47,151 nucleotides of DNA, taken from contig JAKAJH010000023.1 of assembly GCA_021813905.1 (NCBI GenBank), positions 1-47,151 on the forward strand. Direction: 5' to 3'. Of the stretch, positions 1 to 47,151 are shown piece by piece. Source of the DNA: Bacteroidota bacterium (GTDB lineage: Bacteria; Bacteroidota; Ignavibacteria; UBA10030). The position numbers and the translations under genes were made by a program. The notes beneath the pieces are model-generated. The model was not told where the DNA came from. It saw nothing but the letters and a program-made list of their open reading frames with translations, and made no database searches. How positions within the stretch are numbered: position 1 is the stretch's first letter; every line of letters begins with the position of its first letter.

Positions 1-93
1 GCCGCCATCCGCATGCTGCCGGAAACGATGCGGGACCTGCAGCACCTGCAGCGGATAGTCGAGGAACTTCAGAAGAAATTGTCGGAGCGTTGA
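1..93 (+). CDS. lpxD: LpxD C-terminal end (UDP-3-O-acylglucosamine N-acyltransferase), partial
   Basis: The first 30 codons of the window are the end of a gene that begins upstream; the stop is TGA at 91-93. The residues form an amphipathic helix with a leucine/charged heptad pattern (MLPETMRDLQHLQ followed by IVEELQKKL), which resembles the C-terminal helix of LpxD that follows its left-handed beta-helix. LpxD adds the second 3-hydroxyacyl chain to UDP-glucosamine in lipid A synthesis. The assignment rests on this tail plus its position 12 bp upstream of lpxC/fabZ and lpxA, a common gene order in Bacteroidota. Another helical-tailed protein is possible because no catalytic part is visible. 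Confidence 0.65.
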   Translation, partial: AAIRMLPETMRDLQHLQRIVEELQKKLSER

Positions 94-105
94 GAAGGGA
101 AGAGC

Positions 106-1563
106 ATGCTCGTTCAACAGATGACGATCAAACGGCCGGTGTCGATGTCGGGGACCGGACTCCACACGGGCGTTTCCACGACGATGACGTTCAAGCCCGC
201 GCCGGAAAATTTCGGCATCCGCTTCCGCCGGATCGATCTCGACGGCCAGCCGGAGATCCCCGCGGACGTTGACCATGTCGTCGACATGCGGCGGAACACG
301 ACGCTCGGGCTCGGCGATGCGCGCGTGCACACCATCGAGCACGTACTCGCCGCCGTTGCGGGGCTGCAGATCGACAACATCATCATCGAGCTGGATAATG
401 CCGAGCCGCCGATCGCCGACGGCAGCGCCAAGCCGTTCGTCGACCTGCTGCTGGAAGCCGGCCTGGAGGACCAGGACGCGCCGAAGGATTATCTCATCAT
501 CGATCAGGTCGTCGATTATCAGAACGAAGAGCGCGGCGTGCAGATCGTCGCCCTGCCGACCGACGACTTCCGCATCACCGTCGTCATCGACTACAACAAT
601 CCCGCGCTCGGCACGCAGCACACGGGGCTGTTCAATCTCGAAGAAGAGTTCATCAAGGACTTCGCCTCGGCGCGGACCTTCTGCTTTCTCCACGAGGTGG
701 AGGAATTGCATGACGCCGGCCTGATCAAGGGCGGCAATCTCGACAACGCCATCGTCATCGTGGACCGGGAGCTGCCCCAGCAGGATCTGGGGAAACTCAC
801 GCAGAAGCTCGGCATCGTCCATTCCGTCATTGTCGGTCAGACCGGCGTGCTCAACGACAATCCGCTGCACTACCGCAACGAGCCCGCGCGGCACAAGCTG
901 CTCGACATGATCGGCGACCTGGCGCTGATCGGCGCACCCATCAAAGCGCAGATCCTCGCGGCCCGGCCCGGCCACGCGGCGAATGTGGAGTTCGCTCGCA
1001 AGGTGCGGAAACTGTATCAGCAGAAGAAGCTGATCAAGAAGTACCAGCACGGCAAGAAGGAAGGCGTGGTGTTCGATATCAACGCCATCCAGCGCATCCT
1101 GCCGCACCGCTACCCGTTCCTCCTCATCGACAAGATCACCGAGTTTCAGATGGACGAGCGGGTGGTGGCCGTCAAGAACGTGACGCTCAACGAACCGTTC
1201 TTTCAGGGACACTTCCCGGGTCAGCCGGTGATGCCGGGCGTGCTCGTGGTGGAAGCCATGGCGCAGGCCGGCGGCGTGCTGCTGCTGAACGGATTGGAGA
1301 ATCCCGGCAACAAGCTGGTCTTCTTCATGTCGATGAACAATGTGAAGTTCCGCAAGCCCGTCGTCCCGGGCGATCAGCTCGTCCTGGAAGTTCGCATGAT
1401 GAGCCGCCGCGCCAAGGTCATTCAGATCCGCAGCGAGGCGTTCGTCGACGGGGCGCTCGTAGCGGAAGGCGAATTCACCGCGGCGATCGTGGACCGCGAA
1501 GACGGAAGGGCGCGCGCCGCAGAACGCGCGTCCGGGACTCCGGTCGCCAAATCCAAAGACTGA
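106..1563 (+). CDS. lpxC/fabZ: LpxC-FabZ fusion: UDP-3-O-acyl-GlcNAc deacetylase / 3-hydroxyacyl-ACP dehydratase
   Basis: The 485-residue protein joins two enzymes. Residues 6 to about 305 are LpxC, the zinc deacetylase that commits UDP-GlcNAc to lipid A; the TIEH79 zinc motif, a RHKLLDMIGD zinc segment and the GHAANVEF catalytic-His segment are visible. Residues about 323-470 are FabZ, the hot-dog dehydratase of fatty acid elongation, with LPHRYPFLLID, catalytic His369 in QGHFPGQPVMPG and Glu383 in VVEAMAQ. The last 15 residues are a charged tail. The fusion is known from the Bacteroidetes/Chlorobi group and balances lipid A and fatty acid flux. The ATG at 106 has a GAGAAGGGA ribosome site; an ATG at 121 also fits the family N-terminus. 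It sits between lpxD and lpxA in one operon. Confidence 0.96.
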   Translation: MLVQQMTIKRPVSMSGTGLHTGVSTTMTFKPAPENFGIRFRRIDLDGQPEIPADVDHVVDMRRNTTLGLGDARVHTIEHVLAAVAGLQIDNIIIELDNAEPPIADGSAKPFVDLLLEAGLEDQDAPKDYLIIDQVVDYQNEERGVQIVALPTDDFRITVVIDYNNPALGTQHTGLFNLEEEFIKDFASARTFCFLHEVEELHDAGLIKGGNLDNAIVIVDRELPQQDLGKLTQKLGIVHSVIVGQTGVLNDNPLHYRNEPARHKLLDMIGDLALIGAPIKAQILAARPGHAANVEFARKVRKLYQQKKLIKKYQHGKKEGVVFDINAIQRILPHRYPFLLIDKITEFQMDERVVAVKNVTLNEPFFQGHFPGQPVMPGVLVVEAMAQAGGVLLLNGLENPGNKLVFFMSMNNVKFRKPVVPGDQLVLEVRMMSRRAKVIQIRSEAFVDGALVAEGEFTAAIVDREDGRARAAERASGTPVAKSKD

Positions 1564-1574
1564 GTGCGTGCCCC

Positions 1575-2372
1575 ATGCCTGTGACGATCGATCCGAAAGC
1601 CGTTGTTCACCCCAACGCCCGGCTCGGCGCCGGCGTCACCGTCGGTCCGTTTGCGGTCATCGAAGATGAGACCGAGATCGGCGACGGCACCATCATCGGT
1701 GCACACGTGGTTGTGCACCGCTGGACCCGGCTTGGCACGGAATGCCGCGTTGCCCCCTTTGCGTCCATCGGCGGTGCACCGCAGGACCTGAAGTACAAAG
1801 GGGAGAAGACCACCCTCACTGTCGGCGACCGGTGCGACATCCGGGAATACGTCACGCTCAACCGCGGGACGCACGAGACCGGCGAGACGATCATCGGCAG
1901 CAACTGTATGTTCATGGCGAATACGCACGTCGCGCACGACTGCCGCGTGGGCAGCGACTGCATCCTCGCCAACAACGTCGCCCTCGGCGGACACGTGCAT
2001 CTCGGCCACTGGGTCATCATCGGCGGATCGACGCCGGTGCATCAGTTCTCGCTCGTCGGCGACCATGCGATGGTGGCCGGCGGCTATCGCGTTACCAAGG
2101 ACGTCCCGCCGTATATTCGTGCCGGACGGGAACCGCTCGCCTTCGAAGGACTGAATGCGATCGGTCTGCGCCGTCGCGGATTCAAGCCCGAGACGATCGG
2201 CATCATCGAGCGGGCCTACGAACTTCTTTATCAGTCTCATCTCAATGTGTCGCAGGCGGTGGAGCGCATCCGCGCCGAAATGCCGTCGACCCCCGAGGTT
2301 CAGAATATCATCGGCTTCATCACGTCGAGCAAGCGCGGCATCATCCCCGGGCATACGCATCGGAGCGCGTGA
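1575..2372 (+). CDS. lpxA: LpxA, acyl-ACP--UDP-N-acetylglucosamine O-acyltransferase
   Basis: This 265-residue cytosolic acyltransferase places the first 3-hydroxyacyl chain on UDP-GlcNAc, the opening step of lipid A synthesis. The N-terminal two thirds are hexapeptide repeats of a left-handed beta-helix (VHPNARLGAGVTVGPFAVI onward). His121 in THVAHDC matches the catalytic His of E. coli LpxA, and the IGG segments plus a helical C-terminal domain are as in the family, whose usual length is about 262. The gene starts 11 bp after lpxC/fabZ and its stop overlaps the GTG start of the next gene. With lpxD and lpxC it completes an lpxD-lpxC/fabZ-lpxA block. Confidence 0.97.
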   Translation: MPVTIDPKAVVHPNARLGAGVTVGPFAVIEDETEIGDGTIIGAHVVVHRWTRLGTECRVAPFASIGGAPQDLKYKGEKTTLTVGDRCDIREYVTLNRGTHETGETIIGSNCMFMANTHVAHDCRVGSDCILANNVALGGHVHLGHWVIIGGSTPVHQFSLVGDHAMVAGGYRVTKDVPPYIRAGREPLAFEGLNAIGLRRRGFKPETIGIIERAYELLYQSHLNVSQAVERIRAEMPSTPEVQNIIGFITSSKRGIIPGHTHRSA

Positions 2373-3163
2373 CGAGCACATCATCCCCAGAATGGCAGTT
2401 CGAGAACACCGGGCTTCGGTCCGGTGTTTTCAATATGGAGCATGACGTCGCTCTTGCGGAGCGACTTCTGAGCGGAAGCGGCGCTCCGACGGTGCGCCTG
2501 TACGGTTGGGCTCCGCCGGCCATCTCGCTGGGGTGGAATCAGTCGGCGGAGGAAGTGGATGAACCGTCGGCCGCCGCAGCCGGCATCGACATCGTCCGTC
2601 GCCCGACGGGCGGTCGCGCCATCCTGCACGCCGACGAGTTGACCTACAGCGTGATCATGCGCGTCACGGGCAGGCACGTGCTGGCGGTCTACGATGAGAT
2701 CAGCCGCGCGCTGGTCACCGGCCTGCAGCGGCTCGGCGCCGACGTGGCCATCGAAAAGTCGCAACCGCACTTTCCGTCCCTGTATCGCGAGGCGTCCGCG
2801 GTGGCCTGCTTCTCAAGCTCTGCACGGTACGAGATCAAGCACCACGGCCGCAAGCTGGTCGGCAGTGCGCAACGGCGATATGCCGCCGCGGATGGATCGG
2901 AAGTCGTGCTGCAGCATGGATCCATTCTTCTGGGGCCGGACCATCTGCGCATGGTGGAATTTCTGCGCTGCTCGGATGCGGTGCGGAATCGTCTGGCCGA
3001 AGATCTTCGGGCACGGACGACCAGTCTCTCGGAGATCCTCGGCCGTCCGGTCCCGTTCGCGGAAGCGGCCGACGCCGTCCGCACGGGCTTTGAAACGTCC
3101 TGGGACATCCGCTTCACCGGGGTCACGTCCACGCGTCTCTCATCCGCACAGGTGGTCGCATGA
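2369..3163 (+). CDS. lipM: LipM-like octanoyltransferase (lipoate-protein ligase A family)
   Basis: I start the gene at GTG 2369, which overlaps the lpxA stop (GTGA); the reading frame is open far upstream, but only inside lpxA. The 264-residue product has the biotin/lipoate ligase fold: RRPTGGRAILH at 77-87, Cys147 in the position of the LipM nucleophile, Lys162 in RKLVGSAQRR and LQHGSILL after it. The Cys plus absence of a long ATP-binding segment favour LipM (octanoyl-ACP to protein transferase feeding LipA) over LplA. It would lipoylate 2-oxoacid dehydrogenase E2 and GcvH. Its stop overlaps the panB ATG by 4 nt, so it is translationally coupled on both sides. Exact donor specificity cannot be told from sequence. 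Confidence 0.88.
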   Translation: MTSTSSPEWQFENTGLRSGVFNMEHDVALAERLLSGSGAPTVRLYGWAPPAISLGWNQSAEEVDEPSAAAAGIDIVRRPTGGRAILHADELTYSVIMRVTGRHVLAVYDEISRALVTGLQRLGADVAIEKSQPHFPSLYREASAVACFSSSARYEIKHHGRKLVGSAQRRYAAADGSEVVLQHGSILLGPDHLRMVEFLRCSDAVRNRLAEDLRARTTSLSEILGRPVPFAEAADAVRTGFETSWDIRFTGVTSTRLSSAQVVA

Positions 3164-3984
3164 AGATCTCCACAACAACATCAGGGCCGAAGCGGATCAC
3201 CACGAAGGTGATCGCGTCGATGAAGGACCGCCGACAGCCCATCGCCTGTCTGACGGCCTATGATTTCATCACTGCGCGGCTGCTCGACCAGGCGGGCATC
3301 GATCTGATCCTCGTCGGTGACTCTCTGGGAATGGTCTTCCAGGGACATGAAACGACGATCCCCGTCACGCTGGACGAGATCATTTACCACGCGAAGACCG
3401 TGGTCCGTGGCGTTGATCGGGCGATGGTCATTGTGGATATGCCGTTCATGTCGTACCAGGCGAACGACGAGGAAGGATTCCGCAACGCCGGCCGGATCAT
3501 GAAAGAGACCGGTGCCGGGGGCGTGAAGTTCGAAGGCGGCGAGCGCATCGCCCGTCTCGTCCGCAAGACGGCGGAGGCCGGCATCCCGGTCGTGGGGCAC
3601 CTCGGGCTGACGCCGCAATCCATCCATCAGTTCGGCGGGTATACACCGCGCGGCACTACGGCAGCGGAAGCACGGCAGCTGCTGAAGGATGCGAAAGCGC
3701 TCGAGCAGGCCGGAGCGTTCGCCGTTGTGCTCGAAAAGATACCGGCGACTCTGGCGGCGCGCGTCACGCGTTCGCTTTCGATCCCCACGATCGGCATCGG
3801 CGCGGGCGTACACTGCGACGGGCAGGTGATCGTCGTGGCGGACATGCTGGGCCTGTACGAAGAGTTCCAGCCGCGGTTCGTGCGCCGGTACGCTCAGCTC
3901 GCCGAGACGGTCCGCGCGAGTGTCGGCAACTATGTGAACGATGTCCGGAACCGGAAATTTCCGAATGAGAAAGAAAGCTACTGA
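3160..3984 (+). CDS. panB: PanB, ketopantoate hydroxymethyltransferase
   Basis: The enzyme transfers a hydroxymethyl group from 5,10-methylene-THF to 2-oxoisovalerate to make ketopantoate, the first committed step of pantothenate and CoA synthesis. The 274 residues carry the expected TIM-barrel signatures: LVGDSLGMVFQGHETTIPVT for metal and substrate binding, GGVKFEGG, IPVVGHLGLTPQS, and the late IGIGAGVHCDGQVIV segment. The length matches the family. The ATG at 3160 overlaps the lipM stop. panC lies in the same window at 38003 but in another transcription unit; panD and panE are not present here. Confidence 0.97.
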   Translation: MKISTTTSGPKRITTKVIASMKDRRQPIACLTAYDFITARLLDQAGIDLILVGDSLGMVFQGHETTIPVTLDEIIYHAKTVVRGVDRAMVIVDMPFMSYQANDEEGFRNAGRIMKETGAGGVKFEGGERIARLVRKTAEAGIPVVGHLGLTPQSIHQFGGYTPRGTTAAEARQLLKDAKALEQAGAFAVVLEKIPATLAARVTRSLSIPTIGIGAGVHCDGQVIVVADMLGLYEEFQPRFVRRYAQLAETVRASVGNYVNDVRNRKFPNEKESY

Positions 3985-4792
3985 CGCGGTGCCGCGACGG
4001 CGCGGAACAGCGGCGCCGAAACGGCCGCTCACCATCCTCGCCTGCAACGACGACGGGATCGACGCGCCGGGGTTGTACGCCCTGGTGCAGGAGCTGAAGA
4101 AGATCGGCGACGTCACGGTCGTGGCGCCCGACAAGCAGCAAAGCGCGGTGGGACACGCGATCACGATGCACTACCCGCTGCGTGTCAAAGAGTTCAGGAA
4201 GGGCGGCAAGTTCTTCGGTTACGCGGTGCAGGGAACGCCCGCCGATTGCGTCAAGCTCGCCGTGAAGGCGCTGCTGAAGCGTCGGCCGGATCTGGTCGTG
4301 TCCGGCGTGAATCACGGTGCGAACACGGCGATCAGCATCATCTATTCCGGTACCGTATCTGCCGCGACCGAAGGGACGATTCTGGGCATTCCGTCGATCG
4401 CGGTCTCGCTGACGACGTACGCGCCGGCCGATTTCCGCGTGGCCGCGCGGTTCGCCCGCCGGCTCTCCGAAGTCGTCATGAAGAAGTCGCTTCCGGGCGG
4501 CGTCCTTCTCAATGTGAATGTGCCGCACCTGCCCGAGAAGGAGATCCGCGGCGTGATCGTAACGCGGCAGGGCAAAGCCGTGTGGAACGACACATTCGAC
4601 CTGCGGCGCGATCCGAACAACCGCGAGTACTACTGGCTGACCGGCGGACTCGAAGAGATCGATCGCGAGCTGGAGTTTGACCAGGCGGCCGTGCGCAATC
4701 ACTATATCTCCGTCACTCCCATCCACTACGACCTGACCGACTATACGATGCGGGAGGCGATGAAGCGATGGGGGATCGAGAAGCTGAAATGA
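3965..4792 (+). CDS. surE: SurE, 5'/3'-nucleotidase
   Basis: SurE is a divalent-metal phosphatase acting on nucleoside monophosphates. The metal and active-site motifs are clear: NDDGIDAPGLYAL, VVAPDKQQSAVGHAIT, NHGANTA and YSGTVSAATEG. I chose ATG 3965 (275 aa, 20-nt overlap with panB); an upstream ATG at 3941 would add 8 residues and overlap panB by 44 nt. Either start leaves a basic extension of about 20 residues (KRPLTILACNDDG follows it) not usual in SurE, which normally begins directly at the first beta strand. It lies between panB and mutS on the same strand. Confidence 0.95.
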   Translation: MRKKATDAVPRRRGTAAPKRPLTILACNDDGIDAPGLYALVQELKKIGDVTVVAPDKQQSAVGHAITMHYPLRVKEFRKGGKFFGYAVQGTPADCVKLAVKALLKRRPDLVVSGVNHGANTAISIIYSGTVSAATEGTILGIPSIAVSLTTYAPADFRVAARFARRLSEVVMKKSLPGGVLLNVNVPHLPEKEIRGVIVTRQGKAVWNDTFDLRRDPNNREYYWLTGGLEEIDRELEFDQAAVRNHYISVTPIHYDLTDYTMREAMKRWGIEKLK

Positions 4793-4829
4793 CATTGCAG
4801 CGGACACACCCGCACGGGACCGGTGCCGG

Positions 4830-7442
4830 ATGTCGACGCCACTGATGCAGCAGTATCGGCAGGTGAAGGCGAAGCATCCGGACACAGTGCTTCTCTTTCG
4901 CATGGGGGACTTCTTCGAGACGTTCGAAGAGGACGCTGTGATCGCCTCACGGGTGCTGGGCATCGTGCTGACCCGCCGGGGAAACGGCGCCGCCGGTGAA
5001 GTGCCGCTGGCCGGATTTCCGCATCACGCCCTCGAAGCCTATCTTCCCAAACTCCTCCGTGCCGGTCACCGGGTCGCCATCTGCGAACAGCTCGAGGACC
5101 CGAAGCTCGCGAAGGGCATCGTCAAGCGCGATGTTATCGAAGTGGTCACTCCGGGCGTCTCCTTTTCCGACAAGGTCCTCGATCAGAAGCAGAACAATTT
5201 CCTCGCGTGCGTTGCTCTGCCGTCTCCGCTGGCCACTGGCGCCGATGTCGTCGGCTTCGCGTTCGTGGACGTTTCGACGGGCGAGTTCGGGGTCAGCGAG
5301 GTTCCGCTGCGCAATCTGGCCGAGCAGATCGTGACCCTGCAGGCGCGCGAGATCCTGGTGCAGAAGCGCGACGCCGATGCTGTGAAGAGCATTCTGAGCG
5401 ATCGCTTCCAGGGACTTGTGTCGCGTCTCGACGACTGGATCTTCAACGGAGACTACGCCTACGAGCTCCTGGTGAATCACTTCCGGACCCAGTCGCTGAA
5501 GGGATTCGGTATCGAGGGGATGACGGTGGGCCTGCTCGCGGCCGGGGCTGTCATGAATTACCTCAACGAGACCCAGAAGGCGAACCTGCCGCACATCCGC
5601 AAGATCACGCCGTTCGACATCGGCGAATTCATCGTCCTCGATGCGTCCACGAAGCGGAATCTGGAGATCACCGCGTCGATGGCGGGACAGTCCGACGGCA
5701 CGCTGTTCTCGGTGATCGACCACACGCTGACACCGATGGGGGGGCGAATGCTGAAGCAGTGGGTGAATCGTCCGCTCAAGACGCTGGAGCCGATCCGGAA
5801 GCGGCTCGACGCGGTGCGGGCGTTCGTCGGGTCGGCGCCGCTGCGCCAGAAGGTTCGCGAGGATCTTGCGCAGATCGGCGATCTCGAACGGCTCGTGGGC
5901 CGCATTGCGACCGGCCGCGCGAATCCGCGCGAAGTCGCGCAGATGCGCATCTTCCTCGAACGTATTCCCGCCGTGCGGGTTGATCTCGCACCTGCCACCG
6001 TGGAGCTGCTGCAGGATTCGGTTGCCGCGCTCGATCCGCTGGAGGACATCGTCCAGACCATCCGCCGCGCGCTCGAGGATGATCCGCCGCTCTCGCTGAC
6101 CGACGGCGGCGTGGTTCGTGCGGGATTCAGTGCCGAACTGGACGAGATCCGGACGCTGGCCCGCGGCGCAAAAGACTGGGTGGCACGGCTGCAGGTGAGC
6201 GAACGCGAGCGTACGGGTATTCCGTCGCTGAAGGTCGGCTACAACAATGTCTTCGGCTACTACATCGAGGTCACCAACACGCACAAGGAACGCGTGCCGG
6301 CCGACTACATCCGGAAGCAAACGCTGACCAACGCCGAGCGGTACATCACCCCGGAGCTGAAGGATTACGAGGACAAGATCCTTCACGCGGAGGAGCGGAT
6401 GCTGACGCTCGAGACGCAGCTCTTTGCCGATCTGCGCCAGTCGATCGCGGAACGGGCCGCGACGATCCAGCGCAATGCGGCGGTGCTCGCGGCGCTCGAC
6501 TGCCTGGCCTCGCTTGCCGACGTGGCGGTGGAGAACCGGTACGCCTGTCCGACCGTGGACGAGTCCAGCCGCATCGAGATCCGGCAGGGACGGCATCCCG
6601 TCATCGAGCGGTTGCTGCCGCCGGGCGAACACTACACGCCGAACGACGCCGTGCTCGACGTGGACAGCGATCAGATCCTCATTATCACCGGTCCGAACAT
6701 GAGCGGCAAGTCGAGCTATCTCCGGCAGGTGGGGCTGATCGTGCTGCTCGCGCAGGTGGGCAGCTTCGTTCCGGCGGAGAGCGCGACGATCGGCATCGTG
6801 GACCGGATCTATACGCGGGTTGGTGCGAGCGACAATATCGCGTCCGGTGAAAGTACCTTTCTCGTGGAGATGCACGAAGCGGCGAACATCGTCAACACCG
6901 CAACGCGGCGGAGCCTGATCCTGCTCGACGAGATCGGCCGTGGCACGAGCACGTTCGACGGCATCAGCATCGCCTGGGCGCTTACGGAATTCATCCACGA
7001 ACGGCTGGGGGCGAAAACGCTCTTTGCGACGCACTATCATGAGCTGAACGAGCTCGCGGATCTGTTTCCGCGCATCCGGAACCTGAAGGTGGACGTGCGC
7101 GAATACGGCGATAAGGTCATCTTTCTGCACAAGGTGACGCCGGGGTTCGCGGACCATTCGTACGGCATCCAGGTCGCGCAGATGGCCGGGCTCCCGGAGG
7201 AAGTCACCGATCGGGCCCGGACGATCCTGCGGAATCTGGAAGGCTCCGATCTGGTGGTGCACGGCGGCGATCGGCCGTCTGCCGCCGGCCGCGTCACGGG
7301 GCCGGATGTGCAGCTCACGATGTTTGAAATGAAGGATGACAAGCTGCGGAGCGAGCTGCGCGCGCTCGACGTGGAGCGCCTGACGCCGCTCGAAGCCCTG
7401 CAGAAGCTGGCGGAACTGAAACGTCGCGCCGAACGCGACTGA
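4830..7442 (+). CDS. mutS: MutS, DNA mismatch repair ATPase
   Basis: The 870-residue protein is a full-length MutS1. The mismatch-recognition Phe-X-Glu is F28-F29-E30 in GDFFETF. The connector, lever and clamp regions follow, and the ABC-type ATPase begins near residue 600 with Walker A GPNMSGKS at 621-628, then LLDEIGRGTSTFDG (Walker B and signature) and the TLFATHYHEL H-loop. The C-terminal helix ends the protein. It starts 37 bp after surE, which suggests co-transcription. MutL is not in the window. Confidence 0.98.
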   Translation: MSTPLMQQYRQVKAKHPDTVLLFRMGDFFETFEEDAVIASRVLGIVLTRRGNGAAGEVPLAGFPHHALEAYLPKLLRAGHRVAICEQLEDPKLAKGIVKRDVIEVVTPGVSFSDKVLDQKQNNFLACVALPSPLATGADVVGFAFVDVSTGEFGVSEVPLRNLAEQIVTLQAREILVQKRDADAVKSILSDRFQGLVSRLDDWIFNGDYAYELLVNHFRTQSLKGFGIEGMTVGLLAAGAVMNYLNETQKANLPHIRKITPFDIGEFIVLDASTKRNLEITASMAGQSDGTLFSVIDHTLTPMGGRMLKQWVNRPLKTLEPIRKRLDAVRAFVGSAPLRQKVREDLAQIGDLERLVGRIATGRANPREVAQMRIFLERIPAVRVDLAPATVELLQDSVAALDPLEDIVQTIRRALEDDPPLSLTDGGVVRAGFSAELDEIRTLARGAKDWVARLQVSERERTGIPSLKVGYNNVFGYYIEVTNTHKERVPADYIRKQTLTNAERYITPELKDYEDKILHAEERMLTLETQLFADLRQSIAERAATIQRNAAVLAALDCLASLADVAVENRYACPTVDESSRIEIRQGRHPVIERLLPPGEHYTPNDAVLDVDSDQILIITGPNMSGKSSYLRQVGLIVLLAQVGSFVPAESATIGIVDRIYTRVGASDNIASGESTFLVEMHEAANIVNTATRRSLILLDEIGRGTSTFDGISIAWALTEFIHERLGAKTLFATHYHELNELADLFPRIRNLKVDVREYGDKVIFLHKVTPGFADHSYGIQVAQMAGLPEEVTDRARTILRNLEGSDLVVHGGDRPSAAGRVTGPDVQLTMFEMKDDKLRSELRALDVERLTPLEALQKLAELKRRAERD

Positions 7443-7466
7443 CCCACGGCACAGGACCATCAACGC

Positions 7467-7967
7467 ATGACACGAACCGATATCATTCGACTCTTTGAAT
7501 TCGACCAATGGGCGACGCTGCGGACCATCGAAGCCGTGGCATCCCTTACCGAAGAACAGCGGCAGCAAGACCTCGGCGCGAGCTTCGGCGGTATTCACGC
7601 TACGCTGGTGCACATCCTCTCCGCCGACCGCGTGTGGCTTCTCCGCTGGCAATCGTCGGCGCCGGTACCGCTGAAAGCGGAAGACGTGCCGGGCGTGGAC
7701 GGGCTCAAGAAGCAATGGGATGCATACTTCCTGGCGATAGGCAATTTTCTCCGGTCCCTGACGGACGAGTCGCTCGCTGCGCCGTTCCCGTACACCGACT
7801 TTCACGGCAATGCCGTCCGTCTGCCGCTCGAACAGCAGATGCTGCACAAAGTCAACCACGCGACTTACCACCGCGGGCAGGTGACGTCCATGGTGCGTCA
7901 ACTGGGCGGCAAGCCGCTCGGTACGGATATGCTCCTGTTCTTCCGGCAGAAGGAGCAGCGTGGCTGA
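7467..7967 (+). CDS. DinB/YfiT-fold putative metal-dependent protein
   Basis: The 166 residues match the DinB four-helix-bundle superfamily. An N-terminal helix holds FEFDQWATLRTI, then a second helix has His44 and His49 followed by a Trp (HILSADRVW), and a late helix contains HKVNHATYHRGQV; the spaced histidines form the family's metal triad. Many members are thiol transferases or DNA-damage-induced proteins of unknown reaction, so no substrate is claimed. It follows mutS by 24 bp and overlaps the next gene by 8 nt. The link to mutS is positional only. Confidence 0.85.
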   Translation: MTRTDIIRLFEFDQWATLRTIEAVASLTEEQRQQDLGASFGGIHATLVHILSADRVWLLRWQSSAPVPLKAEDVPGVDGLKKQWDAYFLAIGNFLRSLTDESLAAPFPYTDFHGNAVRLPLEQQMLHKVNHATYHRGQVTSMVRQLGGKPLGTDMLLFFRQKEQRG

Positions 7968-8577
7968 GCGACCGGTCATCCTCCGCGGTCACGGAATGGC
8001 GCACATCCCCGAATTGCGGATCGATCCGATCGTCTTTACGAAGGCGTTCGAGTTGCACTGCTCCATGGGGAACTGCAACGGCCGGTGTTGCGCGGAGGGC
8101 GTGCTGGTGGATGTGTCCGAGAAAGAGAATATCCTGCGCCATGCGGACCTGATCCGGCGGTACCTGGAGCCCGGCATGGAGCACGATCCCGCAAAATGGT
8201 TCGACGGGATGCCGGAACCCGACCCGGACTTTCCGTCGGGTTGGTGCGAAGGAACGGCGGCCAAGGCGCGCGGCTGCGTGTTCCTGGACCGGCGCGGGCT
8301 CTGCACGCTCCAGAAGGCGGCTACGGCCGAGGGTATGCACAAGTTCGCCCTCAAGCCGTTCTACTGCGTCGCCTATCCGCTCACCGTCGACGGCGGTGTG
8401 CTGACGACCGAGGATCCCGACTTCACCAACCGTCCTCAGTGTTGCAGCACGTGTCCGGACGGGGCGCTTACCATCTTTGATGTCTGCGCCGAAGAGCTCA
8501 CCTTCATGCTCGGCGAACACGGTGCCTCGGCGCTGAGGCGGCTTCACGATACCGGAGCGTCGGCCCCGGCGGTGTAA
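7960..8577 (+). CDS. Cys-rich DUF3109-like protein (CxxC, metal-binding)
   Basis: The start is GTG 7960, with a strong AAGGAG at 7949-7954 lying inside the previous gene. The 205-residue protein has an N-terminal HCSMGNCNGRCC cluster, mid-protein cysteines (GWCEG, GCVFLD, GLCTLQ), then PFYCVAYPL and a PQCCSTC cluster. This spacing resembles DUF3109/YkgJ-like proteins thought to bind zinc or an Fe-S cluster; the function is unknown. No signal peptide is present, so it is probably cytosolic. I am fairly sure of the Cys-rich class and less sure of the exact family number. Confidence 0.75.
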   Translation: MAERPVILRGHGMAHIPELRIDPIVFTKAFELHCSMGNCNGRCCAEGVLVDVSEKENILRHADLIRRYLEPGMEHDPAKWFDGMPEPDPDFPSGWCEGTAAKARGCVFLDRRGLCTLQKAATAEGMHKFALKPFYCVAYPLTVDGGVLTTEDPDFTNRPQCCSTCPDGALTIFDVCAEELTFMLGEHGASALRRLHDTGASAPAV

Positions 8578-8639
8578 GCGCGCTCCGCGCCGGTCGCGTC
8601 GCCATTTGTTCAGGAAGGTGCCTCAGGGAAGGTCCTTCC

Positions 8640-9074
8640 GTGACGCATGCGGGATCCCGGGAGCGGTTCGCGGCATTTCTTCTCGACGCCATCCTCCTCT
8701 CCGTCGTTGAATTCATCCTCATTCTCTCCGGACTCGCGGCGCTCGGCAGCGGCGTGGCCGGCTCGGTCCTTTCGGAGGGGCCGGCGATCGTCGCGTATCT
8801 GCTTGCGATGGTGCTTTCGATTGTCGCCGGACGGATCTCCTCTGCGCTGCTCGAATCCTCCCCGCGGGGCGCCACGCTGGACAAGATAGCGCTGAACATT
8901 CGCGTCAACGATCTGAATGGCAGCCGCATTTCGTTCGGACGGACGACGGGACGATACTTCGCCAAAATGCTCTCGTCCCTCATCCTCATGGTTGGCTCCA
9001 TCATGGCGGGCTGCACGGACCGGAAGCGGGCGTTGCATGATATCAACGCCGGCTGTCTGGTCGTGAACGCGTGA
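8640..9074 (+). CDS. RDD-family membrane protein
   Basis: The start is GTG 8640 with GAAGG upstream. The 144 residues begin with the RDD signature region (RFAAFLLDAILLSVV), have two to three long hydrophobic segments in the first half, then GATLDKIALNIRVND and GRTTGRYFAKMLSSLILMVG, and end with RALHDINAGCLVV, the conserved C-terminal block of RDD proteins. The family is poorly characterised, and some members are linked to ion exchange. It is the last gene before a 291-bp gap with a promoter, so it probably ends the first transcription unit. Confidence 0.85.
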   Translation: MTHAGSRERFAAFLLDAILLSVVEFILILSGLAALGSGVAGSVLSEGPAIVAYLLAMVLSIVAGRISSALLESSPRGATLDKIALNIRVNDLNGSRISFGRTTGRYFAKMLSSLILMVGSIMAGCTDRKRALHDINAGCLVVNA

Positions 9075-9365
9075 TGCGGGCCGCGCCGCACACCGCGGAA
9101 ATTGCATTTCACTCGAAAATCGGGTATACTCATGGCCGAGTGCACCGGTTCCATACAATCAGGGTCGGTTGAGAAGGGAAGATACGTCGTCGGAAGACCC
9201 GGATTTGGCTGATCGATGGCCTCCTCCACCCGTCTCTCCACGCCCTGCACCCGCACGTTCCCGCGGAACGCCGGTCCCCGCAATCGCCGAACCTGAATCA
9301 GTGCCGTCTCAGCAACGCCCGCGCCGATCGGCGTTGGACGGTTTCCCCCGAAGAGAGAATTTCGC
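9075..9365 (+). other. Intergenic region: promoter and long leader
   Basis: No convincing gene is present. The region holds the promoter at 9102-9130, a leader of about 229 nt, and a 12-bp perfect palindrome, CGCCGATCGGCG, at 9322-9333, flanked by AACGCC/GGCGTT and 32 bp upstream of the phosphatase start. The palindrome could be an operator or an mRNA hairpin. A short Pro-rich reading frame (9169-9375) has no family resemblance and overlaps the next gene's start. Confidence 0.5.
9102..9130 (+). promoter_or_regulatory. Housekeeping promoter, TTGCAT-N17-TATACT
   Basis: The -35 TTGCAT (9102-9107) and -10 TATACT (9125-9130) are separated by exactly 17 bp in an AT-richer patch between otherwise GC-rich DNA. 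The predicted start near 9137 gives a leader of about 229 nt for the PP2C phosphatase gene. The spacing is the same as at the other promoters found in this window. Confidence 0.65.
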
Positions 9366-10604
9366 ATGTCGATGAATCAGCGCCGGCTCTACCGGACGAT
9401 CGAGAGTTTCGCTTCCTCCCACTTCAAGACCGACAAGGAACTGCTCAAGCATGTCGTCAACGAGATCATCAAGAGCGAGGATATCAATCTGAAGGGGGGA
9501 CGGATCTGGCAGTATGAGCCTTCCACGGAGTCGTACCGCCTCGTCCATCAGATCGGTCAGATCGAGCGACTCGATTCCGGCTATCGCATCACGCTCACCC
9601 GGTACCCGCTGTTCATGCAGCTCCTGGACCAGCGGACCATCATCGCCAACGAGACCGACAAGTATCTCCGCAACAAAGGCATCGTCAAATATTCCGCGAC
9701 CGGCGTCGGCGAGAAGTTCCCGTACCGGGATACGCGGGTCTTCCAGTACATCCTCGCGTTCAACTCGGATGACATCGATCAGAATCTGCTGCCGGACCTG
9801 AACATTATCAGCCTCGCCGTCAGCTCGCTGCTGCGCAACCGGAAGATCGAGCAGAAAGCGCGTCTGCTGGAGATGGATATCGACAAGGCGCGCGAGATCC
9901 AGCAGAGTATCTTACCCGAGCCGGCGGTCGACTTCTTCTATTATGAGATCTTCGGAATCTCCGTCCCGGATCGGATCGTCGGAGGCGATTTCTTCGATTA
10001 TCTCTACGGCGACGAAGCCAAGGACCGCCTGACCGTGGTGGTGGGGGATGCGGCCAGCAAGGGATTCCGGGCGGCGGCGCAGGCGCTGTACGTAGTGGGG
10101 GCGCTTCGGATGGGCATTGCCCAGCACGTGAAGATGGCCACGCTGATGTCCAGCATTAACCGGACGGTCAACCGCTCATTCTCGGAAGAGCAGTTCGTCT
10201 CGATGTTCTACGCGGAACTCACGGACGGCGTGAACGGCCTGATGCTCTATGCGAACGCCGGTCACAACAGTCCGATGGTGTATCATGCCTCCCGCGACGC
10301 CATGGAGCTCCTGGAACCGACCGGCCAGATCCTCGGCCCCTTCCCCAAGGGAAAGTATCGCGTCGGCAGCACGCTCCTGACGAAGGGGGATGTGGTCGTG
10401 ATTTACACCGACGGCATCACGGAGGCGCGCTCGGAGGACGGAACGCCGTACGGCGAGCGGCGGTTGTCGGATTTGACGGTACGGCTGGCACCGCGCTCGG
10501 CCAGGGAGATCTGCGAGACGATCATCGATGATGTGACGAAGTACGCGGAGGGAGCGGAATACTCGGACGACCGGACGGTCGTCGTGATCAAACGTGTTCG
10601 GTAA
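9366..10604 (+). CDS. RsbU/SpoIIE-type PP2C serine phosphatase with N-terminal GAF-like domain
   Basis: The 412-residue protein has a GAF-like N-terminal half (about 1-165), a helical linker (EMDIDKAREIQQSILPEP) typical of RsbU proteins, and a PPM/PP2C phosphatase domain from about 190 on. Metal-binding motifs are VGGDFFDY, GDAASKGF, IYTDGITEAR and DDRTVVVIK. Family members dephosphorylate anti-sigma antagonists in partner-switching systems. No anti-sigma factor or antagonist gene lies nearby. It has its own promoter and is followed after 9 bp by a HerA-like ATPase, so the two are almost certainly co-transcribed. ATG 9372 is an alternative start. Confidence 0.92.
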   Translation: MSMNQRRLYRTIESFASSHFKTDKELLKHVVNEIIKSEDINLKGGRIWQYEPSTESYRLVHQIGQIERLDSGYRITLTRYPLFMQLLDQRTIIANETDKYLRNKGIVKYSATGVGEKFPYRDTRVFQYILAFNSDDIDQNLLPDLNIISLAVSSLLRNRKIEQKARLLEMDIDKAREIQQSILPEPAVDFFYYEIFGISVPDRIVGGDFFDYLYGDEAKDRLTVVVGDAASKGFRAAAQALYVVGALRMGIAQHVKMATLMSSINRTVNRSFSEEQFVSMFYAELTDGVNGLMLYANAGHNSPMVYHASRDAMELLEPTGQILGPFPKGKYRVGSTLLTKGDVVVIYTDGITEARSEDGTPYGERRLSDLTVRLAPRSAREICETIIDDVTKYAEGAEYSDDRTVVVIKRVR

Positions 10605-10613
10605 AGGTGACCC

Positions 10614-12221
10614 ATGGTTGACCAGAAATTCATCGGCGTCGTGACGTCGGTCTCCAACGGCCTGCTCAAAGTGCTCGTCGATCCCAAGATCACGTCGCTG
10701 AAGCGGGAGATCAACGGCAAGACGTATTACATCGGCCAGATCGGCACGTACATGCTCGTGCCGGTGGCCAACATCGTGCTGATCGGCATGGTGACCGAGC
10801 TGCACAAGGAGGACGTCGCGCAGAACGGACAGGCCCTGCAGCGGTACGTCATCCATGCCTCGCTGGTGGGAACGGTGAAGGGGGGACGGTATGAGCGCGG
10901 CGTGTCCATCTTCCCGACGGTCGATGCACCGGTCTTCCTCGCGGAGGATTCGGACCTTTCCGTGGCCTTCTCGATCTACCAGCGGTACGGCTTCTCGGTC
11001 GGACAGATTTCGCTGTTTGAGGACCAGCGCGCGTTTCTGGACGCCAACCGGTTCTTCGGCAAGCACATTGCCGTGCTCGGTTCGAGCGGATCCGGCAAGT
11101 CGTGCACCGTGGCTTCGATTCTCCAGAAGGTGTCGAAGTATCCCGACACGAACATCATCATCCTGGATATCCACAACGAATACAAGAAGGCGTTCGAGGG
11201 GGATTGCAACCATCTGGACATCGCGGAGTTCGAGCTCCCGTACTGGCTGATGAACTTCGATGAACTGCGCGAGATGTTCATCGACGACAAGGACGAGCAT
11301 GCGTCCAGCCAGATCACGGTGCTGAAGGATCTGATCATCGCGTCCAAGAAGGGCAAGAATCCGGAGATGTCGGCGCTGATCACGATCGATACGCCGGTGT
11401 TCTTCGATCTCGGTGAGATCCGGGCGAAGGTGCAGTACCTCGACACGGAAAAGGTCTCCATGGGGGGCGGCGTGACGAAGGAGGGGCCGTTCTACGGCAA
11501 GTTCACGCGCTTCCTGGTGCGCCTCGACGGCAAGCTGAATGACCCGCGGTACGGGTTCATGTTCCGCCCCAAGAAGTACCTGCAGTCGGTCTCGATCAAC
11601 GACCTGCTCTCGAAAATCCTGGGCGCGGACGGCAGCGCGAAGGTGACCATCCTCGACCTCAGCGGCGTGCCGTTCGATATTGTCAATACGATCGTCTCCC
11701 TGCTCGCCCGCACGATCTTCGATTTTAACTTCTGGAATCCGAACCGCCGCGATTTCCCGATCCTCCTGGTGTTCGAGGAAGCCCACAACTATCTGCCCGC
11801 CTCCGCCACGGGGGCGGTCGCCGCACGGCGCACCGTCGAGCGAATCGCCAAAGAAGGACGCAAGTACGGCGTGAGCTGTATGGTCGTCAGCCAGCGGCCG
11901 GTCGAGGTGTCGGAGACTATCCTGTCGCAGTGCAACAATTACGTCATCCTCCGTCTGACCAATCCGCTCGACCAGAACTACGTCCGCCGTCTTGTCCCGG
12001 ATACCTTCGCCAGTCTGACCGACGTGCTTCCGTCGCTTCGGCAGGGAGAAGCGCTCATCGTCGGCGAATCGATCTCGATGCCGCTGCGCGTGCAGATCGA
12101 CTTTCCCAGTCCCGAGCCGGACAGCGGCGACATCAAGTTCTACGAAAAGTGGAAGCAGAGCGAAGCGCGGACCAAGATCGAAGAAGTGGTGACGCGCTGG
12201 TGGAAACAGGAAAAAGTGTAA
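10614..12221 (+). CDS. herA: HerA-like hexameric ATPase (DUF87 family)
   Basis: The protein (535 aa) begins with a HAS-barrel-like domain (FIGVVTSVSNGLLKVLV) and then a RecA-like motor: Walker A GSSGSGKS at 156-163, the DIHNEYKKAF segment, Walker B FEEAHNYL around 387-394, ERIAKEGRKYG and SQRPVEVS. These are the marks of HerA/FtsK-superfamily DNA translocases. In archaea HerA works with the nuclease NurA in end resection; bacterial homologues also act in defence pairs. No NurA, SIR2 or other nuclease gene is adjacent; instead it follows a PP2C phosphatase. Its role here is therefore open. Confidence 0.9.
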   Translation: MVDQKFIGVVTSVSNGLLKVLVDPKITSLKREINGKTYYIGQIGTYMLVPVANIVLIGMVTELHKEDVAQNGQALQRYVIHASLVGTVKGGRYERGVSIFPTVDAPVFLAEDSDLSVAFSIYQRYGFSVGQISLFEDQRAFLDANRFFGKHIAVLGSSGSGKSCTVASILQKVSKYPDTNIIILDIHNEYKKAFEGDCNHLDIAEFELPYWLMNFDELREMFIDDKDEHASSQITVLKDLIIASKKGKNPEMSALITIDTPVFFDLGEIRAKVQYLDTEKVSMGGGVTKEGPFYGKFTRFLVRLDGKLNDPRYGFMFRPKKYLQSVSINDLLSKILGADGSAKVTILDLSGVPFDIVNTIVSLLARTIFDFNFWNPNRRDFPILLVFEEAHNYLPASATGAVAARRTVERIAKEGRKYGVSCMVVSQRPVEVSETILSQCNNYVILRLTNPLDQNYVRRLVPDTFASLTDVLPSLRQGEALIVGESISMPLRVQIDFPSPEPDSGDIKFYEKWKQSEARTKIEEVVTRWWKQEKV

Positions 12222-12256
12222 GAAATCCCGCCCGGGTGATGCCGGGCACGCCGGAG

Positions 12257-12285
12257 TTGCATCGAATGCAGCCGTACGGTACATT
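12257..12285 (+). promoter_or_regulatory. Housekeeping promoter, TTGCAT-N17-TACATT
   Basis: TTGCAT (12257-12262) and TACATT (12280-12285) are 17 bp apart, giving a start near 12292 and a leader of about 48 nt for the lipoprotein gene. Just upstream, GCCCGG (12230-12235) and CCGGGC (12242-12247) form a 6-bp stem without a T run, possibly ending the herA transcript. Confidence 0.6.
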
Positions 12286-12339
12286 GGCGCTGATTTCCGT
12301 GTTTCGTTTCTGCCCATCACGTACAACGAAGGAGGACCT

Positions 12340-12801
12340 ATGAGACTTGCCCTCGCGAGCATGGTCGTTCTGTCCCTGCTCCTGCTTCCCGCCTGTTCAC
12401 CGCTCACGCTGAAGCCCGCCGATTTCTCCTGGCCTGTGGAATCGGTCCTGAAGGTGGACGCAAAGGGCTGGGTGCAGGAGAACCGGTACAGCGTGTCGTT
12501 CAACGCCAAACCGCTGCTGTTCGCGGAGACCCAGGATTCGGTCAATGTGACGAAACATACGCTGCGCGTCATCCGTGATGCCCGCGGCTACTATTTCGTG
12601 ACCGCCTCCGGCTTCAAGAACGTGTACGTCTTCGAGCAGGGGGATGGATCGCTGAAACTGGCGACGGCCATCAAGGTCTCTGAGAAGGGACTCAACGGTC
12701 CCGCCCTCAACCTGCGGCCTCCGTACGTCCAGCTCGTGACGGAAAAGGACCCGCCGGTGTATCTCGACCGGGACGGCATTCAGCAAGGAGGGAAGAAATG
12801 A
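12340..12801 (+). CDS. Putative lipoprotein, unknown function
   Basis: The 153-residue protein has a type II signal peptide: short basic start, hydrophobic run, lipobox LPAC with the Cys near residue 20. The mature part has no family I recognise; it alternates short beta-like stretches (YSVSFNAKPLLFAE, YYFVTASGFKNVYVFEQ). The ATG is preceded by a good GAAGGAGGA site. It overlaps the next gene by 4 nt (ATGA), so the lipoprotein and the coiled-coil protein are translationally coupled and may act together at the envelope. Confidence 0.7.
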   Translation: MRLALASMVVLSLLLLPACSPLTLKPADFSWPVESVLKVDAKGWVQENRYSVSFNAKPLLFAETQDSVNVTKHTLRVIRDARGYYFVTASGFKNVYVFEQGDGSLKLATAIKVSEKGLNGPALNLRPPYVQLVTEKDPPVYLDRDGIQQGGKK

Positions 12802-14081
12802 ACACGCGCACTCGGCTTTCATTCATCGGACTCATCGCATTGCTGGTTCTGCCGTCCGCGTTCGGCCGGCAGGAGTCGGACCGTGCGATCGTGGATCGCT
12901 TCCAGAATCAGGTCGCCGCACTGACGAAAGCAACGGAGCAGGCGCAGACGGTCCAGGAATGCGGCGAGATTTCCGCCTCCATCGATGCCCTTCAGCAGGA
13001 TTTTGCGCCGCACAAGGAGCTGCTGGACAAGTCGCTCTATCCGGACGATTTCGACAAGACTCTCGTGAATCTCCGCGGACGCCTCCTGGTCCGCCAGAAG
13101 GATCTCGGCGTAATCGAGACACAGGTCGCGCGGATCTCCGAGCTGGAAACGCAGGTCCGGCAATTGTCCGACCAGGTGTCCAAGCTGACCACCGACAACG
13201 AGAAGCTGATGTCGGATGTCAATCGCATGGGCGAGAACGTCAAGCGACTGGGGGGTGAGTCGATGGCCGATCGCCGGATGATCGATTCGCTGAAGTCGGT
13301 CATCCACCGTCTGCAGAGGAACCTGCAGGAGCGTGATCAGCTCATCTTCGCACTCGTCGACAGCATCTTTCAGCAGTACGGCAAGGACGTCGCGTCGATG
13401 AACGACGTCGAGAAGCAGGGCGTGGCCGGAAAGGTCGAGCGCCGGAATGTTCTGACGAACATCAAGAAGTCGATCAACGAGAATCTGCAATTCCTCGAGT
13501 CCACGACCCTGAAGGGGACCGATTTTGCCGAGATCACGAAACAGCAGCAGAAGTTCTCATCGCAATGGTCCGCGCTGGGGCCGAAGCTGACCGCCGTCTA
13601 TTTCAGCGGGAAGAAGCAGAAGGCGGAACTGGCGAACATCGACACATTGCTGCATCAGTGGGCGGCCAAAGTGGACGACGCCACCTGGCGGACCCTGGCG
13701 ACATCGTTCCGGGAGAAGGGCTTCTCCCTCAATGATTTCGCGAACGGTCAGCAATTCTTTGACAGCTTCTCGACTTTCCTGGACGAGCAAATCCGGAATG
13801 CCGGAGAGGCGAAAGAAGACACGCGGTCGAAGCTGTTCCACAGCTTCTACGATTCGTTCTGGGTGACCGATCTTGATCCGGTGTGGCTGCCCGCGCTCGT
13901 TGAAAGCGGCAAGCTCACCGACGTGCAAAAGAAGGATCTCGAGTCAAAGGTGGAAGCATGGCAGAGCGCCGTGTCGCCCACCTCGTGGGTCGTCTATGTG
14001 CTGATTGCAGTCGTGGTGGTGGTGCTGGTGTGGGTTGCCGGGCGGTTGCTGATCAGAAGACCACCGAAGCCGGTCGCCTGA
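12798..14081 (+). CDS. Secreted coiled-coil protein with C-terminal membrane anchor
   Basis: The 427 residues comprise a signal peptide (cleavage near AFG in the first 25 residues), a long helical region with heptads from about 30 to 200 (SELETQVRQLSDQVSKL is typical coiled coil), a helical middle, and a C-terminal hydrophobic segment (VLIAVVVVVLVWVAGRLL) followed by basic RRPPK. This predicts a periplasmic body held in the inner membrane by its C-terminus. I do not recognise the family. It is coupled to the preceding lipoprotein and followed 31 bp later by a response regulator gene. A role as an envelope spacer or sensor would be speculation. Confidence 0.7.
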   Translation: MNTRTRLSFIGLIALLVLPSAFGRQESDRAIVDRFQNQVAALTKATEQAQTVQECGEISASIDALQQDFAPHKELLDKSLYPDDFDKTLVNLRGRLLVRQKDLGVIETQVARISELETQVRQLSDQVSKLTTDNEKLMSDVNRMGENVKRLGGESMADRRMIDSLKSVIHRLQRNLQERDQLIFALVDSIFQQYGKDVASMNDVEKQGVAGKVERRNVLTNIKKSINENLQFLESTTLKGTDFAEITKQQQKFSSQWSALGPKLTAVYFSGKKQKAELANIDTLLHQWAAKVDDATWRTLATSFREKGFSLNDFANGQQFFDSFSTFLDEQIRNAGEAKEDTRSKLFHSFYDSFWVTDLDPVWLPALVESGKLTDVQKKDLESKVEAWQSAVSPTSWVVYVLIAVVVVVLVWVAGRLLIRRPPKPVA

Positions 14082-14112
14082 TCGGCAGCACGCGCAAGCG
14101 GCCCCAGGATCC

Positions 14113-14802
14113 ATGTCCGGCACTCCGCACGACGCGAAGCGGATCGTGGTCGTCGATGACGACACGCGGCTGATCCGTCTGATCGAGCGATACCTGCAGA
14201 CCGCAGGCTATGCCTGTGATGCGGCCGACAACGGGGAAGAAGGGTTGAGAAAGGCCCTTCTTCCCTCGGTCGCGCTCGTGATCCTCGATTTGATCCTTCC
14301 TCCCACCTCCGGGCTGACCGTTCTGAAGCAGATCCGCGATGTTGCCACCGTTCCGGTGCTGATCCTCTCCGCCCGAACCGATGTTGCTGTGCGTGTTCAG
14401 GCGCTGAAGGCCGGAGCCGATGACTATCTGGTCAAGCCATTCAATCGTGCGGAGTTGCTTGCGCGCGTCGAGGCGGTGTTGCGCCGCTCGCAGGCCGGTG
14501 CGTCGGTGCTGCGCGCTGCGGATCTGGAAATGGACGTGCATGAGCGCGTTGTACGCCGCGGAGGGCGCCAGATCGCGCTCCGACCGACCGAATTTCGCCT
14601 CCTTGAGTTCTTTCTCCGGCACAAGAATCGCGTTCTGACGCGCGATGAGATCATGAAGAATGTGTGGGGGATGGATTTCGATCCGGGAACGAATCTCCTG
14701 AGCGTGTATATTTCGTACCTACGGCGATCCGTGGATGAAGGGTCCGCGGCGGCATTGATCCGCACGGTGCGCCGCAAGGGATTCATGCTGACCGATCGGT
14801 GA
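14113..14802 (+). CDS. OmpR/PhoB-type response regulator
   Basis: The receiver domain (residues 10-125) has acidic D15-D16-D17, phospho-acceptor Asp59 in VILDLILPP, and the KPF switch lysine. The C-terminal winged helix (about 135-229) contains LRPTEFRLLEFFLRHKNRVLTRDEI and RTVRRKGFML, typical of OmpR-family DNA binding. No partner kinase is adjacent on this strand, so the cognate sensor is elsewhere or is the hybrid kinase at 23892. It likely ends the 12340-14802 transcription unit. Confidence 0.93.
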   Translation: MSGTPHDAKRIVVVDDDTRLIRLIERYLQTAGYACDAADNGEEGLRKALLPSVALVILDLILPPTSGLTVLKQIRDVATVPVLILSARTDVAVRVQALKAGADDYLVKPFNRAELLARVEAVLRRSQAGASVLRAADLEMDVHERVVRRGGRQIALRPTEFRLLEFFLRHKNRVLTRDEIMKNVWGMDFDPGTNLLSVYISYLRRSVDEGSAAALIRTVRRKGFMLTDR

Positions 14803-15106
14803 GAGTCTTCCCGTGCGGGGACCTTGCAACTGAAGGACTCGTTTACAATATTTTGATGGGATTCGCCGTCGGGCGGATCAAAAAGCCTGCGTCATGCGAA
14901 GAGACGCCGGTCCGGCGCACTGTCGGGTTCGGCGTGGAGCGGGGGATGCTGAACGGTACCGCAATGACCGGTTCGGCGTGACCAGGCTATCCAGCCATTA
15001 TTGCTCCTCAATCCCGAAGCCGGCGAGACGTTGATCCGGCTGCATCACCAGGTGACCTGTTCGCAGGTTCTCTCATCCACCATCCATCCGCAGGGAGGAT
15101 TCTCCT
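14803..15106 (+). other. Intergenic region before the beta-helix cargo gene
   Basis: There is no supported gene in these 304 bp. A 60-codon frame starting with GTG at 14799 has no signal, motif or good ribosome site. The region contains a weak promoter candidate at 14824-14852 and, next to the cargo gene, a good ribosome site (GGGAGGA, about 15091-15097). Confidence 0.5.
14824..14852 (+). promoter_or_regulatory. Weak promoter candidate, TTGCAA-N17-AATATT
   Basis: TTGCAA (14824-14829) is followed after 17 bp by AATATT (14847-14852), overlapping TATTTT. It lies in the most AT-rich part of the gap and would give a leader of about 246 nt to the beta-helix protein gene. It is weaker than the other promoters because the -10 lacks its first T. 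Confidence 0.4.
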
Positions 15107-18100
15107 ATGAAACGATTGCTTCTGCTGTGTGTCCTGATGCTGGTTGCCACGACGGCGTGGGCCCAGCTGAGCGGGACATACTATATCGGTGCTGCCGGAA
15201 CGAAGCCGGACACCACCAATCCGGAGTTCGCAACGCTCAAGGCGGCATGCGATACGCTGAACAAGAGCGGAGTCTCGGGCAATGTGACGTTCTACTTCAC
15301 AAGCAATCTCACCGAGCCGGCGAATGTCGGTTTGGGTCTCGATCCCGGATCCTACACGATCACGTTTAAACCGTACACAGGAACGACAGATACGATCACG
15401 TTTACGCAGACCGCCGATAATGCCGGCGCTTCCGGTTGTTGGGTGCTTGGCGTACCGGATCTCACAGTCTCCTCAGCCGTGAATTACGGTCTCGTCACAA
15501 CGCGGAACATCGTCATTGACGGGTCGAACACCGTGGGCGGAACGAGTCAGAATCTCGTCATTCAAAATACCAGCGGCGACAATATCTACGAGGTTGTCCT
15601 GAAACTCCTCGGTGAAGTAAATAATGTCGTGGTGAAGAACTGTATCATCAATCAGGCAATTGTGTCGACAAGCGGCACAAGTAACTATGCCGTTGCGCTG
15701 GTCAACCGATACAACAGCACCAACACCACATACTACACTCCGGATAGCGTGACGATTGATCACTGTCAGATTACATCGACGGGATCGCCGTCCGCGCAGG
15801 CGCTGGCAATCACGAATAGCGGCACGCCCGCGGCGGGTTGGCCCGGCACGAGCGCCATCGTCTTCAAGAACAACACTCTTTCGGCGCGGACACGCGGTAT
15901 CTTCCTCAATTACGCCGGAAGCACGGACATCTTCGGCAACAAGATCAGCGTGAATCAGACGGGCACGGGGTATCTGAGCTACGGGATCATGCCGTTCAAT
16001 ATTGCCGCCGGTTCAGTGACCAATGTCTATAACAACGAAGTTCTGCAGTTGAGCACGGCAAATGCGACTGCTGGTTCAAACGGCATCATTGGCATCTATG
16101 CCGGGGTTAACGGTACATGGAACGTCTACAACAACATCATTTCGGGATTCGCAACCACCACCGCGGTTACAGATCCGTCGATCGTTCGCGTGTGGGGCAT
16201 TCAGGTGGCCGGCGTGACGGCGAACGTGTCGTTCAATACGGTGCGTATGCCGGCGCTGGTGTACACCACCAGTGCCAACACCACGAAACAGCAATATGTG
16301 GGCGTCTACATCACCTCCGGCACCGTGGCGCTGAAGAACAACGTGATCGTGAGTGAAGAGACTGCTGACACTTCATACGGCATCTACAATGCCGGCGGAT
16401 CACTGACCTCAAACTACAACGACATCGCGTTCACGGATACGACGTACGCCTTCGTCGGGTCGAAGGGAGCAAACCCCACCAAGACATTGACTGCCTGGAG
16501 GGATTCAACCTTCCAGGATTCGTCGAGCGTTCAGATCAATCCCACGCCCTGGTGGACACCTACCCTTCGCTGGAGTGCGAAGCCGTCGGACCTGCTGGCC
16601 GGGACGCCGATTGACGGGATCACGACGGACATCGACAATCACGTCCGCGCTCTGCTTCATCCGACGATGGGAGCGGTGGAATCTCCCATTCCGTTGTCCT
16701 CGCAGCTGAGCGGAACGTACTACATTGGGAATGCGGGAACGAAGCCGGGAGGAGGGGATCCGGACTTCTTGTCGCTCAAGTTGGCGTGCGATTCCCTGAA
16801 TCGCGTCGGCGTGATCGGCGATGTGCTGTTCTACATTACAAGCAGCCTGACAGAGCCGGCAAACATCGGACTGGCCGTTGATCCGGGCAGCTACGCGATC
16901 ACGTTCAAGCCGTATGCGTCGACCGTGGACACGATCACGTTCACGCATGCCGCGGATGACAATTCTGGTCCGTCCGGCGCCTGGATGATCGGCATCAAAC
17001 CGACAATCGCATGGGCCGACGTACCGTCGTCCAAAGTCCGCAACGTCACGATCGACGGTTCGAACACGGTCGGTGGAACCACCCGTGACCTGACGATCCA
17101 GAACACGACGGCCACATATCGCAACGCCATCCCCATTGTCATCGTGGGCGACGTGGCCAATCTGACGATCAAGAACTGCAACGTGCTGTATCAGAACCAG
17201 ATGGTCAGCACCTATGGCAATCTGTTCGTCGCTGCGATCATGGTCCGGGCACGCCTGCAGAGCTCGGTCGAATACCTGCCGAACGATGTGACGATCCAGA
17301 ACAACCTCCTGAGCTCCGACTTCCCGGGCGTCGTGCAATCCGCCTCGGGGCTCACCTTCTACTACAACACGGACGGTTCGGCATCCTTCACGCATTATCC
17401 GAATAACTTCGTCATCCGTGAGAACGTCATCAAAGGAAAGCGGCACGGACTCGGATTGAACGGTGTCGCGAACATCGATGTCTTCAAGAACCAAATCTCG
17501 ACCAATGAAGATATCAATACCGGCCTCACGAGCGACGGAATCCTTGCCGTCGGCGTGCTGCCCGGCTCGGTGGTGAACATCCATAACAACGAGATCAATC
17601 AGATCTCAACGAAGAATGCGGGCGCTTCCAATGGGGCGACCGGCATCAGCCTCGAGTCCGCGGGAACCTACAACGTGTATAACAACATGCTGTACGGCTT
17701 CGCGCTGACGACGGCGACGGTCAATCCGACCGGGTACCTGTACGGCATCCGGAACATCTCGGCAACGGATACCGCTTTCATCTACTACAACTCGATCAAC
17801 ATGACAAACACGGCCAGGGTGGATACTCCCACCGTGACGTATGCCGGCATTTACATCAGCAACGGCGTGAACACCCTCGAGAACAATCTCGTTCTGTCGG
17901 CGGAGAGCCATTTCGCCAGCTACGCGATCTATCGCTCGGGCACGGCCGGTACCCTGACGTCGAACTACAACGACTTCGCGTTCCTCGATGCGACGAACGG
18001 GAACGTCGGCTACTTTAACACGGCGGCTGCTTGGAGCATCGCGGACTGGAAGACGGCATCGTCACAGGATGCGCAAAGCGTCCAGATCAATCCGACCCCG

Positions 18101-18547
18101 TGGTGGGTGAGCGCGACGAACCTGCGCTGGAGCACGAAGCCTTCGGATCTGCTCGCGGGGACGCCGATTGCGAGCATCACGGCGGATATCGACAACACCA
18201 CGCGGTCCACGCTCCATCCCACCATGGGAGCCGTCGAGTCTCCGGTGGCGCTGGCCGTGGAGCCGGGTCAGGCGATCCCGCGGCAAATGAGTCTCGACCA
18301 GAACTATCCGAACCCGTTCAATCCGTCCACGACCATCCGCTTCACGGTGAAAGAAACCGGTCGCACGACGGTAAAGGTGTATGATCTGACGGGTCGCGAG
18401 GTCAAGACGCTGTTTGACGGCGTCGCCGAGGTCGGGAAGCTGTACGATGTCCGGTTCAACGGCGCCGGCATGGCCAGCGGCGTGTACTTCTACATGCTGC
18501 GGTCCGGCGGCGAGCGCATGGTGAAGCGCATGGTGCTCGTGAAGTAA
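15107..18547 (+). CDS. Secreted right-handed beta-helix protein with type IX sorting domain
   Basis: The 1146-residue protein has a signal peptide ending WA|QLSG, two long homologous beta-helix units (about residues 20-532 and 533-1045), and a C-terminal type IX sorting domain from about residue 1062 (NYPNPFNPSTTIRF, VYDLTGREVKTL, SGVYFYML, MVKRMVLVK). The units are rich in short Asn/Thr/Val coils such as NVYNNEV and NVYNNII, as in pectate-lyase-like helices, with no obvious catalytic residues. It should be exported by Sec and then moved across the outer membrane by the type IX system whose SprA and PorX are encoded at 27419 and 34420. The substrate is unknown. Confidence 0.92.
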   Translation: MKRLLLLCVLMLVATTAWAQLSGTYYIGAAGTKPDTTNPEFATLKAACDTLNKSGVSGNVTFYFTSNLTEPANVGLGLDPGSYTITFKPYTGTTDTITFTQTADNAGASGCWVLGVPDLTVSSAVNYGLVTTRNIVIDGSNTVGGTSQNLVIQNTSGDNIYEVVLKLLGEVNNVVVKNCIINQAIVSTSGTSNYAVALVNRYNSTNTTYYTPDSVTIDHCQITSTGSPSAQALAITNSGTPAAGWPGTSAIVFKNNTLSARTRGIFLNYAGSTDIFGNKISVNQTGTGYLSYGIMPFNIAAGSVTNVYNNEVLQLSTANATAGSNGIIGIYAGVNGTWNVYNNIISGFATTTAVTDPSIVRVWGIQVAGVTANVSFNTVRMPALVYTTSANTTKQQYVGVYITSGTVALKNNVIVSEETADTSYGIYNAGGSLTSNYNDIAFTDTTYAFVGSKGANPTKTLTAWRDSTFQDSSSVQINPTPWWTPTLRWSAKPSDLLAGTPIDGITTDIDNHVRALLHPTMGAVESPIPLSSQLSGTYYIGNAGTKPGGGDPDFLSLKLACDSLNRVGVIGDVLFYITSSLTEPANIGLAVDPGSYAITFKPYASTVDTITFTHAADDNSGPSGAWMIGIKPTIAWADVPSSKVRNVTIDGSNTVGGTTRDLTIQNTTATYRNAIPIVIVGDVANLTIKNCNVLYQNQMVSTYGNLFVAAIMVRARLQSSVEYLPNDVTIQNNLLSSDFPGVVQSASGLTFYYNTDGSASFTHYPNNFVIRENVIKGKRHGLGLNGVANIDVFKNQISTNEDINTGLTSDGILAVGVLPGSVVNIHNNEINQISTKNAGASNGATGISLESAGTYNVYNNMLYGFALTTATVNPTGYLYGIRNISATDTAFIYYNSINMTNTARVDTPTVTYAGIYISNGVNTLENNLVLSAESHFASYAIYRSGTAGTLTSNYNDFAFLDATNGNVGYFNTAAAWSIADWKTASSQDAQSVQINPTPWWVSATNLRWSTKPSDLLAGTPIASITADIDNTTRSTLHPTMGAVESPVALAVEPGQAIPRQMSLDQNYPNPFNPSTTIRFTVKETGRTTVKVYDLTGREVKTLFDGVAEVGKLYDVRFNGAGMASGVYFYMLRSGGERMVKRMVLVK
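15164..18250 (+). repeat. In-frame internal duplication, period about 1539 bp
   Basis: Unit 1 starts at 15164 and unit 2 at 16703, both at CAGCTGAGCGG, an offset of 1539 bp (513 codons). Both open with LSGTYYIG.AGTKP, share DPGSY.ITFKPY and NVTIDGSNTVGGT-type segments, and close with SVQINPTPWW, KPSDLLAGTPI and HPTMGAVESP. The duplication precedes the sorting domain and is diverged at DNA level. Confidence 0.9.
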
Positions 18548-18580
18548 TCGCTTTACCGCTCCGCTTTTCGATAGCGCACG

Positions 18581-18619
18581 ACTCCCGGTGTCCGCGAGGA
18601 TGCCGGGAGTTTTGTTTTT
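18581..18619 (+). terminator. Intrinsic terminator after the beta-helix cargo gene
   Basis: ACTCCCGG (18581-18588) pairs perfectly with CCGGGAGT (18603-18610) around a 14-nt loop, followed by TTTTGTTTTT at 18610-18619. It lies 34 bp after the stop. A second copy of CCGGGAGT occurs at 18620-18627, so the 5' arm has two possible partners. Confidence 0.85.
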
Positions 18620-18898
18620 CCGGGAGTGCTTCCGCGGAGGCGGATCACGCTCCGCAGCGACGGAAACCGAACCGGCACTTGACTCTGGACACGGGGATCA
18701 TCATATTGCCGTGAGCGCGCACGGGGGAACGCGCGATCGCCCAAGGGAGAGGATCGGGCGGAACGGTATCCCTTCTGCAGTGCAATCCGGGTATGCGATG
18801 GAACCCGCGGCGAATCGGCAGTACGCCCTTCGCGGAAAAATCTCTTCATCGCGCCCGGGATTTCTCATTCACATCAACGTCCGTCCAAAGGGGGAGTT
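18620..18898 (+). other. Intergenic region before the second cargo gene
   Basis: No gene is supported in these 279 bp. The region contains an inverted repeat GCGGAG/CTCCGC (18634-18639 and 18650-18655), a promoter candidate at 18679-18707, and a strong ribosome site AAGGGGGAG just before the ATG at 18899. Confidence 0.5.
18679..18707 (+). promoter_or_regulatory. Promoter candidate, TTGACT-N17-CATATT
   Basis: TTGACT (18679-18684), a 17-bp spacer and CATATT (18702-18707) follow the pattern of the other promoters. The expected start near 18714 leaves a leader of about 185 nt before the second cargo gene. Confidence 0.55.
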
Positions 18899-20221
18899 AT
18901 GAAAATCCGCGGTCTTGTTGCGGTGTTGCTCTTCTGCAGTATGCCGGAGATCCTGCGGGCTCAGTTGCTTGCCGAGCACTTCGCGTACGGTGCTTCCGAT
19001 ACGTCCGATCTTACCGCCGTTGCCCCGGAATGGGTCCGGCACAGCGGGACGCAAGGTCCCGCCTATGTGTCGACCGGACTCGCGTTTGCCGGGTACGCGC
19101 TGTCCGGGACCGGCGGATGCGCCCGCTTCACCAACGGAGCCTCGGGAGTGAACGACGGTGACGCCAGCCGTATTCTCTCGGCACCGGTGACGGCCACAAG
19201 CACGATCTACGTCTCGTTGTTGGTGTCACTGGAAAGTGCGAAGGGCACCGGTGACTACTTCTTCCATCTCGGTCCCGCGTCCATCGGAGCCACATTCCGC
19301 GGCAGAGTGTTCGCACGGTCACTTGGCACCGGCTGGGCGCTCGGGCTTGCAAAATACAATGAAACACGGACCGACGATTCGACCGTGCTGACGTTCGGCA
19401 AGACCTATCTGTTGGTGCTGAAGTACGCGTACTCCGCGGACTCCACCAATGACGACGAGGTCACCCTGTACGCCTACGATGCGGGGGTTCCCGTGTCGGA
19501 ACCCGGATTGCCGCTGGTCATGATCGGTCCGGTCGGCAAGGGAATCGGCGGCGATCCGTCCAATATCGGCACCGTTGCGATCCGGCAGGGCACGTACACA
19601 CCCACCGGCACCGTCGACGGCATTGGCGTACGCACCGTGTGGCCGGATGAATCGCTGCCGGTCGAACTGACGGCGTTCCGGGTCTTCGCGAACGGTCGGA
19701 TCGTGCACATCGACTGGGAGACGGCCACGGAGACGAACTGCTACGGATTTGTGGTCGAACGAGCGCGCAACGCCGCGTCCGCGTGGGAACACGTGGCGAG
19801 CGTTGCGGGTGCCGGCACTTCGGCGTCTCCGCATGCGTACCGGGTTCAGGATGAGCCCGGGGAGCCCGGCAGGATCAGCTACCGGCTCCGCCAGATCGAC
19901 CGCGACGGGACCTCGGCGGAAATCGGTATTACGGATGTGGATATCGGCGCGGGCGAGCGCGCAGCCCGGCTTTCCGTCTATCCCAATCCCTTCAATCCGG
20001 CAGCGCATGTCCGATTCTCCGTTCCGGAGGATGGGGAGGTGGAGGTGCGCCTGTTCAGCCTGGTCGGCCGGGAAGTGGCGTTGCTCTTTCGCGGCCGGGT
20101 GCCAGGCGGTTCGGATCAAGTCGTGCCGCTGGCGGCTGGATCGCTTTCGAGCGGGGTGTATTTTTGCGCGCTGAGCTACGGCAAAGAGCGGATCATGCAT
20201 CGCGTGCTGCTTGTACGGTAG
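18899..20221 (+). CDS. Secreted protein with type IX sorting domain, unknown function
   Basis: The 440-residue protein has a signal peptide (cleavage LRA|QLL), a beta-rich body of about 330 residues, and a type IX sorting domain from about residue 358 (LSVYPNPFNPAAHVRF, LFSLVGREVALLF, SGVYFCAL, MHRVLLVR). The segment LPVELTAFRVFANGR then IDWETATETNCYGFVVER is a fibronectin-like module often found just before such sorting domains. No catalytic motif is visible in the N-terminal part, which may be a lectin-like jelly roll. It is expressed separately from the neighbouring beta-helix gene, which ends in its own terminator. Confidence 0.9.
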   Translation: MKIRGLVAVLLFCSMPEILRAQLLAEHFAYGASDTSDLTAVAPEWVRHSGTQGPAYVSTGLAFAGYALSGTGGCARFTNGASGVNDGDASRILSAPVTATSTIYVSLLVSLESAKGTGDYFFHLGPASIGATFRGRVFARSLGTGWALGLAKYNETRTDDSTVLTFGKTYLLVLKYAYSADSTNDDEVTLYAYDAGVPVSEPGLPLVMIGPVGKGIGGDPSNIGTVAIRQGTYTPTGTVDGIGVRTVWPDESLPVELTAFRVFANGRIVHIDWETATETNCYGFVVERARNAASAWEHVASVAGAGTSASPHAYRVQDEPGEPGRISYRLRQIDRDGTSAEIGITDVDIGAGERAARLSVYPNPFNPAAHVRFSVPEDGEVEVRLFSLVGREVALLFRGRVPGGSDQVVPLAAGSLSSGVYFCALSYGKERIMHRVLLVR

Positions 20222-20257
20222 GGACGACGGGAACGGCGGGGAGGGACAGCGGCCAGC

Positions 20258-21361
20258 CTACTTCTGAACCCGGAAGATGTTGACGATGCCGGCGGCCAGG
20301 AAGATCAGGTTCGCCAGCCACGCCGTGACCAGCGGGTCGAGATCCCCGTTGTAGCCGAAGACCTGACTGACCTTCATGAAGATGAGGTAGGTGAAAGTGA
20401 TGGCCACGCTGATGCCGAATCCCAACGCCGCGCCGGTACGCGGACGGCTGGAAGCGAACGGCACGCCGAACAGGATCATGATCACGCTGGCAAACGGAAA
20501 GGCGACTTTCGAGTGGTACTCCACGAGCCACCGGGAGACATCCTGCCCGGCGCGCTCCTGGCTCCGGATGAATTCGCGGAGGTCGGCATAATCCATTTCG
20601 TCAGGCGTGCGCTGTTTGCGCTCGATATCCGTGGGAGTCAGCGCGAGCGTGCCGATGGGCAGGCGCTGGAAGGTGGAGAGGGACTGTCCGGTGGAGTCGA
20701 AGTGCCGCTCCGTGCCCGAGACCAGCACCCAGGTACCGCGCATTCCTCCGCCGCCCGGTGTCGGCGTCCAGCGCATCTGCGCCGCATCGTATCGCCGGAC
20801 CAGGCGTGTCACGTCGGTCGAATCGAAATCCTCGATGCTCACGCGCGAGGCCGTCCGGCTCTGCGTGTCGTAGTAGTTCACCGAAACGATCCGCGTCCGT
20901 CCCTCCAGGAAAACGATATTGTACCGCACCGTCACATCTCCGCCCCGATGCAGATAGGTCCGCTCGATGTACAGCTTCTTCTGGTTCGCGTACGGGACGA
21001 TCCAGCCGTTCAGATAGATACTGAATCCGGTGATGATGATGGACACGATCAGGTACGGCGCGAGAGAGCGGTAAAGACTGATGCCGCTGGACTTCATCGC
21101 GGCCAGTTCATTCTGGCCGGACATGCGGCCGGTGACGAACAGCGCCGCGAGGAGTACGGCCACCGGGGTCATCAGCTTGATGATCTCGGGGAGGAAGGCG
21201 ATGTAGTACTCGACGATGACGCTCGTGGACGCGTTGGCGTCGATGAAGTCGTCCAGCTTCTCCATCATGTCGATAATGACGAAGATGAGCAGGACGGCGA
21301 GCAGGCCGAAGAAGAACGAGACCAGGAACTGCCGGACGATATAGCGGTCGAGGATCTTCAC
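20258..21361 (-). CDS. lptG: LptG-like permease of the LPS transport complex (YjgP/YjgQ family)
   Basis: The protein (367 aa) has two N-terminal transmembrane helices (FLVSFFFGLLAVLLIFVIIDMM and a second near 60-80), a large periplasmic beta-jellyroll middle, and several C-terminal helices (FASVIMILFGVPFASSRPRTG, VAITFTYLIFMKVSQVFG). RMSGQNELAAMKSSGISLYR is the coupling-helix region that contacts LptB. With the adjacent LptF it would lift LPS out of the inner membrane onto the LptA bridge. The start is GTG at 21361, overlapping the stop of lptF (GTGA). It converges with the cargo gene on the + strand, 36 bp apart. Confidence 0.9.
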   Translation of the reverse strand: MKILDRYIVRQFLVSFFFGLLAVLLIFVIIDMMEKLDDFIDANASTSVIVEYYIAFLPEIIKLMTPVAVLLAALFVTGRMSGQNELAAMKSSGISLYRSLAPYLIVSIIITGFSIYLNGWIVPYANQKKLYIERTYLHRGGDVTVRYNIVFLEGRTRIVSVNYYDTQSRTASRVSIEDFDSTDVTRLVRRYDAAQMRWTPTPGGGGMRGTWVLVSGTERHFDSTGQSLSTFQRLPIGTLALTPTDIERKQRTPDEMDYADLREFIRSQERAGQDVSRWLVEYHSKVAFPFASVIMILFGVPFASSRPRTGAALGFGISVAITFTYLIFMKVSQVFGYNGDLDPLVTAWLANLIFLAAGIVNIFRVQK

Positions 21362-22728
21362 GGTGTTTGCGGCGGCGGGGCGTCGCTGCGCCAGGCTTTG
21401 GGCACGAACCGGCTCATCGCCGACCAGTTGATGAAGAGATTCTCACGCGCCGTGCGGATGGTGAGATAGACGCCGATGACGCCCAGGACGATGTTCGCAA
21501 TCCACATGCCCAGCCAGGGCGACACCATGCCGCGGTCAGCCAGCTTCTCCCCGCCGATCAAACATGCCCAGTACAGGAGAAAGAAGCCGAGACTGAGGCT
21601 GGCGCCGACGCCGAACGTTCCCCGGCGTGCCATGATCCCGAGCGGAGCGCCGATCAGCACAAACACCACGCAGGCGATGGGGATCGCATATTTCTTGTGA
21701 ATTTCCACGAGGAACCGCCGCGCCTCAAGATCGTAATAGTGCGCCTGCATGACGTCCGGCTCGATCTGCTGCTGGAGACTCTGTACTGTGTTGCGACGGA
21801 CCACATCCGGATTTGACGAGCCGTAGGCGGGCAATGGAAGCGCTTGTGTCGACAAAAGGTTCGCGGCATTCTGTTTCAGCACCCGATCCGCGCTTGCCAG
21901 GCGTTGCGCCTGCAGCGCACGGATGCTGTCCACGTGCGCGATCATCATCGCGGCGCTCATCTCCCGGTCACCCCGCTGGATGGAGTTGTCCTGCGAGCGC
22001 TGAAAGTTGAATCCTTCGGCATCCATCGCAATGCGGTGCCGCTCGAACCGGATGATGCGGTACTGGCTTCCGGCCGCGGTGTTCAGCTGATGGATCTCGC
22101 CGTTCTGAAGGTCCATGATCAGCTTGCGGTAGTCCGGCGAAAAGGAAATGCGGCCGCGCTCTGCGGTGATAGTGGATGAGATCGAGGGATTGGAGTAGTC
22201 GAGGATCGTCACGCCTTCGAGGTCGTTGGAGTTCTCGAACGTTTTCCGCACCAGAATGCTATGCCCCTGGAGCAGCTGCGTGAACAGGCCGGGGACGAGC
22301 GTGAGCGTGGGCTTCTTGCGGGAGATGTCCGTGGTCAGGATGCGCACGCGGTGGTTGGCGTCGGGGAGCACGTCATTGTTGAAGCTGATCAGCAGTCCGC
22401 AAATGACGATGGAGGCGAGGAACACCGGAGCCATCATCCGGTACAGACTCACGCCGCTTGCCCGCATCGCGGTCACCTGGTTCGTCGCCGCCAGTCCGCC
22501 AAAGGCCATGAGTGTGGAAACCAGCACGGCCATGGGCACCGCCAGGACCACCATCCAGGCGAGGTTCATCGTGACCAGTTCCGCGATGACGGCCGCGCTC
22601 AGTCCTTTGCCCGCAAGCTGATCCAGGAATTTCATCAGGAATTGCAGCAGGAAGATGAACATCATCAGCACGAACGAGAACAGGAACGGGGCAACGTGGA
22701 CGCGTACTATGTGCCGCCAAAGGATCAT
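21358..22728 (-). CDS. lptF: LptF-like permease of the LPS transport complex
   Basis: The 456 residues have the same plan as the downstream protein: an N-terminal helix pair (FLFSFVLMMFIFLLQFLMKFL), ATNQVTAMRASGVSLYRMM as the LptB-contacting region, a large periplasmic domain (about 130-330), and C-terminal helices (AIPIACVVFVLIGAPLGIMARRG). It belongs to the YjgP/YjgQ family and pairs with LptG. The periplasmic domain has an extra helical stretch rich in Gln/Ala (SIRALQAQRLASADRVL) compared with its partner. A promoter on this strand ends almost at the ATG, so the mRNA may be nearly leaderless. Which of the two is F or G is assigned by order and similarity only. Confidence 0.88.
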   Translation of the reverse strand: MILWRHIVRVHVAPFLFSFVLMMFIFLLQFLMKFLDQLAGKGLSAAVIAELVTMNLAWMVVLAVPMAVLVSTLMAFGGLAATNQVTAMRASGVSLYRMMAPVFLASIVICGLLISFNNDVLPDANHRVRILTTDISRKKPTLTLVPGLFTQLLQGHSILVRKTFENSNDLEGVTILDYSNPSISSTITAERGRISFSPDYRKLIMDLQNGEIHQLNTAAGSQYRIIRFERHRIAMDAEGFNFQRSQDNSIQRGDREMSAAMMIAHVDSIRALQAQRLASADRVLKQNAANLLSTQALPLPAYGSSNPDVVRRNTVQSLQQQIEPDVMQAHYYDLEARRFLVEIHKKYAIPIACVVFVLIGAPLGIMARRGTFGVGASLSLGFFLLYWACLIGGEKLADRGMVSPWLGMWIANIVLGVIGVYLTIRTARENLFINWSAMSRFVPKAWRSDAPPPQTP

Positions 22729-22736
22729 CGCGAGTG

Positions 22737-22765
22737 AATATACCCAGATTGCGGGTGGATTACAA
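22737..22765 (-). promoter_or_regulatory. lptFG promoter, TTGTAA-N17-TATATT
   Basis: Read on the - strand, TTGTAA (22765-22760), 17 bp, TATATT (22742-22737). The transcription start expected about 7 nt further is at 22730-22729, one to three bases before the lptF ATG. It is back to back with the + strand promoter at 22773, the two -35 boxes being 7 bp apart. Confidence 0.65.
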
Positions 22766-22772
22766 CGGTGTG

Positions 22773-22801
22773 TTGCCTTTCGGACGCTCCGTCGCTATAT
22801 T
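22773..22801 (+). promoter_or_regulatory. Promoter, TTGCCT-N17-TATATT
   Basis: TTGCCT (22773-22778) and TATATT (22796-22801) are 17 bp apart. The predicted start near 22808 serves the receiver-pdxH-hybrid kinase unit with a leader of about 90 nt. It is divergent from the lptFG promoter. Confidence 0.65.
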
Positions 22802-22896
22802 GGGTCAGCGTCCTTCGGCACGCTCAGAGGCCGCGCGCTTTCGGCGGACGCGAAGGGGAGCACAACCGAAACTGGTATCTCCGGGGGATCGACCTG

Positions 22897-23271
22897 GTGT
22901 CAGAAACGATCTTACTCGTCGAAGACGAGGAATCATTGCTGGAAGTGCTGCGACTCGTCCTGATGGGGACCGGATACACGGTGCTGACAGCCCGCGACGG
23001 GACCGAAGCGGTGGAGTTGTATCGCCGGCACAAGGATCAGATCGCCCTTGTTCTGAGCGACATGGGACTTCCCACGCTGGGGGGGTGGGAAATGTTCCAG
23101 CAGATCCGCCGGATCAATCCGGTCGCCAAGGTCATCCTCGCCAGCGGCTACTTCAACGCAGCGCTCCGGGAGGAGTTCGTGCAGGCGGGAGCCTGTGACT
23201 TTATCCAGAAACCGTACATCCCGGATGTCATCCTTCAGAAGATCCGGGACGTCATCGATCAGCCGCGGTAG
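22897..23271 (+). CDS. Single-domain response regulator (CheY-like receiver)
   Basis: The frame is open upstream, but similarity begins at GTG 22897 (SETILLVEDEE), which has a GGGGGA ribosome site 9 nt before it, so I start there; the product is 124 residues. It has acidic E9-D10-E11, phospho-acceptor Asp55 in LVLSDMGLP, Ser in ILASGYF and the late QKPYIPD lysine. There is no output domain. It probably relays phosphate to or from the hybrid kinase encoded two genes downstream, whose degenerate and normal receiver domains suggest a branched relay. That link is inferred from gene order. Confidence 0.9.
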   Translation: MSETILLVEDEESLLEVLRLVLMGTGYTVLTARDGTEAVELYRRHKDQIALVLSDMGLPTLGGWEMFQQIRRINPVAKVILASGYFNAALREEFVQAGACDFIQKPYIPDVILQKIRDVIDQPR

Positions 23272-23274
23272 CGC

Positions 23275-23919
23275 ATGCACGAAGGCACGATTGCCCGACT
23301 TCGGCGGGAATACGCGAAAGCGGCGCTGACCGAATCGGACGTGGCGGCGGATCCGTTTGATCAGTTCCGGAAGTGGTTCGAGGAGGCGCTGCGGGTGAAC
23401 GTGCCGGATGTCAATGCCATGGCACTGGCCACCGCCGCTCCCGATGGTGCTCCCTCCGTTCGCATGGTGCTCCTCAAGGATTTTGATACCCGCGGGTTTG
23501 TGTTCTTCACAAACTATGAGAGCCGTAAAGGGAGGGAACTCGCCGTGAATCCCCGGGCTGCTCTTCTCTTCTACTGGACAGACCTGGAACGCCAGATCCG
23601 CCTCGAGGGGGCGCTCGAACGCGTGTCCGAAGCGGAATCCCTCGAATATTTTCGCTCGCGGCCCCGCGAAAGCCGGATCAGCGCATCCATCTCCCCGCAG
23701 AGTGCGCCGGTCAGGGACCGGCACGAACTTGACGAGGCATACCGCCGGCTCGATGCACAGTACGCCGGCGCAGAAATCCCGCTCCCGCCGTTCTGGGGCG
23801 GCTATCGGCTCCATCCCGGCAGCTTCGAGTTCTGGCAAGGCCGGCCGAACCGCCTCCACGACCGGATACGATACCGGAGGCAGGGGGCGTCGTGGCTGAT
23901 CGAGAGACTCGCCCCGTGA
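23275..23919 (+). CDS. pdxH: PdxH, pyridoxamine/pyridoxine 5'-phosphate oxidase
   Basis: This FMN enzyme oxidises PNP and PMP to pyridoxal 5'-phosphate. The 214-residue length is typical. Visible signatures are the [14 protein letters not shown] start, [27 protein letters not shown] for FMN binding, [27 protein letters not shown] and the C-terminal [19 protein letters not shown] with RLHDRIRY. It starts 3 bp after the receiver gene, and its 3' end overlaps the hybrid kinase start by 28 nt. A metabolic enzyme between two signalling genes is odd but may reflect simple co-transcription. Confidence 0.97.
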
Positions 23920-26900
23920 CGAACGACCATCCCGATTCCGCCCGACCGGTTGCTCCCAGGAACGCCTCCGCGTCGACTGATGAAGATCGTCGTCGAGCCG
24001 CCATCGCCTCCTACGCCATTCTGGACACGTCCCCCGAGCCTGAATACGACGATTTGACCTTCCTGGCCGCTCACGCATGCGGCGCCCCGATTGCGTATCT
24101 CAGTTTCTTCGACGGGGATCGGGTCTGGATGAAGTCGCGGACCGGCACAAACGTCCGCGAGATCCCGCGTAGGGAATCTTTGTGCGGTCTGCTGCTGGAG
24201 ACCGGTGCGGTGACGGAGATCCCGGATTTGACCGCTGATCCCGGCGCGGCCGGCAGAGCGTTCACGCGGATCCTTTCTGATGCCCGCTTCTATGCCGGAG
24301 CCCCGATCGCGAATCCTGACGGCATCGTGATCGGGACGCTGAGCGTCCTTGATCGTACCTCCCGCACCCTGTCGCGCGACGCCCGCAAGGCTCTGGAAGC
24401 CCTCGCGCGTCTGGTGATGACCCGGCTGGAGCTTCGCCGCACGCTGGCGGCCATGGAAGAGGCGTTGCGCGCCGATGCCCGCACGCAGGAACGTCTCGCG
24501 GAGAGCGAACAGCGCCTCATGACCGTCATCAACACCGTGGGGGAAGGGATCACTTTCAGCGATGAACGCGGCCATTTCGAAGTCTATAATCCGCGCATGC
24601 AGGAGATCACGGGCTACACGATGGCGGAAGCCAACGCGGCCGCCGATTTCAGCCGACTGCTCTATCCTGAAGCGGAGGACCATCAGCGCGCGCTCGACGG
24701 TCTGAAGGAACTGCTCGCGAAAGGAGCGGTGGGTGAGGTCGAGACGAACATCCGCACCAAGGAAGGGGAGCAGAAGACGCTGCTGGTGTCGACGGCGGTC
24801 GTGCGATTCCGCGACCGGACGATGTTCCTGAGCACGTATCGGGACATATCGGCCCGGAAGAGGGCTGAGCAGGCGATGCTGGAAAGCGAAAAAAAATTCC
24901 GCGCGATCTTCGACAATACGCCGGCGCCGACCTGGCTCTTCGACTATGATACGCTTCGGTTTCTCGAGGTCAACGAGGCGATGGTCCGCCACTACGGCTA
25001 CGCGCGCGAAGAACTGCAGCAGATGCAGATCACTCAGATCCGGCCGTCGGACCATATTCCCCGTCTCACAAACCTGCTTCACGAGATCCGCTTCCGGCCG
25101 TCGCACAGCACCGAAACGGTTCACCAGGCGAAGGACGGACGTGTCTTCGAAGTGTCCGTGTCCTGGAACACGATCTGGATCCAGGGCCGGCGGGCGGTGC
25201 TCGTCGTCGCCGAGGACATCAGCGATGTGAAACGCCGGACGGAGGAATTGCGCCGCGCCACCGATGCCGCGGAAGAAGCGAGCAGGGCGAAGACCGAATT
25301 CCTCGCGAATATGAGCCACGAGATCCGCACGCCGATGAACGGCGTGATCGGCATGACCAGCCTGCTGCTCGAATCGCAGCTCTCCCGCGAACAGCGGGAA
25401 TACGTGGAGACCATCCGGAACAGCGGCGTGGCACTGCTGACGATCATCAACGACATCCTGAATCTCGCCAAGTTCGAATCCGGTCAGGTCACGCTCGAAC
25501 GGCACCGGGTAGTGCTCGAGGACACGGTGGAGGATGCGTTCGATCTGTTTTCCTCCGAGGCCGAGACGAATCGCGTCGAACTGATGTACTGGATCGACCC
25601 GACGGTGCCTCCGGTCGTGGAAACCGACGGTCTGCGGTTGCGCCAGGTGCTCGTCAATCTCGTCAGCAATGCGATCAAGTTCACGCACGGCGGACATGTG
25701 TGGGTTACGATGACCGCAGGACGTTTCCGGGAACAGGGGCTCGAGGTAAACGTCGAGGTGCGCGACACCGGCATCGGCATCCCTGCGGACCATGTGGACC
25801 GGCTGTTCAAACCCTTCTCTCAGGTTGACGCATCGGCGACCCGCCGGTTCGGCGGCACGGGTCTTGGTCTGGCCATCGCGGCGAGATTGGTCGATCTCCT
25901 GGGCGGAACGATCGGCGTTGAGTCCGTGCCTGAGCGGGGAAGCATGTTCCGGTTCTCGTTCGTCGCGCCGCCGGTGAAGGACGCGACCGACCGCGGGGAA
26001 GCGGAGGCGGCGAAGTTGCTGACGGAGAAACAGGTCCTCTTATGTGCTCAGGATCTGATCGTGGTCGAACACCTGCAGCGTATCCTCCAGCGATGGGATG
26101 CGCGCTGCGCGGCCGCGGGCAACGCGACGGATGCCGTTACGACCGCCGGCGAAGTTCAGCCCGACATCGTGATCGGCACCGCCGACCTGCTGCTTGCGCC
26201 GGGGCAGGGAGTGCTGGAGCAGATCCGCAAACGTGCCGGCAAGCGTGTCCCGGCCATTCTGCTGGCGAATCCCTCCCTCCGGGAACCGCTGGAATCCCGG
26301 TTGCCGGAAGACAGCCGCCTCTTGCTCAAGCCGGTGCGTCAGGTGCTCCTGCGGCGCTTGCTCATCGGCATCCTCCGTGAGCCGTCCCCCGCGGTGGCGG
26401 AAACCGGCGCGGCAGGGCTGACAAAGGCGTTGACGCCGATGCGGATTCTGGTGGCGGAAGACAACCCGATCAACCAGAAACTGCTGCTCCGCGTCCTCAA
26501 AGGCATCGGATACGAAGCCGACCTCGCGGCGAACGGGCTGGAGGTCCTCGATGCGCTGCGACGACAACGCTATGATCTTGTCTTTATGGACGTGCAGATG
26601 CCGGAGATGGACGGTCTCGAGACGTCGCGCATCATCGCCCGCGAATTCACCGGTCCGTCCCGTCCGAAGATCATCGCGATGACCGCTCATGCGCTCGACG
26701 GAGACAAGGAGCGCTGTCTGGACGCCGGCATGCACGATTATCTGACGAAGCCGGTTCTCATGGAGGAAGTGCGTCACGCGGTCGCACGGTGGGCGGATGT
26801 GATCCGCGCGGAACAACAGGCGCCGGCCGGATCCTCCGGATCCCCGAGTACCTCCGGTGATCCGCTGCTCGATCGTCTGCACCTTCTCGAGGAGGAAACG

Positions 26901-27200
26901 GATCGGGCATTCGTGCATGAACTGGTGCAGGTTTATCTCGCCGAAAGTCCGCCGATGCTCGACGCGGTTGAACGCGCGTTTCAGGAAGGCAACTTTGCCG
27001 CCCTGAACGACCGCGCGCATGCGCTCAAAGGAAGCAGCCTGAATCTCGGCGCCGTGGACCTGGGGGCGATCTGCCGCTCGCTGGAGGAGTACGGACGCGG
27101 GGGACAGGCCACGGCGACGCCGCCCGATATTGCGCGGCTTCGACCGGAATTTGAGCGCGTCTGTCAGCGTCTCACCGAATACGTCGGTGCTCCCGCCTGA
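23892..27200 (+). CDS. Hybrid sensor histidine kinase GAF-PAS-PAS-HisKA-HATPase-(REC)-REC-HPt
   Basis: This 1102-residue cytosolic kinase has no membrane segment. Order: GAF (about 35-190), PAS (about 205-320), PAS (about 335-450), HisKA with His476 in [11 protein letters not shown], HATPase with [16 protein letters not shown] and GGTGLGLAI, a degenerate receiver (about 715-820) lacking the acidic pocket and Asp, a normal receiver with Asp900 in [12 protein letters not shown], and an HPt domain with His1043 in AHALKGSS. This is a BarA/ArcB-like phosphorelay that needs an external regulator. The start is GTG 23892 with GGAGG upstream; GTG 23916, overlapping the pdxH stop, is an alternative. 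It shares a transcription unit with a single-domain receiver. Confidence 0.93.
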
Positions 27201-27223
27201 AGGACGAATGAAATGCCGGCGGC

Positions 27224-27252
27224 TTGCGCCTCAGGACGGATTTTGGTATGTT
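27224..27252 (+). promoter_or_regulatory. sprA promoter, TTGCGC-N17-TATGTT
   Basis: TTGCGC (27224-27229) and TATGTT (27247-27252) are 17 bp apart, just after the kinase stop. Transcription should begin near 27259, leaving about 160 nt of leader before the chosen ATG at 27419. The same -10 hexamer followed by G occurs at the porX promoter. Confidence 0.6.
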
Positions 27253-27418
27253 GTCCGGGTGCACAGGGCGTGCACGGACCAGGGAACACGTTCCGGATCA
27301 GAGTGCAGCATCCCTCATAGACACCTCGGAGTCCTATCGCCGCGTTTGTTACCAGTCGTTCGCAGTCTTCCTTGAATTCACCGGTAGTCAAGTATTGTCG
27401 CTGAGTCAGAACGCACGC

Positions 27419-30400
27419 ATGCGCACTTGCCTGTGGTCTCGCGGGAAGCGCCGGGCGCTCCGTTGGGCGGGATTCATCTTTCTGGCGGGATTCCTCCGGA
27501 TGCCGGCGGGAGTGGCCGCGCCGTCCTCGGGCGTGCTGCCGCCGATGGTCCTGCCGTCCACCCCTGGAAACGGGGGGCAGGACACGCTGCGCGCTGTCCC
27601 CAGCGGAAAGATGACACGCCGGGCCCGCGCCGCACAGTTGCGGAGCTCGACGGCATCGGCTTCCGGAATCGCCATTGACACCTCGCAATCGGTCCTCGAC
27701 CGCATCCGCGCCCTTCCGCGCGATTCCTCCGCCCGCCTTGCTCAATTCCAGTACGTCCGCCGCGATCGTCCGGCCGATGACGGCGAGTACCATCTTCCTT
27801 CATCCTTCTATGTACCGTTGCCGGCTGTTGTTCGGCACGTCGAGCAGCTCGATTCCTCCCGATGGGTATATCATCTCCGGACGATGGTGGGCACGAGCGA
27901 TGTTCGCATCCCGACCGATGTGCCGTTCGATCGCTACGTCGCGATGCGGTTCCAGCGCACCCTCCGACGGAACTGGGAAGCCCTGGCCCAGTCGTATCAG
28001 CTCGAGGGGGAGAAGAAGGCGGGCCTGGGCGAGCTCTTCGGCAAGGTGACGAATATCGAGATCCCCATCCCGAAGAATCCGCTGTTCAGCATCTTCGGCC
28101 CGAATATCATCCGCATTAACATCAACGGCGGCGTGGACATCCATGCGGCATTTCGGAACACCGCGTCCGATCTGTATACGGGCAGCGCCCTGGGTCAGTC
28201 GCGCAGCGAGCCGGACTTCAATCAGCAGGTCCAGGTGAACGTCAAGGGGGAGATCGGGGATAAGCTCAAGATCGACGCGGACTGGAATACACAGCGAACG
28301 TTCGAGTACGAGAACCAGCTGAAAGTACGGTACCAGGGATACGAGGATGAGATCGTGCAGAGCGTCGAGGCGGGAAACGTTTCGCTGAGCACGAATTCGT
28401 CGTTCATCTCCAGCAGCCAGGCGCTGTTCGGCATCAAGGCCGGCTTCCAGCTTGGCCCGCTCCGGCTGACGACGGTGGCGTCGCAGAAGAAAGGGCAAAT
28501 CAAGGAACTGACGGTGGCCGGCGGCGCCCGTGCGACGCCGTTCGAGCGGCGCGCCCCCGACTATTCGCGGGACCACTATTTCATCGACACATCATACATC
28601 GGTCTGTACGAGAACATCTTCCTGAAGATCCCGGCGGAACCCGATCCAACCAAACAAATCCGCGACATCGAGGTGTGGGTCAGTCGCGTCGGACAGCCGC
28701 TGCCGACCGATCGGGCCGTGATCGCCTACATGGATCAGAATCAGGTGATTGCCGCGGCGGGTGACACCAGCCAGACGGGCGCGCGATCAGCCAATCCCGA
28801 CCAGGTCCCCGGCGAAATTGAAGTGGGTGGATTTTTCAAGCTCGAACAGGGAACGGACTACACGTTCAATGCCGATGCGGGATTCATTTCCCTGAACCGC
28901 GCGCTGCAGCCGGACCAGGCGATTGCCGTCGCCTACGATGTGACGGATCTGGCAGGAAATGTTCGCGAGATCGGCAACTTCGGCTCGCGGACGCCGCTCG
29001 ATTCATTGAAGCTGATCCTGAAACTGGTTCGTCCGAAAAATCTCGATCCGCAAATGAAGACGGCGTGGCGGATGATGCTGAAGAACCGCTATCCGCTGGG
29101 CGGTCGCGGCATCAAGAAAGACGGCTTTGAGCTCCACATCGAGTATGAGATCTACGGCCAGCAGCCGGTGCGCGACGTCCTCAATAATATCGGCCTGCTG
29201 GAAATGTTCGGTCTCGACCGATTCACCGGCACGACGACGCCTCAGCCGGACAAGGTCTTCGACTATTTCCCCGGAACCACGGTGGACGAGGCTCGAGGTG
29301 AGCTGGTCTTCCCGACGGTGGAGCCGTTCCGCGCTTCCACGATCAAGAAGTTCCTGCTTGAGAAGGGGATGCCCGACGCGCAGGCCACGGCTGCCGCGGA
29401 CTCGTTTTCGTATGATGCGATCTACGATACGACGTACAACGGAGCATTGAACAGCGACCGGAACAAGTACTACATCCGCGGAAACATCACGCCGTCCACG
29501 GCGTCCAGCTATAGCCTCGGATTCAATATTGTGGAAGGAAGCGTCGAGGTCTACGTGGACGGCCAGCGAGCCACGCCCAACGTGGATTATACCGTGGACT
29601 ACATCACCGGCCAGGTGATCATCAAGAATCAGGCCTTCCTTGTGCCCGGCAAGAACCTGCAGATCAAGTACGAGGCGAACGACCTCTTCCAGCTGGCATC
29701 GAAGTCGTTGCTGGGGGCCAGGGGAGATATCGATCTCGGCAAGCATGCCGCGCTTGGGTTCACCATCATGAACCTGAGCCAGCAGTCGCTGAGCGATAAG
29801 GTCCGTCTGGGTGAGGAGCCGATCAGCAATACGATCATGGGGATCGACGGGAAGATGAACTTCGACCTGCCGTTCCTGACCAATGCGCTCAACTATCTGC
29901 CTGGCATCAAGACGTTGGCGCCGTCCACGATCTCCTTCGGCGGCGAGGCGGCCTACATGTCGCCCGATCCGAATACCCGAAAGAGCCCGATCCCGGAAGA
30001 CGGCGGCAAAGGCATCGCCTACATCGACGACTTCGAAGGAAGCCGGGTGACGACGCCCCTCGGTGTGTCCTACACGCAATGGAAGGATGCGAGCGCGCCG
30101 TACTACATGGCGAATCTCGATCCGTACCTGCCCGGGGTCGACAACAGGATCCCGACGACAGAGGACCTCATCAACAACGGCAGCATCTTCGCGGATACGC
30201 TCAAGATCCAGTACAAAGCCAAGGCAGCGTGGTTCAACGTCATTCCCAGTGACGTGCTGGTGACGAACATCTGGGGCGACCGCAAGAGCGTCGCGCGCGG
30301 CCAGGAGCAGGTCACCGTCCTGAACTTCTACTTCAAGCCCCGGGTCCGCGGCGAGTTCAACATGTCGATGGATCTGGAGAACAAGCTGTTCGCCCATCCG

Positions 30401-33400
30401 ACGCAGGCGTGGGCCGGCATCCAGCACACCCTGGGGATTACCTCGACGAATCTCCTCGATCAGAATATCAACTTCGTCGAGTTCTGGGTGCGGGTCGTGA
30501 AGTCCCAGCCCGGCGTGAAGCTCAATCTCGACCTCGGCTACATCAGCGAGGATGTCATCCCGAATAAACGTCTCAACACGGAAGACGGCCTGGACGGCAA
30601 TCCCCCCAACGGCCTCCTGAATCCCTCCGTCGAAGACGTCGGGCTGGACATGCTGACCAACGACCAGGAACGCGCGACATTTAAGGCATTCCTCGACAAA
30701 TACGGACCGACGCACCCTGAATACATCCAGGATCCCTCGGGTGACGACTGGTCCCGTCCGCCGCTGGGGGTGACGGGGAAATACGGGACGCTGGATGCCG
30801 ATGCCTCCGAGGCCTACCTGAATGCCGACGGGACGGAAGGCAACTCGGGCAGCGAGATCGGCCGACTGTATCCGGATACGGAGGATCTCAACGGCAACAA
30901 CGTGCTCGACCGCACCAACGCCTACTTCGAGTATGAGATCCCGCTGGACACCACGGATCAGCGGTTCCTGAAGTACATGGTGGGCGGCGGCGACTATGGC
31001 TGGTACCAGATCCGGATCCCGCTGAACGAGTTCACGCGCGCGATCGGCGATCCGACGCTGACGAATGTGGAAGGCGTTCGGCTGTGGGTGACCGGGGCGC
31101 AGGACCCTGTGCTGTTCCGGCTCGCGGAATTCAATCTGGTCGGCAACCAGTGGGAAGAGCGCGTGAAGAACGACTCGACCTTCAAGGTCAGCGTCGTGAA
31201 CTTCGAGGATAACCCGACATACGATCCGCCGCCGGGCGTTCAGCGGCAGCGCGATCTGACCCGTCCCGACGAGAACGTGCTCAACAACGAGCAGTCGCTG
31301 AATCTCGTGATCCAGGGACTCAAGGACGGCGAGAGCCGCGAGGCGATCAAGCGATACACCGTGCGTCCTCTCGATGTTTTCAGCTATCGCCGGCTGAAGA
31401 TATTCCTCCACGGCGAGCCGGGCGATCCGATCAAAGGCTACCGGGAATTCGCGTACCACGACACGTCCGACTACGACGTCGAAGCGTTCATCCGGATCGG
31501 CGCGGATTCGCTCAACTACTATGAATATCGCGCACCGCTGCATCCGGGATGGGATCCGCAGAACGAGATCTCGATCCTCTTCAGTCAGCTGACCGCCATC
31601 AAGTTCGAACGCGACAGCGCGCGGGCGCCGTCCCGCCGCATCCCGGTCCCGGACGGGCCGCCGGGCTCCACCTATCAGGTGGTCGGCGAGCCGACGCTGA
31701 CGAGCATCCGGTACATTTCGATCGGCGTGAAGAACCCGGCCAATAAGGGGGCCACCGTGGTGAACGGCGAACTGTGGGTGGACGAGATGCGCCTGATCGA
31801 TGTGGATGATACCCCCGGCTGGGCGTACCGCTTCGATACGCAGATGAAGATGGCCGATGTCGGCAACGTGGCGTTCTCCTTCAGTCAGCGGGATCCGAAC
31901 TTCCATGCACTGGAGGATCGGTTCGGCACGCGAAGCACAAACAGGAACTGGAACGTCTCCGCCAACTTCGCCCTCGAGCGCTTCCTGCCGGAAACCTGGA
32001 ACGGCAGCAGTCTTGCCGTCACGTATTCGCACACGGAAGCGATGGCGAAGCCCAAGTACATGCCGGGCACCGACATCCTCGTCGATGAGGCCGCACGACG
32101 TGTGGCTGCGGATACGACGGCCGGCCATGAGTCGCCGGACGCCCTGCGCACCCGTACGCAGGATATGACCGTCACGGATACGTACGCCGCTCCCAGTATC
32201 CGTCTCAATATTCCGTCCACGTCATGGCTGGTCGCCCAGACGATCAACCGGATGAGTTTCGGCTACAACTACAACATCTCGCGCCGAAGAAGTCCGACCA
32301 TTCAGTACTCGGAAGCCTGGACCTGGACGGCGCAGTTCTCGTACAACGTTCAGTTTGGTGCCGCAAACTATGTGCAGCCGTTTTCGTGGGCGGAATCGTT
32401 CTTCCCGCTCGGCGGACTGAAAGACCTGAAGATCTACTTCACCCCCAAACAAGTCAGCATGGGATTCTCGCTCGCGCGGAGTCAGTCACACGATCGCGCC
32501 CGGAATCAGCTGGCGGCGAATCCCGTGGTGAGGAATCTCTCCGCCAACCGGAACCTGAGTTTCGGATGGCAGTTCACCGAAGGCGGACTGTTCAATCTCG
32601 GGCTGGATTACCAGGTCACCGTCGCCAGTAGTCTGCTTCAGCTGGAAACCGACCGGTTCGGCAATCAGCGTTCTTTCGGCGATATCCTGGGAGACATCTT
32701 CCTCAGCGATCGCCTGATCGATTTCGGCGTGGATCAGAATTATAACCAGTCCATCAGCCTGGGCACTCGCCTCACGGTGCCGAAGGTGGCGAGTCTCGAC
32801 AAGATCCTGACGCCGACGCTCCGTTATTCGTCCGGGTACAACTGGGTCAACAATATTCAGGCGGGAGTGCTGGGCAGGAGTGCCGGGTGGAATGCGTCAC
32901 TGACCGGCGGCATGGACGTCAACCTGAAGCCGATCTCCGATTTTCTCTGGTCGGCGGAAACAGCGCCGGCAGCTGCTGTGAAGCGTGATTCGACGGGCGC
33001 GAAGGAGTCGGCGAGCCTGCTTCAGCAGATCGATCGGGTCTCCCGACTGCTGTTCAAGGTTCCCATTTTCGACTTCGGGAAGTTCAGCTTCAACTTCACG
33101 CAGCAGAACCGGGCTCAGAACAGCGGTGTCCTGGGAAACACCGGATTTGCCAATATCTTCGCACGCGTGCCATTCGCGCAATCGTCGCTCCCGGAAAACG
33201 GTCCGTCGCTGCTGTATCAACTCGGCTTCGCCTCCGATCCGCACGGAAGCGTGGTACTGCGGACGAAAGGGTCGTTCCCGTTTGTCACGGGGTACACCGT
33301 TCCGGGTCTGCGGGCACCACGCGGCAATTTGAACGACATCTTCGCGCAGAACAATTCCATCACGATGCGGACGTCGCGACCGTTGTGGCAGGGGGCGGAT

Positions 33401-34357
33401 CTGGAACTCAACTGGCGGGTTGCCTGGTCCTACAACGAAAACCGGATCGTGATCACTGATTCCCTGGGAGTTCCGCACATCCAGAGCCGCACCGTCAGCG
33501 GCGATGAGGAACGGTCATTCCTCACGCTCCCGCCGGTGCTCTTCTTCAAGCTCTTCCACACGAGTCTGGCGGATGTCAATACGCAGTTCCAGACGCTTCA
33601 GCGGAATACGGGGGATACCCGGCCGGATGAAGCGAAGCTGTCGCAGGCCTTTGAACAGGGGCTGGAAGCCTTCCCGTGGCTGACCAAGCTGCTGGGGTCC
33701 CTCGCGCCGCGCGCAAACTGGTCCATTCGATGGTCGGGACTGGAAGAACTCCCGCTCCTGAACTCGATCGCTTCCCGCGTGTCGCTCGATCATTCCTACA
33801 CATCGTCGTACCGGCGCCGGTGGCGATTGGCCCCGGGAGGCGGCGAGGTCACGGAGAGTCAGTCGGTCACGTACGGATTCTCGCCGCTCGTGGGGCTGAA
33901 CCTGACGTTCAAGGACTTCATCAAGGGAAATCTCGGCGCCACGTTCCGGTACAACACCAACACCACGTACGACCTGTCGCCGTCGTCACAGAATGTGGTC
34001 GAGACCGGCACGCAGGACATCTCCGTCACGGGCACGTACAGCCGGCAGGGATTTGAGATCCCGTTCTTTGGGCTCGCACTCTCGAACGATCTCGATATCA
34101 ATTTCTCGTACACGCTCAGCAAGAATCTGCGCCGCCTGTACGACTTCCGGACGGATTTCAAAGCCGACGGCTCTCCACTCGAAGGCTCGACGCGCACGGT
34201 GATGGAGCCGCGTATCCGGTACGTGCTGAGCGCACGGGTGACCGCAGCGCTTTACTACCGGTACACCAAGATCGCGCCGGATGCCGGCGGATCGCGCGTA
34301 CCGGGATCCACGATCAACGAGGGCGGTCTGGACGTTCACGTGGCCATCCAGCAGTAG
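27419..34357 (+). CDS. sprA: SprA (Sov), outer-membrane translocon of the type IX secretion system
   Basis: I start at ATG 27419, which gives a basic N-terminus and signal peptide (RALRWAGFIFLAGFLRMPAG); the frame is open 65 codons further but runs into the promoter. The 2312-residue product has the size of SprA, the 36-strand barrel through which type IX cargo crosses the outer membrane. Family-typical segments near residues 240-370 include NIIRININGGVDIHAAFRN, KLKIDADWNTQRTFEYENQ and YQGYEDEIVQSVEAGNVSL; the rest alternates as barrel strands to the C-terminus, including FSYNVQFGAANYVQPF. Its likely cargo is encoded at 15107 and 18899, and its regulator porX follows directly. Other type IX core genes (gldKLMN, porV, plug) are not in the window. 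Confidence 0.95.
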   Translation: MRTCLWSRGKRRALRWAGFIFLAGFLRMPAGVAAPSSGVLPPMVLPSTPGNGGQDTLRAVPSGKMTRRARAAQLRSSTASASGIAIDTSQSVLDRIRALPRDSSARLAQFQYVRRDRPADDGEYHLPSSFYVPLPAVVRHVEQLDSSRWVYHLRTMVGTSDVRIPTDVPFDRYVAMRFQRTLRRNWEALAQSYQLEGEKKAGLGELFGKVTNIEIPIPKNPLFSIFGPNIIRININGGVDIHAAFRNTASDLYTGSALGQSRSEPDFNQQVQVNVKGEIGDKLKIDADWNTQRTFEYENQLKVRYQGYEDEIVQSVEAGNVSLSTNSSFISSSQALFGIKAGFQLGPLRLTTVASQKKGQIKELTVAGGARATPFERRAPDYSRDHYFIDTSYIGLYENIFLKIPAEPDPTKQIRDIEVWVSRVGQPLPTDRAVIAYMDQNQVIAAAGDTSQTGARSANPDQVPGEIEVGGFFKLEQGTDYTFNADAGFISLNRALQPDQAIAVAYDVTDLAGNVREIGNFGSRTPLDSLKLILKLVRPKNLDPQMKTAWRMMLKNRYPLGGRGIKKDGFELHIEYEIYGQQPVRDVLNNIGLLEMFGLDRFTGTTTPQPDKVFDYFPGTTVDEARGELVFPTVEPFRASTIKKFLLEKGMPDAQATAAADSFSYDAIYDTTYNGALNSDRNKYYIRGNITPSTASSYSLGFNIVEGSVEVYVDGQRATPNVDYTVDYITGQVIIKNQAFLVPGKNLQIKYEANDLFQLASKSLLGARGDIDLGKHAALGFTIMNLSQQSLSDKVRLGEEPISNTIMGIDGKMNFDLPFLTNALNYLPGIKTLAPSTISFGGEAAYMSPDPNTRKSPIPEDGGKGIAYIDDFEGSRVTTPLGVSYTQWKDASAPYYMANLDPYLPGVDNRIPTTEDLINNGSIFADTLKIQYKAKAAWFNVIPSDVLVTNIWGDRKSVARGQEQVTVLNFYFKPRVRGEFNMSMDLENKLFAHPTQAWAGIQHTLGITSTNLLDQNINFVEFWVRVVKSQPGVKLNLDLGYISEDVIPNKRLNTEDGLDGNPPNGLLNPSVEDVGLDMLTNDQERATFKAFLDKYGPTHPEYIQDPSGDDWSRPPLGVTGKYGTLDADASEAYLNADGTEGNSGSEIGRLYPDTEDLNGNNVLDRTNAYFEYEIPLDTTDQRFLKYMVGGGDYGWYQIRIPLNEFTRAIGDPTLTNVEGVRLWVTGAQDPVLFRLAEFNLVGNQWEERVKNDSTFKVSVVNFEDNPTYDPPPGVQRQRDLTRPDENVLNNEQSLNLVIQGLKDGESREAIKRYTVRPLDVFSYRRLKIFLHGEPGDPIKGYREFAYHDTSDYDVEAFIRIGADSLNYYEYRAPLHPGWDPQNEISILFSQLTAIKFERDSARAPSRRIPVPDGPPGSTYQVVGEPTLTSIRYISIGVKNPANKGATVVNGELWVDEMRLIDVDDTPGWAYRFDTQMKMADVGNVAFSFSQRDPNFHALEDRFGTRSTNRNWNVSANFALERFLPETWNGSSLAVTYSHTEAMAKPKYMPGTDILVDEAARRVAADTTAGHESPDALRTRTQDMTVTDTYAAPSIRLNIPSTSWLVAQTINRMSFGYNYNISRRRSPTIQYSEAWTWTAQFSYNVQFGAANYVQPFSWAESFFPLGGLKDLKIYFTPKQVSMGFSLARSQSHDRARNQLAANPVVRNLSANRNLSFGWQFTEGGLFNLGLDYQVTVASSLLQLETDRFGNQRSFGDILGDIFLSDRLIDFGVDQNYNQSISLGTRLTVPKVASLDKILTPTLRYSSGYNWVNNIQAGVLGRSAGWNASLTGGMDVNLKPISDFLWSAETAPAAAVKRDSTGAKESASLLQQIDRVSRLLFKVPIFDFGKFSFNFTQQNRAQNSGVLGNTGFANIFARVPFAQSSLPENGPSLLYQLGFASDPHGSVVLRTKGSFPFVTGYTVPGLRAPRGNLNDIFAQNNSITMRTSRPLWQGADLELNWRVAWSYNENRIVITDSLGVPHIQSRTVSGDEERSFLTLPPVLFFKLFHTSLADVNTQFQTLQRNTGDTRPDEAKLSQAFEQGLEAFPWLTKLLGSLAPRANWSIRWSGLEELPLLNSIASRVSLDHSYTSSYRRRWRLAPGGGEVTESQSVTYGFSPLVGLNLTFKDFIKGNLGATFRYNTNTTYDLSPSSQNVVETGTQDISVTGTYSRQGFEIPFFGLALSNDLDINFSYTLSKNLRRLYDFRTDFKADGSPLEGSTRTVMEPRIRYVLSARVTAALYYRYTKIAPDAGGSRVPGSTINEGGLDVHVAIQQ

Positions 34358-34366
34358 CGCCGCGCG

Positions 34367-34395
34367 TTGATTCTGGCTCGTTTAATGGCTATGTT
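34367..34395 (+). promoter_or_regulatory. porX operon promoter, TTGATT-N17-TATGTT
   Basis: TTGATT (34367-34372) and TATGTT (34390-34395) with a 17-bp spacer lie in the 62-bp gap after sprA. A start near 34402 gives a short leader of about 18 nt containing AGAAGGG at 34404-34410 as ribosome site for porX. Confidence 0.65.
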
Positions 34396-34419
34396 GATTT
34401 TTGAGAAGGGACCGACGAG

Positions 34420-35994
34420 ATGGCGGCAACAAACGAAACCCGGCGCCGGATTCTGTGGGTGGATGATGAGATTGACCTGCTGCGGCCGCATCTGCGCCTT
34501 CTGGAGCAGAAAGGCTATGAGGTCAGAACGGCCACGAACGGCGAGGATGCGGTCGAACTCGTCCGCGAAGGCGCTTACGATCTCGTGTTCCTTGATGAAA
34601 TGATGCCCGGCATGGGCGGCCTGCAGACTCTTGCGGAGATCAAGGATGTTGCTCCGACGCTGCCGGTGATCATGGTGACCAAGAGCGAAGCCGAGTCGCT
34701 GATGGAGGACGCTATTGGCGGAAAGATCACCGACTATCTCGTCAAGCCGGTCAATCCGAGCCAGATCCTGATGGCCTGCAAGAAGACGCTCGAGGCCAAG
34801 AAGATCACGCGGGAACACGTGTCGCGTGACTACACCAAGGAATTCCAGAACATCGCCGCGACGCTCATGGGGCCGCTGTCGCAGAGCGAATGGACCGACC
34901 TGTATGTGAAGTTGACCGACTGGGACCTGGAGCTGGACGACCATCCGGAGCTTGGCCTCCGGCAGACCCTCCTGGACCAGAAACGCGAGTGTAATTCGGA
35001 ATTCGGCAAGTTCGTCGAGCGGAATTACCGGACCTGGATCGACGACCCGCAGCGGTCGGTACCCCTGTCCCCGGATGTGGTCGAACGTTTTGTGATCCCG
35101 GAGCTGTCGGACCGGCGGTCCGTGTTCTTCTTTGTGATCGACTGTCTGCGCCTGGACCAGTGGCTCATCATGGAAGAGCTGCTGTCCGAATTGTACACGA
35201 TCGAGAAGCATTACTACTACAGTATTCTTCCGACGGCGACGCCGTTCGCGCGGAACGCCATCTTCAGCGGCTTGTTCCCGCTGGACCTGGAAAAACGATT
35301 CCCGGAGATCTGGAGCAGCGAGGCGGAAGACGAAAATAGTCTCAACCGGTACGAGCATGAACTGCTGAACAAACTGCTCGAACGGCGGCGCATCGACCTG
35401 CGGCCGGAACCGAAGTACGTTAAGATCCTCGACACGGAGTTCGGTCGGCAGATCGAGAACAACATCATCTCGTATACTCAAAATCGGCTGACGGCGGTTG
35501 TGGTGAATTTCGTGGATATGCTGGCTCACGGACGGTCGGATTCTCCGCTTCTCAAGGAGATTGCGCCCGATGAGGCCGCCTACCGGTCGCTGACGCGGTC
35601 CTGGTTCCAGCATTCCTCTCTGTACGGCATGTTCCGCGCGCTCGCGGGCCAGAAGAATGTCCGGATCGTGGTCACAACGGACCATGGCAGCGTCCGCTGT
35701 CTGCGCGGTGCAAAAGTGATCGGAGACCGCGAGGCGTCGGCGAACCTGCGGTACAAATTCGGCCGGAATCTCAAAGTGGACGAGCGGCAGGCGATCTTCG
35801 TCAAGAATCCGGAAGACTATCGCCTCCCCCGCGGCAGCGTCACCACGAACTACATCATGGCGAAAGAGGATCTGTTCTTCGTCTACCCCACGGACTATCA
35901 CAGGTATTTGAACCAGTACCGGGACAGCTTTCAGCACGGCGGGGTGTCGATGGAGGAGATGATCCTTCCGGTGGCCCGGCTGACTCCCCGATGA
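34420..35994 (+). CDS. porX: PorX, response regulator with PglZ phosphodiesterase domain (type IX secretion control)
   Basis: The 524-residue protein joins a receiver (residues 10-125, WVDDE, phospho-acceptor Asp59 in LVFLDEMMPGMGG, KPVNPSQ) to a PglZ/alkaline-phosphatase-like domain (about 200-524). Metal-site candidates are FVIDCLRLDQW with its Asp, the FVDMLAHGRSD segment, and VTTDHGSVR. This architecture is PorX, which in Porphyromonas and Flavobacterium works with the kinase PorY and a SigP-type sigma factor and regulates or supports type IX secretion. Its place immediately after sprA, with its own promoter, is strong context. The stop overlaps the ATG of tsaE. Confidence 0.93.
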   Translation: MAATNETRRRILWVDDEIDLLRPHLRLLEQKGYEVRTATNGEDAVELVREGAYDLVFLDEMMPGMGGLQTLAEIKDVAPTLPVIMVTKSEAESLMEDAIGGKITDYLVKPVNPSQILMACKKTLEAKKITREHVSRDYTKEFQNIAATLMGPLSQSEWTDLYVKLTDWDLELDDHPELGLRQTLLDQKRECNSEFGKFVERNYRTWIDDPQRSVPLSPDVVERFVIPELSDRRSVFFFVIDCLRLDQWLIMEELLSELYTIEKHYYYSILPTATPFARNAIFSGLFPLDLEKRFPEIWSSEAEDENSLNRYEHELLNKLLERRRIDLRPEPKYVKILDTEFGRQIENNIISYTQNRLTAVVVNFVDMLAHGRSDSPLLKEIAPDEAAYRSLTRSWFQHSSLYGMFRALAGQKNVRIVVTTDHGSVRCLRGAKVIGDREASANLRYKFGRNLKVDERQAIFVKNPEDYRLPRGSVTTNYIMAKEDLFFVYPTDYHRYLNQYRDSFQHGGVSMEEMILPVARLTPR

Positions 35995-36461
35995 CGGTCA
36001 TCACCACGACATCCGAAGAGCAGACCGAGGCGACGGCGCGCCAGTTCGCCGTCTCCCTGCGGCGCGGGGATGTCGTCGCACTCACCGGCGACTTGGGCAC
36101 GGGAAAGACACAGTTCGTGCGCGGCGTGTGCAGCGCGTTTCGCATCTCTCACGTGAGCAGCCCGACCTTCGTCATGGTCAATCGTTACGAGGGGATCGAT
36201 GCCACCGGCGCGGAACTCCTGGTGTACCACCTCGATCTCTACCGCGCCACGTCACCGGCCGATGTCTGGGCGCTCGGCTATGAGGAATTGCTCGGCGGAA
36301 ACGGCATTTGCCTGATCGAGTGGGCGGAAGTGCTGGGCGATCTTCTGCCGGTGCGCCGGTACGACGTTCATCTGGAATATGGTCGGCAGGAGCACGAACG
36401 CCGGATCACAATAGGCACTATTGACGGTCCGCACCGCGGCGTCTCGGGATCTCCGCAATGA
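35991..36461 (+). CDS. tsaE: TsaE, ATPase of tRNA t6A synthesis
   Basis: The P-loop protein supports threonylcarbamoyl transfer to A37 of ANN-decoding tRNAs with TsaB and TsaD. The 156 residues show Walker A GDLGTGKT at 33-40, SSPTFVMVNRYEG, HLDLYRA, and LIEWAEVLGDLLP, all typical of TsaE. It starts inside the porX stop (ATGA) and its own stop overlaps the tsaB ATG (ATGA), so the three genes are translationally coupled. TsaD and TsaC are not in the window. Confidence 0.95.
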   Translation: MTVITTTSEEQTEATARQFAVSLRRGDVVALTGDLGTGKTQFVRGVCSAFRISHVSSPTFVMVNRYEGIDATGAELLVYHLDLYRATSPADVWALGYEELLGGNGICLIEWAEVLGDLLPVRRYDVHLEYGRQEHERRITIGTIDGPHRGVSGSPQ

Positions 36462-37141
36462 CCATCCTGGGTATTGAAACGTCGACTGCCGTCTGTTCGA
36501 TCGGCGTTGTCGGCCCCGACGGTCGGACGTCGGAACGGTCGGTCGTCGAGGCGCGGATCCACTCGGAGAAGCTGCTGAGCCTCGTTCGCGAGGTCTGCGC
36601 GGAATCGGGGATTGCCCTTCAGGATCTCGGGGGCGTCGCCGTGTCCCTGGGCCCCGGCTCGTTCACCGGTCTGCGCATCGGCCTGAGCTCCGCCAAAGGA
36701 CTGTGCATGGCCCTGGGCAAACCGATCATGGGCGTGCCGACGTTCGATGCCGTGGCGCGAGCCGCTCTGGCCGAACACCCCGGGGCAAGCGCGGTGGCGA
36801 TCCTCGTCGATGCGCGGCAGGGGGACTGGTACCGCGGGGTCTATGACCGGCGGCCTGGGAATGTGACGGAACGGGAGGCGGTGTCGGTTCGACCGCTTGA
36901 TCGCAGCCTGATCCCTGCCGATGTGCCTCTGGTCCTGACGGATGCTCCCGAGCGAATCGGAGACATGAGCGGCGCGGAGTGCCGGCACATTCATCCGTAC
37001 TGCCGCGGGGCAGTCGTGGCAGCCCTCGGGCGGGAGCGGCTGGCAGCGGGACGGTCCTCTGATCTCGTCACGTTGGAACCGGCGTATCTGAAAGAGTTCG
37101 TGGTGCGGTCCCCGCGGCCGGAAGCTCCGGTCGCACGATAG
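36458..37141 (+). CDS. tsaB: TsaB, tRNA t6A synthesis complex subunit
   Basis: This inactive ASKHA-fold paralogue of TsaD bridges TsaD and TsaE in the t6A complex. The 227-residue protein begins [16 protein letters not shown], has [12 protein letters not shown], the hallmark [19 protein letters not shown], and a later [13 protein letters not shown]. Length and motif order match the family. It lies between tsaE (4-nt overlap) and accD (14-bp gap). Confidence 0.95.
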
Positions 37142-37155
37142 GAAAGGAGTCCGCT

Positions 37156-37998
37156 ATGGCTTGGTTCAGACGGTCCAAGGAGAATATCTCCACAAGCGTC
37201 CCGAAGAAGGATATTCCGGACGGCATGTGGACCAAGTGCGGCGGATGCGGCGAGATCATCCACCGGAAGCTTCTTGAACAGAATCTATTCACCTGCCCGA
37301 AGTGCAACTATCATTTCCGGATCGGCTCCAAGGAGTACTTCGGCATCCTTCTGGACGCGGGCTCGTTCCGCGAGATGGATCGGAAGATGCGAGCCGTGGA
37401 CGTGCTTGGATTCACGGACACGAAGCCGTACAAAAACCGCATCGACGACTCCATCCGCAAGACCGGCCTGAACGACGCCGTGCGCACCGGCGAGGGCGCG
37501 GTGGAAGGGGTCCCCGTGGTAATCGCGTGCATGGACTTCTCGTTCATCGGCGGATCGATGGGTTCGGTGGTGGGAGAGAAGATCGCGCGGGCCACGGAAA
37601 CGGCGCGCAAGAAAGAGAAACCTCTGATCGTGATCTCGTCGAGCGGCGGTGCGCGGATGATGGAAGGTGCGCTTTCGCTTATGCAGATGGCGAAGATGAG
37701 CGCGCGACTCGCGCAACTGTCGGACGCGGGCATTCCGTACATCTCGATCCTCACCGACCCCACAACGGGTGGCGTGACTGCGAGCTTTGCAATGCTGGGG
37801 GATATTCACATCGCCGAGCCGTCGGCGCTGATCGGCTTCGCCGGACCGCGGGTTATCCGGCAGACAATCGGCAAGGATCTGCCGGCGGGATTTCAGCGCT
37901 CCGAATTCCTCCTCGAGAAGGGTTTTGTGGACATGATCGTGCACCGCAAGGAGCTCAAGTCCACGCTGGCGCGTGTTCTGAACCTGCTCGGGTCCTGA
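37156..37998 (+). CDS. accD: AccD, acetyl-CoA carboxylase carboxyltransferase beta subunit
   Basis: The subunit forms half of the carboxyltransferase that makes malonyl-CoA for fatty acid synthesis. The N-terminal zinc ribbon has Cys28, Cys31, Cys47 and Cys50 (KCGGC then CPKC). The crotonase-fold body shows [37 protein letters not shown] and IGFAGPRVI. The 280-residue length is normal. A good AAAGGAG site precedes the ATG. accA is not adjacent, and panC follows 4 bp later. Confidence 0.97.
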
Positions 37999-38002
37999 CA
38001 GA

Positions 38003-38866
38003 ATGACGATTGTTACCACCGTTGCTGCGATGCAGGCATTTGCGGATCAGGCCCGGCAGGAGGGCAAGCGGATCGCCGTCGTTCCCACGATGGGGTACCT
38101 GCATGAAGGTCATCTCAGCCTCATCGCCGAAGCCCGTCGTCGGGCGGACATCGTCGTGGTGACCATCTTCGTCAATCCCACTCAGTTCGGTCCGACAGAA
38201 GACTTCGCCCGCTACCCGCGGGATTTTGAGCGTGACCGGCAACGGGCCGAGCGTGCCGGCGCGGACGCGCTGTTCCATCCCGAGGCGGAGGAAATGTATC
38301 CGGCGGGTCATTCGACCGTTGTCGACGCGGGCCCGGTCGGCGGAGTTCTGGAGGGGACGATCCGTCCGACGCACTTTCGCGGAGTGACCACGGTCGTTGC
38401 AAAGCTCTTCAATATCACGAAACCGCACTGCGCCATCTTCGGTCAGAAGGATGCCCAGCAGGCGTTCCTTATACGTCGCATGGCACGCGACCTGAACTTC
38501 GGCGTGGAGATCGTTGTCGCACCGATCGTACGGGAAGCCGACGGCCTGGCGCTCAGCTCGCGGAATGTCTATCTGTCCGCCGATGAACGCACGCGGGCGA
38601 CGGCGCTCGTCCGAGCGCTGGAGTTGGCCGCGGAGCGTGTCCGGGCGGGAGAACGATCGGCGGAGACGCTGCGCACTATCATGACCGCACGGCTGCGCGC
38701 GGACGCACCGACCGCCGTTGATTACATTGCTTTCATCGACCCGGAGACATTCGGTGAGATCGGCACGCTCCGTCCGCCGGCGGTGCTGATCGCCCTCGCC
38801 GTCCGGTTCGGAACGACACGCCTCATCGATAACATGCGCATCGAGATCGCGGATACCCATGGATAA
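38003..38866 (+). CDS. panC: PanC, pantothenate synthetase
   Basis: PanC condenses pantoate and beta-alanine with ATP. The 287 residues carry the nucleotide-binding HIGH-type motif H34-E-G-H37 in MGYLHEGHLSL, VTIFVNPTQFGP, RPTHFRGVTTVV, FGQKDAQQ and LALSSRNVYLS (KMSKS-like loop). The length is typical. The gene overlaps the next one by 8 nt. panB, the enzyme two steps earlier, is 34 kb away in the lipid A operon. Confidence 0.97.
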   Translation: MTIVTTVAAMQAFADQARQEGKRIAVVPTMGYLHEGHLSLIAEARRRADIVVVTIFVNPTQFGPTEDFARYPRDFERDRQRAERAGADALFHPEAEEMYPAGHSTVVDAGPVGGVLEGTIRPTHFRGVTTVVAKLFNITKPHCAIFGQKDAQQAFLIRRMARDLNFGVEIVVAPIVREADGLALSSRNVYLSADERTRATALVRALELAAERVRAGERSAETLRTIMTARLRADAPTAVDYIAFIDPETFGEIGTLRPPAVLIALAVRFGTTRLIDNMRIEIADTHG

Positions 38867-39632
38867 TCGAAAATTCGCAGCAGTCATCATGGCGGCGGGC
38901 AAAGGAACCCGCATGAAGGATCCGAACCGGGCCAAAGTGATGTACGAGGTACTCGGGAAGCCGATGATTCATTATGTGCTGGATCTTGCCTACAACCTGG
39001 ACGCTGACCGGGTGATCACCATCGTCGGGTACCAGCGGGAACTGGTGACGGCGTTCTTGCGGCAGGAGCATCCGGACGTCGAAGTCTGCGTTCAGGCGGA
39101 GCAGCTCGGAACCGGACATGCCGTTCGCCAGGCACAGGAGCTGCTGGACGGATTCGAAGGGGATGTGCTGGTTCTGTCGGGGGATGTGCCGCTCCTGACT
39201 GTCGGGAGCTTGCGGGAGTTGATCGCGCACCATCGTGCGACGGGAGCCGTGGCCACGATCCTGACCGCCGACTTTGCCGATCCGGCCGGGTACGGTCGCA
39301 TCATCCGCAACGCGGACGGTTCTGTCAAGATGATTGTGGAGCATCGTGATGCGAGCGAGGCGGAGCGTACCATCCGCGAGATCAACTCGGGTATCTATCT
39401 GTTCGACCGGGCAAGGCTCTTCGACGGACTTGTGCATATCCGGCCGCACAACGCACAGAATGAATACTACCTGACGGACGTCTTCGAACACTTTTGGAAA
39501 CATCACTGGACGGTGTCGGCATTGAAAGCGTCCCATCCGGATGAGATCCGGGGGGTGAACACCGTGGACCAGCTCGACGAAGCGAAAGAAGTTCTTACCC
39601 GGCGGATGCAGCCCGGCGGCACCGCGCTGTGA
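38859..39632 (+). CDS. GlmU-like sugar-1-phosphate uridylyltransferase, single domain
   Basis: The 257-residue nucleotidyltransferase starts with MAAGKGTRM at 11-19 (NTP-binding loop), then LGKPMIHYVLD, QAEQLGTGHAVRQA, LSGDVPLLT, PAGYGRIIRN, EINSGIYLF and NEYYLTDVFE, all as in the pyrophosphorylase half of GlmU. The C-terminal hexapeptide acetyltransferase half is absent: the protein stops just after VNTVDQLDEAKEVL, where GlmU would turn into the beta-helix. It may make UDP-GlcNAc with a separate acetyltransferase or use another sugar phosphate. A good stop and a new gene with its own ribosome site follow, so truncation by frameshift is not apparent. Confidence 0.88.
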   Translation: MDNRKFAAVIMAAGKGTRMKDPNRAKVMYEVLGKPMIHYVLDLAYNLDADRVITIVGYQRELVTAFLRQEHPDVEVCVQAEQLGTGHAVRQAQELLDGFEGDVLVLSGDVPLLTVGSLRELIAHHRATGAVATILTADFADPAGYGRIIRNADGSVKMIVEHRDASEAERTIREINSGIYLFDRARLFDGLVHIRPHNAQNEYYLTDVFEHFWKHHWTVSALKASHPDEIRGVNTVDQLDEAKEVLTRRMQPGGTAL

Positions 39633-39670
39633 TCCGTGTGATTCCCACTCCACACTGAAAAGGAGATCCG

Positions 39671-40078
39671 ATGCGAACGATTGCGATCGCGTTATTGGTG
39701 CTTGGGCTCGCCGCTTGCGCTCCCCAGCGTCAGATGAGTCTCAACGAGATTCCAACGACTCACGTCTACTCCAAGAGCAAAGAAGACGTGCTGAATGCGC
39801 TGAAGTTCTTCTGTACGCGGGAGGAATTCCGGATCGTGCGGATTGAGGAGGAGTCGGGTCGGTTTGTGGCGAGCCGCATGGAGCAGGCGACCCGCCCGGA
39901 GGATACGCGCACCATCGTGCTTTCGGTGCGCATGGTGCCGGCGGACAGCGGTCGGACGACGGTGGAGTCCAAGTTTGCGTTCGCCAATCTGCAGGGCACG
40001 GCTACCCGGGCCGACGAAGACGTCCTGGTGGACTACTACCACCGGCTGTACGGTTTGCTGAAAGACTTCCTCGAATAG
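39671..40078 (+). CDS. Small putative lipoprotein
   Basis: The 135-residue protein has a lipoprotein signal peptide with lipobox LAAC (Cys near residue 17). The mature part has an alpha/beta pattern (KEDVLNALKFFCTREEF, IEEESGRFVASRM, TTVESKFAFANL) reminiscent of small BON/SRPBCC-like envelope proteins, but I cannot assign a family. A strong AAAAGGAGA site precedes the ATG. It is the last gene of the porX unit and converges with the NtrC-type gene. Confidence 0.7.
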   Translation: MRTIAIALLVLGLAACAPQRQMSLNEIPTTHVYSKSKEDVLNALKFFCTREEFRIVRIEEESGRFVASRMEQATRPEDTRTIVLSVRMVPADSGRTTVESKFAFANLQGTATRADEDVLVDYYHRLYGLLKDFLE

Positions 40079-40089
40079 TCTGGCGGCTG

Positions 40090-40129
40090 GAACCCGGGCG
40101 CTCTCCGGCCGCGGAAGGCGTCCGGGTTC
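40090..40129. terminator. Bidirectional hairpin between convergent genes
   Basis: GAACCCGGGCGC (40090-40101) pairs with GCGTCCGGGTTC (40118-40129), a 12-bp stem with one G.T pair and a 16-nt loop. There is no T run on either side. Position between two converging genes suggests a shared transcription end; the 3' arm overlaps the NtrC-type gene's stop. Confidence 0.55.
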
Positions 40130-41510
40130 AGATGCCGATTCCGAAGCGCCGGGCAGCACGGTACAGCGTTGCCCGACTCATGCCCAGACGTCGCGCCGCG
40201 TCAACAATATTCCCTCCCGTCACCTGCAGCGCGTGACGGATCGCCTCTTCCTTGAGCCGCTCGAGCGGAATGACCTCCGCCTGTTGCTCCTGAAACAAGC
40301 GCGGGGCAGACAATTGACCCGACTCCGTCGGCGCGCATGACTGAATGGCGACCGGCAAATCCGTGTCGGTAAATGTATTGCCTTCTGCCAGCACCACCCC
40401 CCGCTGGATTGCATTTTCGAGTTCCCGCACATTCCCGGGCCACGGATACGCATAGAGCAGATCGAGCGCCTTTCGCGAGAAGCGCAGGTCGGGCTTTCCG
40501 TGATCTGTTCCGAATTTGCGGAGGAAGTGTTCCGCCAGCAACAGAATATCTGAGCGGCGGCTTCGGAGAGGAGGGAGAAGTATGGGGAAGGTGGATAAGC
40601 GGTAGTACAAATCCTCCCGAAATCGCTTCTGCCGGACTTCCTCCCGCAGATCCCGGTTTGTAGCCGAGATAACACGCGCGTCCGACGTGATCACGTCATT
40701 CCCGCCGACCCGATTGAACTCCTTTTCCTGAATCACCCGGAGAATCTTCGCCTGAAGAGTCGGATCCATCTCTCCGATCTCGTCGAGAAAGATCGTCCCT
40801 CCCGCCGCAAGCTCGAATTTTCCGATGCGTCGTTGCGCGGCGCCGGTGAACGCCCCCCGTTCGTGGCCGAACAGCTCGCTCTCCAGCAGGTCATGCGGGA
40901 TTGACGCACAGTTGACGGCAACGAACGGCCCGCGGGCGCGACGGCTGTTGGAGTGGATGGCTCGCGCGATCAGTTCTTTGCCGGTTCCGCTTTCCCCGAG
41001 GACGAGCACGGGAATCTCGCTGTCCTTGACCTTCCGTACGAGTCGGAACACCTCCTGCATTTCTCCGCTCTGTGACAGCATGTTCTCGAAGTGTATGGTC
41101 GCACGGTCATTCTCCCGCAGACGCTGCACCTCTTTGGTCAACGCACCGATCCGCAATGCGTTCTTGATGGCGATCTCGAGCTTGGGAAAATCCACCGGCT
41201 TGCTGAAATAGTCGGCGGCCCCGACCTTCAGCGTTTCGAGGGCCACTTCGATCTTCGCTTGTGCGGAAAGGACGATCACCGGCAGATCGGGCAACTGCTG
41301 CTTGACGGCTTTCAGTACATCCACACCGTTCATGTCGGGGAGCATGAGGTCGAGCAACACCAGCTCGGGCGGATCGGCCAACCGGTTTAGAAACGGCTCC
41401 GCCTGAGAGAAAACCTCGACGGTGTATCCCCAGTCATGCCCGATCCGGTATTCCAGGAGCTTTGCGACGACAGGCTCGTCGTCAACGATGGCGATTCGTT
41501 CAGCGGGCAT
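40128..41510 (-). CDS. NtrC-family sigma54-dependent response regulator
   Basis: I start at the ATG at 41510, which has a TGGAGGAAA ribosome site; 24 further codons upstream are open but unlike the family. The 460-residue protein has a receiver (Asp54 in VLLDLMLPDM), an AAA+ domain with Walker A GESGTGKE, the sigma54-contacting GAFTGA loop, Walker B IFLDEIGE and a YPWPGNVREL sensor region, and a Fis-type helix-turn-helix at the C-terminus (GNIVDAARRLGMSRATLYRAARRF). It activates sigma54 promoters from distant sites. Two such promoters lie in the adjacent divergent spacer, so its direct targets are probably this gene's own operon and the + strand fibre-like operon. Its partner kinase is not evident, apart from the DHp fragment upstream. 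Confidence 0.95.
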   Translation of the reverse strand: MPAERIAIVDDEPVVAKLLEYRIGHDWGYTVEVFSQAEPFLNRLADPPELVLLDLMLPDMNGVDVLKAVKQQLPDLPVIVLSAQAKIEVALETLKVGAADYFSKPVDFPKLEIAIKNALRIGALTKEVQRLRENDRATIHFENMLSQSGEMQEVFRLVRKVKDSEIPVLVLGESGTGKELIARAIHSNSRRARGPFVAVNCASIPHDLLESELFGHERGAFTGAAQRRIGKFELAAGGTIFLDEIGEMDPTLQAKILRVIQEKEFNRVGGNDVITSDARVISATNRDLREEVRQKRFREDLYYRLSTFPILLPPLRSRRSDILLLAEHFLRKFGTDHGKPDLRFSRKALDLLYAYPWPGNVRELENAIQRGVVLAEGNTFTDTDLPVAIQSCAPTESGQLSAPRLFQEQQAEVIPLERLKEEAIRHALQVTGGNIVDAARRLGMSRATLYRAARRFGIGI

Positions 41511-41614
41511 TTCATTTCCTCCAGGCGCGGTGATTGAGACCGGCATCTTGCGACGAACGCAGGGAAGGAGCAGCAACTTCAAAAAGCAGAGAGGATGTCG
41601 ATCGGGCCGTCCGG

Positions 41615-41911
41615 TCAGCGTGATCCCCGGCTGCGCTCGGCAACCAGCACGTCGCTGACAATCGCTGACACGAGTTCACTGAGGCGTACGCCTTCATCAT
41701 GAATGTATCGGAGATATTCAGTCCGTCGGTCTTCATCCATCGCCGGATTCTTCAGCAGCAGTTCTGAAAAGCCGATGATGGATGTCAATGGAGTTCTGAG
41801 CTCATGCGAGAGCGCCGAGGCAAGATCGTCGCCGGGACGGTCGAACTCATCCAGCAGCCGTTGCGCCTCGGATTTCGCTAGAAGAAGCTTCGTTGGGATC
41901 ACATTGCTCAT
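41615..41911 (-). CDS. Stand-alone histidine kinase DHp (HisKA) domain
   Basis: The 98-residue product contains a complete HisKA helix pair, with the phospho-His in ALSHELRTPLTSIIGFSELLL, but ends about 15 residues after the second helix. Only 104 bp separate it from the NtrC-type gene, too little for an ATPase domain, and an in-frame stop lies directly upstream of its ATG, so no N-terminal sensor is missing by misread start. It may be a phosphotransfer or dimerisation partner, comparable in idea to Spo0B, or a decayed kinase kept for its DHp domain. A sigma54 promoter lies about 30 bp upstream of the ATG on this strand. Confidence 0.75.
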   Translation of the reverse strand: MSNVIPTKLLLAKSEAQRLLDEFDRPGDDLASALSHELRTPLTSIIGFSELLLKNPAMDEDRRTEYLRYIHDEGVRLSELVSAIVSDVLVAERSRGSR

Positions 41912-41940
41912 CGTTCACGCATTAATTAACGGGCAACGAA

Positions 41941-41957
41941 ATGCAATCCCAGTGCCA
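41941..41957 (-). promoter_or_regulatory. Sigma54 (-24/-12) promoter for the DHp-NtrC operon
   Basis: On the - strand the sequence reads TGGCAC (41957-41952), TGGGA, TTGCAT (41946-41941), an exact match to TGGCAC-N5-TTGCAT with the -24 GG and -12 GC in place. The predicted start is about 41931, some 20 nt before the DHp ATG. This implies autoregulation of the NtrC-type operon. Confidence 0.8.
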
Positions 41958-42029
41958 TCGGCTTCACCTCTCAAAGAGCAAAAATTCGGCGTTCTTTCCG
42001 CATGGACGCGAAGTGAAAACCGAATGTGT

Positions 42030-42044
42030 GTATCAAATTGCGAC
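42030..42044. promoter_or_regulatory. Imperfect dyad, candidate activator site 1
   Basis: GTATCA-AAT-TGCGAC is a 4-of-6 match to the inverted repeat at 42109, with the same 3-bp spacer. Its centre lies about 106 bp upstream of the predicted start of the leftward sigma54 promoter, a usual distance for NtrC-type enhancer sites. Confidence 0.45.
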
Positions 42045-42073
42045 AGAAAACAGATGGAATCAACAGAAATGTA

Positions 42074-42089
42074 TTATCAGTGCTGAAAA
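42074..42089. promoter_or_regulatory. Imperfect dyad, candidate activator site 3
   Basis: TTATCAG-TG-CTGAAAA forms an inverted repeat with 6 of 7 positions paired. It lies between the two GTATCA dyads and shares the ATCA core with them. It may be a weaker site for the same regulator. Confidence 0.3.
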
Positions 42090-42108
42090 TAGGCAGTGTA
42101 TGATTAAT

Positions 42109-42123
42109 GTATCAATGTGATAC
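42109..42123. promoter_or_regulatory. Perfect dyad GTATCA-N3-TGATAC, candidate activator site 2
   Basis: Six-bp perfect arms separated by ATG. The centre (42116) is about 105 bp upstream of the predicted start of the rightward sigma54 promoter. This suits a dimeric Fis-type helix-turn-helix such as that of the adjacent NtrC-type regulator. Confidence 0.55.
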
Positions 42124-42194
42124 AAGTGTAGCAAAATGAATCTTCCAGATTTCGTATAATCCGCGTTTTCGCACAGGATTCAGCAATCGCAGAG

Positions 42195-42210
42195 TGGCAC
42201 GGGGATTGGA
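42195..42210 (+). promoter_or_regulatory. Sigma54 (-24/-12) promoter for the fibre-like operon
   Basis: TGGCAC (42195-42200), GGGGA, TTGGA (42206-42210): one mismatch (G for C) to the TTGCA half. It is nearly identical to the leftward promoter over 17 positions. The start is expected near 42221, about 42 nt before the ATG of the first subunit gene. Confidence 0.7.
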
Positions 42211-42262
42211 TAATTGGCCTCAGAGATTGAAATCAGAACGAAATTCAAAAAAGGAAACGAAA

Positions 42263-42763
42263 ATGAAAAAGCTCACGATGATCCTGGCCACCGGCGCACT
42301 CAGCGTCATGATCATTGCATCTGCCCGCGCCCAGGCGACGGCCACACAGTCGCTGACCCTCGCGGTCAATTCCGTGTTCAAGATCGCCACGTCCGGGAAC
42401 CCGGCACCACTGACGATCGTCTCCGGCACCGCCGGCTCCGACAACCTGACCCCGGTTTCAGACAACTCCACAACCTACAGCATCACGCAGAATTTCGGCA
42501 ACACCGTGAAGATTACCGCCAATTTGAATACGGCCCTTCCTGTGGGTTACACGCTCCAGATCGCTCTCGCCAGCACCAAAGGCACGAGCGCCGGTACTCT
42601 TGATATCTCGAACACCGCGTCCGGGAGTGCCGTCGACGTTGTTACCGCCGTGCAACGCGGCGCTGACGCGGGCCAATCGATCGGTTATACCTTCTCCGCG
42701 CTTGCTTCGGCCGGGACGCTGTCATCCACAACGAAAACCGTCACGCTGACGCTGACGAACTAA
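42263..42763 (+). CDS. Secreted beta-rich subunit A (putative major fibre subunit)
   Basis: The ATG 42263 follows AAAAAAGGAAACGAAA, the best ribosome site in the operon. The 166-residue protein has a signal peptide (SARA|QAT) and a Thr/Ser/Ala-rich single domain with alternating beta strands: TQSLTLAVNSVFKI near the mature N-terminus, NTVKITANL, and a final strand KTVTLTLTN. There are no cysteines in the mature part. It is a close paralogue of the next gene and a distant one of the three after. Strand-rich small subunits followed by a chaperone-like and a barrel-like gene suggest a pilin-type role, which is inference; I know no named family with certainty. Confidence 0.7.
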   Translation: MKKLTMILATGALSVMIIASARAQATATQSLTLAVNSVFKIATSGNPAPLTIVSGTAGSDNLTPVSDNSTTYSITQNFGNTVKITANLNTALPVGYTLQIALASTKGTSAGTLDISNTASGSAVDVVTAVQRGADAGQSIGYTFSALASAGTLSSTTKTVTLTLTN

Positions 42764-42811
42764 TCACGAAAATCACTACATTTCCATCACTCTTTTACAG
42801 AAAGATCCGCC

Positions 42812-43309
42812 ATGAAAAAGTCGCCCGTGTTCGCCCTGGCCGCCCTGTCCATCTTCGCGCTCCAGGCATCGTTCGCCCAGGCATCGGCGAACCAGACGGT
42901 GAACCTGACCGTGAACTCTGTCTACAAGATCGCTACCTCCGGGAATCCCGCGCCGCTGACGATCACCACCGGCACCGCCGGCACGGACAATCTCACCGCC
43001 GTGTCCGACAATTCGACCACCTACAGCATCACACAGAACTTCGCCAACACCGTGAAGATCACCGCGAATCTGGATGCAGCGCTTTCTTCCGGCTACACTC
43101 TGCAGCTCAATCTCGCCAGCACGAAAGGCACAAGCACCGGGACGATTGATATCTCCAACGCCACGTCGGGCAGTGCCGTTGATGTGGTCACCGCCATCAA
43201 TCGCGGTGCTGACGCGGGACAGGCGATCACCTATACGTTCGGTGCCCTCGCCTCTGCCGGCACGATGTCCTCGACGAACAAGACGGTGACGCTGACTCTG
43301 ACGAACTAA
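42812..43309 (+). CDS. Secreted beta-rich subunit B, paralogue of A
   Basis: The 165-residue protein has signal peptide SFA|QAS and then the same domain as subunit A: NQTVNLTVNSVYKIATSGNP, DNSTTYSITQNFANTVKIT, GSAVDVVTAINRGADAG and the terminal NKTVTLTLTN. The two look about 70% identical by eye, so they arose by tandem duplication, with the core better kept than the signal peptides. The ribosome site is weaker than that of A. A 48-bp spacer without a hairpin separates the two, while a strong hairpin follows this gene, setting A and B apart as the likely abundant subunits. Confidence 0.7.
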   Translation: MKKSPVFALAALSIFALQASFAQASANQTVNLTVNSVYKIATSGNPAPLTITTGTAGTDNLTAVSDNSTTYSITQNFANTVKITANLDAALSSGYTLQLNLASTKGTSTGTIDISNATSGSAVDVVTAINRGADAGQAITYTFGALASAGTMSSTNKTVTLTLTN

Positions 43310-43327
43310 AGAGACTCTGTGGGGATC

Positions 43328-43369
43328 AGGACCGTGGCAGAGAAGAACTTCAGTATCTGTCACGGTCTT
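43328..43369 (+). terminator. Strong intercistronic hairpin after subunit B (attenuator or stability element)
   Basis: AGGACCGTGGCAGA (43328-43341) pairs with TCTGTCACGGTCTT (43356-43369): 14 pairs including two G.U, around a 14-nt loop that can fold further. No T run follows, so it may only partly stop transcription or protect the upstream mRNA. It sits 18 bp after the subunit B stop and 24 bp before the next gene. Confidence 0.65.
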
Positions 43370-43393
43370 CTCATATCAGAAGCGCAATTCGTC

Positions 43394-43879
43394 ATGAAGA
43401 ACGCACTCACCATACAAGCCACGCTGATCGCCCTGCTGCTCTGGTCCACGATTGCGGCGGCTCAGGCTTCCCGCACACAACAACTTCTTGTGCTCCGGGT
43501 TCCTGAACTCAACAGCGTCTCGCTTGCCGCAGGCATGGTGACCGTCTTGATCCCTGGCCGGGCAGAGAACCACGCCGCGCCTCCCGATGGGCAGGTTAAG
43601 CTGCTGTGGACGGTGACCGGTGAGAACCGCAAGATCACGGTGGCAATTGACCGGAACCCTGTCCGGCCGGCCCTTCGATTAATTCCGCAGGATATCACGC
43701 CCGGAGCGGCGGTCGCACAGGTTGAAATGGCCCCCTTGGCGCAGGAACCGCATGATTTTCTGGTGGATGTGAGCCGTTCCGCCGGCAGCTGCCTGATCCG
43801 GTTTGACGCTGCCGGTGGTTCCCCGCGGGATGCAGAACCGACGATGCATCTTGTCACATACACGGTGACTGGCGGCTGA
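43394..43879 (+). CDS. Secreted subunit-like protein C
   Basis: I start at ATG 43394, which gives a clear signal peptide (TIAAA|QAS); 25 further open codons upstream overlap the hairpin. The 161-residue protein keeps the outline of subunits A/B: an N-terminal strand with hydrophobic alternation (TQQLLVLRVPEL), ENRKITVAI in the middle, SAGSCLIRFDA, and a last strand HLVTYTVTGG. It has one Cys in the mature part, shared in position with the next two proteins. It is probably a minor or tip subunit of the same assembly; function is inferred. Confidence 0.6.
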   Translation: MKNALTIQATLIALLLWSTIAAAQASRTQQLLVLRVPELNSVSLAAGMVTVLIPGRAENHAAPPDGQVKLLWTVTGENRKITVAIDRNPVRPALRLIPQDITPGAAVAQVEMAPLAQEPHDFLVDVSRSAGSCLIRFDAAGGSPRDAEPTMHLVTYTVTGG

Positions 43880-43931
43880 AAGCCGTTGGTTGAATCTGGA
43901 CGTCGGGAGAGATATATTTGATGAGCCTCCG

Positions 43932-44441
43932 ATGACTCAGAACCGTCTCACCTCTCGGATATCTGTCGGAACGGCGTTGGTGTTGCTGACCGTGCTGTTC
44001 CCGCCTTTTTGCCGTGCCCAGGTGTACGGCACCGGATCGCACACGGTCACGATCATTGTTCAACCGATCTCGACCATCCGGACCAATATTGGCGCAGTGA
44101 ACATGAGCATCACGGGCGCGAATGCCGTGGCGGGCGTCGACGCAATGTCGGTGAGCGATCAGACGACCACGCTGCTCTGGGGAACGAACAGCAGCCTTCA
44201 GAAAATCGTCGTCAACTCGAGTCTGGTCAGCCCGCTCTACACGCTCAAGCTCCTGGCCGTCGGACTGACCTCGGGTGCGGCGTCGGGTGAGGTGATACTG
44301 TCCGGCTCGGCGCAGGATTTCGTGCTGAATATCGGCCGGACGTCGGGATCATGCGCACTGCGGTATACCGCGGTTGCCCTCGCCTCTCAAGGAACAGGCT
44401 CTGACTTGCACGCCATCACCTTCACTATCCAGACTCAATGA
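43932..44441 (+). CDS. Secreted subunit-like protein D
   Basis: The ATG 43932 yields a 169-residue protein with signal peptide PFCRA|QVY. The mature domain has HTVTIIVQPISTI at the N-terminus, TTTLLWGTNSSLQKIVV, LYTLKLLAVGL, TSGSCALRYTA and a final HAITFTIQTQ strand. These align with proteins C and E, and more loosely with A and B. The ribosome site is poor, suggesting low expression. Its stop overlaps the start of the next gene (ATGA). Confidence 0.6.
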   Translation: MTQNRLTSRISVGTALVLLTVLFPPFCRAQVYGTGSHTVTIIVQPISTIRTNIGAVNMSITGANAVAGVDAMSVSDQTTTLLWGTNSSLQKIVVNSSLVSPLYTLKLLAVGLTSGAASGEVILSGSAQDFVLNIGRTSGSCALRYTAVALASQGTGSDLHAITFTIQTQ

Positions 44442-44914
44442 AGCCACTGATCTCCAAAGGAATTCGTCTTGGAGGTATCTGTGCCGTCCTTGGTATTCTG
44501 GCGGCCCGTCCTGCGGAGGCCCAGGCTCTGCGCGTCAACGGAGGCAGCATCACGTTGACGATGACCACCGGTGTGGCCGGCGCCACGCTCGTGGATGTGC
44601 AGAATACGACGTGCACACTTCGCTATCGGCGCCAATCCAGGATCAGCAAGATTACGGTCAGTACATCTTGCCCCGGTCAGAAATTTGCCCTGCGCGTCCT
44701 CGCCACGAACGTCTCTGACGGGGTCGCCGCTCCGGAAGTGACGTTGCAGGACGGAAATCCGTCGATTGATCTCGTGACGAGCATTCCCACCAGCGGGTTC
44801 AGGAACGGCAACTGCACGCTCCGCTACACGGTTTCCGCGACGTTCGAGGATGGGAACAGCACGGAGCTTGGGAATGACGTGCATTCCGTCTCGTACACCT
44901 TGCAGGCCCAATAG
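44438..44914 (+). CDS. Secreted subunit-like protein E
   Basis: The 158-residue protein has a signal peptide ending AEA|QAL and a beta-rich domain: ALRVNGGSITLTMT, TTCTLRYRRQSRISKITV, GNCTLRYTV and the closing strand HSVSYTLQAQ. It has three Cys in the mature part, one of which matches the single Cys of C and D, leaving two that could form a disulfide. It is translationally coupled to D and followed by a chaperone-like gene whose ribosome site overlaps its end. Confidence 0.6.
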   Translation: MKPLISKGIRLGGICAVLGILAARPAEAQALRVNGGSITLTMTTGVAGATLVDVQNTTCTLRYRRQSRISKITVSTSCPGQKFALRVLATNVSDGVAAPEVTLQDGNPSIDLVTSIPTSGFRNGNCTLRYTVSATFEDGNSTELGNDVHSVSYTLQAQ

Positions 44915-44923
44915 GAGTCCCTG

Positions 44924-45751
44924 ATGAGCGTGACAACTCTTCTCCGCCTGAGTGTGATCATTGCGATCATCGGTCTCGTGCAATCGCTCTCCGCCCAGGT
45001 ATCCGTGATCGGTGATCTGAGTCAGGACAAGGATGCACGGCCGGGTGAGACGTACACGGGCGCGATCGTGGTGCGCAACGACACGAACGAACCGCAGGAG
45101 GCAAAGGTCTACCAGACCGACTACTCGTTCCAGTTCGACGGAACGAACAACTACGGTGAGCCAGGGACGCTTCCGCGATCCAATGCACGGTGGATAGCAT
45201 TCAGTCCTTCCTACCTCACCATTCCTCCGTTGGGCACGATGGCGGTCAACTACTCTGTGAGCGTACCGGCCGACTCCCCGGACCACACACTGGTCGGCAC
45301 GTACTGGAGCATGCTGATGGTGGAAGGGATCCAGAAAGGCTCCGCGGAATCATCGCTGCCGCGGAAGGACAAGAAGGCGCAGATGGGGATCATGCAAACG
45401 ATCCGGTACGGTATTCAGATCGCAACGAGCATTGCCGGCACCGGAACGAAGAAGATCGAGTTCATCGGTGCACGGATTGTGACACAACAGGACGGGAAGA
45501 AGGTGCTGCAGCTCGACATCCGGAATACGGGAGAGATCGGCATGCGGCCGGAGGTGTACGCCGAGCTGTTCAACGCGCAAGGTGCGTCCATCGGCAAATT
45601 CGCCGGGGTGCGCTATCGCATCTATCCCGGCACCTCCGTCCGGCAGAACATCGATGTGAGTTCGGTCGGCAAAGGCACATACAAGGCGCTGGTCGTCGTC
45701 GATGCCGGTGGGGATGACGTCTTTGGAGCGCAATACACTCTCGAATTCTGA
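44924..45751 (+). CDS. PapD-like periplasmic chaperone candidate
   Basis: The 275-residue protein has a signal peptide (LSA|QVS) and a two-domain Ig-like body. The N-terminal domain resembles pilus chaperones: PGETYTGAIVVRNDTNEPQEAKVY, NARWIAFSPSYLTIPPLGTMAVNYSVSVP and GTYWSMLMVEG. A Lys-rich loop (PRKDKKAQMG) then leads to a strand MQTIRYGIQIA, placed where the G1 donor strand would be. A second domain (about 180-275) ends VFGAQYTLEF. AGGAGT precedes the ATG. In chaperone/usher systems such proteins fold subunits by donor-strand complementation. The identity is inferred from pattern and gene order; a DUF916-like protein is an alternative. Confidence 0.6.
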   Translation: MSVTTLLRLSVIIAIIGLVQSLSAQVSVIGDLSQDKDARPGETYTGAIVVRNDTNEPQEAKVYQTDYSFQFDGTNNYGEPGTLPRSNARWIAFSPSYLTIPPLGTMAVNYSVSVPADSPDHTLVGTYWSMLMVEGIQKGSAESSLPRKDKKAQMGIMQTIRYGIQIATSIAGTGTKKIEFIGARIVTQQDGKKVLQLDIRNTGEIGMRPEVYAELFNAQGASIGKFAGVRYRIYPGTSVRQNIDVSSVGKGTYKALVVVDAGGDDVFGAQYTLEF

Positions 45752-45759
45752 CCGCGTTC

Positions 45760-47151
45760 GTGACACGATCGACAACACATGATCCGGTCCGTCTGGCCCG
45801 GATTTTTTTTCTCGGGCTGCTCCTGGCCGGCGCGTCCGGTTCCGTGCTTGCACGCCAGGCAACGGAACTGGCGGTGCGCGCAGCGACAGCGACTATGGTC
45901 GTGAAGCCGGGAGCGGTCGCGACCACCGGGATCGTGATCCGCAACGGAGGTTTGCGTTCCCGGAAGCTCACAAGTCAAGTCACTGTGCCGAGAGGGTGGA
46001 GAGTACTTACCGGAGATGGGACTTTTGATGTGGGTGGCGGAGCAAGCGATCTGCGACTGCTGTCGCTGGCGGTGCCCGTCGAAGCGGCGGCGGGTGAGTA
46101 CTCGGTGCGATACGCGGTGCACGACGGTGATCAGATGGCCGAAGCCATTGTGCGCGTGACGGTCCCCGCTCTTGTGCGCCTTGGACTGACCGTGCTTGAG
46201 GCTCCAAAATTCGTCCGTGCCGGAGAAGTCTTCAGAACGCGGTTCGCCCTGACCAATGCGGGGAATGCAGGGACACATATTCGGCTTTCCTCTCGTAGTT
46301 CGCACAACTTCGATATTCAGCTCGACTCGCCTCTTATCGTGCTTGGGCCACGGGAAACACGGGAGATCGTCGCGCGGACCGCGCTGCCCGCGCGGACCGA
46401 ACGCCTCAGTCACACGCTGGAGTTGACCGTAACGGCCATCCCGGACTCGTCCATTTCTGCGAGTGCATCCAGCGTCGTGTCGGTCATTCCGCTGCCGTCG
46501 GATTCGCGCGACCAGTATGTCGAATATCCCCTCACCGTTCGGGCTCGAGGCGTTGGACAGGGAAATGCGTTTGCGCCTCAGATCGAAGTGTCAGGCGTCG
46601 GGAGCCTGAACGACACGAGAACCGACCGGCTTGAAGTGCTGGTGCGGGCCCCGGAGACTCAATCCCGCTCTGTGCTGGGTCAGCGCGACGAATATCGGAT
46701 GCGCTATCAGTCGAAAGACATTGAGTTGTTCGCCGGCGATCTGAACTATGCCCTCACGCCGCTGACCGAAATGGGCCGCTATGCGACGGGATTCGGCGGG
46801 CGGTTCGTTGCGGGACGATTCGGCGCCGGAGGATTTTACAACACTATCCGATGGTTCACTCCCCGGCAGAAGGAAATGGGGGGATATGTGAGCGTCGAGG
46901 CGGTGAAGGGCTCTTCGCTCAGCCTGAACTACCTCCGGAAGGATCAGCAGACTACAAACGACCTTGCCAGCATCCGTGGACTGAGCACGATCGTGCCGGG
47001 AAGTACGATCGATGTGGAGTATGCGGGAAGTGACGCGAATGGCGTGCGGGATCATGCCCTGGCCACTCGCTTTGACGGCGCTCAGTCCTGGATCTCCTAC
47101 GATCTCCGGTACGTAACGGCGGGAAAGGGATTTGCGGGATACTATCGCGAT
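45760..47151 (+). CDS. Large outer-membrane beta-barrel / usher-like protein, partial (runs off window end)
   Basis: An uninterrupted frame of 464 codons begins at GTG 45760, 8 bp after the chaperone stop, and reaches the last base. It starts with a basic segment and a signal peptide (RIFFLGLLLAGASGSVLA). Residues about 30-260 hold two Ig-like domains (VVKPGAVATTGIVIRNGG; FVRAGEVFRTRFALTNAGN). From about 310 on the chain alternates like barrel strands with aromatic ends: EYRMRYQSKDIELFAGDLNY, GRYATGFGGRFVAGRFGAGG, SWISYDLRYV. Placement after subunits and chaperone suggests the assembly pore, but no clear FimD signature is seen. A T8 run lies in the signal-peptide codons (45803-45810). Confidence 0.65.
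   Translation, partial: MTRSTTHDPVRLARIFFLGLLLAGASGSVLARQATELAVRAATATMVVKPGAVATTGIVIRNGGLRSRKLTSQVTVPRGWRVLTGDGTFDVGGGASDLRLLSLAVPVEAAAGEYSVRYAVHDGDQMAEAIVRVTVPALVRLGLTVLEAPKFVRAGEVFRTRFALTNAGNAGTHIRLSSRSSHNFDIQLDSPLIVLGPRETREIVARTALPARTERLSHTLELTVTAIPDSSISASASSVVSVIPLPSDSRDQYVEYPLTVRARGVGQGNAFAPQIEVSGVGSLNDTRTDRLEVLVRAPETQSRSVLGQRDEYRMRYQSKDIELFAGDLNYALTPLTEMGRYATGFGGRFVAGRFGAGGFYNTIRWFTPRQKEMGGYVSVEAVKGSSLSLNYLRKDQQTTNDLASIRGLSTIVPGSTIDVEYAGSDANGVRDHALATRFDGAQSWISYDLRYVTAGKGFAGYYRD

Follow-up and report, generated by a model that had tools for sequence, protein, structure and literature searches.

Pili assembled by the chaperone/usher pathway are divided into classical, alternative and archaic classes, the archaic class being present in Proteobacteria, Cyanobacteria and Deinococcota (PMC10104325). 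The Mfa1 fimbria, in turn, is the subject of PMC5789003. In the WxL/WxLIP clusters of Firmicutes (DUF916-DUF3324; PDB 9i25, 9i1y), WxL is predicted to accept an inserted strand from the WxLIP protein (PMC10599100). No description of the gene set analysed here was found in open-access papers; preprints and most subscription papers lay outside this scope, so it may have been described before.

The window, that is, the whole stretch of DNA analysed, corresponds to contig C4 in full (47151 b); the assembly totals 3.08 Mb. The end of the contig falls inside the barrel gene. According to the ORF calls, all genes of the operon lie on the + strand with intergenic gaps of at most about 90 b, and the sequences of all operon proteins begin with signal peptides of the AxA-Q type. 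Together with the structure predictions described below, these data confirmed the original prediction of five small secreted proteins followed by a chaperone and then by a barrel gene:

42263-42763, + strand: subunit 1, probable major pilin with an N-terminal donor-like strand (ORF, ATG at 42263, HMM)
42812-43309, + strand: subunit 2, a tandem duplicate and probable major pilin, N-terminal strand present (ORF, HMM)
43397-43879, + strand: subunit 3, putative minor pilin with an N-terminal strand (HMM, alignment)
43932-44441, + strand: subunit 4, putative minor pilin with an N-terminal strand (HMM, alignment)
44438-44914, + strand: subunit 5, probable tip/initiator without the N-terminal strand (alignment)
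44924-45751, + strand: PapD/WxLIP-like two-Ig-domain periplasmic chaperone of 275 aa (AlphaFold2 model, fold matches, family profile against WxLIP)
45760-47151, + strand: usher-like outer-membrane barrel protein, first 464 codons, covering Ig-Ig and the first part of the barrel (orthologue model)

The second half of an orthologue, used as a query against the window's own genome, located the remaining 569 codons of the gene starting at 45760; they lie at the end of contig C26, which belongs to the same assembly. The ends of C4 and C26 have 13 bases in common, the reading frame carries on across them and a SPOR domain closes the protein; on C26, the barrel gene is followed by the gene of a sixth subunit and then by that of a 116-aa secreted protein. 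Because of the 13-b overlap and the gene order of relatives, we infer that C4 and C26 are neighbours.

Whichever of the five subunits served as the query, iterated HMM searches recovered all five (E 1e-17 to 1e-46) along with about 180 relatives, thus the paralogy proposed earlier proved to be real. Subunits 1 and 2 are 74% identical. The aligned family has a core of ~120 residues with a VTxTxT strand at the C-terminal last residues, and in most subunits a 12–15-residue strand of alternating hydrophobic residues (consensus TQTVTLEVSAIN) lies between the signal peptide and the core. This strand was missing from 35 of 42 chaperone-adjacent subunits versus 2 of 129 at other positions (Fisher p 5e-27, inflated by the relatedness of the loci). 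Some chaperone-adjacent subunits, those of L105, L116, L117 and L124, do have the strand. Most of the loci where the first HMM missed the chaperone-adjacent gene have a divergent strand-less subunit there, which begins at the core. A donor strand in all subunits but one is the requirement of a donor-strand polymer with a strand-less tip. Judged from the alignment, the N-terminal donor extension and the single strand-less subunit characteristic of chaperone/usher systems are both present, and the strand-less subunit next to the chaperone is probably the tip. A profile search of the PDB with the subunits gave nothing significant (CsuA/B only at E 0.54), and no WxL domain was matched in them.

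Type V pili are also donor-strand polymerised and are known in Bacteroidota, which would favour reading the locus as a type V (FimA/Mfa1-like) fimbria. We find this hardly credible, since all five subunits have AxA/AQ-type signal ends, i.e., of the signal peptidase I type, and no lipobox, FimA-like_C was matched only weakly and in one subunit member (E 0.013) and neither a PapD-like chaperone nor an usher is known to serve type V pili.

The AlphaFold2 model of the chaperone, built with 82 relatives in the alignment, reached a pLDDT of 94.6 and displays a PapD-like two-Ig fold. Fold searches with Foldseek and VIA-align 2 agreed with the two-domain PapD-like chaperone suggested before: WxLIP of Enterococcus faecium came first (Z 16.7), followed by YadV (Z 12.9), CfaA (12.8), FimC (12.7) and CsuC (12.1), and Caf1M and PapD were also among the matches. 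By sequence, the nearest relative is the Gram-positive WxLIP and not PapD or CsuC, as EfmWxLIP1 was the only significant solved relative when the family profile was compared with the PDB (E 1.8e-5). One member of the chaperone family, from a Bacteroidota locus (L047), passed the Pfam cut-off for WxLIP_HBD (PF11797); the chaperone of the window matched neither PF06030 nor PF11797 of the WxLIP family. PF00345 (PapD_N) was not matched by any member of the family at E 0.01 or by anything in the window's own genome, and the NCBIfam scan of the window proteins and the chaperone family yielded incidental weak matches only. Positions 154, 156 and 160 in the G1 region are hydrophobic in 83–100% of the 82 members and are followed by the invariant Arg161. 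On this evidence the chaperone appears to possess the G1 donor strand of chaperone/usher systems, in which hydrophobic positions alternate and a basic residue of the cleft is conserved, and from the motif alone Arg161 would be the counterpart of PapD Lys112; no counterpart of PapD Arg8 was seen in the chaperone. The stretch ahead of Arg161 forms no strand in the model of the free chaperone, which may be likened to the WxLIP hairpin, reported to be ordered only on binding WxL (PMC10599100).

Both the match to EfmWxLIP1 and that of L047 to WxLIP_HBD, together with the strand insertion predicted for WxLIP, could also be accommodated by a diderm WxL/WxLIP surface complex, in which the chaperone-like protein would stay on one or two subunits displayed through the barrel and no polymerisation would occur. 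However, the chaperone has neither a C-terminal membrane helix nor a wall anchor (in the model, that of the window ends in its last beta strand, residues 266-274), an operon can have as many as six paralogous subunits, with N-terminal strands and one strand-less subunit, the usher-like pore is nearly always present and the subunits contain no WxL domain. We therefore consider such a complex improbable.

The architecture of the barrel protein was derived from the model of an orthologue (L054:3283-6390, pLDDT 88), which consists of two Ig domains, a barrel, two beta-sandwich domains and a SPOR domain. DSSP counted 26 contiguous strands in the modelled barrel, a number to be treated as about 26. 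With this model, Foldseek returned FimD at ranks 1-9 (E down to 1e-14) and PapC as the next bacterial secretion pore, while VIA-align put the 26-strand MtrB first (Z 18.8), with the FimD and PapC pores at Z 17.0 and AlgE and the Occ porins at Z 14-16. The Ig plus beta-barrel protein that the original prediction had placed at 45760 thus appears, in the orthologue model and the fold search, as an usher-like outer-membrane protein with the large beta-barrel of an usher. The structural aligner's preference for MtrB, and the scores of AlgE and the Occ porins, would suit an MtrB/AlgE-like barrel acting as a general porin or conduit as well, the small proteins then being soluble or matrix proteins unrelated to the barrel. 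This seems very unlikely to us considering the first place of FimD in Foldseek, the strict linkage of the barrel and chaperone genes and the fact that no cytochrome or polysaccharide genes were recognised in the neighbourhoods listed; moreover, MtrB and AlgE are not known to have an Ig-Ig-barrel-two-sandwich layout.

Since the barrel strands are contiguous in the orthologue model and no loop insertion in the aligned barrel relatives exceeds 34 residues, the plug domain inserted in the barrel of ushers is absent from the entire family. All 45 barrel-protein members matched Pfam CarboxypepD_reg. CooC_C, the C-terminal domain of alternative-class ushers, was weakly matched in a few relatives and in the second half of the window's own barrel protein. 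The C-terminal tail of the barrel proteins is often SPOR or LysM. PF00577 was not matched by any member of the barrel family at E 0.01, and no protein passed its cut-off in 198 Bacteroidota or in 20 genomes with the system. In the control on E. coli K-12, FimC and FimD matched, and the alternative-class proteins EcpB, EcpE and EcpC missed PF00345/PF00577; EcpC, an alternative usher, gave a CooC_C match and a weak CarboxypepD_reg match. As EcpC also misses PF00577, the absence of this match alone does not exclude kinship. The hhalign comparisons of the family with the K-12 chaperones and ushers were weak and did not settle the relationship, though better than the reversed controls for both (E 2e-4 versus 8e-3 for the ushers).

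The region upstream of the subunit genes contains the elements of a sigma-54-dependent regulation:

40128..41582, - strand: sigma-54-dependent response regulator, REC-AAA-Fis HTH (Pfam Response_reg, Sigma54_activat and HTH_8 over cut-off)
41615..41911, - strand: 98-aa HisKA-only histidine kinase-like protein without an ATPase domain (Pfam HisKA, 56 bits)
41942..41957, - strand: predicted sigma-54 promoter (-24/-12) facing the regulator genes and matching the consensus perfectly (motif scan)
42195..42210, + strand: predicted sigma-54 promoter facing the subunit operon, 53 b ahead of the first ATG and with one mismatch (motif scan)

The regulator and HisKA-only genes are divergent from the subunit operon. 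When the whole window was scanned with the consensus TGGCAC-N5-TTGCW allowing at most one mismatch, only the two sites listed passed, both located in the gap of 350 b that separates the regulator from the subunit genes. The same regulator gene adjoins the subunit genes in L034, L037, L039, L040 and L041, and the kinase counterpart in the relative L037 has HisKA and HATPase_c. The divergent promoter pair is kept in L034, L037, L040 and L041, and the operon-facing site is also present in L035, L036 and L039. The sites in the gap and their conservation in relatives support the proposed sigma-54 control of the operon.

When the chaperone alignment was run against 84,980 species genomes, 171 related stretches were detected, 80 of which were kept. 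The gene order proved to be conserved in these relatives, as the barrel gene directly follows the chaperone gene in 77 of the 80 loci with a median gap of 7 nt. In a spirochaete locus (L107), the barrel gene precedes the chaperone gene. At least 14 named phyla contain the gene set. Among the named groups of carriers are Ignavibacteriota, Bacteroidota, Rhodothermota, Chlorobiota, Gemmatimonadota, Pseudomonadota, Thermodesulfobacteriota, Myxococcota, Armatimonadota, Verrucomicrobiota, Planctomycetota, Spirochaetota, Synergistota, Bacillota (the diderm Orenia), Zixiibacteriota and Aminicenantes; Rhodothermales and Bacteroidales are included. Thiohalocapsa marina DSM 19078 and Draconibacterium sediminis are carriers available in culture. 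Among Bacteroidota, 59 of 395 genomes had a chaperone match, about 25 of these matches being strong. Classical ushers, by contrast, passed the cut-off in 0 of 198 Bacteroidota. The system found here is not lineage-specific. The tree groups by phylum (25 label changes versus 51 in shuffles), thus an old system with some transfer is suggested; some contigs may be mis-binned.

We think it likely that the products of the operon assemble a surface fibre through a chaperone/usher-type mechanism and that the system represents a separate class by sequence and detailed architecture. That it works like the chaperone/usher pathway is well supported, and the formation of a fibre is what we infer. In the proposed mechanism, the chaperone would use its G1 strand (residues about 152-160) to complete and cap every subunit within the periplasm, the chaperone–subunit complexes would pass to the usher-like barrel, which would secrete the subunits, and the N-terminal strand of a subunit would replace the chaperone strand in the neighbouring subunit. 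The strand-less subunit 5 would be secreted first and form the tip, subunits 1 and 2 would make up the shaft, subunits 3, 4 and 6 could be minor parts or a terminator, and the SPOR tail may tie the usher to peptidoglycan. Judged by sequence and detailed architecture, the system falls outside the described classical, archaic and alternative classes; neither the plug nor the classical profile matches were found, and membership in a described class is not supported. The broader proposal is that of a further major chaperone/usher class, ancient and present in at least 14 named diderm phyla, in which the usher-like barrel is plugless, the chaperone is of the WxLIP type and one donor-strand mechanism links Gram-positive WxL proteins to Gram-negative pili; we see the chances for and against it as even. 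A related machine is now seen in phyla where no curated model names it. If the interpretation is true, many environmental bacteria would have a so far unseen adhesion or biofilm fibre, an usher-like pore would have to be gated with no plug, and there would be an evolutionary bridge between chaperone/usher pili and WxL/WxLIP.

Compared with the chaperone/usher pathway (FimC/FimD of the classical, CsuC/CupE of the archaic and CfaA/EcpB-EcpC of the alternative class), the system is alike in its clustered operon, its PapD-like two-Ig chaperone, its large barrel with further domains on the N- and C-terminal sides and its small secreted subunits with an alternating N-terminal strand, which one subunit lacks like a tip adhesin. 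Unlike that pathway, it shows no PapD_N or Usher Pfam match, the barrel is plugless with about 26 strands (DSSP) instead of the 24 of ushers, two Ig (NEW3-like) domains replace the usher N-terminal domain, the C-terminal domains are CarboxypepD_reg-like and often carry a SPOR or LysM tail, the subunit sequences are unrelated and the phyla are without described pili of that kind. With the WxL/WxLIP clusters it shares a two-Ig protein paired with small beta-rich partners, and the nearest solved relative of the chaperone by both sequence and fold belongs to them; WxLIP, in contrast, carries a membrane helix at its C-terminus and lacks an usher, and the subunits here have no recognisable WxL domain. 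A Bacteroidota cluster (L136 in G175) comprises DUF4402-like subunits, a chaperone and a 994-aa barrel. Its subunits had no detectable relation to ours, and its barrel differs in matching PF00577 weakly (20 bits) and in TPR-like matches at the C-terminus. Nevertheless, its gene order is the same as ours and its chaperone matches our family profile (2.5e-19), and this cluster is a possible bridge to the classical systems.

The usher-like gene is cut midway by the end of the window (47151), which has thirteen bases in common with the end of contig C26 of the same assembly (G000; this end is locus L155); C26 carries the rest of this gene and of the operon. From this overlap and the gene order of relatives we infer that the two contigs adjoin. 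The usher-like barrel protein bears C-terminal SPOR domains in 8 of the 18 members of alignment A3, and LysM instead in two others; by such tails, the base of the fibre could possibly be anchored to peptidoglycan. One further gene was found behind the subunit genes:

L155:5966-6313, - strand, secreted protein of 116 aa, encoded beyond the last subunit gene

This protein, for which no family was found, begins at its N-terminus with a donor-strand-like stretch (QIVSFGV), and similar short ORFs are also present in the related loci L039, L040, and L053. It may possibly act as a terminator or anchor.

In the Rhodothermales-type loci L081, L083, and L088, the gene immediately upstream of the subunit genes encodes a roughly 1000-aa secreted protein, possibly an adhesin. 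A second type of Bacteroidota chaperone/usher-like cluster (L136:5597-11777) combines DUF4402-like subunits with a barrel of 994 aa that has a weak PF00577 match and, at its C-terminus, TPR-like matches.

The sigma-54 regulator is partnered by a histidine kinase (41615-41911, - strand) that consists only of a 98-aa HisKA domain without HATPase, whereas the orthologue of this kinase in L037 contains both HisKA and HATPase.
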